NCBI GenBank assembly: GCA_001801085.1 | Contig: MGWR01000056.1 | Location: 1-53,043, forward strand | Origin: Gallionellales bacterium GWA2_60_142 | GTDB taxonomy: Bacteria > Pseudomonadota > Gammaproteobacteria > Burkholderiales > Gallionellaceae | Length of the DNA stretch: 53,043 bases | Direction of reading: 5' to 3' | In this document: piece after piece, positions 1 to 53,043 of the stretch | How the letters are laid out: every line of letters begins with the position of its first letter | How positions within the stretch are numbered: the stretch's first letter is position 1 | Made by a program: the position numbers and the translations under genes | The notes under the pieces: model-generated | Database searches by the model: none | Told to the model about the DNA's origin: nothing | Seen by the model: the letters and a program-made list of their open reading frames with translations, nothing else

Positions 1-75
1 TGCCGCTGCGGCACCTACAACCGCATCCGCTCGGCGATACAGCGCGCGGCGGAGATGCAGGGAGGCGCGAAATGA
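1..75 (+). CDS. iorA: Isoquinoline 1-oxidoreductase-type small [2Fe-2S] subunit, C-terminal end (partial)
   Basis: Frame 1 is open from the window edge and ends at TGA 73-75, giving 24 residues that begin C-R-C-G-T-Y and run on through RIRSAIQRAA. A C-x-C-G followed by an arginine-rich helix is the end of the helical [2Fe-2S] domain of small subunits of the xanthine dehydrogenase/aldehyde oxidase family. Its stop overlaps the start of the large subunit by ATGA, so the two are translationally coupled. The family passes electrons from the molybdenum site to an acceptor. Only the tail is visible. The subunit assignment is strong because of the next gene; the exact substrate is unknown. Confidence 0.8.
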   Translation, partial: CRCGTYNRIRSAIQRAAEMQGGAK

Positions 76-2270
76 ACGACATGACCGTGCAGGACCCGTC
101 GCGCCGCGAGTTCATCAAGGGCTCCGCCGCATTGATGGGCGGGCTGGTGATCGGCTTTTATCTTCCGATGAAAGGCGGCCGCGCTTTTGCTGCGGAAGCA
201 CCGCCGACTAAGGCACAGCAGGTGTATCCCCCCAATGCTTTCATCCGCATCGCGCCGGACGACAGCATCACCATCGTCGTCAACAAGTCCGAGATGGGGC
301 AGGGCGTCTATACCTCGTTGCCCATGCTGGTGGCCGAGGAGCTGGAGGCGGACTGGAGCCGCATCCGCGTCGAGGCAGCACCGGTGGCGGCGGTGTACAA
401 CCACACCGCGTTCGGCATCCAGATGACCGGCGGCAGCACCAGCGTCGCCTCGTCGTGGGATCAGATGCGGCGCGTGGGCGCGAGCGCGCGCATGATGCTG
501 ATCCGCGCCGCGGCGATGCAATGGGGCGTGCCGCAAAGCGAATGCCGCGCGGAGATGGGGCAGGTGATCCATGCCCAGAGCGGCAGGCGGTTGGGCTACG
601 GCGCGCTGGCGGATGCGGCGGCCAAGCTGCCGCTGCCGGTCAACGTCGAGCTCAAGCAGCCCAAGGATTTCAAGCTGATCGGCAAACCGACCAGGCGTCT
701 CGACACGCCGGAAAAGATCAACGGCACCGCGCAGTTCGGCCTCGACGTCAACCTGCCTGGCATGCTGACGGTGCTGGTCGCACGCAGTCCGGTGTTCGGC
801 GGCCGGGTAAAGCATTACGACGCGACCGAGGCGCTCAAGGTGGCCGGCGTGCAGGGCGCGTATCAGGTGCCCACCGGCGTGGCGGTGGCCGCGAACGGCT
901 TCTGGCCCGCGAAGGTCGCGCGCGATTTGCTGGAGATCGAATGGGACGAAGGGCCGGGCGCGGCGCTTTCCACGCCTAAGATGCGCGAAGAATATCTGGC
1001 ACTGGCGAAGAAGCCGGGCGCGGTGGCGCGCAAGGAGGGCGATGTCGTGCAGGGCATCAAGGACGCGCACAAGTCCGTCAGCGCGGAATACGAGTTGCCC
1101 TTTCTCGCGCACGCGACGATGGAGCCGCTCAATGTGGTGGTGGACCTGAAACCCGACCACTGCGCAATCTGGACCGGCACGCAGTTTCAGACGGTGGACA
1201 GGGACATGGCAGCGAAGGTCGCGGGACTCAAGCCGGAGCAGGTGGAGATACACACCACGTTCCTTGGCGGCGGCTTTGGTCGGCGCGCCAACCCGCAATC
1301 CGATTTCGTCGTCGAGGCGGTGCAGGTTGCCAAGGCGATGAAGGCGGCGAACAAGACGGCCAAACCGGTCAAGGTGGTGTGGACGCGCGAGGACGACATG
1401 CGCGGCGGCTACTACCGGCCGATGTGGGTGGACCATATCGAGGCGGGCATCGCGAAGGACGGCAAACCGGTGGCGTGGAAACACACCCTCGTCGGGCAGT
1501 CCATCATGGCCGGCACGGCGTTCGAATCCATGATGGTCAAGGACGGCGTCGACGTCACCTCGGTGGAGGGGGCGGCTACGCTGCCGTATACGATCCCCAA
1601 TATTCGGGTCGACCTGCATAGCCCGAAGCATGTCGTGCCGGTGCAATGGTGGCGCTCGGTGGGGCACTCGCATACCGCGTTCATCGTCGAGACCATGGTG
1701 GACGAACTGGCGCATCTTGCCGGCAAGGATCCGGTGGCTTATCGGCTCGGTATCCTGCCCGCCGATTCGCGCTACCGCGGCGCGTTGCAACTGGCCGCGA
1801 AGAAGGCCGGCTGGGGCAAGAAAAAATTGCCCAAGGGGCATGCCTACGGCGCGGCGGTACACAAGTCGTTCGACAGCTATGTGGCGCAGATCGCCGAGGT
1901 GTCGTTGCAAAACGGCAAGATACGCGTGCATCGCGTGGTGGCGGCAGTGGATTGCGGCATGGTGGTCAACCCGGACGGCGTGCGCCAGCAGGTCGAGGGC
2001 GGCATGGTCTACGGACTCTCAGCCGCGCTGCACGGCGCGATCACGCTGGAGAACGGCCGCGTGATGCAATCCAATTTCAACGACTATGTGACGCTGCGTT
2101 TTTCCGAGATGCCCGAGGTCGAGGTGCATATCGTGGAAAGCAGCGAGCCGCCGACCGGCATAGGCGAACCGGGCACGCCGCCGATAGCGCCCGCAGTCGC
2201 TAACGCGGTGTTCGCGCTGACCGGCAAGCGTTTGCGCCGCATGCCGTTCGATCGGGAAACTTATGTCTGA
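72..2270 (+). CDS. iorB: Molybdopterin-binding large subunit, isoquinoline 1-oxidoreductase beta-subunit family, Tat-exported
   Basis: A 732-residue protein of the xanthine dehydrogenase/aldehyde oxidase large-subunit family, close in length to IorB-type subunits. These bind the molybdopterin cofactor and hydroxylate aromatic N-heterocycles or oxidise aldehydes. The N-terminus has a twin-arginine signal (SRREFIKG at residues 11-18, then a hydrophobic stretch), so the folded enzyme is probably exported to the periplasm. Family-like glycine-rich cofactor segments are visible: [10 protein letters not shown] near residue 118, [10 protein letters not shown] near 400, and GIGEPGTPP near the C-terminus, which holds the presumed catalytic glutamate. 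It overlaps the small subunit by 4 bp and the MocA-like gene by 8 bp, so all three form one operon. The real substrate cannot be read from sequence; many members annotated as isoquinoline oxidoreductase act on other aldehydes. Confidence 0.9.
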
Positions 2271-2919
2271 GTCCGATTCGGGAGAGATCGCCGCCGTCGT
2301 GCTCGCGGCGGGAGCCTCGCGCCGCTTCGGTTCGGACAAGTTGCTGCATCCGGTCACAAGGCATGGCGTGACCCTGCCGCTCGCCGCGCACAGCCTGCTG
2401 CCATGGCTGTACACGTTCAGGCAGGTCTCCGTGGTGGTCAGGCCGGGATCAGAGGCGTTCTGCGATGCGATCGAAGCGGCGCTGGGCGTTACCAGGGCGG
2501 CGGCGATATGCTGGGAATTCTGCGAGGATGCGGCGGAGGGCATGGCGGCCAGCCTTGCCCGCGGTGTGTATGCCAACCGCGAAGCCGCCGGCTGGCTGAT
2601 CGGGCTGGCCGATATGCCCGCCGTGCCACTGGCGGCCATAGCCGGCGTGCGCAATGCGCTGTTGGGCGGAGCGGGCCTGGCCGCGCCGGCATGCGAAGGC
2701 AGGCGCGGCCATCCGGTCGGGTTCGCCGCCCATTACCTTGATGAACTGCTGTCGCTGCAAGGAGATGCCGGGGCCCGGAGCCTGCTGGAGCGCGACGGTT
2801 CCGAGGTCGTGCATGTCGGGACTTGCGACGAGGGAATTTTTACCGACATCGACAGCCCGGACGATCTGCGCTGCGTCTTGCCGGGCCGGTGTTCGGGCGA
2901 TCTGGTTGCGGTCTGGTAG
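2263..2919 (+). CDS. MocA/MobA-like nucleotidyltransferase
   Basis: A 218-residue GT-A fold nucleotidyltransferase. The N-terminal motif LAAGASRRFGSDKLL (residues about 13-27) is the nucleotide-binding signature of MobA/MocA proteins, followed by a GLADMPA segment that places the metal-binding aspartate. MocA makes the cytosine-dinucleotide form of molybdopterin used by enzymes of the xanthine dehydrogenase family. Its start overlaps the end of iorB by 8 bp, which supports a role in maturing the cofactor of that enzyme. MocA is known in this context, but CTP versus GTP specificity is inferred only from the neighbour. The gene ends the operon; no clear hairpin terminator follows, only a dispersed repeat. 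Confidence 0.8.
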   Translation: MSESDSGEIAAVVLAAGASRRFGSDKLLHPVTRHGVTLPLAAHSLLPWLYTFRQVSVVVRPGSEAFCDAIEAALGVTRAAAICWEFCEDAAEGMAASLARGVYANREAAGWLIGLADMPAVPLAAIAGVRNALLGGAGLAAPACEGRRGHPVGFAAHYLDELLSLQGDAGARSLLERDGSEVVHVGTCDEGIFTDIDSPDDLRCVLPGRCSGDLVAVW

Positions 2920-2940
2920 TCCGTTCCAGCAAAACAGTTA

Positions 2941-3001
2941 CCGTTCGCGGTGAGCTTGTCGAACCGCTGGATGCCTGCCAATACTGGCCTTCGACAAGCT
3001 T
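2941..3001. repeat. Dispersed palindromic repeat of the TTCGACAAGCT type
   Basis: Two inverted copies of AGCTTGTCGAA (2953-2963 and 2990-3000) sit in the space between the MocA-like gene and serB. The same core (TTCGACAAGCTCAGGACGA) occurs inside serB at 3816-3834. This core is widely dispersed in proteobacterial genomes. It may fold in RNA; no poly-T tract follows, so it is not a classical terminator. Confidence 0.6.
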
Positions 3002-3092
3002 GTATGGTGTTTATGGTTCCTTCTTGAGAGACTGGAAGGAACTGGGGTGGAGGGACATCGACTAGTCTCCGAAGGAGGGGGCGTCCGGGCGA

Positions 3093-3956
3093 CTAGCTGT
3101 GATCCAGCAAGTTCACTAGTCCGTCCAGCCCGACGAAGTTCAGCGCGTAGCTCGCCTGCGCCCTGACCACCGGCTTCGCATGGTAGGCGATGCTGACGCC
3201 GGCCTGCGCCATCATCTTCAGGTCGTTCGCGCCGTCGCCCATCGCGATCACCTGCTCGGGATTCAGTCCCAGTTCGTCGCGCATCTTCATCAGCCAGTCG
3301 GCCTTGGCTTGCGCGTCGAGGATGCCGCCCAGCACCTTGCCGGTGAGCTTGCCGTCGACGATCTCCAGCGTGTTCGCATGCGCGTAGTCGAGGCCGAGGC
3401 GTGCCTTCAGCCGCTCGGTGAAGAACACGAAGCCGCCGGACACCAGCAGTGTCCTGATGCCGTGTTTCTTCAGTTCCGCGAGCATGATCTCCGCGCCGGG
3501 ATTCAGTTGCAGCCTTTCGTCGTATACGCGCTGCAACGCGCCTTCGTCCAGACCTTCCAGCAGCGCGACGCGGCGGCGCAGGCTCTCGGCGAAGTCGATC
3601 TCGCCGCGCATCGCCTCTTCGGTGATCGCCGCGACTTGCGGCTTCAGCCCCTGCATGTCGGCGATCTCGTCGATGCACTCGATGGAGATCAGCGTCGAAT
3701 CCATGTCCATCACCACCAGCCCGAAGCCGGACAGGTGTTTGCCCTGCGGCACGAAGCCGTAGTCGATGCGGTGCTCGAAACAATAGTCGGCGATGTCGTC
3801 GTGCGGCTTGGCCGCTTCGACAAGCTCAGGACGAGTATCGCGCAGCCGCCAGGCATGGGGAGCGATCTGCTCGATGCGTGTAGCGCCGGAGAGTTGGGCG
3901 ATATGCTCGATCTGGGTGGATGGGATGTCGTGCAGGGCTTGGAGGATCAGGTTCAT
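3093..3956 (-). CDS. serB: Phosphoserine phosphatase
   Basis: A 287-residue HAD-superfamily SerB that performs the last step of serine synthesis, phosphoserine to serine. The catalytic motif DMDSTLI (near residue 84, nucleophile and acid/base aspartates) is followed by the family cap segment IECIDEIAD, motif II LLVSGGF and the C-terminal GDGANDLKMM metal-binding motif. An N-terminal regulatory segment of about 75 residues precedes the HAD domain, as in bacterial SerB. Residues about 38-48 (TRPELVEAAK) are encoded by a dispersed palindromic repeat lying in frame at 3816-3835, in the linker before the catalytic domain, so it probably does not harm function. It stands downstream of the toxin-antitoxin pair on the same strand with a 39-bp gap. 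Confidence 0.95.
   Translation of the reverse strand: MNLILQALHDIPSTQIEHIAQLSGATRIEQIAPHAWRLRDTRPELVEAAKPHDDIADYCFEHRIDYGFVPQGKHLSGFGLVVMDMDSTLISIECIDEIADMQGLKPQVAAITEEAMRGEIDFAESLRRRVALLEGLDEGALQRVYDERLQLNPGAEIMLAELKKHGIRTLLVSGGFVFFTERLKARLGLDYAHANTLEIVDGKLTGKVLGGILDAQAKADWLMKMRDELGLNPEQVIAMGDGANDLKMMAQAGVSIAYHAKPVVRAQASYALNFVGLDGLVNLLDHS
3816..3835. repeat. Dispersed repeat copy inside serB
   Basis: TTCGACAAGCTCAGGACGAG matches the repeat family at 2941-3001. It reads in frame on the minus strand as RPELVEA, a peptide recognisable from repeat insertions in many proteobacterial proteins. It falls in the linker ahead of the HAD domain. Confidence 0.65.
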
Positions 3957-3995
3957 GCTGTCGAATGATTGTTTGTTGTTATGGGGTACTGCAAC

Positions 3996-4298
3996 TCAAT
4001 ATTTTGTAGTGCGTTCCTGCCAGTAGTTCGGTTGGCGCAGATGGTTGGCAACCGCGAATATCACAATGCCATCTTGCTCAGGGCGGTAATGTAGTGCGAA
4101 AGGAAATCCTTTGACCATCATGCGGCGAGTATTTGTCTCTGCCGATAGCGTGCCGGCCAACGGATAAACCAGCGCGCGAGCGGCGGCTTCTTCGAGTGCT
4201 GCGGAAAATCGCGCACCTAAACCTTCTTGTGCCCGATTGTAATAACTGACCTCGGACAGGAATTCGAGCCTGGCTTCGGCGACAAAACGAGCGGTGTT
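3996..4298 (-). pseudogene. RelE/ParE-family toxin without an in-frame start codon
   Basis: Reading from 4298 to the TGA at 3996-3998 gives 100 codons that look like a complete ParE/RelE-type toxin: RFVAEARLEFLSEVSYY, then EEAAARALVYPLAGT, RRMMVKGFPFALHYR and IFAVANHLRQPNYW, the usual ParE core and C-terminus. This frame is the same frame as the antitoxin, immediately after its TGA, and has no ATG, GTG or TTG before the core. The expected overlapping start (GTG at 4302-4300, GTGA) is in a different frame and reaches the toxin frame only if one base is removed between about 4299 and 4286. It may be a one-base insertion that killed the toxin, a sequencing error, or initiation at an unusual codon. 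Family assignment is good; functional status is doubtful. Confidence 0.65.
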
Positions 4299-4529
4299 TC
4301 ACCGGGTAATGCGCTTGGCTTCGGCAAAAACCTGCTCTGCGGGGAAAGTCTCCAACTCGCCACGCTCGTAGCGTGCGACGCGCTGTGCGATCTCATGCTG
4401 CCATGCTGATTCAATCTCAAGCACAGGCGCGTTGTGCAAAGATTCAAGCAAGATCTCTGCAAGCCGGGCGCGCTCGTCAGGAAGCAATGCGGTGGCTTGT
4501 TGTTCAACGGTGGCGAAAGAGGTTGGCAT
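4299..4529 (-). CDS. Putative addiction-module antitoxin (short acidic helical protein)
   Basis: A 76-residue protein, MPTSFATVEQQATALLPDE and onward, with LPDERARLAEILLESL in the middle and a charged C-terminal half. This is the pattern of the small putative addiction module component family, antitoxins that pair with RelE/ParE toxins encoded directly downstream. An AAGGAG ribosome site precedes the ATG on the minus strand. The downstream toxin is in the same frame after the stop, which is unusual. If the toxin is dead this antitoxin would be a leftover. Function is inferred from family and neighbour. Confidence 0.75.
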   Translation of the reverse strand: MPTSFATVEQQATALLPDERARLAEILLESLHNAPVLEIESAWQHEIAQRVARYERGELETFPAEQVFAEAKRITR

Positions 4530-4585
4530 CGTGGCTGCTCCTTGAATCGTACTAGGGACATTTTAGCGGATATTGCTTCTCGCGG

Positions 4586-5425
4586 TTACGGCCGATGGGG
4601 CAGATGTTGTCCGATGAAACTTTCCGTTGCGTGTGCAAGCGCTTCCGAATTCATGAAGAACAGGTCGTTGTGACCACCGCGCAGTTCCAGAAACTGGCGC
4701 GGTTCGTGCGCGGCGTCGTGGAGAGATTGGCCGTGGCTGAATGGGATGATCTCGTCTTCGCGGCTGTGGGCGACCAGCACCGGCGCGTGCACATCTTGCA
4801 GGTAGCGTCGCGTGTCGTAGCGGTAGCGGGTGATCCAGCGCACCGGCAGCAGCGGGTAGAGGTCGGCGGCCAGGTCGGGGACGGAGGTGAAGGCGGAGGC
4901 GAGGATCAGCGCGCCTGGCCTGTGTCGCGCCGCCAGGTGCGCCGCGACCGCCGCGCCCAGCGATTCGCCGAACAAAACGATATGCTGCGGCGCGATGCAT
5001 CGTTGCGCGGTGAGGTGCTGCCAGGCGGCCTCGGCGTCGCGGTAGGTGCCGTCCTCGTCCGGTTCGCCGCTGCTCTGGCCGTAGCCCCGGTAGTCGAAGA
5101 TGAGCACCGACAGGCCCAGGTCGTGGAACAGCCTGATCGAGTCCAGCCGGTGCGAGATGTTGCCGGCGTTGCCGTGGACATAGAGCAGCGTGCCGCGCGG
5201 ATGCTCGGCGGGAACGAACCATGCGGCGAGGCTGGCGCCGTCGGAGGTGGTCAGCGCGACGTTCTCGTATGGGAGCTTGTAATCCTTGGGCGTGGCCTCG
5301 TATTCGCGGCCGGGCAGATCGGGGTAATAGACGAGGCCATCCTGCCGCAGGAACAGTACGAACAGCATCACGCCATACAGTGTGGCGACGAGGATGGCGG
5401 CGTTTTTGATGGTTTCCCAAAGCAT
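4586..5425 (-). CDS. Membrane-anchored alpha/beta hydrolase
   Basis: A 279-residue serine hydrolase. Residues 8-26 form one hydrophobic segment (ILVATLYGVMLFVLF), probably a membrane anchor with the catalytic domain outside the cytoplasm. The oxyanion region HGNAGNISH (near 80), the nucleophile elbow GESLGA (near 150), a late aspartate in HSREDEIIP (near 220) and a histidine in RGGHNDLF (near 249) give a complete Ser-Asp-His triad. It resembles the YfhR/ABHD13-like group whose substrates are mostly unknown. It is transcribed away from leuC and is not clearly in an operon. Enzyme class is secure; substrate is not. Confidence 0.85.
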   Translation of the reverse strand: MLWETIKNAAILVATLYGVMLFVLFLRQDGLVYYPDLPGREYEATPKDYKLPYENVALTTSDGASLAAWFVPAEHPRGTLLYVHGNAGNISHRLDSIRLFHDLGLSVLIFDYRGYGQSSGEPDEDGTYRDAEAAWQHLTAQRCIAPQHIVLFGESLGAAVAAHLAARHRPGALILASAFTSVPDLAADLYPLLPVRWITRYRYDTRRYLQDVHAPVLVAHSREDEIIPFSHGQSLHDAAHEPRQFLELRGGHNDLFFMNSEALAHATESFIGQHLPHRP

Positions 5426-5545
5426 GTCGATGGCCTGTCGGGAATAGGGTGCGTGGCGGAACTATCGCACAACTTTTCCATGGCCGCGAGGCGTGCGCGC
5501 AGCCGGTCGGATCGCCTGCAGGCTGCGAAGCCGCGCCATATATGG

Positions 5546-5551
5546 CATAAT
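5546..5551 (+). promoter_or_regulatory. Possible -10 element for leuC
   Basis: CATAAT lies 40 bp before the leuC ATG in the only AT-rich patch of this gap. A good -35 is not visible 16-18 bp upstream, so this is a weak call. I see no leader peptide or T-box-like structure in 5426-5591. Confidence 0.3.
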
Positions 5552-5591
5552 CGCGCGCTCTTGAAATCGGGAATTGGGCAGGCGATACAAC

Positions 5592-6995
5592 ATGAGCGCA
5601 CAGACTCTATACGACAAACTCTGGAATTCACACGTGGTGCAGCAGGATGCCGACGGCACTGCGCTGATCTATATCGACCGTCAATTGGTGCATGAAGTCA
5701 CCAGTCCTCAGGCCTTCGAAGGCCTGAAGCTGGCGCACCGCAAGCCTTGGCGTACCGCGTCCATGCTGGCGACGCCGGATCACAACGTACCGACGACGAA
5801 CCGCAGCGGCGGCATCGCCGACCCGATCTCTCGCTTGCAGGTGGAGACGCTGGATGCCAACTGCGCCGAATTCGGCGTGGTCGAGTTCAAGATGAACGAC
5901 ATCCGCCAGGGCATCGTGCACGTGATCGGCCCCGAGCAGGGCGCGACGCTGCCCGGCATGACCGTGGTGTGCGGCGATTCGCATACCAGCACGCATGGCG
6001 CGTTCGCGGCGCTGGCGCATGGCATAGGCACCTCCGAGGTCGAGCATGTGATGGCGACGCAATGCCTGGTGGCGAAGAAGTCGAAGGCGATGCTGGTCAA
6101 GGTCGAGGGCGCATTGGGCCACGGCGTGACGGCCAAGGACATCGCGCTGGCGGTGGTCGGCAAGATAGGCACCGCGGGCGGTACGGGCTATGCCATCGAG
6201 TTCGGCGGCAGCGCGATCCGTGCGCTGAGCATGGAAGGCCGCATGACGCTGTGCAACATGGCCATCGAGGCGGGCGCACGCGCCGGCATGGTGGCGGCGG
6301 ACGAAACGACTTTCACCTATATCAAGGGCCGTCCCTTCGCGCCACAGGGCGAGAACTGGGACAAGGCCGTGGCTTACTGGAAGACATTGCATTCGGATGC
6401 GAGCGCTGCGTTCGACGCGGTGGTCGAGCTGGATGCCGCAACTATCCGTCCTCAAGTGACCTGGGGGACGTCGCCTGAGATGGTCACCTCCATCGACGGC
6501 CGCGTGCCCGATCCGGTTTCCGCACCCGATGCGGTGAAGCGCGGCGACTGGGAGCGTGCCTTGGCCTATATGGGCTTGACGGCGAATACGCCCATCAGCG
6601 AGATACAGATAGATAAGGTGTTCATCGGTTCCTGCACCAACGGGCGCATCGAAGACATGCGCGCCGCGGCCGCGGTGGCCAAGGGCAAGAAGATCGCGAC
6701 CAACGTCAAGCTGGCGATGGTCGTGCCCGGCTCCGGTCTGGTGAAGGCGCAGGCGGAAAAAGAAGGTCTGGACAAGATATTCATCGAGGCGGGCTTCGAA
6801 TGGCGCGATCCGGGCTGTTCGATGTGTCTGGCGATGAACGACGACAGGCTGGAGCCGGGCGAGCGTTGCGCCGCGACATCGAATCGCAACTTCGAAGGGC
6901 GGCAGGGGCAGGGCGGGCGCACGCATTTGGTGAGCCCGGAAATGGCGGCTGCTGCGGCAATCGCCGGGCATTTTGTCGATGTGAGCAAACTGTAA
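5592..6995 (+). CDS. leuC: 3-isopropylmalate dehydratase large subunit
   Basis: A 467-residue LeuC, the [4Fe-4S] subunit that with LeuD isomerises 2- to 3-isopropylmalate in leucine synthesis. The start [11 protein letters not shown] is preferred over an in-frame ATG-like codon 18 bp upstream because it matches family N-termini. Visible family features are [15 protein letters not shown]-type sequence near residue 130, the cluster cysteine in FIGSCTNGR near 346, and the paired cluster cysteines in [11 protein letters not shown] near 410. The length is standard. It is first in a leuC-lipoprotein-leuD-leuB series, and its stop lies inside the ribosome site of the next small gene. Confidence 0.97.
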
Positions 6996-7005
6996 GGAGA
7001 TGATG

Positions 7006-7125
7006 ATGAAGGCAATCACTTTGTTGTTGGCAGTATTGGTTCTGGCCGGTTGCAACACCATGGAAGGCTTGGGCAAGGACATCCAGACGGGTGGCGAAAA
7101 ACTGGAAAAGGCGGCTACCAAGTAA
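7006..7125 (+). CDS. Entericidin-like small lipoprotein between leuC and leuD
   Basis: A 39-residue protein: hydrophobic signal peptide ([11 protein letters not shown]), lipobox LAGC with the acylated cysteine at residue 16, then a short charged tail ([19 protein letters not shown]). This is the entericidin A/B lipoprotein pattern. The leuC stop and its ribosome site overlap (TAAGGAG at 6993-6999); three consecutive ATGs follow (7000, 7003, 7006) and the last has the best spacing. Its TAA shares bases with the leuD ATG (TAATG at 7123-7127), so it sits translationally coupled inside the leucine operon. Entericidins are known as small envelope lipoproteins; why one is embedded in leu genes is not known to me. 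Confidence 0.85.
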
Positions 7126-7763
7126 TGCGTAAATTCACCTTGCTCGATGGCCTTGTCGTACCGTTGGATAGAGCCAACGTCGATACCGACGCCATCATCC
7201 CCAAACAATTCCTGAAATCGATCAAGCGCTCCGGCTTCGGCCCGAACGCTTTCGACGAATGGCGCTATCTCGACCACGGCGAACCCGGCATGGACAACAG
7301 CAAGCGTTCGCCGAATCCGGACTTCGTGCTGAATCAGCCGCGCTATCAGGGCGCGCAAGTCTTGCTGGCGCGCGAGAACTTCGGTTGCGGCAGCTCTCGT
7401 GAGCATGCTCCATGGGCGCTGGAAGACTACGGCTTCCGCGTCATCATCGCGCCGAGCTTTGCCGACATCTTCTTCAATAACTGCTTCAAGAACGGCCTGC
7501 TGCCGATCAAGCTGGATGCGGACAAGGTCGATGCGCTGTTCAATGCGGTGGAAGCCAATAACGGCTACAAGTTGAAGGTCGATCTGGAGCAGCAAACCAT
7601 CACGCTGCCGGACGGCACGGTTTACAAGTTTGACGTGGACGCGCACCGCAAGCATTGTTTGCTGAACGGGCTGGACGACATCGGTCTGACGCTGCAACAC
7701 GTGGACGACATCAAGGCGTTCGAGGAAAAGCATCGCGCAGCTCAACCTTGGCTGTACGCATAA
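7125..7763 (+). CDS. leuD: 3-isopropylmalate dehydratase small subunit
   Basis: A 212-residue LeuD, the swivel-domain partner of LeuC. The N-terminus [15 protein letters not shown] and the motifs [27 protein letters not shown] and [16 protein letters not shown] are characteristic; the GCGSSREHA loop holds substrate-contacting residues. The ATG at 7125 overlaps the TAA of the lipoprotein gene. Length is normal. The leuC-leuD-leuB order with small gaps indicates an operon. Confidence 0.97.
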
Positions 7764-7792
7764 ATAATCTGTAATTCTGACTGGAAGAAAAA

Positions 7793-8857
7793 ATGAAGAT
7801 CGCAGTATTGCCGGGTGACGGCATCGGACCGGAGATCGTCGCGCAGGCGGTGAAAGTATTGGAAGCGTTGCGCAGCGACGGCTTGAAGATCGAGATGGAG
7901 CACGCGCATATCGGCGGCGCGGGTTACGACGCGGCGCAGGATCCGCTGCCGGAGGCGACGCTGAAGCTGGCGCAGGAATCCGATGCGGTGCTGCTCGGTG
8001 CCGTGGGCGGCTACCAGTACGATAACCTGCCGCGTCCGATGCGCCCGGAGCAGGGCCTGCTGCGTATCCGCAAGGGGCTGGGGTTGTTCGCCAATCTGCG
8101 TCCGGCGATGGTGTATCCGGAGCTGGTCAATTCTTCCAGCCTGAAGCCGGAGCTGGTGTCGGGTCTGGATATCATGATCCTGCGCGAACTCACTGGTGAC
8201 ATCTATTTCGGCCAGCCGCGCGGCATTCGCACGCTGGACAACGGCGAGCGCCAGGGTTTCGACACCATGCATTACAGCGAGTCGGAAATTCGCCGCGTCG
8301 CGCATGTCGGTTTCCAGATCGCGATGAAGCGTAATAAAAAGATGTGTTCGGTGGACAAGGCCAACGTGCTGGACACCAGCATGTTCTGGCGCGAGATCGT
8401 CACCGAAGTGGCGAAGGAATATCCGGAAGTGGAGCTGTCGCATATGTATGTGGACAATGCGGCGATGCAGCTGGTGCGCGCGCCCAAGCAGTTCGACGTG
8501 ATCCTGACCGGCAACATCTTCGGCGACATTCTGTCGGATGAGGCGTCGATGCTGACCGGCTCCATCGGCATGCTGCCGTCCGCTTCGCTGGATGCGAACA
8601 ACAAGGGCCTGTACGAGCCTTGCCACGGCTCCGCGCCGGACATCGCCGGCAAGGATATCGCCAATCCGCTGGCGACCATTTTGTCGGTCGCGATGATGAT
8701 GCGTTACACCTTCGCACGCGAAGATATCGCGCAGCGCATCGAGACGGCGGTGCGCAAGACGCTGCAGCAAGGCCTGCGCACCGGCGATATCGCCGAGGCC
8801 GGCATGCCGAAGATCGGCTGCAAGGCGATGGGCGACGCGGTAGTCGCGGCCCTTTGA
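7793..8857 (+). CDS. leuB: 3-isopropylmalate dehydrogenase
   Basis: A 354-residue LeuB that oxidises and decarboxylates 3-isopropylmalate with NAD+, the third leucine-specific step. Visible: [16 protein letters not shown] at the start, LLGAVGG near residue 64, the active-site [13 protein letters not shown] near 136, and the metal-binding [14 protein letters not shown] near 240, followed by [14 protein letters not shown] that binds the nucleotide. Length is standard. It lies 29 bp after leuD with a GGAAG ribosome site and 28 bp before the damaged asd gene. Confidence 0.97.
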
Positions 8858-8885
8858 ACGAATTGAAATTCAAGAGAGAAATAAA

Positions 8886-9778
<893 letters not shown>

Positions 9779-9829
9779 GCCGGGCCTGAATCAAGTCGGG
9801 TTGGAATTAAGCGCGGATGTGAACTTGAA

Positions 9830-9866
9830 TTATCAGCTTGTGCTGATAACTCCATGATGTTATTTT
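9830..9866 (+). promoter_or_regulatory. Palindrome and candidate promoter upstream of fimV
   Basis: TTATCAGC (9830-9837) and GCTGATAA (9842-9849) form a perfect 8-bp inverted repeat with loop TTGT. A candidate promoter overlaps it: TTGTGC (9838-9843), 17 bp, TATTTT (9861-9866). A palindrome over a -35 element would suit an operator. No T-run follows the stem, which argues against a terminator for asd. Weak evidence. Confidence 0.35.
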
Positions 9867-9898
9867 ACTTGTCCAATAAATAAGGTGAGGGTGGTAGC

Positions 9899-12529
9899 GT
9901 GCATAAATCACTACTGAAACTGCTCGGGTTTGTTGTCGCTCTGGCGCTGTCTGCATCGGTCTCGGCTCTGGGTCTGGGCGGCATAAATGTGGTGTCCGCA
10001 TTGGGTCAGCCGCTCAAGGCAGACATCGAACTGGTTTCCGTCGGCAAGGCCGAAAAAGCCAGTCTCGTCGCGCGCCTCGCTTCTGCCGATGCCTACAAGG
10101 GCGCCGGGCTGGAGTATCCCTACGGCAACAAGTTCAAGTTTCAGGTGGAGCATCGCGCCGACGGAAATTCCTACCTCGTCGTGACCAGCGCACAGCCGGT
10201 CAACGATCCTTTCGTCAGCTTGCTGGTGGATTTGAGTTGGTCGTCCGGCAAGCTGTTGCGCGAATACACCTTCCTGCTCGATCCGCCGGATTACGTTCCG
10301 GAACAGCCCGCACCGGTCGAGGTTGTAGCCGTCGCGCCGGTTGCGCCGGCAGCCCCTGTTGAGGCCGTCGATCAGGCGGCAGTTCCTGTCGAGCCAGCGG
10401 ATGCCGGTTCTGCTTCAATGCAGGAAGAAGCCGAGTCGCTGAAGAAACAGCCCGAGACCATGCGTGCCGAGGCACCAAGCGACGAAAAGGCGCTGTCCAA
10501 ACAGCCTGCTGCCATGCCTGCGCGCAAGCCGGTTGAGAAGGCCGTTCCGGCAGGCGAAATCGTCGTCAAGCGCGGCGATACGCTGAACCAGATCGCCGCC
10601 GAAAACAAACCGGTCGATGTCAGTCTGGAGCGCATGCTGGTTGCCTTGTATCGTGCCAACGCAGAGCAGTTCGACGGCAAGAACATGAATCGCATCCAAA
10701 TCGGCAAAATTCTGCGCCTGCCAGAGCAGGATGAGTTGATGGGCGTGTCGCAAGTCGAGGCGGCGAAGGAGATTCGCGCCCAGGCGGCCGACTGGAACGC
10801 TTATCGTCAAAAGCTTGCCAGTGCCGCTCCAATGAGCAGCCAGGGTCAGGATGCGCAACAGGTCTCCAGCGGCAAGATCAGCAGTTCGGTGACGGACAAG
10901 GCACCGGTCGCCAAGGACTCCGCCAGGGAAGTGCTGAAACTGTCCAAGGGCGAAGCTCCCGGCGATCAGACCGCTGCCGGCGGCGGCAAGGCTCTGACTG
11001 CGCAGGACAAGAAGAATGCCGCGCAGGAAGAGGCGATTGCCAAGGCCAAGGCGATGGAAGAAGAGAAGACCCGCTTGGCGATGCTGGAGCAGAACCTCAA
11101 GGACATGCAGCGTCTTGCCGAACTGAAGTCGCAAGCTGCGGCCTTGGCGCAATCCGCCAGCGCTGTTTCCGATGTCGCGGCAGCCTCCGACGTAGCGGCG
11201 GCCAGCGAAGTCGCTGCGGCATCTGCACCGGTTGCTCAGCCCAAACCCAAGGCCGTTGCGCCCAAGGTGGTCGAGCCCGAGCCGACACTGGTTGACGAGA
11301 TTCTGGGTAATCCGCTCTATCTGGCCGGCGGGGTTGCCGTGCTGGCAGCCCTCGGCGGTCTGGGCTATATGATGCAGCGCCGGAGGAAGAGTCCGGTCGC
11401 CGCATTCAGCGAAAAACAGGATGAGGTCGGCGAGATCACAGGCCGGATAAGCACGCCCCAGGCGCCGTCTCCGGATACCGGCGATTTCACTGCGCTGGCC
11501 GGTGTCAATGAGGTCGAGAGCTCGCAGTCCGACGACGTGGATCCGATCAGTGAAGCCGATCTGTTCCTGAACTTCGGTCGCGATGCCCAGGCGGAGGAAG
11601 TGCTGAAGGAAGCCTTGCTGCGCACGCCGGACGACCATCGCATCCATCTCAAGCTGCTCGGCATCTATGCCAACCGCGTGGACGTGAATTCGTTCGCGGC
11701 CATCGCGCATCAACTGCAGGATTCCGGCGACGCGCCTGCTTGGGAACAGGCTGCGGCGATGGGCCGCAAGCTGGAGCCGAACAATCCGATGTATGGCGGC
11801 CCATCCATTGAGGATGCCGCGAGCGCGACCATGCAGACGATGGTGTTGAACACCGCACCGGAAATCGCAGCCGAGGAGACATCCTTGCCGGAAGTAGATT
11901 TCGACCTCGGTGAGGGCGATGCGGCGAAGACGATGATCCTGAATCCGGAGGAGACGCCGGCAGCGCAGGAATTCGCGATGGACTTCGACCTGACTTCGAT
12001 CGGTCCGACGCAGGCTGTTGCGCCCGACATGGATTTCGACATCACCTCGACCAGTCCGGCGATGCCGGCGGCTACCGTGACCGAAGAAGCCGTCGCCGTG
12101 CCGGAAGAGCCAGCCGAGGCGGGCTTGCCGAATCTGGATGATCTGGTTTTCGACATAGGCGGTACATCTTTGCCGGTCGCCGAGCCGGAAGAGCCGAAGA
12201 AGGTTGAACTGGAGGATGCTGACGTGATGGAGTTCTCGCTGGACTTCCCGGTAGAGGAAGAGCCAGCCAAGCCGGCGATGCCTGCGGCCGATCTCGGCCT
12301 GTCCGGCATCAGCCTGAATCTGGACGATATCGGTGCTCCAGAGGAAGCCGGTGCGGAAGTCGTCAAGGACGAGCGCTGGCACGAAGTCGCGACCAAGCTC
12401 GATCTGGCTCGCGCCTATCAGGAGATGGGCGACCAGACCGGCGCTCGCGAAATCCTCGAAGAGGTTCTGCGCGATGGCGACGCAGAGCAGCAAGAGGCGG
12501 CTCAGGCGTTGATCGATCAACTGATTTGA
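9899..12529 (+). CDS. fimV: FimV/HubP-family polar hub protein
   Basis: An 876-residue inner-membrane protein of the FimV family, which organises the cell pole and supports type IV pilus function. Order: GTG start with a signal peptide (KLLGFVVALALSASVSA), the FimV N-terminal domain beginning LGGINVVSALGQPLKA, a proline/alanine-rich linker, a LysM peptidoglycan-binding domain (IVVKRGDTLNQIAAEN to IGKILRLPEQ, about residues 222-278), a coiled-coil charged stretch with AAASDV-type repeats (about 385-440), one membrane helix (PLYLAGGVAVLAALGGLGYM, about 470-490), and an acidic cytoplasmic part ending in the conserved TPR-like FimV C-terminus (TKLDLARAYQEMGDQTGAR). The purine-rich GGTGAGGGTGG supports the GTG start. 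A hairpin terminator follows. Confidence 0.93.
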   Translation: MHKSLLKLLGFVVALALSASVSALGLGGINVVSALGQPLKADIELVSVGKAEKASLVARLASADAYKGAGLEYPYGNKFKFQVEHRADGNSYLVVTSAQPVNDPFVSLLVDLSWSSGKLLREYTFLLDPPDYVPEQPAPVEVVAVAPVAPAAPVEAVDQAAVPVEPADAGSASMQEEAESLKKQPETMRAEAPSDEKALSKQPAAMPARKPVEKAVPAGEIVVKRGDTLNQIAAENKPVDVSLERMLVALYRANAEQFDGKNMNRIQIGKILRLPEQDELMGVSQVEAAKEIRAQAADWNAYRQKLASAAPMSSQGQDAQQVSSGKISSSVTDKAPVAKDSAREVLKLSKGEAPGDQTAAGGGKALTAQDKKNAAQEEAIAKAKAMEEEKTRLAMLEQNLKDMQRLAELKSQAAALAQSASAVSDVAAASDVAAASEVAAASAPVAQPKPKAVAPKVVEPEPTLVDEILGNPLYLAGGVAVLAALGGLGYMMQRRRKSPVAAFSEKQDEVGEITGRISTPQAPSPDTGDFTALAGVNEVESSQSDDVDPISEADLFLNFGRDAQAEEVLKEALLRTPDDHRIHLKLLGIYANRVDVNSFAAIAHQLQDSGDAPAWEQAAAMGRKLEPNNPMYGGPSIEDAASATMQTMVLNTAPEIAAEETSLPEVDFDLGEGDAAKTMILNPEETPAAQEFAMDFDLTSIGPTQAVAPDMDFDITSTSPAMPAATVTEEAVAVPEEPAEAGLPNLDDLVFDIGGTSLPVAEPEEPKKVELEDADVMEFSLDFPVEEEPAKPAMPAADLGLSGISLNLDDIGAPEEAGAEVVKDERWHEVATKLDLARAYQEMGDQTGAREILEEVLRDGDAEQQEAAQALIDQLI

Positions 12530-12546
12530 TCGTGCGTTCTCAAATG

Positions 12547-12581
12547 ACGGCAGCTCGAAACAGGGCTGCCGTTTTCTTTTT
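12547..12581 (+). terminator. Rho-independent terminator after fimV
   Basis: ACGGCAGC (12547-12554) pairs perfectly with GCTGCCGT (12565-12572), and a T-rich tract (TTTTCTTTTT) follows. It ends the fimV transcript 18 bp after the stop codon. Confidence 0.9.
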
Positions 12582-12602
12582 GTCCGGCGCAGGGAGTTTT
12601 GC

Positions 12603-13214
12603 GTGAGATTCCATCCCGCCACCCAGATATTTGTCTGGTGTTTACTGGTTGCGATATTGCAGTTGCTGAAGTTCAATGCGCTGTTGCTCGCGGCGGGTTT
12701 GGTGCTGTTGTGCGCGCTCGCTGTTTCCCGGCACAAGTTCGCTCAACTGTTGCGCCGCACCCGCTGGATCATGCTGTCGTTGTTGCTGATCTATGCCTGG
12801 AGTACGCCGGGCGCAGCGCTGTACGAGCCGTTCGGTGCGTTCAGTCCCAGTCGCGAGGGACTGCTCGATGGCCTGTCGCAATTGCTCAGACTGCTGGCCG
12901 CGCTGGCCGCGCTGGCGATGTTGCTGGACCGGCTGCACCGCATGCAGTTGATTTCCGGTCTCTATACGCTGTTCGCGCCGCTGCAATGGATGGGCGGAGT
13001 GCGCGAACGTTTCGCGGTGAGGCTGGCGTTGACGCTGCATTACGCCGAGGCGGCGATGCTGCGCGGCAAGCGCGGCTGGCGGGAGACGTTGGACGGCCTG
13101 CTTGAGCCGCATGGCGAACCGACTCGCGAGATGGAGTTGCCGCTGTATCGCTTTGGTTACGCCGACGCGCTGCTACTGGGCCTCGCGCTGTTGCTGTTAT
13201 GGTGGAGCTTGTGA
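12603..13214 (+). CDS. CbiQ/EcfT-like ECF transporter membrane component
   Basis: A 203-residue membrane protein with four to five hydrophobic segments (residues about 8-38, 54-66, 85-105, 110-125, 185-202). The cytoplasmic motif RLHRMQLISGLYTLFAPL and the late ALTLHYAEAAMLRGKRGW resemble the coupling segments of CbiQ/EcfT transmembrane proteins that connect ATPases to substrate-binding subunits in energy-coupling-factor vitamin or metal importers. No ATPase or S-component lies next to it here, so partners must be elsewhere. GTG start with GGGAG nine bases upstream. It lies between the fimV terminator and truA with a 13-bp gap, so is probably co-transcribed with truA. Family call is moderate. 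Confidence 0.65.
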   Translation: MRFHPATQIFVWCLLVAILQLLKFNALLLAAGLVLLCALAVSRHKFAQLLRRTRWIMLSLLLIYAWSTPGAALYEPFGAFSPSREGLLDGLSQLLRLLAALAALAMLLDRLHRMQLISGLYTLFAPLQWMGGVRERFAVRLALTLHYAEAAMLRGKRGWRETLDGLLEPHGEPTREMELPLYRFGYADALLLGLALLLLWWSL

Positions 13215-13227
13215 TGAGGATCGCACC

Positions 13228-14016
13228 ATGAGGATCGCACTGGGCATCGAATACGACGGCCGACCGTTCTCAGGTTGGCAGAGTCAGGCGGATCGCGCGA
13301 CGGTGCAGGGCGCGTTACAGGTCGCGCTGAGCCAGATCGCCGGCGAAGTCATCGCCGTCACCGCCGCCGGACGTACAGACGCTGGCGTGCATGCGACCGA
13401 ACAAGTGGTGCACTTCGACACGCAGACCAACCGGCCGCTGACCGCCTGGGTGCGCGGCGCGAACGCGCTGCTGCCGGAGAGCGTCGCGGTGCGTTGGGCG
13501 CATGCGGTACCGGACGAATTTCACGCGCGCTTCTCTGCGCACGGACGTAGCTACCGCTACCTGTTGCTGAACCGCGCGATGCGCCCGGCGATCCAATCCG
13601 GCAAGGTTGGCTGGTTCCATGCGCCGCTGGATGTCGAAGTGATGCGGGAGGCCGCGCAGCACCTGCTGGGCGAGCACGACTTCAGCGCGTTCCGCGCGGC
13701 GGAATGCCAGGCCAAGTCGCCGGTTAAAACGCTGACCCGGCTCGACATCCGCCGCGAGAGCGACATGATCGTGTTCGATCTCAGCGCGGGTGCATTCTTG
13801 CACCACATGGTGCGCAATATCGTCGGCTGTCTGGTCTACGTCGGTAAAGGCAAGCATCCGCCGGAATGGCTGCGCGATGTGCTGGAAGGCCGCGAGCGCC
13901 GTCTTGCCGCGCCGACCTTCGCGCCCGATGGCTTATACTTGCGCCGCATTCGATACGAGGAAAAATGGGGATTGCCGCAGATGGACGACGAAACGATGCC
14001 GGGAGAATTGCTGTGA
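13228..14016 (+). CDS. truA: tRNA pseudouridine(38-40) synthase
   Basis: A 262-residue TruA that isomerises uridines 38-40 in the anticodon arm. The N-terminus [20 protein letters not shown] and the catalytic aspartate in [12 protein letters not shown] (near residue 52) are unmistakable, as are [14 protein letters not shown] and [11 protein letters not shown]. The start was placed at 13228; an ATG 14 bp upstream is followed by a stop. The bases ATGAGGATCGCAC occur twice in tandem here (13214-13226 and 13228-13240), a small duplication over the start. The stop overlaps the trpF GTG by GTGA. Confidence 0.96.
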
Positions 14017-14645
14017 CGCGAATCAAAATCTGCGGCATCACGCGCGCGGAAGATGCGATGGCCGTCGCCGCCAGCGGCGCGGACGCGATCGGGCTGGTGT
14101 TTTACGCGAAGAGCCCACGCCATGCGAGCGCCGAACAGGCGGCGCAACTGGCCGCCGTGCTACCGCCGTTCGTCACCACGGTCGGTCTGTTCGTCGATGC
14201 CGACGCGGCGTTTGTGCGCGAGGTGTTGCGTGTAGTGCCGCTGGACGTGCTGCAATTCCACGGCGATGAAACGCCCGAATACTGCGCGCAATTCGGCAGG
14301 CCCTACCTCAAGGCGATCCGCGTCAAAGCCGGGGTGGATTTGCTACAATGCGCGGCGCAATTTTCCACGGCCCAGGCGCTGTTGCTGGATGCCTATGTGG
14401 CGGGCGTGCCGGGCGGCACCGGGGCGACTTTCGATTGGGGGCTGATCCCGCGGCAACTGCCGCTGCCGGTGATCCTGTCGGGCGGGCTGGATGCGGAAAA
14501 CGTTGCGGAGGCGATAGAGCGGGTGCGCCCCTACGCGGTGGACGTGTCCAGTGGAGTAGAGGTGGGCAAAGGAATCAAGGATGCGGCGAAGGTCGCGGCA
14601 TTTGTCAACGAGGTAAAACGAGTCGATGTACAACTATCCCGATAG
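14013..14645 (+). CDS. trpF: Phosphoribosylanthranilate isomerase
   Basis: A 210-residue TIM-barrel enzyme for the third step of tryptophan synthesis. The start GTG (14013) overlaps the truA stop and gives the family N-terminus [14 protein letters not shown] with the catalytic cysteine. The mid-section [15 protein letters not shown] with the catalytic-aspartate strand and the C-terminal [12 protein letters not shown] and [15 protein letters not shown] phosphate-binding motifs are present. It overlaps trpB by 20 bp. The truA-trpF-trpB-trpA arrangement is typical for betaproteobacteria. Confidence 0.96.
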
Positions 14646-15822
14646 CAAAGGCCACTTCGGCCCCTATGGCGGCATCTACATGGCGGAGACGCTGATGCCT
14701 GCGGTCGAAGAACTGCGCCGCCAGTACGAGCATTTTCGCGGCGATCCCGAGTTCAAGTCCGAGTTCGAATACGAGCTGAAGCACTATGTCGGCCGTCCCA
14801 GCCCGATCTATCACGCAAAGCGCCTGTCCGAGCATTTCGGCGGAGCCCAGATCTACCTGAAGCGAGAAGACCTGAACCACACCGGCGCGCACAAGATCAA
14901 CAACGCCATCGGCCAGGCCCTGCTCGCCAAACGCATGGGCAAGAAGCGCGTGATCGCCGAGACCGGCGCGGGCATGCACGGCGTCGCGACCGCGACCGTC
15001 GCCGCGCGCTTCGGCATGGAGTGCGTGGTGTACATGGGCGCGGAAGACGTGCAGCGCCAGGCGCCGAACGTGTTCCGCATGAAGCTGCTGGGTGCGACCG
15101 TTATTCCGGTGGAGAGCGGTTCGCGCACGCTGAAGGATGCCTGCAACGAGGCGATCCGCGACTGGGTCACCAACGTCGAAACGACTTTCTACATCTTCGG
15201 CACTGCGGCAGGCCCGCATCCTTACCCGATGATGGTGCGCGACTTCCAGTGCGTGATCGGCAACGAGGCCCGTGTGCAGATGCCCGAGCTGATCGGCCGC
15301 CAACCGGATGTCGTGCTGGCCTGCGTCGGCGGCGGCTCCAATGCCATCGGCATGTTCCATCCCTACATCGACGTGCCGAACGTGAAGCTGATCGGCGTCG
15401 AGGCGGGCGGCCACGGCATCGAAAGCGGCTCGCATGCCGCGCCGCTGACCGGTAATGCCAAGGTCGGCGTGCTGCACGGCAACAAGGTCTATCTGATGCA
15501 AGACGAGAACGGCCAGATCATCGAGACCCACTCGATCTCCGCCGGTCTGGATTACCCCGGCGTCGGCCCCGAGCATTGTTTGCTGAAGGACATCCACCGC
15601 GCCGAATACGTTGCGATCAACGACGACGAGGCCATCGCCGCGTTCGACGCGCTGTGCCGCTACGAGGGCATCATCCCCGCGCTGGAATCCAGCCACGCGC
15701 TGGCGCATGCGATGAAGATCGCGCCGACGATGGGCAAAGACAAGGTGCTGCTGGTCAACCTGTCCGGCCGCGGTGACAAGGACATGAACACGGTCGCCAA
15801 GATCAAGGGGATCACGTTATGA
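14626..15822 (+). CDS. trpB: Tryptophan synthase beta chain
   Basis: A 398-residue PLP enzyme that joins indole with serine. The start [16 protein letters not shown] lies inside the end of trpF. The PLP lysine is in [15 protein letters not shown] (near residue 91), followed by [14 protein letters not shown] and the phosphate loop [12 protein letters not shown] (near 236). Length and motifs are complete. The stop overlaps the trpA start by ATGA, in keeping with equal synthesis of the two subunits of the complex. Confidence 0.98.
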
Positions 15823-16619
15823 GCCGCATCCAGGCAGCATTTGAGAAGTTGAAAGTCCAACAGCGCAAGGCGCTGATCCCGTTCGTCACCGCAGGCGACC
15901 CGAATCCGCAAGTGACCGTGCCACTGATGCACGGGCTGGTCGAGGCGGGCGCGGACGTGATCGAACTGGGCGTGCCGTTCTCCGACCCGATGGCGGACGG
16001 CCCGACCATCCAGCGCGCCTCCGAGCGCGCGCTCAAGCACAACGTGTCCTTGCGCGACGTGCTGGGCATGGTCGCCGAGTTCCGCAAGCAGAATGCGACC
16101 ACCCCGGTGGTGCTGATGGGTTACGGCAATCCCATCGAGGCGATGGGCTGGGAGACGTTCGCCAAGCGTTGCGCCGAAGTGGGTGTGGATGGTGTGCTGA
16201 CCGTGGACTTTCCGCCGGAAGAGAGCCACGAGGCGTTCGCGCATCTGGAGGCGCACGGTCTTGATCCGATCTTCCTGTTAGCACCCACCACCAGCGACGA
16301 GCGCATCGCCGAAGTCGCCAAGCTGGCGCGCGGCTACGTGTATTACGTGTCGCTGAAGGGCGTCACCGGCGCGGGTCACCTCGACCTGGGTGCGATAGCC
16401 GAGAAGCTGCCTCATCTGCGTAAATACATCTCGCTGCCGATTGGTGTGGGGTTCGGCATCCGCGATGCACAGACCGCGCTGGCGGTGGCCAGGCTGTGCG
16501 ACGGCGTCGTCGTCGGCAGCCGCATCGTGCAGGAAGTGGAGAATTCGAACGAACAGGATGTCGTCGCCAACGTCGGCAAGCTGGTTAAAGAATTGCGCGT
16601 GGCGATAGATCAGGCGTAG
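15819..16619 (+). CDS. trpA: Tryptophan synthase alpha chain
   Basis: A 266-residue TIM-barrel that splits indole-3-glycerol phosphate and passes indole to TrpB. The catalytic glutamate is in [17 protein letters not shown] (near residue 49), with the second catalytic aspartate near 60. The [25 protein letters not shown] and [12 protein letters not shown] segments are as expected. It closes the trp cluster; trpE, G, D and C are not in this window. A dispersed palindromic repeat begins directly after its stop. Confidence 0.97.
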
Positions 16620-16620
16620 T

Positions 16621-16660
16621 TCGGGCTTCGCCCGACATGGCGGGCAGAACCCGCCCTACG
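16621..16660. repeat. Dispersed double-hairpin repeat between trpA and accD
   Basis: Two adjacent hairpins: CGGGCTTCGCCCG and GGCGGGCAGAACCCGCC, followed by CTACG. A closely similar 40-bp copy lies inside folC at 18960-18999 (about 33 of 40 bases by eye). Half-related GGCGGA-type hairpins occur at 18044-18071 and 18116-18141. Confidence 0.75.
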
Positions 16661-16690
16661 TTGTTATCCCAGAATACAGGAGGAGAGATT

Positions 16691-17572
<882 letters not shown>

Positions 17573-17590
17573 CCGTTAAGCTACATCACT

Positions 17591-18025
17591 ATGAGCGCCA
17601 CTCTCATTACAGCAATCGTTGGGGGCTTTGTGAGTCTTGCGGTTGCATTTCTCACGTACTGGTCAGCAAAGCGCAGAGAGCGAGAGGCTGAATGGCGAAA
17701 AGAGAAACTCGCGTATTACAAAGCTTTCGTTGAAAGCATGAGTGGGATCGTCGAAGGTGATGCAACTCCCGAGGGCCATAGGCTGTATGCGAAGACTACG
17801 AATAACCTTTTGTTATTTGCGCCTCAACCCGTTATTTCAGCCCTCAATGCATATCGCAGTGAGACCAGCATTTCCAATCAGCGCCGTTCCCAAGAGGAAC
17901 ATGACAAGTTATTGGCTGTGCTCTTTCTTGCAATCCGCAAAGATATTGGCGTGTCGCCTGAAGATAATGCTTCGACATTCAAGCCAGTTTTGTGGGCTTC
18001 TGGGGTGGGTAAGGATTCAATCTAG
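17591..18025 (+). CDS. Small membrane-anchored protein of unknown function
   Basis: A 144-residue protein I do not recognise. Residues 3-25 are hydrophobic (ATLITAIVGGFVSLAVAFLTY), then a basic/charged helix WSAKRREREAEWRKEK, so it is probably an N-terminal anchor with a cytoplasmic soluble part (SISNQRRSQEEHDKLLAVLFLAIRKDI near the end). The region is visibly more AT-rich than accD and folC. It sits 18 bp after accD and is followed by two palindromic repeats, breaking the usual accD-folC junction, which suggests later acquisition. Similar single-anchor proteins of about this size are scattered in bacteria without known role. Confidence 0.6.
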   Translation: MSATLITAIVGGFVSLAVAFLTYWSAKRREREAEWRKEKLAYYKAFVESMSGIVEGDATPEGHRLYAKTTNNLLLFAPQPVISALNAYRSETSISNQRRSQEEHDKLLAVLFLAIRKDIGVSPEDNASTFKPVLWASGVGKDSI

Positions 18026-18040
18026 CTCACGTAGCAAGCG

Positions 18041-18145
18041 TAGGGCGGATGAGCCGCAGGCGTTATCCGCCGAATGTGAATTAAAAAACTTCGTCATAAC
18101 CGATACGAACCATGCGGCGGAAGGCGCTACGCTTTTCCGCCCTAC
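18041..18145. repeat. Two tandem dispersed hairpin repeats before folC
   Basis: The first hairpin pairs GGCGGAT (18044-18050) with ATCCGCC (18065-18071). The second is GGCGGAA (18116-18122) with TTCCGCC (18135-18141), ending CCTACATTAC directly before the folC ATG. Both belong to the GTAGGGCGGA-type family dispersed in proteobacteria. They fill nearly all the space between the 144-codon gene and folC. Confidence 0.7.
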
Positions 18146-18150
18146 ATTAC

Positions 18151-19599
18151 ATGCCATCTACTCTGCCTGACTGGCTTTCCTACCTAGAATCCCTGCACCC
18201 CAAGACCATAGAGCTTGGCCTGGATCGCGTCGCTCAGGTCAAGCAGCGGCTGGCTCTCCAGCCCGAATTTCCGGTCATCGTCGTCGGCGGCACCAACGGC
18301 AAGGGCTCGGTGTGCGCGATGCTGGAGTCCATCCTGCATGCCGCCGGGTACAAGGTCGGCTGCTATACCTCGCCGCATTTGCTGCGTTACAACGAGCGCG
18401 TGCGCATAGCTAAAAAACAGGCGAGTGATGCGGAGTTGTGCGCGTCGTTCGAGAGCATCGAGCAGGCGCGAAAAGGACTCCCTCCCCCTTGCAGGGGGAG
18501 GGCTGGGGAGGGGGTAGAAACGCTGCATTCTGATGAAGTCTACCCCCATCCTAAACGCCCCCTCGCTTCGCTCTCCCCCTCTGCAAGGGGGAAGGAATTG
18601 TCGGCGGAGTCTTCTGAAATATCTCTGACCTATTTCGAATTCGGCACGCTCGCCGCGATGTCTTTGTTCATTTCTCACAAGGTCGATGTCGCCATCCTCG
18701 AGGTCGGGCTGGGCGGCAGGCTGGATGCGGTGAACGTGTTCGACGCCGACTGCGCGGTGGTGACCAGTGTGGACATCGATCACGTCGATTACCTCGGCGA
18801 CACGCGCGAGCAGATCGCGTTCGAGAAGGCGGGTATCTTCCGCAAGGATCGCGTGGCAATCTGTGCCGACGGCGATGTGCCGCAGGCGATTCGCGACCAT
18901 GCGCAGCAGATCGGCGCGGAGCTGTGGTGCATAGGCAGCGAGTTCGGGTTTGAGGTAGATCGGGCTACGCCCGACGCGGCGGGCATAGTCCGCCCTACAG
19001 TTGATGGGCAGTGGAATTTCTTCAGCCCATCCGGCGAGCGACATTCTTTGCCTATCCCCGCGCTACGCGGCGCGTTCCAGTTGCACAACGCCAGCGCGGT
19101 GCTGGCGGCGCTGGATGCGCTGAAAGACAAGCTGCCGGTGAACATGGAGGCAGTGCGGCGTGGGCTGGTCGAGGTGCAGCTGGCCGGGCGCTTCCAGTTC
19201 GTGCCGGGCAGGCCGCAACTGATTTTGGACGTCGCGCACAACCCGCATGCGGCGCGTTCGCTGGCGCAGAATCTGGGTAGTCTGCCGCCGGCGAAGACCT
19301 TTGCGGTGTTTGCGATGCTGAAGGACAAGGACATGGCGGGCGTGGTGCAGGCGCTGGAGCCGCATATCGACGTGTGGCTGGTCGCGGGGCTGGATGTGCC
19401 GCGCGGTGCGAGTGCGGCGGAGCTCACTCGGGTGCTGAAAGACTGCGGCGTGCATGGGGAGATTCTGACCTTCGAAGCTGTCGCCGAAGCACTGCGCCAA
19501 GCCTGCAACGAGGCAGGCGAAAATGATAGAATCGCGGCCTTCGGATCGTTCCATACCGTGGCTGAAGCGATGCAGGCCCGGGAGCTTTCCGTCAATTAA
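18151..19599 (+). CDS. folC: Bifunctional dihydrofolate/folylpolyglutamate synthase, carrying two repeat-encoded insertions
   Basis: A 482-residue FolC, which joins dihydropteroate to glutamate and lengthens the glutamate tail. The P-loop is GGTNGKGSV (near residue 47), with YTSPHLLRYNERVRI, AILEVGLGGRLDAVN and VDIDHVDYLGDT. The family is usually about 420-430 residues; the excess comes from two in-frame repeats. Residues about 109-149 (PPPCRGRAGEGV through LSPSARGKELS) come from a purine/pyrimidine-rich palindromic element, and about 270-283 (RATPDAAGIVRPT) from the same double hairpin as at 16621. Neither has a stop or frameshift, and the flanking domains are intact, so the enzyme is probably functional. 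No Shine-Dalgarno is visible, because a repeat abuts the start. Confidence 0.92.
   Translation: MPSTLPDWLSYLESLHPKTIELGLDRVAQVKQRLALQPEFPVIVVGGTNGKGSVCAMLESILHAAGYKVGCYTSPHLLRYNERVRIAKKQASDAELCASFESIEQARKGLPPPCRGRAGEGVETLHSDEVYPHPKRPLASLSPSARGKELSAESSEISLTYFEFGTLAAMSLFISHKVDVAILEVGLGGRLDAVNVFDADCAVVTSVDIDHVDYLGDTREQIAFEKAGIFRKDRVAICADGDVPQAIRDHAQQIGAELWCIGSEFGFEVDRATPDAAGIVRPTVDGQWNFFSPSGERHSLPIPALRGAFQLHNASAVLAALDALKDKLPVNMEAVRRGLVEVQLAGRFQFVPGRPQLILDVAHNPHAARSLAQNLGSLPPAKTFAVFAMLKDKDMAGVVQALEPHIDVWLVAGLDVPRGASAAELTRVLKDCGVHGEILTFEAVAEALRQACNEAGENDRIAAFGSFHTVAEAMQARELSVN
18475..18598. repeat. Palindromic element inserted in frame in folC
   Basis: The ends are inverted: CTCCCTCCCCCTTGCAGGGG near 18479 and CCCCCTCTGCAAGGGGGAAG near 18573, with a second inner pair GGGGGTAGA (18511-18519) and TCTACCCCC (18538-18546). 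The length of about 124 bp leaves the reading frame open. A solo core lies at 24032-24058. Confidence 0.75.
18960..18999. repeat. Second repeat in folC, copy of the 16621-16660 element
   Basis: CGGGCTACGCCCG and GGCGGGCATAGTCCGCC, the two-hairpin structure of the trpA-accD repeat, read in frame through folC. Confidence 0.75.
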
Positions 19600-20122
19600 G
19601 GATAGCCAGCCCAAACCGACCGGTCAGGACATCGATCTGCGCATCCCCTCGCCCGAGAAGGCCGGCGAGTTCGTGACTAACGTCGCGATCTCCGAGGTTC
19701 CGGTGGCGCTGCCCGTCTCCGCCGTCGTTATAACATCCGCCGTTGCCGCGGTTTCCGAGCCGGTCGCGGCCTCCGCCGTCGCGAGCGTCGCCGAGCCCAA
19801 GCCCGTCGAATCCACGAAACCCGCTGAACCCAAGCCCGCCGAATCCAAATCCGCAGTCCAGGCCGCTTCTGCGCCTGCAGCCGGTACGAAAGAAGGCAAG
19901 GTTGTCACCTATGCCGCCCAAGTCGGTGCCTATTCCAATCCGAACACCGCGAAGCAGGAGCTTGCCAAGCTGAAGGGCTGGGGCTTCAAGGCTTATACCG
20001 AGAAGGCTGGGAACAAGATACGCGTGCGCGTCGGGCCTTATGAGGAACGAGTCAAGGCGGAGAAGGTCATAAAAATGCTGGAGAAGCATGGGCTGCATCC
20101 GAGCATCGTCAGCATCAAATGA
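19523..20122 (+). CDS. dedD: DedD-like SPOR-domain protein lacking its N-terminal membrane anchor
   Basis: The conserved part starts at about 19601 with DSQPKPTGQDIDLRIPSP, the sequence that normally follows a cytoplasmic N-terminus and membrane helix in betaproteobacterial DedD proteins. An Ala/Pro/Lys-rich spacer follows, then a C-terminal SPOR domain (VVTYAAQVGAYSNPNTAKQE to HGLHPSIVSIK, last 75 residues) that binds denuded septal peptidoglycan. Upstream in this frame the only start is the ATG at 19523, inside the folC end, and its residues (SRPSDRSIPWLKRC) are folC shadow with no membrane helix. About 45-55 codons including the anchor appear deleted at the folC-dedD junction. As written the protein would stay in the cytoplasm, so it is probably non-functional, or the assembly lost a segment. 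The stop overlaps cvpA by ATGA. Confidence 0.7.
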   Translation: MIESRPSDRSIPWLKRCRPGSFPSIKDSQPKPTGQDIDLRIPSPEKAGEFVTNVAISEVPVALPVSAVVITSAVAAVSEPVAASAVASVAEPKPVESTKPAEPKPAESKSAVQAASAPAAGTKEGKVVTYAAQVGAYSNPNTAKQELAKLKGWGFKAYTEKAGNKIRVRVGPYEERVKAEKVIKMLEKHGLHPSIVSIK

Positions 20123-20610
20123 CCGGTTTCGATTACACCGTCATCGCCATTCTGGCGGCGTCGCTGGCTGTCGGCGTATGGCGCGGGCTGACTTACGAGT
20201 TGCTGTCGCTGGCCGGATGGCCGATCGCGTTCCTGTTGAGCAAGTTCTTTGCGTCCAGTGTCGCGCCGGCGATGCCGGGCGAGGGCGCGATGCGTACCGC
20301 CATGGCTTACGCCGCGGTGTTCGTCGCCGCGCTGATTCTGTGGAGTGTGCTGGTGTGGCTGTTCTCCCGGCTGGTGAAAGCGGTAGGTTTGGGCGGGCTG
20401 GATAGGACGATGGGCGGCGTGTTCGGGCTGGTGCGCGGATTGCTGGTGGTGCTGGCGCTGGTGTGGCTGGGCGGGCTGACGAGCATGCCGGAGCAGCCGT
20501 TCTGGCGCAATGCGCAGACCAGCCGGGCGGCCGAGGATGTGGCCTTGTGGACACGCGGCTGGTTGCCTGACGGCGTCGCGCAGCGCATTCGTTACGGCGC
20601 ACGCGGTTAG
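20119..20610 (+). CDS. cvpA: CvpA family membrane protein
   Basis: A 163-residue membrane protein with four hydrophobic segments (residues about 5-22, 25-45, 62-85, 98-118). The start TGFDYTVIAILAASLAVGVWRGLTYE and the G-x-x-DR turn in LGGLDRTMGGVFGLVRG are typical of CvpA, named from colicin V production and linked to purF and envelope stress tolerance. The order dedD-cvpA-purF is conserved. It overlaps the dedD stop by ATGA and precedes purF by 36 bp. Confidence 0.92.
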   Translation: MTGFDYTVIAILAASLAVGVWRGLTYELLSLAGWPIAFLLSKFFASSVAPAMPGEGAMRTAMAYAAVFVAALILWSVLVWLFSRLVKAVGLGGLDRTMGGVFGLVRGLLVVLALVWLGGLTSMPEQPFWRNAQTSRAAEDVALWTRGWLPDGVAQRIRYGARG

Positions 20611-20646
20611 CAGTTTTTGAGTGGTTAATTTTTAGGATAGAACATC

Positions 20647-22173
20647 ATGTGTGGCATTCTCGGAGTCGTTTCGCATACGCCGGCCAATCAGTTGCTGTAC
20701 GACGGCCTGCAGGTTTTGCAGCACCGCGGGCAGGATGCCGCCGGCATCGCCACGCTGGAGGGGCGCACCTTCCACCTGCACAAGGGCAACGGCCTGGTGC
20801 GCGACGTGTTCCGCACGCGCAACATGCGCGCGCTCAAGGGCAACGCCGGTATCGCGCATGTGCGCTACCCCACCGCCGGTTCCGCGGTGGATCACAACGA
20901 GGCGCAGCCGTTCTACGTGAACTCGCCGTTCGGCATCGTGCTCGGCCACAACGGCAACCTGACCAACACCGCCGAATTGCAGAAGCAGCTGTTCATGGAC
21001 GACCTGCGCCACGTCAACACCAACTCCGATTCGGAAGTGCTGCTGAACGTGCTGGCGCACGAGCTGCAATCCAAGTCCAAAGGTTTGCGTCTGGACGTGC
21101 CGACCATTTTCGCCGCAGTGTCCGGCGTGCATCAGCGTTGCAAGGGCGCGTATGCGGTGGTGGCGATGATCGCCGGCTACGGCCTGTTAGCGTTCCGCGA
21201 CATCTACGGCATCCGCCCGCTGGTGATCGGCGTGAACGAGACCGCGCAGGGTGCCGAATACCTGATCGCTTCCGAGAGCGTCGCGCTGGATACGCTGGGC
21301 TTCAAGTTCCTGCGCGATGTAGCACCCGGCGAGGCGGTGTTCGTCGACTTCGAGGGCAAGCTGCACAGCAAGCAATGCAGCGATAAGGCCAAGCTGAATT
21401 CCTGCATCTTCGAATACGTGTATTTCGCGCGTCCCGATTCGGTGATCGACGGCGTATCGGTGTACGAGACCCGCCTATACATGGGCGAATACCTCGCCGA
21501 AAAACTCAAGCGCACCTGGAGCGACGTGGACATCGACGTGGTGATCCCCATCCCCGACTCCAGCCGCCCGAGCGCGCTGCAACTGGCGAACCATCTCGAC
21601 ATTCCGTTCCGCGAAGGCTTCGTGAAGAACCGCTACATCGGTCGCACCTTCATCATGCCGGGGCAGGCGATGCGCAAGAAATCGGTGCGCCAGAAGCTGA
21701 ACGCCATCGGCGTCGAATTCAAGGGCAAGAACGTGCTGCTAGTGGATGACTCCATCGTGCGCGGCACCACCAGCCGCGAGATCGTGCAGATGGCGCGCGA
21801 CGCCGGCGCGCTGAAGGTCTACTTCGCCTCCGCTGCGCCGCCGGTGCGCTTCCCGAACGTGTACGGCATCGACATGCCGAGCCGCACCGAGCTGATCGCG
21901 ACCGGTCGTAGCGACGAGGAGATATGCCGCGAGATCGGGGCGGACGGCATCATCTATCAGGATCTGGAAGACCTGAAGGCGGCGGTGCGCAAGGCCAATC
22001 CGGCCATCGTCGATTTCGACGCCTCCTGTTTCGACGGCTGCTACATCACCGGCGACATCACGACGGAATATCTGGATGCCATCGAGGCGGCGCGCGGCGC
22101 AAGCAAGTCCGACAAGCCCGTGGACGACGACCAGATGGAGTTGAATCTGGCGATGAGCGTCAGTTCGATGTAG
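20647..22173 (+). CDS. purF: Amidophosphoribosyltransferase
   Basis: A 508-residue PurF that commits PRPP to purine synthesis. Cys2 (MCGILGVVS) is the N-terminal nucleophile of the glutamine amidohydrolase domain, which also shows [10 protein letters not shown] and GHNGNLTN. The C-terminal phosphoribosyltransferase half has the PRPP loop [14 protein letters not shown] (near residue 365) and [16 protein letters not shown]. The length is standard. It is third in dedD-cvpA-purF. A strong hairpin and the metZ leader follow. Confidence 0.97.
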
Positions 22174-22229
22174 GTAACCTGCTGTGCGGCCTGTGCCGGA
22201 TTGACAGGCTGCGCAGGCCGATGTTACTT
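22174..22229 (+). promoter_or_regulatory. Hairpin after purF overlapping the candidate metZ promoter
   Basis: CGGCCTGTGC (22187-22196) pairs with GCGCAGGCCG (22211-22220), and GTAAC (22174-22178) with GTTAC (22223-22227), a long stem after the purF stop. TTGACA (22201-22206) in the loop is a perfect -35; GTTACT (22223-22228), 16 bp on, is a weak -10. Initiation would fall near 22235, exactly at the riboswitch start. Confidence 0.5.
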
Positions 22230-22235
22230 TCCGAT

Positions 22236-22288
22236 TGCGCCGATTTGAGGAACAGCTTGCGGGCGCATAATAAATACAGCTAAAGCGG
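22236..22288 (+). ncRNA. SAM-II riboswitch upstream of metZ
   Basis: The stretch matches the SAM-II aptamer: P1 stem GCGCC (22237-22241) with GGCGC (22262-22266), the conserved GATTTG after the 5' strand (22242-22247), GCTTGC in the loop (22255-22260), then ATAATAAAT and AGCTAAA (22278-22284) followed by GCGGG, which closes the pseudoknot. SAM-II senses S-adenosylmethionine and lowers expression of methionine genes. It lies 54 bp before metZ, a sulfhydrylase of methionine synthesis. The downstream hairpins make transcription attenuation the likely output. Recognition is by conserved bases and pairing, read by eye. Confidence 0.9.
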
Positions 22289-22305
22289 GCGAACCCGGTT
22301 TAGCT
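22278..22305 (+). promoter_or_regulatory. Antiterminator hairpin of the metZ leader
   Basis: AGCTAAA (22278-22284) pairs with TTTAGCT (22299-22305), and CGGG (22286-22289) with CCCG (22294-22297), loop CGAA. It uses both the 3' part of the SAM-II pseudoknot and the 5' strand of the terminator, so it can form only without bound SAM. Confidence 0.75.
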
Positions 22306-22325
22306 CTAAGCTTTCCGGGTTTTTG
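22292..22325 (+). terminator. SAM-controlled attenuator before metZ
   Basis: AACCCGG (22292-22298) pairs with CCGGGTT (22315-22321), followed by TTTTT. Its 5' arm is shared with the antiterminator, giving a complete off switch when SAM is high. Confidence 0.85.
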
Positions 22326-22341
22326 CATTTCAGGGGACATC

Positions 22342-23514
22342 ATGTCAGATCAAGATCAATACCAGCCGGAGACGCTGGCGATACGCGCGGGCTCGGTGCA
22401 GAGCCAGTTCCACGAGCATAGCGAGGCGCTATTCCTGACCTCCAGCTTCACCTTCGACAACGCGGGGCAGGCCGCGCGGCGCTTCATCGGCGAAGAGGAA
22501 GGCAACATCTACGCGCGCTTCACCAATCCGACCGTGACGATGTTCGAGGAACGTCTCGCGGCGATGGAAGGCGCGGAGCAATGCGTCGCGACCGCATCCG
22601 GCATGTCGGCGATCCTCGCGTGCGTGATGGGTGTACTGAAGGCGGGCGATCATGTCGTCGCCTCGCGCAGTCTGTTTGGCGCGACGGTCAACCTGTTCAA
22701 CAACATCATCAAGAAGTTCGGCGTCGAGACGACTTATGTCTCCGCGACCGATGTCGCCGAGTGGCAGGCCGCGGTGCGCCCGAATACGAAACTGTTCTTC
22801 TTGGAGACGCCATCGAACCCTCTGACCGAGATCTCCGACATCGCGGCAATCGCCGCGGTCGCGAAAGGCTGCGGCGCGCTGCTGGCGGTGGACAACTGCT
22901 TCTGCACGCCCATTTTGCAAAAGCCGCTTGAGCTGGGCGCGGACATCGTGATCCACTCCGCGACCAAATATCTGGACGGGCAGGGCAGGGTGCTGGGTGG
23001 CGCGGTGCTGGGCAGCAAGAAGAACATGGAAGGCGTGTACGGATTCCTGCGCACCGCGGGTCCGACGATGAGCGCGTTCAATGCTTGGATATTCCTGAAG
23101 GGCATGGAGACGCTGAAGATACGCATGGACGCACACTCGGCCGGCGCACTGGAACTGGCGCGCTGGCTGGAAGCGCAGCCCAACGTCGCGCGCGTGTTCT
23201 ATCCCGGCCTGCCGTCGCATCCGCAGCATGAGCTGGCGATGCAGCAGCAGAAGACCGGCGGCGGCATCGTGTCGTTCGAGGTCAAGGGCGGCAAGGACGC
23301 GGCCTGGCGCGTGATCGACAGTACGAAGATGATCTCGATCACCGCGAACCTCGGCGACACGCGTACCACGATCACCCATCCGGCGACCACGACGCACGCG
23401 CGCATCACGCCCGAGGCGCGCGCCGCCGCCGGTATCACCGACGGCCTGATCCGCATCGCGGTCGGGCTGGAGGCGGTCGTGGACATCCGGAACGACCTCG
23501 CTCGCGGCCTGTAA
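22342..23514 (+). CDS. metZ: O-succinylhomoserine sulfhydrylase
   Basis: A 390-residue PLP enzyme of the Cys/Met metabolism family that makes homocysteine from O-succinylhomoserine and sulfide. The PLP lysine lies in HSATKYLDGQGRVLGGAV (near residue 212); the NIYARFTNPTV start and ETPSNPLTEI segment fit MetZ rather than MetY. It begins ATGTCAGATCAAGATC after AGGGGACATC and is controlled by the SAM-II leader. The pncC-like gene starts at the base following its stop. Choice of succinyl over acetyl ester is inferred from family resemblance. Confidence 0.93.
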   Translation: MSDQDQYQPETLAIRAGSVQSQFHEHSEALFLTSSFTFDNAGQAARRFIGEEEGNIYARFTNPTVTMFEERLAAMEGAEQCVATASGMSAILACVMGVLKAGDHVVASRSLFGATVNLFNNIIKKFGVETTYVSATDVAEWQAAVRPNTKLFFLETPSNPLTEISDIAAIAAVAKGCGALLAVDNCFCTPILQKPLELGADIVIHSATKYLDGQGRVLGGAVLGSKKNMEGVYGFLRTAGPTMSAFNAWIFLKGMETLKIRMDAHSAGALELARWLEAQPNVARVFYPGLPSHPQHELAMQQQKTGGGIVSFEVKGGKDAAWRVIDSTKMISITANLGDTRTTITHPATTTHARITPEARAAAGITDGLIRIAVGLEAVVDIRNDLARGL

Positions 23515-24006
23515 ATGGATGTTTTGGCCGCACAGATAGGCGGACTGCTCAAGTCCCACGGCCTGATGCTGGCGACCGCCGAATCCTGCACCGGCGGCGG
23601 CGTGGCGCAGGTCATCACCGATGTGGCGGGCAGCTCGGCATGGTTCGAGCGCGGCTTCGTCACCTATTCGAATCTCTCCAAGCAGCAGATGCTGGGCGTG
23701 TCCGAAGATACGCTGCAGCGGCACGGTGCGGTCAGTGAAGCGGTGGTACGCGAGATGGCCGCGGGCGCATTGCGGCACAGCGGCGCGCAGGTCGCGCTGG
23801 CGGTCAGCGGCATCGCGGGACCGGACGGCGGCACGCCGGACAAGCCGGTCGGCACGGTCTGGTTCGCCTGGGCGTTACGCGACGGCCCCGTCGTTTCCCG
23901 CATGCGCAGACTGGGCGGCAACCGCGCCGAAGTTCGCGTCAAGGCGGTGCGTATCGCGCTGCAAGGGGTTGTGGAGCTGCTGGGGCAGCGCACTGAAACT
24001 GCATAG
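23515..24006 (+). CDS. pncC: Nicotinamide-nucleotide amidase (CinA C-terminal domain family)
   Basis: A 163-residue stand-alone CinA C-terminal domain. The motif LATAESCTGGGVAQ (near residue 20) contains the catalytic serine, and VSGIAGPDGGTPDKPVGTVW (near 98) is the family signature. The enzyme deamidates nicotinamide mononucleotide in NAD recycling. In betaproteobacteria it often lies upstream of recA. Its ATG abuts the metZ stop, so it is likely co-transcribed and may rise and fall with SAM. Confidence 0.9.
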   Translation: MDVLAAQIGGLLKSHGLMLATAESCTGGGVAQVITDVAGSSAWFERGFVTYSNLSKQQMLGVSEDTLQRHGAVSEAVVREMAAGALRHSGAQVALAVSGIAGPDGGTPDKPVGTVWFAWALRDGPVVSRMRRLGGNRAEVRVKAVRIALQGVVELLGQRTETA

Positions 24007-24031
24007 ACCACGATAGTCTACTAGCGGAATA

Positions 24032-24058
24032 TTCCCTCCCCCTTGCAGGGGGAAGGAA
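24032..24058. repeat. Dispersed CCCCCTTGCAGGGGG repeat
   Basis: TTCCCTCCCCCTTGC followed by AGGGGGAAGGAA, nearly perfect inverted arms. It is the same core as the ends of the element in folC. It sits between pncC and the recA promoter and could end pncC transcripts, although no T-tract follows. Confidence 0.6.
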
Positions 24059-24099
24059 CTGGTTTGGTTCTAGTGGATAATCTGGGTTAATAAAAAAGA

Positions 24100-24111
24100 G
24101 AACGAACGTTC
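24100..24111 (+). promoter_or_regulatory. LexA box of the Gram-positive-like type before recA
   Basis: GAACGAACGTTC fits GAAC-N4-GTTC, the pattern bound by Firmicutes-type LexA and, from memory, the motif described for Gallionellales LexA. It is not the CTGT-N8-ACAG box usual for beta- and gammaproteobacteria. It lies 58 bp before the recA ATG and beside a candidate promoter (TGTACA 24112-24117, 17 bp, CACAAT 24135-24140), so repression of recA is expected. Confidence 0.8.
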
Positions 24112-24169
24112 TGTACAAATTAAAAACGATGTGCCACAATCCGGCCACATTTTTTGAAAGGGGATAAAC

Positions 24170-25231
<1,062 letters not shown>

Positions 25232-25267
25232 CTTCCGTCAAATCGCTGCTTATGTCCGGGTGCGCGG

Positions 25268-25750
25268 GTGAGGAAAAAGCCTGAAATAAGCCTGCGCACG
25301 CGCGCCTTGCAATGCCTGGCGCGCCGCGAATACAGCCGCGCCGAACTGCGCGCCAAGTTGTTGCCGCATGTGCAGGCCGATGAGGAATTCGACAGCGTAT
25401 CGGCCACCGACCTCGATGCGTTGCTGGACGACCTGACGCAACGCGGCTGGTTGTCCGACGAACGCGCCGCGACACAACTGCTGCACGCCAAACGCGCTCG
25501 CTATGGCACCCAGCGCATCACCCACGAGTTGCGCCAGCGCGGCATAGACGAGACGCTGATCGCCGGAGCATTGCCGGAGTTGAAGGAATCAGAATTGGCG
25601 ACGGCGCGCGAGGTATGGCGCAAGAAGTTCGGCGTCCCGCCGCAGGACGCAAAGGAAAAGGCTAGGCAGATGCGCTTTCTGCAATCGCGCGGGTTTTCGA
25701 TGGACACGATCTTCAAAGTGATGACGATCCCACATTCTGCCGAGGACTAG
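25268..25750 (+). CDS. recX: RecA regulator RecX
   Basis: A 160-residue helical RecX that limits RecA filament growth. The repeats LARREYSRAELRAKL (near 16) and the central WLSDERAATQLLHAKRARYGTQRITHELRQRGI-like stretch are family hallmarks, and the C-terminal LQSRGFSMDTIFKVM closes the third three-helix unit. GTG start. It ends in a hairpin shared with the convergent unknown gene. Confidence 0.92.
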   Translation: MRKKPEISLRTRALQCLARREYSRAELRAKLLPHVQADEEFDSVSATDLDALLDDLTQRGWLSDERAATQLLHAKRARYGTQRITHELRQRGIDETLIAGALPELKESELATAREVWRKKFGVPPQDAKEKARQMRFLQSRGFSMDTIFKVMTIPHSAED

Positions 25751-25767
25751 TCGTGACGGGCTAGTCC
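25744..25767. terminator. Symmetric hairpin between convergent recX and an unknown gene
   Basis: GGACTAG (25744-25750) pairs with CTAGTCC (25761-25767). Each arm carries the stop codon of one of the two facing genes. There is no T-tract, so a terminator role is only suggested. Confidence 0.4.
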
Positions 25768-26084
25768 GGGTTCGTCGTAAGAGTGTCTATTGCGCGGTAG
25801 GCATTCAGGGCTTCCTGTACATATTGGGGGGTAATTTTTGGCTTTGCTACAGGGTAAAGGGCCGCAATTTTCGCCCATACGGGAGTCTCTGTAGCGTGGC
25901 TACCTGCTGCTCTGAGCCGGGCAATGACGGCATTGCGTTGATTTTCGTCGCTTAAGTCGATCTTCAGGTGCTTTGCCAGTTGTACAGCCGCCCACTGAGT
26001 GCGCGCTAGTGCCAACGAGGCAGGGTCGGCTCCGGGCGGCGCACCCGCATTCCCCGCATGAAGTTTTTGGGGGCGATCTGTCAT
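25761..26084 (-). CDS. Hypothetical protein coupled to the GMGA-repeat gene
   Basis: A 107-residue soluble protein I do not recognise. After a flexible start (MTDRPQKLHAGNAGAPPGAD) it looks helical, with LALARTQWAAVQLAKHLKIDLSD, then a WAKIAALYPVAKP stretch and a helix YVQEALNAYRAIDTL. No signal peptide or membrane helix. Its ATG overlaps the stop of the repeat-protein gene (ATGA at 26081-26084), so the two are made together. The pair is isolated between recX and the arn cluster. Coding is supported by the overlap and sustained frame. Confidence 0.6.
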   Translation of the reverse strand: MTDRPQKLHAGNAGAPPGADPASLALARTQWAAVQLAKHLKIDLSDENQRNAVIARLRAAGSHATETPVWAKIAALYPVAKPKITPQYVQEALNAYRAIDTLTTNPD

Positions 26085-26470
26085 TTGTTCTGCATCTGCT
26101 GCAACAACAGCGCCAGCAGCAAGTCAGCGATCAGATCATCCCATTCATTCTGGCCTAAAAGATTCTGCAATTCCACAGTGGAATTGCCATGCGGGACATT
26201 GATAGTGATGGACGCCTGCCCGGTGTCGGCAGCCAATGCCGCCTTGGCTGTGCCGGAAATATTTACTGTGACATCCGGTGAAGAGACAGGAGCACTTCCG
26301 CCAGATTGTGCTGCGGAACTGGCAGCGGTTGCAGGAGAGCTTGCGGCACCGCCCATCGCGCCGCCAGCGCCCATTCCAGCGCCCATTCCAGCACCCATTC
26401 CAGCACCCATTCCAGCACCCATTCCAGCACCCATTCCAGCACCGCCCACGCCGCCTATCATTCCATTCAT
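26081..26470 (-). CDS. Gly-Met-Ala repeat protein of unknown function
   Basis: A 129-residue protein. The N-terminus has six perfect GMGA repeats (residues 12-35) after MNGMIGGVGGA, then an Ala/Ser-rich linker, a beta-like segment DVTVNISGTAKAALAAD and ASITINVPHGNSTVELQ, and a C-terminal amphipathic helix WDDLIADLLLALLLQQMQ. No standard signal peptide is visible, although the Gly/Met-rich start is weakly hydrophobic. The VTVNISGTAKAAL segment recalls short beta/helix modules in surface or motility proteins, but I cannot assign a family. It is the first gene of a two-gene unit. The DNA shows the repeats as 12-bp tandem units. Confidence 0.6.
   Translation of the reverse strand: MNGMIGGVGGAGMGAGMGAGMGAGMGAGMGAGMGAGGAMGGAASSPATAASSAAQSGGSAPVSSPDVTVNISGTAKAALAADTGQASITINVPHGNSTVELQNLLGQNEWDDLIADLLLALLLQQMQNK
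26367..26438. repeat. Six 12-bp tandem units encoding GMGA
   Basis: Six copies of GCRCCCATTCCA, head to tail; the first two read GCGCCC and the other four GCACCC. The block is within the repeat-protein gene, so the copy number can vary without shifting frame. Confidence 0.9.
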
Positions 26471-26985
26471 AATGTATGCTCTCCAAAGGGTTGATTGTCT
26501 ATGTGGATCGTCTAGTCTTTATCGGTATAGCTCCCTGCCTGCTATCAGACGATCATTGTTAACCAGTCGCTCGTCCATTCCGGTCGCCAATCGCCAACAA
26601 GCGAAGCTGATCGCTACGCAACTTTCTCGACTTGCTGATGGAGCCATCATCGTGAAATGGGCATGCGGGGGAAATACTGTTGGTTCTTTATTTTGCTGTT
26701 CGCCGTTTGTGCAGGACTCGCTTTTCTGGTGAATTCACGGGAGTGGTGTGTAGCACTTCGCGGAGGTGAATAGCCGAGGTTGGTACGGGTATTCCGGCAG
26801 ATATGCTTCCTGCAATCGCGCGGTTTCGGTTTCGATGTGATCGCTCAAGTGCTGCGGCTGGAGCCGGACGGACATGGCGTTCTTTAGTCTTGTGTCGTTT
26901 GTAGGGGCACGGCGCGCCGTGCCCTAAGGAGCGTTCCGCAGAACGAATTTCGCGAACCCTTCCCCGTGCGGTAGAATGCCGGCTC
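26471..26985. other. 515-bp gap with no convincing gene
   Basis: The stretch holds the promoter region of the minus-strand GMGA gene and the leader of the arn cluster. A 20-bp perfect palindrome, GGGCAC-GGCGCGCC-GTGCCC, lies at 26905-26924 and is probably another dispersed repeat. A 46-codon minus-strand frame (26735-26875, MSVRLQPQHLSDH start) is open but has no recognisable relative. I see no RNA gene. Confidence 0.5.
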
Positions 26986-27954
26986 ATGAATACCGTCCAG
27001 CTTTCCGTCGTCATTCCCGTCTATAACGAGGAGCAAGGCCTGCAGGCCCTGTTCGACCGCCTGTATCCGGCGCTGGATAAGCTCGGCATCGCCTACGAGG
27101 TCGTGTTCGTCAACGACGGCAGCCGTGACCGTTCCGCCGCGATCTTGCGCGAGCAATTCCAGAAGCGGCCTGATGTCACTCGCGTGGTGCTGTTCAATGG
27201 AAACTTCGGCCAGCATATGGCGATCATGGCCGGTTTCGAGCAGAGCCGCGGTCAGCGCGTGGTGACGCTGGATGCCGATCTGCAGAATCCGCCCGAGGAC
27301 ATCGGCGTGCTGCTGGCGAAGATGGACGAGGGGCACGACTATGTCGGCTCCATCCGCCGCCAGCGCAATGACAGCACTTGGCGGCATGTCGCCTCGCGCG
27401 CGATGAACGGGCTGCGCGAGCGCATCACCCGCATCAAGATGACCGACCAGGGCTGCATGTTCCGCGCCTACGACCGCCATGTCATCGACGCGGTCAACTC
27501 CTGCCGCGAAGTGAACACCTTCATTCCGGCGCTGGCCTATACCTTCGCGCGCAATCCCGCCGAGGTGGTGGTTGGGCACGAAGAGCGTACCGCGGGCGAA
27601 TCCAAGTATTCGCTGTACAGCCTGATCCGCCTGAACTTCGACCTGATGACCGGCTTCTCGCTGGTGCCGTTGCAGATGTTCTCCATGCTGGGCATCGCGC
27701 TGTTCGGCATCGGACTGCTGGGCGAATACATCGGACGCATCTACCAGCAGGTGCGCCATCGTCCGCGCTATCTGGTCGAGGCGGTGCTGGAGCAGCAGGA
27801 AAAGGGCAGGGCGACAAGAGAGAAAAGCAGGACGAAAGCGGCGACCGAAGCGGTCGCCGGAGAGCCTGATCCGTTCGTTGCGGAGCCTAAAAAGAAGAAG
27901 GCCAAGCCAGCCGAGGCTGAGCACCCCTCGTTGTTCTCGGATAGCCAGGAATGA
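26986..27954 (+). CDS. arnC: ArnC-like glycosyltransferase, probably missing one membrane segment
   Basis: A 322-residue family 2 glycosyltransferase of the ArnC/DPM1 type, which attaches 4-formamido-arabinose to undecaprenyl phosphate. The start is LSVVIPVYNEEQGL, with VFVNDGSRDRS, the metal-binding TLDADLQNPPED, and the family GCMFRAYDRHV. ArnC proteins carry two C-terminal membrane helices around a loop of about 40 residues. Here MTGFSLVPLQMFSMLGI runs directly into ALFGIGLLGEYIGRIY, leaving a single long hydrophobic stretch, as if about 45 codons were removed in frame. A lysine/glutamate-rich tail follows. It overlaps the formyltransferase start by 4 bp. Function may be impaired. Confidence 0.8.
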   Translation: MNTVQLSVVIPVYNEEQGLQALFDRLYPALDKLGIAYEVVFVNDGSRDRSAAILREQFQKRPDVTRVVLFNGNFGQHMAIMAGFEQSRGQRVVTLDADLQNPPEDIGVLLAKMDEGHDYVGSIRRQRNDSTWRHVASRAMNGLRERITRIKMTDQGCMFRAYDRHVIDAVNSCREVNTFIPALAYTFARNPAEVVVGHEERTAGESKYSLYSLIRLNFDLMTGFSLVPLQMFSMLGIALFGIGLLGEYIGRIYQQVRHRPRYLVEAVLEQQEKGRATREKSRTKAATEAVAGEPDPFVAEPKKKKAKPAEAEHPSLFSDSQE

Positions 27955-28871
27955 GCAAAGCCGTAGTTTTTGCGTACCACAATGTTGGTTACCGCTGCCT
28001 GAATGTGCTGCTGGCACATGGCGTTGACGTCGCGCTGGTGGTGACGCATCGCGACAATCCGAAAGAGACCATTTGGTTTGACAGCGTGCAGAAGCTCGCC
28101 GAGTTGCACGGCATTCCGGTGATCACGCCGGATAACCCGAATGCGCCGGAAGTGGTCGACCAGATTGCGGCATTGCAGCCGGACTTCTTCTTCTCCTTCT
28201 ACTACCGCGAGATGCTGAAAGCGCCTTTGCTGGCGATTCCAAAGCAAGGCGCGCTGAACATGCACGGCTCGCTGCTGCCGAAATACCGTGGCCGCGTGCC
28301 GGTCAATTGGGCGATAATCCGCGGCGAAACGGAAACGGGCAGCACCCTGCACTACATGACCGAGAAACCGGACAACGGGGACATCGTCGCGCAGCAGGCC
28401 GTGCCGATTCTGCCGAACGATACTGCGCATGAAGTATTCCAGAAGGTGACGGTGGCGGCGGAGATGGCATTGAATAATGCGCTCCCCGCGTTGTTGGCGG
28501 GCACTGCCAAAGCCGAGAAGCAGGATTTGAGCAAGGGCGCTTATTTCGGCGGACGCAAGGCTGAGGATGGCGTCATAGACTGGTCGCAGTCGGCGCTGGA
28601 GATACACAACCTGGTGCGCGCGGTGGCCTCGCCGTATCCGGGTGCGACGACTACGCTGATGGGCAAGCCCATGCGCATCCTGCAGACGCTGGTGACCGGC
28701 TGCACCGTGACAAGCGAGAAGCCCGCCTTCTACGTGAAGGAAGGCAAGGCCTATGCGATCTGCGGCAGCGGCGTGTTGCGCGTGGTGCGCTTCGAACTGG
28801 ACGGCGTCGAGACGAGCGCGGCGGAATTTGCCGTCAAGCACGGCGATACAAGATTTGAATTCAATTGTTAA
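27951..28871 (+). CDS. arnA: UDP-4-amino-4-deoxy-L-arabinose formyltransferase (ArnA N-terminal half as separate gene)
   Basis: A 306-residue protein equal to the N-terminal domain of ArnA, which formylates UDP-4-amino-4-deoxy-L-arabinose with N10-formyltetrahydrofolate. The catalytic set N-x-H in LNMHGSLLPKYRGRVPVNW (near residue 102) and the later aspartate in EKPDNGDIVAQQ (near 140) are present, followed by a C-terminal OB-like domain. ATGA overlap with the glycosyltransferase and a 9-bp gap to the dehydrogenase half show an operon. In enteric bacteria both activities are fused; separate genes occur in betaproteobacteria. Confidence 0.88.
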   Translation: MSKAVVFAYHNVGYRCLNVLLAHGVDVALVVTHRDNPKETIWFDSVQKLAELHGIPVITPDNPNAPEVVDQIAALQPDFFFSFYYREMLKAPLLAIPKQGALNMHGSLLPKYRGRVPVNWAIIRGETETGSTLHYMTEKPDNGDIVAQQAVPILPNDTAHEVFQKVTVAAEMALNNALPALLAGTAKAEKQDLSKGAYFGGRKAEDGVIDWSQSALEIHNLVRAVASPYPGATTTLMGKPMRILQTLVTGCTVTSEKPAFYVKEGKAYAICGSGVLRVVRFELDGVETSAAEFAVKHGDTRFEFNC

Positions 28872-28880
28872 GGAAGTGAA

Positions 28881-29921
28881 ATGAAAAAAGTACTGATCCT
28901 CGGCGTGAACGGCTTTATCGGCCACCACCTGTCCAACCGCATCCTCGAGACCACCGACTGGGAAGTCTACGGCATGGACATGAGCACCGACCGCATCAGC
29001 GACCTGATCGGCAAGCCGCGCTTTCATTTCTTTGAAGGCGACATCACCATCAATAAAGAGTGGGTCGAGTACCACGTCAAGAAGTGCGACGTGATCCTGC
29101 CGTTGGTGGCGATCGCCACTCCGGCCACTTACGTGAAGCAGCCGCTGCGTGTATTCGAGCTGGACTTCGAAGCCAATCTGCCCATCGTGCGCGCCGCCGT
29201 AAAGTACAACAAGCATCTGGTGTTCCCGTCCACCTCCGAAGTCTACGGTATGTGCCACGACGAGGAATTCGATCCGGACAATTCCGAACTGGTCTGCGGT
29301 CCGATCAACAAGCCGCGCTGGATCTACTCAAACTCCAAGCAGCTGATGGATCGCGTGATCTGGGGTTACGGCATGGAAGGCCTGAACTTCACGCTGTTCC
29401 GTCCGTTCAACTGGATCGGTGCCGGCCTGGATTCGATCAACACGCCGAAGGAAGGCAGCTCGCGCGTGGTGACCCAGTTCCTCGGTCACATCATTCGCGG
29501 CAACAACATCAGCCTGGTCGACGGCGGCCACCAGAAACGCGCCTTCACCTATATCGACGACGGCATCGACGCGCTGATGAACATCATCGAGAACAAGGAC
29601 GGCGTGGCCACCGGCAAGATTTACAACATCGGCAACCCGACCAACAACTTCGCGATCCGCGATCTGGCCGACATGATGCTGAAGCTGGCGAACGAGTATC
29701 CGGAATATGCCGAATCCGCCGCCAAGGTGAAGATCGTCGAGACGACTTCCGATGCCTACTACGGCAAGGGCTACCAGGACGTGCAGAACCGCGTGCCGAA
29801 GATCACCAACACCTGCGAAGAGCTGGGCTGGAAGCCGACCACGACCATGGCCGACACGCTGCGCAAGATCTTCGACGCCTACCGCACCCAGATCGCCGAG
29901 GCCCGCGGCCTGGTCGATTAA
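28881..29921 (+). CDS. arnA: UDP-glucuronic acid oxidative decarboxylase (ArnA C-terminal half as separate gene)
   Basis: A 346-residue short-chain dehydrogenase of the extended type that converts UDP-glucuronate to UDP-4-keto-pentose. The NAD loop is [15 protein letters not shown] (residues 8-22), and the catalytic Ser/Tyr/Lys are in [10 protein letters not shown] (near 118) and [13 protein letters not shown] (near 153). The [12 protein letters not shown] segment and the arginine of the decarboxylase site agree with ArnA. It is preceded by GGAAGTGAA. Confidence 0.9.
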
Positions 29922-29930
29922 TCAATACCT

Positions 29931-29990
29931 TCTCCCGCGCTGACGCGCACCCCTCTCCCGCTCGCGGGAGAGGGGCTGGGGGAGAGGGAA
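29931..29990. repeat. Dispersed CCCCTCTCCCGC repeat before arnD
   Basis: CCCCTCTCCCGC and GCGGGAGAGGGG (about 29950-29975) form a near-perfect hairpin followed by CTGGGGGAGAGGG. The purine-rich 3' end lies 8 bp before the arnD ATG and is the only visible ribosome site. The same family appears degraded at about 31930-31977. Confidence 0.65.
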
Positions 29991-29996
29991 CTCGCA

Positions 29997-30896
29997 ATGT
30001 CTAGACAACTCGCTCTCAAGATCGACGTAGACACCTATCGCGGCACCCGCGAGGGCGTGCCGCGTCTGGTGGAAACGCTACAGCGCCACCACGCGCAGGC
30101 GACTTTCTTCTTCACGCTGGGTCCGGATCACATGGGGCGCGCGATCAAGCGCGTGTTCCGTCCGGGTTACCTGTCCAAGGTGTCGCGCATGTCGGTGGTG
30201 GAGCACTACGGCATCAAGACGCTGCTGTACGGCACGCTGCTGCCCGCGCCGGACATCGGCCGCAAGTGCGCCGACATCATGCGCTCGGTGCGCGATGCGG
30301 GCTTCGAGACCGGAATCCATTGCTATGACCACATCCGTTGGCAGGATCACGTCGCGGACAAGGACGAGGTCTGGACGCGGCGCGAGTTGCAGCGCGCGGT
30401 GGATCGCTATACCGAAATCTTTGGCGAGAAACCGCATGCCCATGCCGCCGCCGGCTGGCAGATGAACCGCCATGCGTTGCGCATGATGCAGCATCTCGGC
30501 TTCGCCTACAGTTCCGATACGCGCGGCGCGCAGCCCTGCATCCCGACCTGGAACGCCGAGATCGTCAACTGTCCGCAGTTGCCGACCACGCTGCCGACGC
30601 TGGACGAACTGATCAATCGCGACGGCATCACGCTGGACAACATCGCGCAGCACGTATTGCGCATGACCGAGGCGGAGCAGCCCTGCGGCCATGTGTTCAC
30701 GCTGCATGCCGAACTGGAAGGCGGCAAATGGATGCCGGTTTTTGAGCAGCTGCTTGCGGGCTGGCAGGCGCAGGGTTACGACTTGGTGTCGATGCGCCAG
30801 TATCTCGCGCAACTCAATCTCGCCGCCTTGCCGCGCAAGGAGATTTCGTTGCGCGAAATCGAGGGGCGTATCGGCAAGCTGGCGGTCGTGGCGTAA
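29997..30896 (+). CDS. arnD: ArnD-like polysaccharide deacetylase (deformylase)
   Basis: A 299-residue NodB-type deacetylase. The metal and catalytic aspartates are in LALKIDVDTYRGTREGV (residues 5-21), the histidines in FETGIHCYDHIRWQDHV (near 104-114), and a further motif in AAAGWQMNRHAL. ArnD removes the formyl group from undecaprenyl-linked 4-formamido-arabinose. It is the fourth arn gene; arnB (aminotransferase) and arnT (lipid A transferase) are not next to it. The start ATG follows a repeat that supplies GGAGAGGG. Confidence 0.88.
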   Translation: MSRQLALKIDVDTYRGTREGVPRLVETLQRHHAQATFFFTLGPDHMGRAIKRVFRPGYLSKVSRMSVVEHYGIKTLLYGTLLPAPDIGRKCADIMRSVRDAGFETGIHCYDHIRWQDHVADKDEVWTRRELQRAVDRYTEIFGEKPHAHAAAGWQMNRHALRMMQHLGFAYSSDTRGAQPCIPTWNAEIVNCPQLPTTLPTLDELINRDGITLDNIAQHVLRMTEAEQPCGHVFTLHAELEGGKWMPVFEQLLAGWQAQGYDLVSMRQYLAQLNLAALPRKEISLREIEGRIGKLAVVA

Positions 30897-30909
30897 CTTA
30901 CGCATTCAA

Positions 30910-30939
30910 TTGTGCAAGTTCCGCGATTGCGGGTATATT
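30910..30939 (+). promoter_or_regulatory. Sigma-70 type promoter for the HDOD gene
   Basis: TTGTGC (30910-30915), 18 bp, TATATT (30934-30939). It ends 49 bp before the ATG and lies just after the arnD stop, so the HDOD gene has its own start. Confidence 0.55.
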
Positions 30940-30988
30940 CGCGCTCGACACGAGCTTGGCGGGATGGGCTCCAATGCGAGGAGGGACG

Positions 30989-31846
30989 ATGTCGGAAGCG
31001 AAGGGAATCGATCACTGGGTGGCAGTGCTGACGCAGGCAGAATTGCCGGTATTGAGGCAGACCGCGCGCGACCTGGAAGAATTGCGCGCCGACGACGAAA
31101 AGCTCACTGCCACCGCGGTTGCGAATATCATCGCACGCGACCCGATCATGACCGTCAAGTTGCTGCGCTACCTGCAGCAGCACAAGCACAAAATACAGAC
31201 CACCGAGGTTATCCAAGTCGAGCAGGCCTTGCTGATGCTGGGCATCGAACCGGTGTTCAATAAAGTCCCACCCGCGCCGCTGATCGACGACGCGCTGAAG
31301 AGTAATTCCCCGGCGCTGCTGCATCTGTTGCGCACCATCCATCGCGCCCATCAATCTTCCGAATACGCCAAGGACTGGGCCGTGCGTCTGCGCGACCTGC
31401 ATTTCGAGGAAGTGCGCATTGCAGCGCTGCTGCACGACATCGCCGAGATACTGATGTGGTGCTTCGCACCGGACGATATGCTCGAAGTCGAGAGACTCCG
31501 GATTCTGGAGCCGACGGTGCGCACGCGCGTCATTCAGGCGCGTGTATTCGGCTTCACCATGTTCGAGTTGCAGCGCGTGATTGCCGAGCAGTGGGAATTG
31601 CCGCAATTGTTGCTGACGCTGATGAACGACTCCTGCGCGCACCTGCCGCGCGTGCGCAACGTCGTGCTGGCGACCAACCTGGTGCGCCATTCGGCTAAGA
31701 GCTGGGACGATCCGGCGCTGCCGGACGATTACAAGGATATCTCTGAGTTACTGCGGATACCGGTCGAGGATGTGATGCAAATGATCGCCGTCGATGCAGG
31801 CATAGCCTGCGATATCAACCAGCCGCGTCGGGGACTGGACGATTAG
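30989..31846 (+). CDS. HDOD-domain signalling protein
   Basis: A 285-residue protein. MSEAKGIDHW start, with GAGGAGGG seven bases upstream; an upstream in-frame start lacks a ribosome site. The HDOD core runs from ARDPIMTVKLLRYLQQH (near residue 50) through QALLMLGIEPVF and LLHLLRTIHRAH to ALLHDIAEILMWCF, then VFGFTMFELQRVIAEQW and LVRHSAKSWDDPAL. HDOD is a degenerate HD domain linked to c-di-GMP, motility and stress signalling, with no catalytic metal set. Next comes a histidine kinase and HD-GYP pair, but with a 424-bp gap. Confidence 0.85.
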   Translation: MSEAKGIDHWVAVLTQAELPVLRQTARDLEELRADDEKLTATAVANIIARDPIMTVKLLRYLQQHKHKIQTTEVIQVEQALLMLGIEPVFNKVPPAPLIDDALKSNSPALLHLLRTIHRAHQSSEYAKDWAVRLRDLHFEEVRIAALLHDIAEILMWCFAPDDMLEVERLRILEPTVRTRVIQARVFGFTMFELQRVIAEQWELPQLLLTLMNDSCAHLPRVRNVVLATNLVRHSAKSWDDPALPDDYKDISELLRIPVEDVMQMIAVDAGIACDINQPRRGLDD

Positions 31847-32270
31847 TCTTCGCCCGGTGAAATTTCCGCATTGCGGTGCTCGATCTTTTCGCCCGATGCC
31901 TTCTTTAACGTGAAACTCGCGTAGCGAGACCTTGCCCCTCTCGCCGCGCTTGCGGGAGATAGCCGGGGAGCGGGGACGGGTATGGCAAGTTTCATCATCA
32001 GGGGCGGCACATTTGCCCGGCCCGTTAGATAAGGATTGCCCGTTGCAGGGTTGTTGCTTTGCGCATAACCTTTCATGACTGTCGGCAGTCGGAGAAGCGT
32101 GTAACATTCTTCTCGGGTCCGATGCATTGTCGCTAGGGGGAATAATGACGGTTTCGATTGCGGTTTTCTGTGTCGTAGCCGACGATGGAGTGCAATGCCG
32201 ACAGGCAAAGGCGTTGGCTTGCGCTGCGATTGCGGATTCCCGTCGCCGTCTTTCTCGATGAGGGGGCGCT
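31847..32270. other. 424-bp gap with a degraded repeat and no clear gene
   Basis: Contains a decayed copy of the CCCCTCTC/GGGAGA repeat (about 31926-31978) and the leader of the hybrid kinase. Open frames here are antisense shadows without family likeness. No terminator or RNA gene is clear. Confidence 0.45.
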
Positions 32271-34958
32271 ATGTCGGTTAATCCAGCATCTTCGTTATCA
32301 TTAAATCCGGATATGGCGTTGCGCCGTGTCTGGTGGTTGCTTGCCGCGCTCGCCACCGGATTTCTGCTGATCTGGCTATTGCCCACTCCCGCCGTGTTCC
32401 GCGGCATCGCCAATTACCAGCCTATGCATATGACGATGGAACTGTTCTCCATCGTCGTCGCGATGCTTATCTTCGGTGTGGTGTGGAATGCCTATAGCGA
32501 CGAGCGCGCGGGCAACGTGATGATCATCGCGTGCGCGATGCTGGCGGTGGGGCTGATCGATTTCGTCCACATGCTGTCGTTCAAGGGCATGGCGGATCTC
32601 GTCACGCCCTCAGGGCCGGAGAAGGCGATCAACTTCTGGCTGGCCGCGCGTTTCCTCGCCGCGCTGGCACTGCTAGTGGTTGCGATGCGGCCATGGACGC
32701 CGCTGGCCTCTCCCGTGAAGAAGTACTGGCTGCTTGCTGGCGCGCTCGCCATCGTGCTGCTGGTCGTGTGGATCGGGCTGTTTCAGCAGGATCTGCTGCC
32801 GCGAACCTTCATCGAGGGGCAGGGGCTCACGCCGCTGAAGATCGCCGCCGAATACCTGATCGTCGCGATGCTGGCGGTGACCGCGCTGCTGTTCTACCGG
32901 CAGGCGCGCCGCGGCGCGACGCATGAGGCTACCGGCCTGTTCGCCGCCGTGGCGATTTCGGTACTGAGCGAACTGAGTTTCACGCTGTACAAGGATGTCA
33001 CCGACGTCTTCAATCTGCTCGGTCATGTGTACAAGGTCATCGCCTATCTCTACATCTACCGGGCGATGTTCGTCACCCTGGTGCGCGAACCCTACCAGCG
33101 GCTGGGTGCGGCGGAGAAGGAATTTCGCACCACGTTCGAACTGGCGGCGGTGGGCGTGGCGCATGTTGCGCCGGACGGCCGCTGGCTGCGCGTCAACCAG
33201 CGCTTGTGCGATATGCTGGGCTACAGTCGCGAAGAGCTGTTGAACAGAACCTTTCAGGACATCACTCATCACGACGACATCGAACTCGACCTGGACTATG
33301 TGCAGCGCATCCTGTCGGGGGAGATTACGAATTACTCGATCGAGAAACGCTATCTGCACAAGGACGGCAGGATCGTATGGGGCAACCTCACGGTTGCGCT
33401 GGTGCACCACCGCGACGGCAGTCCGAACTATTTCATCTCCGTGATCTCGGACATCACCGAGCGCAAGAAGGCGGATCAGGAGTTGCAGGCATACCGGCAA
33501 CATCTGGAGGAGATGGTCGACGACAGAACGGAACAATTGCGACAGGCAAAGGAGGCGGCGGAGACCGCCAATCTTGCCAAGAGCGCGTTCCTGTCCAACA
33601 TGAGCCATGAGCTGCGCACGCCGCTGAATGCGATCCTGGGCTTCTCCGAGTTGATGGTGAACGACCCGGAGACGCCGGCCGCGCAAAAGGCCAATCTGGA
33701 CATCATCAACCGCAGCGGAACCTATCTGCTCGGCATGATCAACGATGTGCTGGATCTGTCCAAGATCGAGGCGGGGCGGCTCGATCTTGATGTCAAAGGG
33801 TTCGATCTGATGGCCATGCTGGAGGATGCCGGCAAGCTGATCGAGCAGCGCGCGTTGAGCGGCAATCTGACCTTCAGTCTGGACCTCGATCCCGACATGC
33901 AGCGTTATGTCTGCGGCGATGGCGGCAAGCTGCGACAAGTGGTGGTCAATCTGCTGGGCAATGCGGTGAAGTTTACGTGTGAAGGCGGAGTGATCCTGCG
34001 CGCCGGCACCCGGCCTATGGATGATCCCGCGATGGTCAGGTTGCGCATCGAGATCGAGGACAGTGGTATCGGAATACCGGCAGACAAGTTCGACGAATTG
34101 TTCAAGCCGTTCGTGCAACTGGCAGAGACTAGCGGAACCAGGGGCACCGGTCTGGGATTGGCCATTTCCAGGTCGCTGGTCGAATTGATGGGCGGGCGCA
34201 TCGACGTCGAGAGTTCACCGGGCAAAGGCACGACATTTGCCATCGACCTGCCGCTGCCGTTGAGCGACGCGGCGGAGGTGGCGGCCAGAACCAGCGTCCC
34301 TCCCGTGGTGCAGGGGCTGGCGCCCGGCCAGCCGGCCTGGCGTCTGCTGGTCGTCGATGACAATCAACCGAACCGGGTGTTGCTGGTCACCTTGCTCGCG
34401 CAGGCCGGCTTTCAGGTGCGCGAGGCCGAGAACGGGCAGGAGGCCGTGCTGGCGTTCGAGCAATGGCAGCCGCACCTGATCTGGATGGATATGCGCATGC
34501 CGGTGATGGACGGTTATCAGGCCTCGGCGAAAATCCGCAGCCTGCCGGGTGGAGAAGCGGTGAAGATCATCGCGCTTACCGCCAGCGCCTTCAAGGAGCA
34601 GCACGAGCTGATCCTGCAGGCCGGCTGCAACGAGGTGGTGCACAAGCCCTACAAGGCAGCAGAAATTTTCAAGGCGCTGGGCCAGCACTTGGGCGCAACG
34701 TTTATTTATCGGGGCGAAGAGATCGCAGAGCCGCATCTCAATGGACTGGTCACCGGGGCTGGGCTTGCGACTATCCCCGCAGAATTGCGTGCCGAATTGC
34801 GCCGGGCCGCTTTAGAGCTGGATACACATGGCGCCGCCGGTGCAATCGAGAAAATAGCCGGATTGAACGCGCAGATCGGTGCAGGGCTGCAGACGCTGGC
34901 GCAGCAATATCGCTACGACCGGATCGTCAGTCTGATCGACGAAGCCGCTGGAGATTAA
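32271..34958 (+). CDS. Hybrid sensor histidine kinase with MASE3-like membrane sensor, PAS and receiver domains
   Basis: An 895-residue kinase. Order: seven to eight membrane helices in a MASE3-like sensor (residues about 20-275, with NYQPMHMTMELFSIVVAM and GLIDFVHMLSFKGM), PAS/PAC (about 282-402, ending FISVISDITERKKA), coiled coil, HisKA with the phospho-accepting His446 in SNMSHELRTPLNAIL, HATPase (DSGIGIPADKFDELF and GTGLGLAISRSL), and a receiver domain with phospho-accepting Asp740 in LIWMDMRMPVMDGY. The C-terminal tail resembles a short Hpt-like helical segment but lacks a clear histidine motif. It is followed 16 bp later by an HD-GYP response regulator, its likely output. Confidence 0.9.
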   Translation: MSVNPASSLSLNPDMALRRVWWLLAALATGFLLIWLLPTPAVFRGIANYQPMHMTMELFSIVVAMLIFGVVWNAYSDERAGNVMIIACAMLAVGLIDFVHMLSFKGMADLVTPSGPEKAINFWLAARFLAALALLVVAMRPWTPLASPVKKYWLLAGALAIVLLVVWIGLFQQDLLPRTFIEGQGLTPLKIAAEYLIVAMLAVTALLFYRQARRGATHEATGLFAAVAISVLSELSFTLYKDVTDVFNLLGHVYKVIAYLYIYRAMFVTLVREPYQRLGAAEKEFRTTFELAAVGVAHVAPDGRWLRVNQRLCDMLGYSREELLNRTFQDITHHDDIELDLDYVQRILSGEITNYSIEKRYLHKDGRIVWGNLTVALVHHRDGSPNYFISVISDITERKKADQELQAYRQHLEEMVDDRTEQLRQAKEAAETANLAKSAFLSNMSHELRTPLNAILGFSELMVNDPETPAAQKANLDIINRSGTYLLGMINDVLDLSKIEAGRLDLDVKGFDLMAMLEDAGKLIEQRALSGNLTFSLDLDPDMQRYVCGDGGKLRQVVVNLLGNAVKFTCEGGVILRAGTRPMDDPAMVRLRIEIEDSGIGIPADKFDELFKPFVQLAETSGTRGTGLGLAISRSLVELMGGRIDVESSPGKGTTFAIDLPLPLSDAAEVAARTSVPPVVQGLAPGQPAWRLLVVDDNQPNRVLLVTLLAQAGFQVREAENGQEAVLAFEQWQPHLIWMDMRMPVMDGYQASAKIRSLPGGEAVKIIALTASAFKEQHELILQAGCNEVVHKPYKAAEIFKALGQHLGATFIYRGEEIAEPHLNGLVTGAGLATIPAELRAELRRAALELDTHGAAGAIEKIAGLNAQIGAGLQTLAQQYRYDRIVSLIDEAAGD

Positions 34959-34974
34959 TGCTGGGGAATATGTG

Positions 34975-36042
34975 ATGACCAACGAACAATACAGGAGCGG
35001 CTCTATCGTCATCGTCGACGATAACCCGGACAACCTGCGGGTGCTGAGCAACGTGCTGGAACAGGCTGGATTTGTCGTGCGCCCGGCGATCAGCGGCGAG
35101 ATGGCGCTGCAGTCCATCCAGCTGAATCCACCCGATCTGATCCTGCTCGACATCCGCATGCCCGGCATGGACGGTTACGAGACCTGCCGGCATCTGAAGG
35201 CTGATCCGCTCACGCGCGACATCCCGGTGATCTTCATCAGCTCACTGCAGGAGACCGGCGACAAGGTGGCCGCTTTCGCGGCCGGCGGGGTCGATTATGT
35301 GACCAAGCCGTTCCAGTTCGAGGAGGTGTTGGCGCGGGTGAGGGCGCACATGGAACTGCATCACATCAAGCGCCATCTGGACGACATGGTTGCGTCACGA
35401 ACCCAGGCGCTACGCGACACGATGGCATCGCTGGCCGCCAGTCATCAGCAATACCGCGCGATCCTGGAACAGGTCATCGACGCCATCGGCCTGACGGTCG
35501 AATACCGCGATCCTTATACCGCCGGCCATCAGCGCCGTGTCGCCGAGCTGGCGCAGGCGATAGCCCGCGAGATGGGCATGCAGGAGAACGCGCTGGAGGG
35601 GATACGCCTCGGTGCGCTGGTGCATGACATCGGCAAGGTGCGCCTGCCGACGGAGATACTCAATCGTCCGGGACGCTTGAGCGAGCTAGAATTTGAAATG
35701 ATCAAGACGCATTCCGAGATCGGCAGCGACATCGTCAAGGAAGTCAGCTTCCCCTGGCCGGTCGCACAGATGATCGCCCAGCACCACGAGCGCATCGACG
35801 GCAGCGGTTATCCGCAAGGGCTGAAGGGGGACGACATCCTGCCGGAGGCCCGCATCATCGCGGTGGCCGACGTGGTCGAAGCGATGGTGTCGCACCGGCC
35901 TTATCGCGCCGCACTCGGAGTGGACCAGGCGCTGGCGGAGATACGCAATGGGCGCGGCAGGCTATATGACCCGGAAGTAGTCAGAGTCTGTCTGATCCTG
36001 TTCGAACAGCGCGGCTTCCAGTTCAGTTCGCAGGTGTTCTGA
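34975..36042 (+). CDS. Response regulator with HD-GYP c-di-GMP phosphodiesterase domain
   Basis: A 355-residue protein. Receiver domain with Asp59 in LILLDIRMPGMDGY and the lysine in VDYVTKPFQFEE. A coiled linker leads to the HD-GYP domain (residues about 160-350), with HQRRVAELAQ, the HD pair in LVHDIGKVRLP, and HHERIDGSGYPQGL, all residues of an active enzyme that breaks cyclic di-GMP. A GTG three bases upstream could also serve as start. The preceding hybrid kinase most likely phosphorylates it; the pair would link a membrane signal to c-di-GMP levels. Confidence 0.92.
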   Translation: MTNEQYRSGSIVIVDDNPDNLRVLSNVLEQAGFVVRPAISGEMALQSIQLNPPDLILLDIRMPGMDGYETCRHLKADPLTRDIPVIFISSLQETGDKVAAFAAGGVDYVTKPFQFEEVLARVRAHMELHHIKRHLDDMVASRTQALRDTMASLAASHQQYRAILEQVIDAIGLTVEYRDPYTAGHQRRVAELAQAIAREMGMQENALEGIRLGALVHDIGKVRLPTEILNRPGRLSELEFEMIKTHSEIGSDIVKEVSFPWPVAQMIAQHHERIDGSGYPQGLKGDDILPEARIIAVADVVEAMVSHRPYRAALGVDQALAEIRNGRGRLYDPEVVRVCLILFEQRGFQFSSQVF

Positions 36043-36067
36043 CGTTCCGCTGTTCTTTCGGCAGCAC

Positions 36068-36457
36068 CTACAGATTCGCGAGCGCGCGCCCGATCTTTGT
36101 ATCTGCCTCGCGCGCCAGTTCCACCAACTTCGCATCGCCGAGGATGACCATCAGCGCGGACGGTGCTGCCAATTCCACCGAGACTTTCCCCGCAGAGACC
36201 TCGCGCACCACCGCGTTGCACGGCAACAGACTCGCTACATCGCTGTTTGCGGTATAGGCCTCGTAAGCCATATTCGGATTGCACGCCCCGAGGATCACCG
36301 TCGGCACGATGTCCTTGCCGGTCTTTTCTTTGATCTTGGTATGCATGTCGATGCGGGTCAGGATGCCGAAGCCCTCGGCAGCCAGCGCCTTGGTCGTGCG
36401 CTCGACGGCTTCGTCTACGGTGGCAGCGATTTCGCGTTTGAAATTGATGGCGGTCAT
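36068..36457 (-). CDS. DUF302 domain protein
   Basis: A 129-residue DUF302 protein starting MTAINFKREIAATVDEAVER. Typical features are the alpha/beta core with EGFGILTRIDMHTKIKEKTG, ILGACNPNMAYEAY (conserved N-P pair) and LLPCNAVVRE. The family is cytoplasmic or periplasmic with no established function, often near sulfur or copper genes. It stands alone here, transcribed convergently to the HD-GYP gene. A TTG start 30 bp upstream is possible but less likely. Confidence 0.85.
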   Translation of the reverse strand: MTAINFKREIAATVDEAVERTTKALAAEGFGILTRIDMHTKIKEKTGKDIVPTVILGACNPNMAYEAYTANSDVASLLPCNAVVREVSAGKVSVELAAPSALMVILGDAKLVELAREADTKIGRALANL

Positions 36458-36572
36458 GTTGGTTATTTTCAGGATAGGGAGCGGCAATCATAGTGCAAAT
36501 GCGCTTGCTGAAATATGCGTGACTTTGCTTATTTCATGCGAGCTTCAGACGGCAAGGCGCGACTGGTAAAGC

Positions 36573-36595
36573 GCCACGGATAACAGTGGCGTGGC
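36573..36595 (-). terminator. Possible hairpin after miaA
   Basis: GCCACG and CGTGGC (36573-36578, 36590-36595) pair just past the miaA stop on the minus strand, followed by GCTTTACC rather than a T-tract. Weak. Confidence 0.3.
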
Positions 36596-36598
36596 AGC

Positions 36599-37531
36599 CT
36601 AGATATTCTGGGTGATGAGGTCGAGCACTGTCTGCTCCAAATTAGGCGCAAGAAAATCCAGCTCGACGTTGTCCGGCATCGAGCGCAGCCAGGTGAGCTG
36701 GCGTTTCGCCAACTGGCGCGTCGCGGCGATGCCTTTCTCCATCAGCTGGCCTTTGTCGATCTCTCCGTCCATGTATTCCCAGGCCTGGCGGTAGCCGACG
36801 CAGCGCATCGAGGTCATGTCCGGGTGCAGCGGATATTTGTCGCGCAAGCCGCGCAGTTCTTCGATCAATCCATCCTTGAGCATCTGCTGGAAGCGCACGG
36901 CGATGCGCTGGTGCAGCACGCTGCGTTCGCTCGGGACTAGTGCGATCGAGGTGACGTCGTAGGGCAGTTCATGCTGCGTCTGCTGTTTCAGCAGTTCCGA
37001 CATCGGCGATCCGGTGAGGCGGTAGATCTCCATCGCGCGCTGGATGCGCTGCGTGTCGGCGGGAGCGAGGCGGGCGGCGGTCTCGGCATCCACCTTGGCG
37101 AGTTCTGCATGCAGGTGTTCTATACCATGCTCGGCGATCTCGGCGTCGAGTTCGGCGCGCACCGCCGCATCGGCTTGCGGCAGCTCGCTCAATCCTTCGC
37201 GCAACGCCTTGAAATACAGCATCGTGCCGCCGACCAGCAGCGGTATCTTGCCGCGCGCGGTGATGTCCTCCATCAAGCGCAGCGCGTCGTGACGGAACGC
37301 CGCGGCGGAATAGGCCTCGGTGGGATCGATGATGTCTATCAGGTGATGCGGCGCGCGGGCCAGCGTCGCCGCATCCGGCTTGGCGGTGCCGATGTCCATG
37401 TCGCGGTACACCAGCGCGGAATCCACGCTGATGAGTTCCACCGGCAGGCGCTGGACCAGTTCCACCGCGACACCGGTCTTGCCGCTGGCGGTGGGGCCCA
37501 TCAGGAAGATCGCCGGAGGCAGCTTTGTCAT
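36599..37531 (-). CDS. miaA: tRNA dimethylallyltransferase
   Basis: A 310-residue MiaA that adds a dimethylallyl group to A37 of tRNAs reading UNN codons. P-loop [15 protein letters not shown] (residues 8-22), then [17 protein letters not shown] with the catalytic aspartate, [19 protein letters not shown] and the late [11 protein letters not shown]. The frame continues open upstream into the transporter gene, but the ATG at 37531, overlapping the transporter stop (ATGA), gives the normal family N-terminus. It is often beside mutL; here two genes intervene. Confidence 0.96.
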
Positions 37532-38823
37532 GCCAGCTTCCTGTCCCGTGTCTCGCGCAGCGTCAGCGCGGCCAGCAGGCTGATCGCGGCGGCGACGGAG
37601 ACGTAGCCGCCGACCCAGGCAAGGCCGCCGTGCAGCACCAGTTGCTGTGCGATGTAGGGCGCGAGCGATGCACCGAGGATGCCGCCGAGGTTGTAGGCCG
37701 CGCCCGCACCCGTGTAGCGCACCGAGGTCGGGAACAGCTCGGGCAGCAACGCGCCCATCGGCGCGAAGGTCGCGCCCATCAGGAACAACTCTATCGACAG
37801 GAACGCGGTGATCTGCCACATCGAGCCGCTGCCCAGCATCGGGGCGAGCAGAAAGCCGGACAACAGCGCCGCGCTGCTCGCGACAATCAGCACCGGGCGG
37901 CGTCCGTAGCGGTCGCCCGCGATGGCTGAGAGCGGTGTGGCCGCGGCCATGAACACGACGGCGACGCACAGCATGCCGAGGAATTGCGGGCGCGGGATGC
38001 CCAGCGTGGCGACGCCGTAGCTCAGCGCGAACACCGTGGAGATGTAGAACAGCGCGTAGCACACCACCATCACCAGCGCGCCCTGAATCAGCGGTTTCGA
38101 ATGATGTGCGAACAGCTCCGCCAGCGGCAGCTTGGGCGGCTGGTGGGACTTCAGTGCCTGTGCGAACACCGGCGTCTCGGCGAGTTTCAGTCGCACATAC
38201 AAGCCGATGACGACCAGCACGGCGCTGGCGAGGAAGGGGATGCGCCAGCCCCAGTCGCGAAATTCCGCATCGTCGAGTCCGAACGACAGAAACAAGAAAC
38301 TGCCGGTCGCCAGCAGGAAGCCGACCGGCGGGCCGAGTTGCGGGAACATGCCGAACCAGCCGCGCCTGCCCTCGGGCGCATATTCCGCCGCCAGCAATGC
38401 CGCGCCGCCCCATTCGCCGCCGAGGCCGATGCCCTGTCCGAAGCGCAGCAGGCACAGCAGCGCGGGCGCGACCCAGCCGACCATCTCGTAGCTGGGCAGC
38501 ACGCCGATCAGCGTCGTCGATACGCCCATCACCAGCAGCGACGCGGCCAGCGTCATCTTGCGCCCGATGCGGTCGCCGAAATGCCCGAACAGCAGCGCGC
38601 CCAAGGGACGTGCGAGGAAGGCGATGCCGAACGTCAGGAACGCGTTCAGCGCCTGCACCGCCGGATCGTCGTTGGGGAAAAACACCGGCCCAATCACCAT
38701 CGCCACCGCGAGGCCGTAGATATAGAAATCGTAGAACTCGATGGCGGTGCCGATGAAGCTGGCGAAGGCGATGCGGGTAGTGGAGGTGGCGGGTTGGGAT
38801 GCGCTCAAAGTGTTTTCATGCAT
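37528..38823 (-). CDS. MFS transporter, metabolite:proton symporter (MHS) group
   Basis: A 431-residue major facilitator with 12 predicted helices. [20 protein letters not shown] at the start is the MHS-group signature (ProP, ShiA, KgtP relatives). The loop 2-3 motif [18 protein letters not shown] and [20 protein letters not shown] are clear. MHS transporters import organic acids or osmolytes with protons; the substrate is not evident. It starts 3 bp after the DUF2971 gene and overlaps miaA by 4 bp. Confidence 0.9.
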
Positions 38824-38826
38824 GAT

Positions 38827-39558
38827 CTATAGCTCTATAGCAGTAATGCCAAAATCAGTATCAGCATGAACAATTTTGCAAAATTTAGTACAACCACTGT
38901 ACTCCCTGGCCAATTTACTTACTAACTCAATATCAGGCTGGGGAGTTCGCAATCCAAAACAAATTTGTTCGAGACAACCATGCGGAATATTTAATGTGCC
39001 ATTCGTGGTTCGAATAATCCGTGCCTCCTTCTCATGTTGCCAAGCATCACTTTTCGCTGTCAGAAACACCTTTGTGAGTTCTTCGACGAATTTACTGTCA
39101 TCTGGCTGAAACGGAGAATTGATAAGCCAGTTGGTAAGAATGTTTGGGTCGTACTTTACTGTGTCCACGCCTAAGATTTCTTTGGGGTTATTTAGATATG
39201 CTTCTGTAAAACGATAAAGTAGGCTTACTCCCTTATGTGCATCAGCATAGTGAGACCAAAGTAGTGGTTCATCAAAACTATTCGCTAGCAGTGAAAAAGA
39301 GCACACACCAAGGTTCTGGAATTGCTTGGAGTAGTTTTCAAAAATATCGTTGGATTTTAAGGCAGCCTGAAATGCATTTTTTCTTTTGCCTTGAACCACT
39401 TCGGCGGCTCTTGCAAAGGCTTTGCGGACATCAAGCTGACAATCAAATGGATCATTTAACAAATCCGGTTTTGGGAAGTACAGGCTTGGGGTAACTAAAG
39501 AATCAATCAAATATTTATTGATTGGCTTGAATTTGAAGTAAAGAAAGTCTTCGCCCAT
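38827..39558 (-). CDS. DUF2971-family protein, AT-rich
   Basis: A 243-residue protein with the DUF2971 pattern: FKPINKYLIDSLVTPSLYFPKP and LNDPFDCQLD at the start, FSLLANSFDEPLLWSHYADAHKG (near residue 95) and WQHEKEARIIRTTNG (near 173). The function of the family is unknown; members are patchily distributed, some near mobile or defence genes. Base composition is clearly lower in GC and codon use is unlike its neighbours, a sign of transfer. It starts at the base after the mutL stop and ends 3 bp before the MFS gene, so it was inserted precisely into the mutL operon. Confidence 0.75.
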   Translation of the reverse strand: MGEDFLYFKFKPINKYLIDSLVTPSLYFPKPDLLNDPFDCQLDVRKAFARAAEVVQGKRKNAFQAALKSNDIFENYSKQFQNLGVCSFSLLANSFDEPLLWSHYADAHKGVSLLYRFTEAYLNNPKEILGVDTVKYDPNILTNWLINSPFQPDDSKFVEELTKVFLTAKSDAWQHEKEARIIRTTNGTLNIPHGCLEQICFGLRTPQPDIELVSKLAREYSGCTKFCKIVHADTDFGITAIEL

Positions 39559-41406
39559 TTATTTTCCCCGCATGAACATCTTGTCCAGATCATTCATGGT
39601 CATCTGGAACCAGGTCGGGCGGCCGTGGTTGCACTGGTCGGCACGTTCGGTCTGTTCCATCTCGCGCAGCAGCGCGTTCATCTCGGTGATGCTCAACGCA
39701 TGGTTGGCGCGCACCGAGGCGTGGCAGGCCATCGTCGCGAGCAATTCGTTGCGTCGTTCGGTCAGCGCGCGCGAGGCGCCGTATTCGCGTAGTTCGCGCA
39801 GCACTTCCAGCGCCATGGTCTCGGACTCGGATTGTTTCAGCATCGTCGGCATCGCGCGCAGCGCGAGCTGGGTGGGCGACAGCGGGGCGAGGTCGAAGCC
39901 GAGTTTATGTAGTGTTTCCTGTTCCGCCTCCACGGTCGCGACGTCCAGCGGCTCGGCATAGAAGCTCACCGGGATCAGCAACGGCTGGGCGGCGATGCGT
40001 TCGTTGTCCAGCGCGGCCTTCAGGCGCTCGTAGACGATGCGCTCGTGCGCGGCGTGCATGTCGACGACGATCAGTCCCTGCGCGTTCTGCGCGAGGATGT
40101 AGACGCCGGAGAGCTGGCCGAGGGCGTAGCCGAGGGGATGTTCGGTTTTTTGTAGGATGGGTGGAGCATCGCGATACCCATCGTTTTCTTGCGACGATGC
40201 ATGATGGGTATCGCTGCGCTCCACCCATCCTACGTTTCCTTCCGGCTCCCCAGTCTGCGTTTCCCACAGCCGGTAGGTTGCCTGTCGTTGCGCGGCGTCG
40301 AACGAGATCGGCTGCTGACGCGGCGTGTAGGCCGGGTGCGACGAGGGCCCGGCCGCCTCGTCGTTCGCAGCGGCGCCGGTTTGTGGCGGCGCGCTGTCCT
40401 TCATCGGAGAGCTGAGGGCCTCCTGCACCGTGTGGAACAGGAACTGGTGTATGCCTTGGCTCTCGCGGAAGCGCACTTCGCTCTTGGCGGGATGCACGTT
40501 CACGTCCACTTGTTCCGGTGGCATGTCGAGGAACAGCACGAAGGCGGGGTGGCGCTGGTGGTGCAGTATGTCCTGATAGGCCTGTCTCAGCGCGTGGCTG
40601 GCGACCTTGTCGCGGATGAAGCGGCCGTTGACGAAGAAGTATTGCGCGTCGCGGGTGCTGCGCGAATAGGCGGGCAGGGCGGCGAGGCCTTGCAGCGACA
40701 GGTTCGCGGCCTGGCGTTCGACCGACACGGCGGCCTCGCCGAACTCGTTGCCTAAAATTGCGGCGATGCGCTCCACGATAGTTTGCGCGGGCAGTTGCCA
40801 GACGGTCTTGCCGTTGTGTTGCAACGAGAAGGCAACATCGGGGCGCGACAGCGCGATGCGCTTGAATGTCTCGTCGCAGTGGGTGAATTCGGTGGAGTCG
40901 GTCTTCAGGAATTTGCGCCGCGCCGGGGTGTTGAAATACAGCTCGCGCAGTTCGATGGTCGTGCCTTGCGGCTGGCTAGATGGGATGGGCTCGCTGATGT
41001 GGCCGTCTATCGCCTCGACTTTCCAGCCATGCGCATCTTCTGCGGTGCGGCTGGGCGTTGTTGTTCGGCTAGTCAGGGTCAGTTGCGCGACCGCCGCCAT
41101 GCTTGCCAGCGCTTCGCCGCGAAAGCCCATGCTGGCGACGCGTTGCAGGTCGTCGAGGCTGGCGATCTTGCTGGTGGCGTGGCGCATCAAGGCCAGCGGC
41201 AACTCGTTTTTCGCGATGCCTTTGCCGTTGTCGCGCACTCTCAGCAACTTCACGCCGCCGCCTTCGAGCTGCACCGCGATGTCGGTCGATCCCGCATCGA
41301 GGCTGTTTTCCATCAGTTCCTTCAATGCGGAAGCGGGGCGTTCGATCACCTCGCCGGCGGCGATCTGGTTGATGAGTAAGTCGGGGAGCAGGTGTATGGA
41401 GGGCAT
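39559..41406 (-). CDS. mutL: DNA mismatch repair protein MutL with a repeat-encoded linker insertion
   Basis: A 615-residue MutL. The N-terminal GHKL ATPase shows IAAGEVIERPASALKELMENSLDAG, the DNGKGI motif and ATSKI..LASMAAVAQL. The PEQVDVNVHPAKSEVRF end of the ATPase half is followed by a variable linker and the C-terminal dimerisation domain (LIVVDMHAAHERIVYERLK). There is no endonuclease DQHA-E-x-E motif, as in enteric-type MutL. Residues about 392-418 (VGWVERSDTHH through APPILQK) are encoded by an 82-bp palindromic repeat in the linker, where added residues should be tolerated. Confidence 0.95.
   Translation of the reverse strand: MPSIHLLPDLLINQIAAGEVIERPASALKELMENSLDAGSTDIAVQLEGGGVKLLRVRDNGKGIAKNELPLALMRHATSKIASLDDLQRVASMGFRGEALASMAAVAQLTLTSRTTTPSRTAEDAHGWKVEAIDGHISEPIPSSQPQGTTIELRELYFNTPARRKFLKTDSTEFTHCDETFKRIALSRPDVAFSLQHNGKTVWQLPAQTIVERIAAILGNEFGEAAVSVERQAANLSLQGLAALPAYSRSTRDAQYFFVNGRFIRDKVASHALRQAYQDILHHQRHPAFVLFLDMPPEQVDVNVHPAKSEVRFRESQGIHQFLFHTVQEALSSPMKDSAPPQTGAAANDEAAGPSSHPAYTPRQQPISFDAAQRQATYRLWETQTGEPEGNVGWVERSDTHHASSQENDGYRDAPPILQKTEHPLGYALGQLSGVYILAQNAQGLIVVDMHAAHERIVYERLKAALDNERIAAQPLLIPVSFYAEPLDVATVEAEQETLHKLGFDLAPLSPTQLALRAMPTMLKQSESETMALEVLRELREYGASRALTERRNELLATMACHASVRANHALSITEMNALLREMEQTERADQCNHGRPTWFQMTMNDLDKMFMRGK
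40152..40233. repeat. 82-bp palindromic dispersed repeat inside mutL
   Basis: GTAGGATGGGTGGAGC at one end and GCTCCACCCATCCTAC at the other, with GCGATACCCATC and GATGGGTATCGC inside them. It belongs to the GGATGGGTGGAGCG family scattered through proteobacteria. It is open in the mutL frame. Confidence 0.85.
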
Positions 41407-41525
41407 GGCGCGGCATTATACCGAATGCCCCGAGTCGCCTTTGCCGAGATGTATGACGGCAATGCCGAGAGTTGCCGCACGGATTTCGAGCCAACAATGC
41501 CGCGCAGTTGGGAAAAGAGGTCGTA

Positions 41526-41531
41526 TATAAT
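41526..41531 (+). promoter_or_regulatory. -10 element for pntAB
   Basis: A perfect TATAAT 83 bp before the pntA ATG. No good -35 is seen at the expected spacing (CGCAGT), so it may need an activator. The mutL start lies 120 bp away on the opposite strand. Confidence 0.5.
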
Positions 41532-41614
41532 CGCAAAGATATTCTTGTGGAAAAATCCGCCCCGTTCACGCGGGCATTTTTCAGAACAACGTCAACAGTC
41601 AAGAGGAAGGCCGC

Positions 41615-43195
41615 ATGGCTCTAATGATAGGAATTCCCCGCGAAACAGCCGCAGGGGAGAAGCGGGTTGCGACGGTGCCGGAAGTCGTAGAGAAGCTTAT
41701 CAAGCTGGGTTTCAAGGTTTCGGTCGAGTCCGGCGCCGGAGATGGGGCGAATTTCAGTGACGAGACCTACCGCGCAGCAGGCGCGGAGATCATCGACAGT
41801 GCGGCGGTCCTGTGGGCTGCATCCGACATCGTGTTCAAGGTGACTGTTCCGACGAGTGCCGAAGTTGACTTGATGCGCGAAGGCGGTGTCTTGATCGGCT
41901 TCGTCTGGCCGGCGCAAAACCCGGAATTGATGCAACAACTGGCGGCGAAGAAGGCCACCGTGCTGGCCATCGACGCATTGCCGCGCATGCTTTCCCGCGC
42001 CCAGAAGATGGATGCGCTGACCTCGCAGGCCGGCGTCGCCGGTTATCGCGCCGTCATCGAGGCTGCCAATGTCTTCGGTCGCTTCTTCAACGGCCAGATC
42101 ACGGCTGCGGGCAAGGTTCCGCCAGCTAAAGTCTTCATCGCCGGTGCCGGCGTGGCTGGTTTGGCGGCGATCGGCACGGCAGCCGGTCTGGGCGCTATCG
42201 TGCGCGCCAACGACACTCGTGCCGAAGTGGCCGACCAGGTCAAGTCGCTGGGCGGCGAGTTCGTGAAAGTCGAATACGAGGAAGAAGGTGGCGGCGGCGG
42301 CGGTTATGCCAAGGTGATGAGCGAGGGCTTCCAGCAGGCCCAGCGCGACATGTACGCCAAGCAGGCCAAGGAAGTGGACATCATCATCACGACCGCGCTG
42401 ATCCCCGGCAAGCCCGCGCCCCGGCTCATCACCGCCGAGATGGTGCAGAGCATGAAGCCGGGCAGCGTCATCGTCGACATGGCGGCGGAGCGGGGCGGCA
42501 ATTGCGAACTGACCGAGCCCGGCCAGGCGGTGGTGAAGCACGGCGTGACCATCGTCGGTTACACCGACCTGAATAGTCGTTTGGCCAAGCAGTCTTCCAC
42601 GCTGTATGCAAGCAATCTGTTCCGTCTGACCGAGGAGTTGTGCAAGACCAAGGACGGCAACATCGACGTCAACATGGAAGACGATGCGATTCGCGGCCTG
42701 ACGGTTATCAAGAACGGTGAAGTCACCTGGCCCGCACCTGCACCGAAACTGCCAGCAGCCAAACCGGCTGCGGCCAAGCCTGTTGCGGCACCTGCTGCGC
42801 ATGGTCACGGCACTGGTGGTGCACCTACCTCGGCAGGAAAAACGGCGGCAATATTCGGCGTCGCCGCACTGCTGTTCCTGCTCGTCGGCGCTTACGCGCC
42901 CGCGGCGTTCCTTGGGCACTTCACGGTGTTCGTGCTCGCCTGTTTCGTCGGTTACATGGTGGTGTGGAATGTCACCCCGGCTCTGCACACTCCCTTGATG
43001 AGCGTCACCAATGCGATCAGCAGCATCATCGCCATCGGCGCACTGGTGCAGATCGCGCCGCCATTGGAACTCGGGCTGGATCGTCCGGATGAATGGATAC
43101 GCTGGTTGGCGGTGGCGGGTATCGCGCTCACTGCGGTGAATATGTTTGGCGGCTTCGCCGTGACTCGACGCATGCTGTCGATGTTCCGCAAATAA
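41615..43195 (+). CDS. pntA: NAD(P) transhydrogenase subunit alpha
   Basis: A 526-residue PntA; with PntB it uses the proton gradient to reduce NADP+ with NADH. NAD-binding domain I fills residues 1-385 (GIPRETAAGEKRVATVPE, IAGAGVAGLAAIGTAAGLGA, ANDTRAEVADQVKSLGGEF). A proline/alanine-rich linker leads to four membrane helices (residues about 410-520). Both alpha halves are in one polypeptide, as in E. coli, rather than split. AGAGGAAGG precedes the ATG; pntB follows by 6 bp. Confidence 0.96.
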   Translation: MALMIGIPRETAAGEKRVATVPEVVEKLIKLGFKVSVESGAGDGANFSDETYRAAGAEIIDSAAVLWAASDIVFKVTVPTSAEVDLMREGGVLIGFVWPAQNPELMQQLAAKKATVLAIDALPRMLSRAQKMDALTSQAGVAGYRAVIEAANVFGRFFNGQITAAGKVPPAKVFIAGAGVAGLAAIGTAAGLGAIVRANDTRAEVADQVKSLGGEFVKVEYEEEGGGGGGYAKVMSEGFQQAQRDMYAKQAKEVDIIITTALIPGKPAPRLITAEMVQSMKPGSVIVDMAAERGGNCELTEPGQAVVKHGVTIVGYTDLNSRLAKQSSTLYASNLFRLTEELCKTKDGNIDVNMEDDAIRGLTVIKNGEVTWPAPAPKLPAAKPAAAKPVAAPAAHGHGTGGAPTSAGKTAAIFGVAALLFLLVGAYAPAAFLGHFTVFVLACFVGYMVVWNVTPALHTPLMSVTNAISSIIAIGALVQIAPPLELGLDRPDEWIRWLAVAGIALTAVNMFGGFAVTRRMLSMFRK

Positions 43196-43201
43196 GGATA
43201 A

Positions 43202-44629
43202 ATGAATATGTCTGCAAGCTTGGCAACGGTTGCTTATATCGGCGCAATCATTCTCTTCATCCTCAGTCTGGGCGGTCTGTCCAGTCCCGAGTCTTCGCGG
43301 CGCGGCAATCTCTACGGCATGATAGGCATGACCATCGCCGTGCTGGCCACGGTGTTCGGCCCGCGCGTCACGATGGCCGGAATTCCGTGGATCATATCCG
43401 CGATGGTGGTGGGCGGTAGTGTCGGACTCTACGCGGCGCGCAAGGTGCAGATGACGCAGATGCCGGAACTGGTCGCGCTGATGCACAGCCTGGTCGGTCT
43501 CGCTGCCTGTCTGGTCGGCTTCGCCAATTACATCGACCCGATGGCGGCATTGAATTTGACCAGCGCCGAAAAGGCGATCCACGAGATCGAAGTCTATGTC
43601 GGTATCCTGATCGGTGCGGTGACTTTCTCCGGCTCCCTAATCGCCTTCGGCAAGCTGTCGGGCAAAATCGGCGGCAAGCCGCTGTTGCTGCCGGGACGTC
43701 ACTTCCTGAATCTGATCGGCCTGCTGGTCGTCATCGCGTTCGGCTACCAGTTCCTGCATGCCGAAACCATCAGTGCGGGCATGATCGCACTGGCCGTGAT
43801 GACCGTTATCGCGCTGCTGTTCGGCATCCACATGGTGATGGCCATCGGCGGTGCCGATATGCCGGTGGTGGTGTCCATGCTGAACAGCTACTCCGGCTGG
43901 GCGGCAGCGGCAACCGGCTTCATGTTGAACAACGACCTGCTGATCGTCACCGGCGCGCTGGTGGGCTCCAGCGGCGCGATCCTTTCCTACATCATGTGCC
44001 GCGCGATGAACCGCAACTTCATCAGCGTCATCGCGGGCGGATTCGGCACCGGCGGCGGCAAACCGGCCAAGAAGGCTGACGGCGATGCGCAACCGGCAGG
44101 CGAAGTGACCTCTATCAGCGCAGTCGAGACGGCAGAACTGCTGCGAGAAGCCAAGAACGTAATCATCGTGCCGGGATACGGCATGGCAGTGGCGCAGGCA
44201 CAGCACACGGTGTACGAGATCACGCAGCACCTGCGCGAGAAAGGCATCAACGTGCGTTTCGGCATCCACCCGGTCGCCGGCCGCATGCCCGGTCACATGA
44301 ACGTGTTGCTGGCCGAAGCCAAAGTGCCTTACGACATCGTGATGGAGATGGATGAACTCAATGGCGACTTCCCGGATACCGACGTTGCCATTGTGATCGG
44401 TGCCAACGACATCGTGAACCCGGCAGCCCAGGAAGATCCGACCAGCCCCATCGCCGGCATGCCGGTGCTGGAAGTCTGGAAGGCCAAGACCTCCATCATG
44501 ATGAAGCGCAGCATGGCGACCGGCTATGCGGGCGTGGACAATCCGCTGTTCTACAAGGATAACAACCGCATGTTGTTCGGCGATGCCAAGAAAATGCTGG
44601 AAGAAGTTCTGGTTGCGCTGAAAGCATAG
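43202..44629 (+). CDS. pntB: NAD(P) transhydrogenase subunit beta
   Basis: A 475-residue PntB. About nine membrane helices cover residues 8-270 ([35 protein letters not shown]), then the NADP-binding domain [54 protein letters not shown] and [13 protein letters not shown]. The length is standard. It starts after AAGGATAA with an alternative ATG two codons on. A strong terminator stands 25 bp past the stop. Confidence 0.97.
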
Positions 44630-44653
44630 GTCTGATTTCCTCCGCTTCATGAA

Positions 44654-44684
44654 TGAAAAGAGCCGCGATCAGCGGCTCTTTTCA
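44654..44684 (+). terminator. Rho-independent terminator after pntB
   Basis: TGAAAAGAGCCGC (44654-44666) pairs perfectly with GCGGCTCTTTTCA (44672-44684); T-rich sequence on both strands. It is the strongest terminator in the window. Confidence 0.95.
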
Positions 44685-44926
44685 TTTCTACAGCCAAATC
44701 TGTATTGCTACTGCATCTGGCTGCTTCGCAGGTTCCTCTCCACTGACACCATAATCAGCAAGCGCCGATGGTGTCCTATATCCCTGAGGAATATTGTTCC
44801 TCGGCAGATGAAACCAGTTACCGCCGAGTTGGCAGCTACCGGGACGTGCTCACGAGCCAGAACGGCTCGATGCGCTCGCGGGATCGAGCCCGAACCGGCA
44901 AAAACCTTACGGAAATGGAGGACGTT
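44685..44926. other. Leader region before the 130-codon gene
   Basis: The region has a small stem CGAGCC/GGCTCG (44853-44858, 44864-44869). An upstream in-frame ATG at 44768 would add 53 residues that look non-coding. No promoter is convincing. Confidence 0.4.
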
Positions 44927-45319
44927 ATGACGACATTTTTCGGAATCGAGGAGCACGATGCGCAAGGCTTCCTCGATAGCGGGGTGATTTGTTATCCCCA
45001 CTCGCCGGATGGCAAGACGGATTTGCACAACATCGTTTCGTCCATCAAGAGTGGGGACATCGTGTTTATCAAGCGCTGCACGCCCAATTCAAGCCTGCAT
45101 ATCAAGGCCGTAGGTGTGGTGCTGTCCGATTATTCGACCGAGAGCGACCGTGGCGTCTGCTTGCCTGCCGAATGGGTGTGGCAAGGAGAGAAGGTCCTAA
45201 ACGAGTTCGACGAGACTCTGTCCTTGTGCGGCAACGCACTATATGAAGAGCACAATATCCTCGTGCAAAGAGAAATCATCGATTTGCTGCCGGAAAAGTA
45301 TCAGTTGAAAGAGCTGTAA
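44927..45319 (+). CDS. Hypothetical protein, soluble alpha/beta
   Basis: A 130-residue protein I do not recognise. The start MTTFFGIEEHDAQGF is chosen because GGAAATGGAGG stands just upstream; a longer frame begins at 44768 without a ribosome site. It has TDLHNIVSSIKSGDIVFIKRC and HIKAVGVVLSDYS, which look like a small beta-barrel (as in PUA- or EVE-like folds with IKAVGVV strands), then a C-terminal helical part DLLPEKYQLKEL. No signal peptide or membrane helix. It is monocistronic between the pntB terminator and the convergent hemerythrin gene. Confidence 0.6.
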   Translation: MTTFFGIEEHDAQGFLDSGVICYPHSPDGKTDLHNIVSSIKSGDIVFIKRCTPNSSLHIKAVGVVLSDYSTESDRGVCLPAEWVWQGEKVLNEFDETLSLCGNALYEEHNILVQREIIDLLPEKYQLKEL

Positions 45320-45380
45320 GGCTCAAATCCAGAAGTGATCTGATCAACCGGTTTGTGCGGTTTTGTGGCCCGCACCGGCT

Positions 45381-45821
45381 TCAGGGCGATGCCAGATTAT
45401 CCGGCTTGAAGTCGTAGGGACGGGATTGCAATTCCAGTTTCATCAGCATGTCGTCTTCCCGGATATGTTCGCTCGCCCATGAGCTCAGGAAGATGAAGTA
45501 ATGGGTCGAAGCGCTCTCGGACCATCTACCGTGCATGTCTATCAGTTCCGCTTCCATCTGCTGAAGCTCGTTCAACACGTACTGGTGTTCCTCTTTGTGC
45601 TGCTCGAAAGGGTGGCCTATCGTCAGGGCGATGAGCTCCTCATTCCTGAAATGGATGCGGACGGCGTTCTCGAATGTCTTGAGCGTCCGCGAAAATGTAG
45701 CGGCATCCTGGGCTCTCATCGCAGATTCAACCTCCTCGATCATGCCCAGCAGTTTCCTGTGATCGGCGTCGAGGAAGGCGTTTCCGACGCTCATCGATTT
45801 GTTCCAGGTCCACTGTTCCAT
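45381..45821 (-). CDS. Bacteriohemerythrin
   Basis: A 146-residue single-domain hemerythrin that binds O2 at a di-iron site. Iron ligands are visible in order: His in DADHRKLL, the His/Glu of HFRNEELIA, HPFEQHKEEH, and the His/Asp of HIREDDML. The ATG at 45821 has GGAG six bases upstream; one four codons earlier lacks a site. It lies 31 bp after cheZ on the same strand. In microaerophilic or iron-oxidising bacteria such proteins are thought to sense or deliver oxygen, and the cheZ link suggests aerotaxis. Confidence 0.9.
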   Translation of the reverse strand: MEQWTWNKSMSVGNAFLDADHRKLLGMIEEVESAMRAQDAATFSRTLKTFENAVRIHFRNEELIALTIGHPFEQHKEEHQYVLNELQQMEAELIDMHGRWSESASTHYFIFLSSWASEHIREDDMLMKLELQSRPYDFKPDNLASP

Positions 45822-45851
45822 ACCCGACTCCATTAGCGCTTAACGCGATTT

Positions 45852-46472
45852 TCAGAACCCCATCGAGGCCAGCAGATCGTCCACATCGTCCTGTCCGGTG
45901 ACATCGCCCTTGCCGCTTTTGATTGATGGGCCGGCGGTCAGGCCTTCCTTCGAGATCAGCGAATCATCGTGGTTGGGGGCGTATTCGCGCAGGATTTCGA
46001 GCAGGATTTTTTCGATATCCACCGCCGCGACGAGGATCTTGTTGACCATCTGCCCGGCGACGTCGCGAAACTCTTGCGCCTCCATGATCTGCATCAGGTC
46101 GTGATGCAGCGCGTCTTCGGCGGCGGCGATCTCGCCCAGTTCAGAGATGGTTTCCTGCACCAGCGCGTGGTGCGCGAGGTCTTCCGCCGCCGACAGCTTC
46201 TTGCTCAGGCGGGCGCAGGTCTTGCGAGTGGTCTTGGTCAGCGGCAGCGAGTTTTCGACTGCGCTGATGGTTTTCTCTGAGGCCTCATGCATGGTCTGGT
46301 CGATGAAGCTCAGGCGCTCGCGGGCATCGGGCATGGTGGCGGCGGTGCGCTCCAGACCCTTGGTGTGGCCGAGTTCCTTGAGCAGGCGATGCAATTGGGC
46401 GGCGGCCTGACCGATCTTGTCCACCTTCTCTTGAGTAAGGTCGTGTTTGGGGTTGCTCTTGCGCGTTGCCAT
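45852..46472 (-). CDS. cheZ: Chemotaxis protein phosphatase CheZ
   Basis: A 206-residue CheZ that removes the phosphate from CheY. The long helical hairpin holds the active motif in QEFRDVAGQMVNKIL (near residue 137), matching the D-x-x-x-Q active pair of enteric CheZ. The C-terminal DDVDDLLASMGF is the CheY-binding tail, separated by a flexible linker. No other che gene is in the window, so this copy is away from the main chemotaxis cluster and pairs with bacteriohemerythrin. Confidence 0.92.
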   Translation of the reverse strand: MATRKSNPKHDLTQEKVDKIGQAAAQLHRLLKELGHTKGLERTAATMPDARERLSFIDQTMHEASEKTISAVENSLPLTKTTRKTCARLSKKLSAAEDLAHHALVQETISELGEIAAAEDALHHDLMQIMEAQEFRDVAGQMVNKILVAAVDIEKILLEILREYAPNHDDSLISKEGLTAGPSIKSGKGDVTGQDDVDDLLASMGF

Positions 46473-46539
46473 CAGTCCATCCTCCCTGAGTATTTAAGGG
46501 AATGATAACAAAGTAGACCGGGCAAGGGCAGGGCGTTTT

Positions 46540-46995
46540 CTATTTCCCGGCGGTTCGGATGACGAGGAACGCGCCCAGCAGGCTCTGCAGCAGATAAGCG
46601 ATGCTGGAGATGCCGTGCCACATCCTGAATTGATCCGCGTATGCGCTTTGCGAGACCTCCAGCGGCAGAGCTTGTGCCTTCAGCTCCGCCATCAGCGGCT
46701 GGATGCCGAACTGAGACAGCAGCGTAAGCAGCAGCATCGCCGCGACGACCAGAAACAGGCCTTCGCGCATCGCGGTACGTCCCGACAGGGCAAAGCGCCA
46801 AGCCAGCAGATACGTGCCGCAGACGATGCCGAGATAGCCGAGCACCACGAACATCTGCCCAGCCAGCATGCCGGCCAGTTGCCTGTCCGGCTGGGCATGG
46901 AACAGGATGGGCACGGCGAGATAACCGATGATCCACAGGCCACCGACCCAAGCGGTGGTTGCGAGTGCGGCGATGTGACGAGGCAGGTTTTTCAT
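46540..46995 (-). CDS. DUF4149 family membrane protein
   Basis: A 151-residue protein with four hydrophobic segments (residues about 8-32, 45-65, 78-98, 128-147). TTAWVGGLWIIGYLAVPILF at the start and the late FRMWHGISSIAYLLQSLLG match the DUF4149 pattern seen in many betaproteobacteria. The function is unknown. It stands between cheZ and comEC, with a 52-bp gap to comEC. Confidence 0.8.
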   Translation of the reverse strand: MKNLPRHIAALATTAWVGGLWIIGYLAVPILFHAQPDRQLAGMLAGQMFVVLGYLGIVCGTYLLAWRFALSGRTAMREGLFLVVAAMLLLTLLSQFGIQPLMAELKAQALPLEVSQSAYADQFRMWHGISSIAYLLQSLLGAFLVIRTAGK

Positions 46996-47047
46996 GGGGT
47001 TCAGTGTCCGGATTTTAGCGGGCGCGATGATACCAAGGCTGTGGACA

Positions 47048-49489
47048 TTATTCAGTCTGCCGCGGCATATGCGTCCAGTAGCGTCTATGGCTTTGGCGGT
47101 AGCGTTCCAGCTTCAGGCCGTGAGTATCCATCTCGACCAGAATTGCGCCATCCATATCCGAGCGCAGCAGTTGCGCGCCGCTGTCGGCGTAGCGTTGCAG
47201 TACATCTGCGTGCGGGTGGCCGAAGCGGTTGCGGTAGCCGGAGGTGAACACCACATGGTCTGGCAATGTCGCGGCGACGAAGTCCTGGCTGGACGACGTC
47301 TTGCTGCCGTGATGGGGCGCGATCAGCAGTGTGGTGTGCAGGGCGTCGCCATGTTGCTTGAGCAGCCGCCGTTCGCCGCCTTTCTCGATGTCGCCGACCA
47401 GCAGGATGCGCTGATCGCCGATACCGATGCGCAGCACGCAGCTTAGTTCGTTGTCCTGCTTCTTGTCGTACACGCCCGGCGTCTTGTCCGGGTGCAGCAC
47501 GTCGAAGCGCACGCCATCCCATTCCCAGCCCTGTCCATCGGCGCAACGCTTTGTCTCCCATTTCCCGTTTACGGGATAACCAGCGACTTGTCCGCTTGCG
47601 GACTTAGTCGATTGGCTAGTTGTTCCATCAGAGGGGTTGGGGGAGCGGGGGAGCAGTCGGCGTAGCGGATGCTCGTCCGGCAGCGAAGACGACAGCCAGC
47701 CGGCCGGCATGGCTTGCAGCATCGAGGCAGCGCCGCCGATGTGGTCAAGGTCGTCGTGGCTGAGCATCATGCCATCCAGATCGGAAACTCCGAGTGCGCG
47801 CAGTGTTGGCACGAGGATGCGGTTGCCGCTGTCGGCTTCGCCGGAAAAGTCCGGGCCGGCGTCGTACAGCAGCGCATGGTTGTGGGTCTGGGCGGCGACG
47901 GCGAGCCCCTGTCCGACGTCGAACACGATCAGCCGCAATGTGCCATCCGCCGGAGGTTCGGGTGCGTTCAGAAACATCGGCAACATCAACGGCACGCCCA
48001 GCCAGCGCGCCGGGAAACCGCGCGGCAACAGCAGCCACATTGCGCCCAGCACGGCGACGACGATGCTCCATGCGGGCGGGGCGTGCTGCGTCCACACTGC
48101 CTGCGGCATTGCACTCAACCATTCGAGGAAGCGCATCGTCCCGTCCATCGCGATATGCGCCAGCCACAGCGGAACCTCGGTCGGCAGGGCCGCGCCGAGC
48201 AGCACCAGCGGCACGACGATCAGGCTGACCAGCGGGATTGCCAGCGCGTTGGCGAGCGGCGAGACCAGCGACACCTGCTGGAATAGCGCGAGCAGCAGCG
48301 GCGTCAGGCCGACGGTCATCGCCCATTGCACCGCCGTGTATTCCTTCAGCCATGACAGGTGTTCGATGCGGTGCGCGGTCACGTACAGAATCAGCACGAC
48401 CGCGCCGAACGACAGCCAGAAACCTGCCGAAGTCGCCGCCCAGGGATCGGGGATCAATACGCCCAGCAGCGCAATCGCGAGTATCTGACCGAGCGAGAAA
48501 TTGCGGTTCAGCCACAGCGCGGCAGTCACCGCGGCGACCATGTACACGGTGCGCTGCGCCGGTACGGCGAAACCGGCGAGCAGCGCGTAGCCGATCGCCG
48601 TCAGCAGCGCGGCGAGTGCGGCTGCCTTGCGCGCCGGTAGCCACAGCGTCAGCCGCGTACTGCGCCGCCACAGCCAGTAAGCGACGGCGAAGGCGAGGCT
48701 GGCGAGCATGGTGATATGGAGTCCGGAGATCGACATCAAATGGTTGACCCCGGTGCGCGTGAACACCTGCCATTGGGGCGAGGGGATGCCGGCTTGGTCG
48801 CCTATCGCCAGCGCGCTCAACACGCCGGCGTAGGGCGCGCCGGCCAGCGTCGCGGAAAATTTGTCGCGCACCGCCTCGCGCCATGTCTCGATGCGGTAGT
48901 CGAATCCTTCCGCGAGTTCGTCCAGCCTTGCGTTGTCTCCTTTCGAATGCACGTAGCCGACAGCGCGCAGGTCGCGTTCCAGCATCCATCCCTCGAAATC
49001 GAAACCGCCCGGATTTGCCGTGCCGTGCGGCTGTTTCAGGCGCAGCGTGAAACGCCAGCGTTCGCCGGCGTGGACGGCGGGCGGCGGCGATTTGTCGTTG
49101 GCGTAGGTGCTGAGGTAGACATGCGCCGGCACTTTCGCACCTTCGGTCAGAACCTGCTCGATGTCGAAGCGGAAGCGCAATCCGCGCTCGTGGCTGCGTG
49201 GCGGCTCCGCCACCACGCCGACGACGGCGATGTCACGTCCTTGCCATTCGTCCGACAGGGCAGACGACAGCCGTTGATCGGCCCGCCACGCGGCGTGGTA
49301 AAAGCCCAGCCCGCAGGCGAGCAGCGCGATCGCGATGGCGCGGGAGAAGCGCAGCAGGGGAGTGCGGCGAGGAATCAGCAGCGCAGGCAAAAGCCCGGGC
49401 AACAGCCAGGCCCAGACAAAGTCGGGCAGCACCGGCTGTTGTTGCAGCCACCACACGCCCAGAGTGAATGAAATCGCGAAGACAACCAT
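47048..49489 (-). CDS. comEC: DNA internalisation channel ComEC/Rec2
   Basis: An 813-residue membrane protein that forms the channel for single-stranded DNA in natural transformation. N-terminal helices and a DUF4131-type OB domain (residues about 30-180), the competence core with SISGLHITMLASLAF and FAVPAQRTVYMVAAV (about 220-490), then a metallo-beta-lactamase-like domain with VFDVGQGLAVAAQ, LLYDAGPDF, MMLSHDDLDHIGG and LIAPHHGSKTSS. Near residue 613-645 is an odd segment (RSPNPSDGTTSQSTKSAS through NGKWETK) rich in small palindromes at DNA level, probably a repeat insertion. With FimV it suggests type IV pilus based DNA uptake. Confidence 0.93.
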   Translation of the reverse strand: MVVFAISFTLGVWWLQQQPVLPDFVWAWLLPGLLPALLIPRRTPLLRFSRAIAIALLACGLGFYHAAWRADQRLSSALSDEWQGRDIAVVGVVAEPPRSHERGLRFRFDIEQVLTEGAKVPAHVYLSTYANDKSPPPAVHAGERWRFTLRLKQPHGTANPGGFDFEGWMLERDLRAVGYVHSKGDNARLDELAEGFDYRIETWREAVRDKFSATLAGAPYAGVLSALAIGDQAGIPSPQWQVFTRTGVNHLMSISGLHITMLASLAFAVAYWLWRRSTRLTLWLPARKAAALAALLTAIGYALLAGFAVPAQRTVYMVAAVTAALWLNRNFSLGQILAIALLGVLIPDPWAATSAGFWLSFGAVVLILYVTAHRIEHLSWLKEYTAVQWAMTVGLTPLLLALFQQVSLVSPLANALAIPLVSLIVVPLVLLGAALPTEVPLWLAHIAMDGTMRFLEWLSAMPQAVWTQHAPPAWSIVVAVLGAMWLLLPRGFPARWLGVPLMLPMFLNAPEPPADGTLRLIVFDVGQGLAVAAQTHNHALLYDAGPDFSGEADSGNRILVPTLRALGVSDLDGMMLSHDDLDHIGGAASMLQAMPAGWLSSSLPDEHPLRRLLPRSPNPSDGTTSQSTKSASGQVAGYPVNGKWETKRCADGQGWEWDGVRFDVLHPDKTPGVYDKKQDNELSCVLRIGIGDQRILLVGDIEKGGERRLLKQHGDALHTTLLIAPHHGSKTSSSQDFVAATLPDHVVFTSGYRNRFGHPHADVLQRYADSGAQLLRSDMDGAILVEMDTHGLKLERYRQSHRRYWTHMPRQTE
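47553..47650. repeat. Palindrome-rich insertion in comEC
   Basis: CCCGTTTACGGG and GTCCGCTTGCGGAC (a 6-bp stem) lie side by side, followed by GGGGTTGGGGGAGCGGGGG. The encoded segment has no counterpart in the family fold. The exact ends are uncertain. Confidence 0.5.
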
Positions 49490-49519
49490 GCGCCAGAATA
49501 GCGCCGAATCGGCGGGGCG

Positions 49520-50086
49520 TTAAGGGCAGGTCATGGGAATGCCGTACAAATTCGGCATGTCGCGCGCGAAAGCCGGCGGCGGCTGAAAACAAATCTCACC
49601 CGCATCGGTGACGATTTTCAGCATGCCGTTGGCGAGGCGTATTTCGTCGTGAGGTTGGCGCAGATATTGATCCAGCGAACCGATGGGCGTGTTGGTTTTT
49701 TTCTTTTCTTCGGCTGCAAATAGCTGTTCGGCTTTTCTTGCTTCGATTCGCGCCATGCTTTTTGCCGACTCCATTAACTGTTGCGAATTGAAAACCGGAG
49801 GGGCGGGCGTATCGGGCTGCGCGATGCGCTCTGCATGTTCCATGGTGGAGGCAGATGGAATGGGCGGGTTGTCATGGACTTCGGCGGGCGCAATGTCCGG
49901 GATGCGGGCAGGTTCTGGCGTCGTCGGCGCGGAGAAATAGACCTCGATTGGGCGCGGATGGGGGAGATGACTTTTTGTTGCCGGACGAATGACATAGAGA
50001 AGAGCAACGTGCAGCAACAGCGACAGCAAGATGAACGGCACAAGCCGGTGCGGTGGGTTGGGGATGTGCGGGTGCAGGATGCGCAT
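49520..50086 (-). CDS. TonB-like proline-rich membrane-anchored protein of unknown function
   Basis: A 188-residue protein starting MRILHPHIPNPPHRL (four codons after another ATG at 50098). One membrane helix (PFILLSLLLHVALLYVI, residues about 17-33) is followed by RPATKSHLPHPRPIEVYF, a periplasmic region rich in Pro/Ala, and a conserved-looking C-terminus with GSLDQYLRQPHDEIRLANG and CFQPPPAFARDMPNLYGIP. The N-terminal layout is that of TonB/energy-transducing proteins, but the C-terminal domain is different and has two cysteines. It lies 30 bp before comEC on the same strand. Confidence 0.65.
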   Translation of the reverse strand: MRILHPHIPNPPHRLVPFILLSLLLHVALLYVIRPATKSHLPHPRPIEVYFSAPTTPEPARIPDIAPAEVHDNPPIPSASTMEHAERIAQPDTPAPPVFNSQQLMESAKSMARIEARKAEQLFAAEEKKKTNTPIGSLDQYLRQPHDEIRLANGMLKIVTDAGEICFQPPPAFARDMPNLYGIPMTCP

Positions 50087-50102
50087 TGACCACTCCATAG
50101 GG

Positions 50103-51488
50103 CTAACTTATCCCCGAATCTACAGAGCTGTAGATGACCTTCAGGTTGAGAAAACGTTCCAGTACCTTCCTCTTCGCCGCACAGCGCTCCTCTGCCCAGC
50201 AAGACTTGTAAACTTTTTCAATCTTTCCGCCCTTGGACAGGGTGATCTCAAAGGGCTTGCCCATCAATACGGTATGAACGTAGCTCACGAAAGCCTCGGC
50301 AAAGTCATCATGGGGATTCGTGGCGGCATAGAGCGTGGGGAAGTTGGTGTGCTCAAGCGCTTCGTAGCTATGGATCATCTCCTTTGCCGGGAGTTTTGCG
50401 CCGAAGTAGTACACCACGTTCTTGCGTTGTGTGAAGCGCTGATCGAAGACGGTCAGGTATCGATTGTCGGCTTTTGAAATGAGCCAGGACAGATTGAAGA
50501 ACGGATAGCTCGCGGTCGTATTAATGTTCTTCGGATCGGTGTTCCAATTGGGATTAATGCCCGCCTCAATGGCAAGTACGTGGCCCAGTTCATGGAGCAG
50601 GATGTACTGAATTGCCTGTTTGCGATTGTTCTGCGACGCTTCCTCGATGGTTGCATTCAGCTTGAATTCGGGGCTTGCAGTGAAAGGAGAGTTTTCTTTC
50701 CAAGCTGCCCAGTCATTGGCGGTTCTGCTCTGCAAGACTGAGGCATCGAGGACGATATAGCCTGCGACGGGTTTCGATGTATCGTGTATTTGCTCTGTAA
50801 ATCCGCTTCCTCCAAGGTCTTCGACGAAATAGATGCCCGCCAGTTTTTGCGTGAGCAAGCGTCGCACCGGAGCAGGAATTTCCACAAATGCATTGCGCAC
50901 GTCGGAGAGAAATTCGGCAGATAGGGTGGCGGCTCGCGGCTTGTTTGGATATCCGTAATTGAAATTATCCAGCGCGAGGTATTCCACCAGTTCGGATGGT
51001 GCTGGGCCTATACGCTCTGGGAGCGGTTTCGTAAGTGCGCCCTGCCAGAATGCAAGTTTTCTGGTTATGTGATTTCGTTCTGCGGCGACTGAATAAGCTT
51101 TATCTGCGTATCGAGTGATGGCAGCGCCAGCTACCGTGGCCAATATGCATAAAACAGTGTAACCAACACACACAAGCAGGGATTTGACTCTATGCGTCGG
51201 CGCTCGACTCAGCACCAAGTAGTAAGGAATGGCTATGAATGGCGCAGCAACAACCGCGATATTTAGCCATCTTGGACGGATGAAAGAGCGCACTTTGCTA
51301 TCGCGGTAATACCAGCCGAATAGCAGAACTTCAGGTGCGACCACGAAAATGGCATACCACCACGATGCTTCGAAAATGCCGTGGGATTTCAGGTATGCAG
51401 CAGCTCCTCCAGAAATGATGGAGAAAAGCAGCAGTGCGATAAGTGATTGCTTTCCGGTAATTTGTCGCGATTCTGGAGAGATTTGCAT
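50103..51488 (-). CDS. Membrane protein with a zinc metallopeptidase-like HELGH motif
   Basis: A 461-residue protein. About four membrane helices (residues 14-135) precede a large soluble part. QYILLHELGHVLAIEAGIN (near residue 296) has the H-E-x-x-H zinc motif of gluzincin or metzincin peptidases. EVLLFGWYYRD and the later HSYEALEHTNFPTLYAATNPHDDFAEAFVSYV-like stretch suggest a third ligand in DDFAEAF. I cannot name the family. The stop and the start of the upstream regulator abut: the ATG follows the regulator stop with no gap, so they are co-translated. GC is lower than the neighbours. Confidence 0.65.
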   Translation of the reverse strand: MQISPESRQITGKQSLIALLLFSIISGGAAAYLKSHGIFEASWWYAIFVVAPEVLLFGWYYRDSKVRSFIRPRWLNIAVVAAPFIAIPYYLVLSRAPTHRVKSLLVCVGYTVLCILATVAGAAITRYADKAYSVAAERNHITRKLAFWQGALTKPLPERIGPAPSELVEYLALDNFNYGYPNKPRAATLSAEFLSDVRNAFVEIPAPVRRLLTQKLAGIYFVEDLGGSGFTEQIHDTSKPVAGYIVLDASVLQSRTANDWAAWKENSPFTASPEFKLNATIEEASQNNRKQAIQYILLHELGHVLAIEAGINPNWNTDPKNINTTASYPFFNLSWLISKADNRYLTVFDQRFTQRKNVVYYFGAKLPAKEMIHSYEALEHTNFPTLYAATNPHDDFAEAFVSYVHTVLMGKPFEITLSKGGKIEKVYKSCWAEERCAAKRKVLERFLNLKVIYSSVDSGIS

Positions 51489-51827
51489 TCAGGCCGATTG
51501 CAGTTTCGTTCCGTTTTGTTTGTCTTGTGCCGACATCGCGGGGCGGTCGAGCGGCAGCAGTTTTTGCAACGCCAGAATGTAGTTTTGCAATGCGGTGCGA
51601 CCGGTTTCGGTCAAGGCGTAACAGGTCTGGGTGCGGGCGGCGCTGTCGTCCTTGCGGATGCTTACATAATCGGCGGCGATCAGTTTCTTCAGGTGCGAAT
51701 CCAGATTGCCGTCGGAAACATCCAATTGCCGCTTGAGTTCGGTGAACGTGGCCTCACCCGCGCCCGCCAGAAAGGCGGCGAGCTGGGTGCGCAAGGGCTG
51801 GTGCAGCAAGGGGTCGAGTATCTCCAT
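51489..51827 (-). CDS. Winged-helix transcriptional regulator
   Basis: A 112-residue protein of the small winged-helix (ArsR-like/DUF-type) group: LLHQPLRTQLAAFLAGAGEATFTELKRQ is the first helices and recognition helix, DVSDGNLDSHLKKLIAADYVSI the DNA-reading helix, and YALTETGRTALQNYI the wing and dimer helix. The C-terminal helix would dimerise. It is transcribed with the membrane peptidase gene downstream and lies 5 bp after the lipoprotein gene, so it may regulate this local group. The signal sensed is unknown; no cysteine pair for metals is seen. Confidence 0.8.
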   Translation of the reverse strand: MEILDPLLHQPLRTQLAAFLAGAGEATFTELKRQLDVSDGNLDSHLKKLIAADYVSIRKDDSAARTQTCYALTETGRTALQNYILALQKLLPLDRPAMSAQDKQNGTKLQSA

Positions 51828-51832
51828 GGCGA

Positions 51833-52228
51833 TTACTTCTGGTTCATTTTGATGTGCAGGTATCCGGCATTGCTGCCGTCTTCCTGCGGGATACGGAGTT
51901 CGAGATTCGTTTCGATCAAGCTGCGCGCGGGCTGCCAGTTCTTGCCGTCGAAGCTGGCGAATTGTTTGAACACGTACACATCGCGCTTGAGCGTGACATG
52001 CAGCGTCGATTGTCCTTCATGCTCGAACAGGTTGCCGTCCACCACGGTGGATACCGGCAGCGGTGTGCCTGCCGGGTAGTGCAGTACATAGTTATTTTCT
52101 TTCGGCAATGGCTGGCCAAAGCGGATTTGCGGCGCTTGGGCGATTTCGGCGGTGCTGGGCGGCAGGCCGGCGCAGGCGGAGAGGGCGATGCAAGTGGCGG
52201 CGGCGAACAGCGTGCGGGCGAGTTTCAT
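51833..52228 (-). CDS. Lipoprotein of unknown function
   Basis: A 131-residue protein with signal peptide and lipobox ALSAC (cysteine at residue 19), so a likely outer-membrane or periplasmic lipoprotein. The body has beta-like segments (NYVLHYPAGTPLPVSTVV, STLHVTLKRDVYVFKQFASF) resembling the end of the membrane protein encoded upstream, which also has LLPAGSSIPVKVEVSGNVF. The similarity suggests a related beta domain. It is in the same operon, 18 bp downstream of that gene. Confidence 0.7.
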   Translation of the reverse strand: MKLARTLFAAATCIALSACAGLPPSTAEIAQAPQIRFGQPLPKENNYVLHYPAGTPLPVSTVVDGNLFEHEGQSTLHVTLKRDVYVFKQFASFDGKNWQPARSLIETNLELRIPQEDGSNAGYLHIKMNQK

Positions 52229-52246
52229 GGGTATCTCCTAGGTAGG

Positions 52247-53043
52247 TTAGCGGGGTTGGTGTTGCGTTTCGACGACCAGACTGGTGCGTATTTCCGGGCC
52301 TTTTTGCGGAGTCAGTTCGGCCTTGATCCACGGGATGCGAACCCAGTTGGCTTCGCGCGCTAATGCCCAGCTTTCGCCGGGGAAGCGCCAGTCGCCGGTG
52401 GGTTGGCCGTTGCTCATCATGATTTCGAGCGGCTCGTTCAACTCCAGCGGCAGCACCGATGCGCTGCTGGCGCGGAACACGTTGCCGGAGACTTCGACCT
52501 TGACCGGGATGCTGCTGCCGGCGGGCAGGAGGACGACCTGTTGCGCGGCGGGTTGTTTGCGGAATTCTTCCAGCGACACCAATGGCGCTTCGGGCGGCAC
52601 GTGGGCATAGGCCATCCGTTGCGCCAGCAGCGGCGGAATCAGCACGCACAGCAGCCAGCCCGCGGATTGCACTAGCCGCAGCCATACGTCGCGCTCCCGT
52701 CCGCGATCTAGCATCGCGGCCAGCAAGGGCAGTCCCAGTCCCAAGGTGGAGGCGGCGACCCACTGCGAGGCGACATAATTCAGGCGGAATGCCAGCATCC
52801 CGATGCCGATGGCGATGAGGAGCGCGCCAGACCACTCCAGCAATTCCTCTGAAAACAGACCGTGGATATATAGCCCCAGCCCGGCTAATACCACCCATGC
52901 GGCGAAGATCATGTAGCCGCCGCCATAAAAAAATGTGGCAAAGGTCAGCAGCACGCCGACCGACATCAGCAGCCACCACACCTTGAGCACTTGCCGGTGG
53001 ATGAACGACCAGGCTTCGTCGCGCGCCTGTTTGGCGCGGCGGG
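52247..53043 (-). CDS. Membrane protein of unknown function, N-terminus beyond the window
   Basis: The frame is open to the window edge, and the residues before the first start (RRAKQARDEAWSFIHRQ) look coding, so the true start probably lies outside. Six or so hydrophobic segments (VWWLLMSVGVLLTFATFFYGG, ALLIAIGIGMLAF, LLCVLIPPLLA) are followed by a periplasmic beta domain with VLLPAGSSIPVKVEVSGNVFR and EIMMSNGQPTGDWRFPGESW. I do not recognise it. The last domain resembles the lipoprotein encoded downstream. It heads the operon with the lipoprotein, regulator and metallopeptidase-like gene. Confidence 0.6.
   Translation of the reverse strand, partial: RRAKQARDEAWSFIHRQVLKVWWLLMSVGVLLTFATFFYGGGYMIFAAWVVLAGLGLYIHGLFSEELLEWSGALLIAIGIGMLAFRLNYVASQWVAASTLGLGLPLLAAMLDRGRERDVWLRLVQSAGWLLCVLIPPLLAQRMAYAHVPPEAPLVSLEEFRKQPAAQQVVLLPAGSSIPVKVEVSGNVFRASSASVLPLELNEPLEIMMSNGQPTGDWRFPGESWALAREANWVRIPWIKAELTPQKGPEIRTSLVVETQHQPR

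Follow-up and report, generated by a model that had tools for sequence, protein, structure and literature searches.

What controls metZ in a member of the Gallionellaceae? The question is raised by a short interval in the 53,043-nucleotide stretch of DNA analysed here (the window), contig MGWR01000056.1 of Gallionellales bacterium GWA2_60_142, in which purF (20647-22173, + strand; TIGR01134, 529.2 bits for a cut-off of 350) ends 168 bases before the next gene. That gene (22342-23514, + strand, with its ATG at 22342) is established as metZ, encoding O-succinylhomoserine sulfhydrylase, by two protein models (NF006003, 732 bits for a cut-off of 522; TIGR01325, 610.8 bits for a cut-off of 510.05), as a first-pass annotation made from the letters had proposed. 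The same annotation had read in the interval a SAM-II riboswitch with a complete terminator/antiterminator switch. Our analysis argues for a SAM-II riboswitch that would attenuate metZ transcription, a reading to which we give a probability of about 0.9.

The Rfam covariance search that the first-pass annotation had suggested as a check is significant. A cmscan of the 53,043-base window with Rfam 15 matches RF00521 (SAM_alpha, that is SAM-II) at 22227-22304 on the + strand, and RF00521 is the sole Rfam family to reach its gathering threshold in the 53 kb. The score of 36.5 bits passes the gathering value of 36 by a narrow 0.5 bit, with E-values of 1.1e-4 for the whole window and 1.1e-6 for the 501 bases at 22000-22500. 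Model R2, which was built from related RNAs and includes no window sequence, scores the same place at 51.5 bits (E 2.4e-16). The aptamer occupies 22236-22286 (+) and consists, as read from the sequence, of P1 (22236-22241/22262-22267) and a pseudoknot, P2 (22255-22258/22283-22286 plus 22259-22260/22279-22280), within which U22281 and A22282 are bulged. P1 and P2 with the conserved core, upstream of a methionine gene, are among the features of a SAM-II member, and they are found here. By covariance model, 22236-22286 is a SAM-II aptamer, as the first-pass annotation had proposed, and it would be expected to bind SAM and to reject SAH.

The structure was further examined in an alignment of 19 rows, hand-picked for diversity from 89 distinct SAM-II leaders that were themselves drawn from loci up to L190. 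The window row shares every invariant position of this alignment, and 98.7% of the cells are paired, as against 15-51% when the structure is slid along the rows. The covariation score is 0.136 versus 0.057 for shuffled alignments (reached in 0/500 shuffles) and up to 0.091 for slid structures, with the proviso that the shuffle figures overstate the case, the sequences compared being related. On the same 19 rows, neither the count of doubly changed pairs (2; 145/500 shuffles) nor that of pair types (5; 366/500) rises above shuffles. The covariation support comes wholly from P1, the pseudoknot being without covariation because its bases hardly vary.

Downstream of P1, two hairpins compete for the same letters. 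An antiterminator hairpin (22278-22305, + strand, -16.1 kcal/mol) pairs AGCUAAA (22278-22284) with UUUAGCU (22299-22305) around an inner CGGG/CCCG stem, and an intrinsic terminator hairpin (22292-22321, + strand, -13.9 kcal/mol) pairs AACCCGG (22292-22298) with CCGGGUU (22315-22321) around an inner AGCU/AGCU and runs into a U tract (22320-22324, +). The two hairpins are mutually exclusive in the window, and the arms that the first-pass annotation had described as shared, AGCTAAA and AACCCGG, are indeed shared, each pairing being present. The pattern AGCTAAA-N8-20-TTTAGCT characterizes the antiterminator, occurs once in the window as this element and is matched in 0/100 shuffles. A side hit of a pattern search, at 13710, lies in sequence that resembles coding DNA and would by eye be a chance match. 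Fold energies, obtained by a nearest-neighbour calculation that does not include the pseudoknot, place the two states nearly level when each is forced on 22234-22326 (antiterminator -29.3 kcal/mol, terminator -29.8). In folds of a chain growing from 22234 in steps of 4 bases, the antiterminator (-28.6 kcal/mol) prevails from 22306 to 22318 and the terminator (-29.5) appears at 22322, and when the pseudoknot strands are blocked as a stand-in for SAM binding, the terminator remains. In this model, a hold on the shared strand would decide between two near-level states.

This anatomy is conserved. By a lenient test that has no shuffled control of its own, 88/89 of the distinct leaders have a T run preceded by a terminator-like hairpin. 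An antiterminator, scored when 4 or more of the 6 bases of GCTAAA are paired downstream, is kept in 79 of these 88 leaders and absent by the same measure in the other 9; after composition-preserving shuffling of the downstream letters, it is found in 975/4400 cases (22%). In the 45 metZ leaders, that is the window and 44 loci selected by the aptamer core pattern, at least 4 T follow the stem in 45/45, and CGGTTT[AG]GC is likewise present in 45/45 (34 with A, 11 with G, either of which can pair with the aptamer U). Furthermore, the terminator stem covaries. Among the 36 distinct arm sets obtained from the 86/89 leaders that could be parsed, 33 have a standard pair at the first variable position after CCCG, of the types TA, AT, GC, CG and TG (shuffle mean 16.9; 0/2000 as high), the second and third pairs being much weaker (24/36 each, equalled in 231/2000 and 31/2000 shuffles). 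The antiterminator/terminator anatomy of the first-pass annotation stands on these counts. As a separate observation, an insert of about 56 bases lies in the terminator loop of seven loci (L065, L076, L091, L094, L102, L013 and L084) with both stem arms intact; the insert belongs to a repeat dispersed through the genus, with matches in 31/38 genomes and 21 in the genome studied here, and a related copy can be seen by eye in the window at 47577-47619 (-).

A promoter precedes the aptamer. The -35 hexamer TTGACA (22201-22206, +) is conserved in metZ leaders, and so is an extended -10 (TG-T-TACTTT, 22222-22230, +) in the 45-row alignment; TACTTT itself is weak and has a TG before it. In 42/45 metZ leaders, TTGAC has a TGN and a -10-like T[AT]NNTT downstream of it, which agrees with the earlier proposal that a TTGACA starts the RNA at the aptamer and suggests a start near 22236. 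Strict scans of 22100-22400 returned no sigma-70 consensus promoter and no + strand terminator; the loop of the window terminator exceeds that scan's loop limit of 8. Support for promoter and terminator comes instead from conservation.

In the proposed mechanism, RNA polymerase would start near 22236. With little SAM present, the free 3' strand of the aptamer, AGCUAAA, would pair with UUUAGCU; because the resulting antiterminator would occupy the 5' arm of the terminator, metZ would be transcribed. When SAM is abundant, the AGCUAAA strand would be locked in the pseudoknot, the antiterminator would be blocked and the terminator would form, with transcription stopping at about 22322-22324. SAM would accordingly act as an OFF signal, a direction of control that we infer, like SAM binding and the start and stop sites, from the arrangement of the arms.

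To see how widely the element occurs, the best 80 of at least 471 MetZ relatives found by protein search were inspected; their names include Gallionella, Sideroxydans, Ferrigenium and Ferriphaselus as well as broader ones such as Nitrosomonadales and Proteobacteria bacterium. By pattern, the element lies within 260 bases of metZ in 44/80 of these best-ranked loci and is lacking in 33/80, and the 11 top-ranked relatives (L031-L041) are all without it. The other three (L078, L083 and L087) carry a SAM-II 634-688 bases upstream of metZ, before an intervening ORF of 206, 149 and 206 aa, respectively, which metZ follows; the ORF of L078 is an FMN_bind_2 protein (PF04299, 202 bits; paiB-like), and those of L083 and L087 are similar by eye. 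In L009 and L188, a SAM-II likewise stands before another gene, which resembles that of L078 by eye. The Rfam model sees only part of this group, with a match to RF00521 at E 0.001 or better in 28/61 genomes and above cut-off in 13/61. A second SAM-II copy in the same genome, on contig 37, scores 35.7 bits with RF00521, just under threshold, and again shows an AACCCG...CGGGTT stem and T runs. It precedes a 379-aa alpha/beta-hydrolase (Abhydrolase_1), which is probably MetX by its context and family likeness.

Three other explanations of the interval were weighed. A switch in which SAM binding hides the ribosome site and transcription is not ended would agree with the passages of Huang and Lilley (2018) that report translational SAM-II riboswitches as a minor subset, and in the whole-leader fold UUUCC (22312-22316) does pair with GGGGA (22333-22337); this pairing, however, arises together with the antiterminator, in the ON state, and is worth only about 2 kcal/mol. 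The probable Shine-Dalgarno of metZ, GGGG (22333-22336, +; read from the sequence), is outside the aptamer and outside both hairpins, beginning 47 positions past the last base of the aptamer. The distance from terminator to metZ ranges in relatives from about 16 to 145 bases and the U tract is kept in 45/45 metZ leaders, and translational control is in our opinion very improbable. We give even less weight to a plain purF terminator standing behind an aptamer relic, with no switching. While purF does end only 168 bases upstream of metZ and damaged versions of the element persist in relatives (degenerate in L080, without the 5' half of the aptamer in L084, both by eye), 42/45 leaders have a promoter after purF and before the aptamer, and the antiterminator is kept in 79/88, both of which speak against such a terminator. 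In 19 of the 33 element-less loci (e.g. L032-L034 and L037, in the group without the element), a PurF-like frame, seen by eye, ends 37-98 bases before metZ, leaving little room for a terminator; because this frame stops so near to metZ, promoter and switch are simply absent from those 19 loci.

The same switch could also answer to SAH or to a derivative of SAM, as ligand identity is not readable from sequence. Against this stand the positions invariant in the 19-row SAM-II alignment, which the window row keeps, the genes concerned (metZ and a probable metX, as in known SAM-II) and the strong discrimination of SAM-II against SAH reported in the text of Corbino 2005 (PMC1273637), and we regard this possibility as the least credible of all. 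We therefore retain a SAM-II riboswitch attenuating metZ transcription as the preferred reading.

The window element is one more member of an already described kind of switch. The relevant text of Corbino 2005 (PMC1273637) places the promoter of SAM-II usually just before P1, mentions putative terminators in many representatives and names Bordetella in a figure key. With RF00521 the window element shares P1 and pseudoknot, core bases, the promoter before P1, the terminator before the gene and a methionine gene; it differs by its weak Rfam score and in that its long outer antiterminator encloses a CGGG/CCCG stem and hardly varies among the aligned metZ leaders. In Sinorhizobium meliloti, according to the passages of Scheuer 2022 (PMC9373788), metZ is preceded by a SAM-II with a predicted SAM-induced terminator, and the sRNA RZ is described along with this riboswitch; likened by description, that system shares with ours the SAM-II before metZ and the predicted terminator, its host being an alphaproteobacterium. 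The first-pass annotation had considered a transcription-attenuating SAM-II in a betaproteobacterium notable, a judgement that did not hold up, as most SAM-II riboswitches act on transcription in the account of Huang and Lilley (2018) and the text of Leyn 2014 (PMC4239095) already describes a terminator-antiterminator RNA in beta-proteobacteria. No match row for SAM-V (RF01826) appeared in the Rfam scans of the window; that the library used includes this family is assumed from a description of Rfam 14. SAM-V is described as having a closely similar pseudoknot core, but as translational and as the translational partner in SAM-II/SAM-V tandems.

The beta-proteobacterial RNA of Leyn 2014, the metXZ element, is placed by its text before metX or metZ, in the case of metZ in Methylophilales, Nitrosospira and Thiobacillus, and among its six conserved regions, drawn in its Figure 8, the pairs 1/4 and 2/6 are described as a pseudoknot. 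These pairs, as described there, would fit P1 and P2 of SAM-II. The window element, L002 on contig 37 and their relatives likewise stand before metX or metZ in beta-proteobacteria, a class assigned here by the names of the nearest MetZ relatives, and are followed by a terminator, and the likeness extends to the pseudoknot alternative and a proposed antiterminator. By description, the antiterminators differ, Leyn 2014 speculating on the GC-rich regions 3 and 4 where the window has GCUAAA/UUUAGC, and the metXZ element is not recognised as SAM-II in that text. The two elements are very probably the same thing, judging by the described pairing, gene and taxon rather than by the figures. Leyn 2014 lists SAM_alpha, from scanning with Rfam profiles, only for Rhizobiales and Rhodobacterales, which the low RF00521 scores in the present group may explain. 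With this locus, a further methionine gene would come under SAM-II attenuation, the shared arms of the switch being plainly legible. The locus also joins two threads of the literature, given the likeness of the metXZ element of beta-proteobacteria to SAM-II.

A related RNA came to light beside the metX copy. In the same genome but outside the window, L002 carries on contig 37 (2003-2056, -) a diverged SAM-II-like RNA with the same core, preceding a 65-aa ORF without match in Pfam, plasmids or phages and for which a protein search of 61 genomes returned only itself; the 60-aa ORF after the L113 copy looks related to it by eye and has no Pfam match. A DNA search found relatives of the L002 RNA in other families of the order, the copy in L114 standing directly after a true SAM-II and its terminator. 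The order searched is GTDB's Burkholderiales, which includes the beta-proteobacteria. Model R1, made from three sequences, matches 169/399 genomes of the order and also ordinary SAM-II, so that it gives no count of a new branch.

Many relatives precede metK. Leaders of this gene were collected from 110/140 genomes, namely the first 109 of a MetK table and the genome studied here; the table is ranked by likeness to the MetK of L138, whose leader carries the RNA, and the sample is therefore not unbiased. A TTGC...GCTAAAG core is present by pattern in 29/110 leaders, or 27 after removal of a true SAM-II (L193) and a partial copy (L297). R2 exceeds 30 bits in the same 27/110, several of which are among the sequences in the model, and in six (L263, L266, L267, L277, L281 and L288) the match is confined to the 5' part of the model. 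The RNA was not found in the metK leader of the genome studied here (L300), and at least six of the 30 left-out genomes carry it (L163, L173, L175, L181, L183 and L184). Rfam barely registers this RNA: in a scan of 14 loci (8 metK) with E up to 5, RF00521 gave only 20.4 bits, in L129, and in 8 further metK loci nothing reached gathering.

The structure of this RNA was examined in 34 hand-chosen rows free of long inserts, of which 25 stand before metK and 9 before other genes. In these rows, 95.1% of cells are paired (32-58% for slid structures), 33 cells are doubly changed versus 12.9 when shuffled, and the covariation score is 0.185 versus 0.081 (0/500). The 12 pair types are no more than shuffling gives (417/500), and 18/29 rows leave the outermost P1 pair open. 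Both P1 and the pseudoknot covary, as illustrated by P1 pair 2/35 (CG 15, UA 10, GC 7, AU 1, UG 1) and pseudoknot pair 29/48 (GC 12, AU 9, GU 2, other 1, gap 10). Furthermore, in 49 metK leaders the score for complementarity between the 22 bases after the aptamer and the 22 before the start codon averages 17.0 with the leader's own start region, 13.5 with those of other leaders and 12.4 when shuffled. The complementary partner is the Shine-Dalgarno itself in many leaders and the adjacent hairpin arm in some (e.g. L128, L130, L137, L153, L155 and L257).

The window aptamer and this RNA would belong to one superfamily rather than to a new fold, because R2 also scores the window SAM-II at 51.5 bits and matches 113/229 genomes of the class; the presumed ligand of both is SAM. 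At what we consider even odds, the RNA would represent a second branch of the SAM-II superfamily, missed at threshold by Rfam 15 scans, acting in part of the beta-proteobacteria as a translational metK switch (a SAM-II-like pseudoknot with an anti-Shine-Dalgarno) and also as second member of tandems with a terminator-bearing SAM-II. According to the text of Leyn 2014 (PMC4239095), metK of beta-proteobacteria has no known regulator, one having been sought without success, and this branch, if real, would supply it. If the metK leader RNA binds SAM, it would be a direct feedback switch on the SAM synthetase gene in a good part of the order, uncalled by the Rfam models used. No description of a beta-proteobacterial metK RNA was found in the passages of the open-access literature on the subject (including PMC2864571, PMC9481103, PMC11109978, PMC8632094 and PMC4239095), and the metK-linked RNAs in the text of PMC2864571 are only those of Rhodobacterales and Chlorobi. 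Sherlock 2022 counts 44 tandem SAM-II pairs, and in some of them the second member is of the ribosome-site type; some of the present loci may be among these 44.

Tandems in which a true SAM-II and its terminator-like stem are followed by a SAM-II-like RNA occur in L114 (1373-1610), L152, L157, L160, L161, L168, L170 and L171, and the seven after L114 precede an ORF starting M[YF]DC. Some genomes of the order (G064, G065, G142 and others) have two MetK-like matches, and in G142 the better match has as its leader (L193) a true SAM-II that bears a terminator-like stem.
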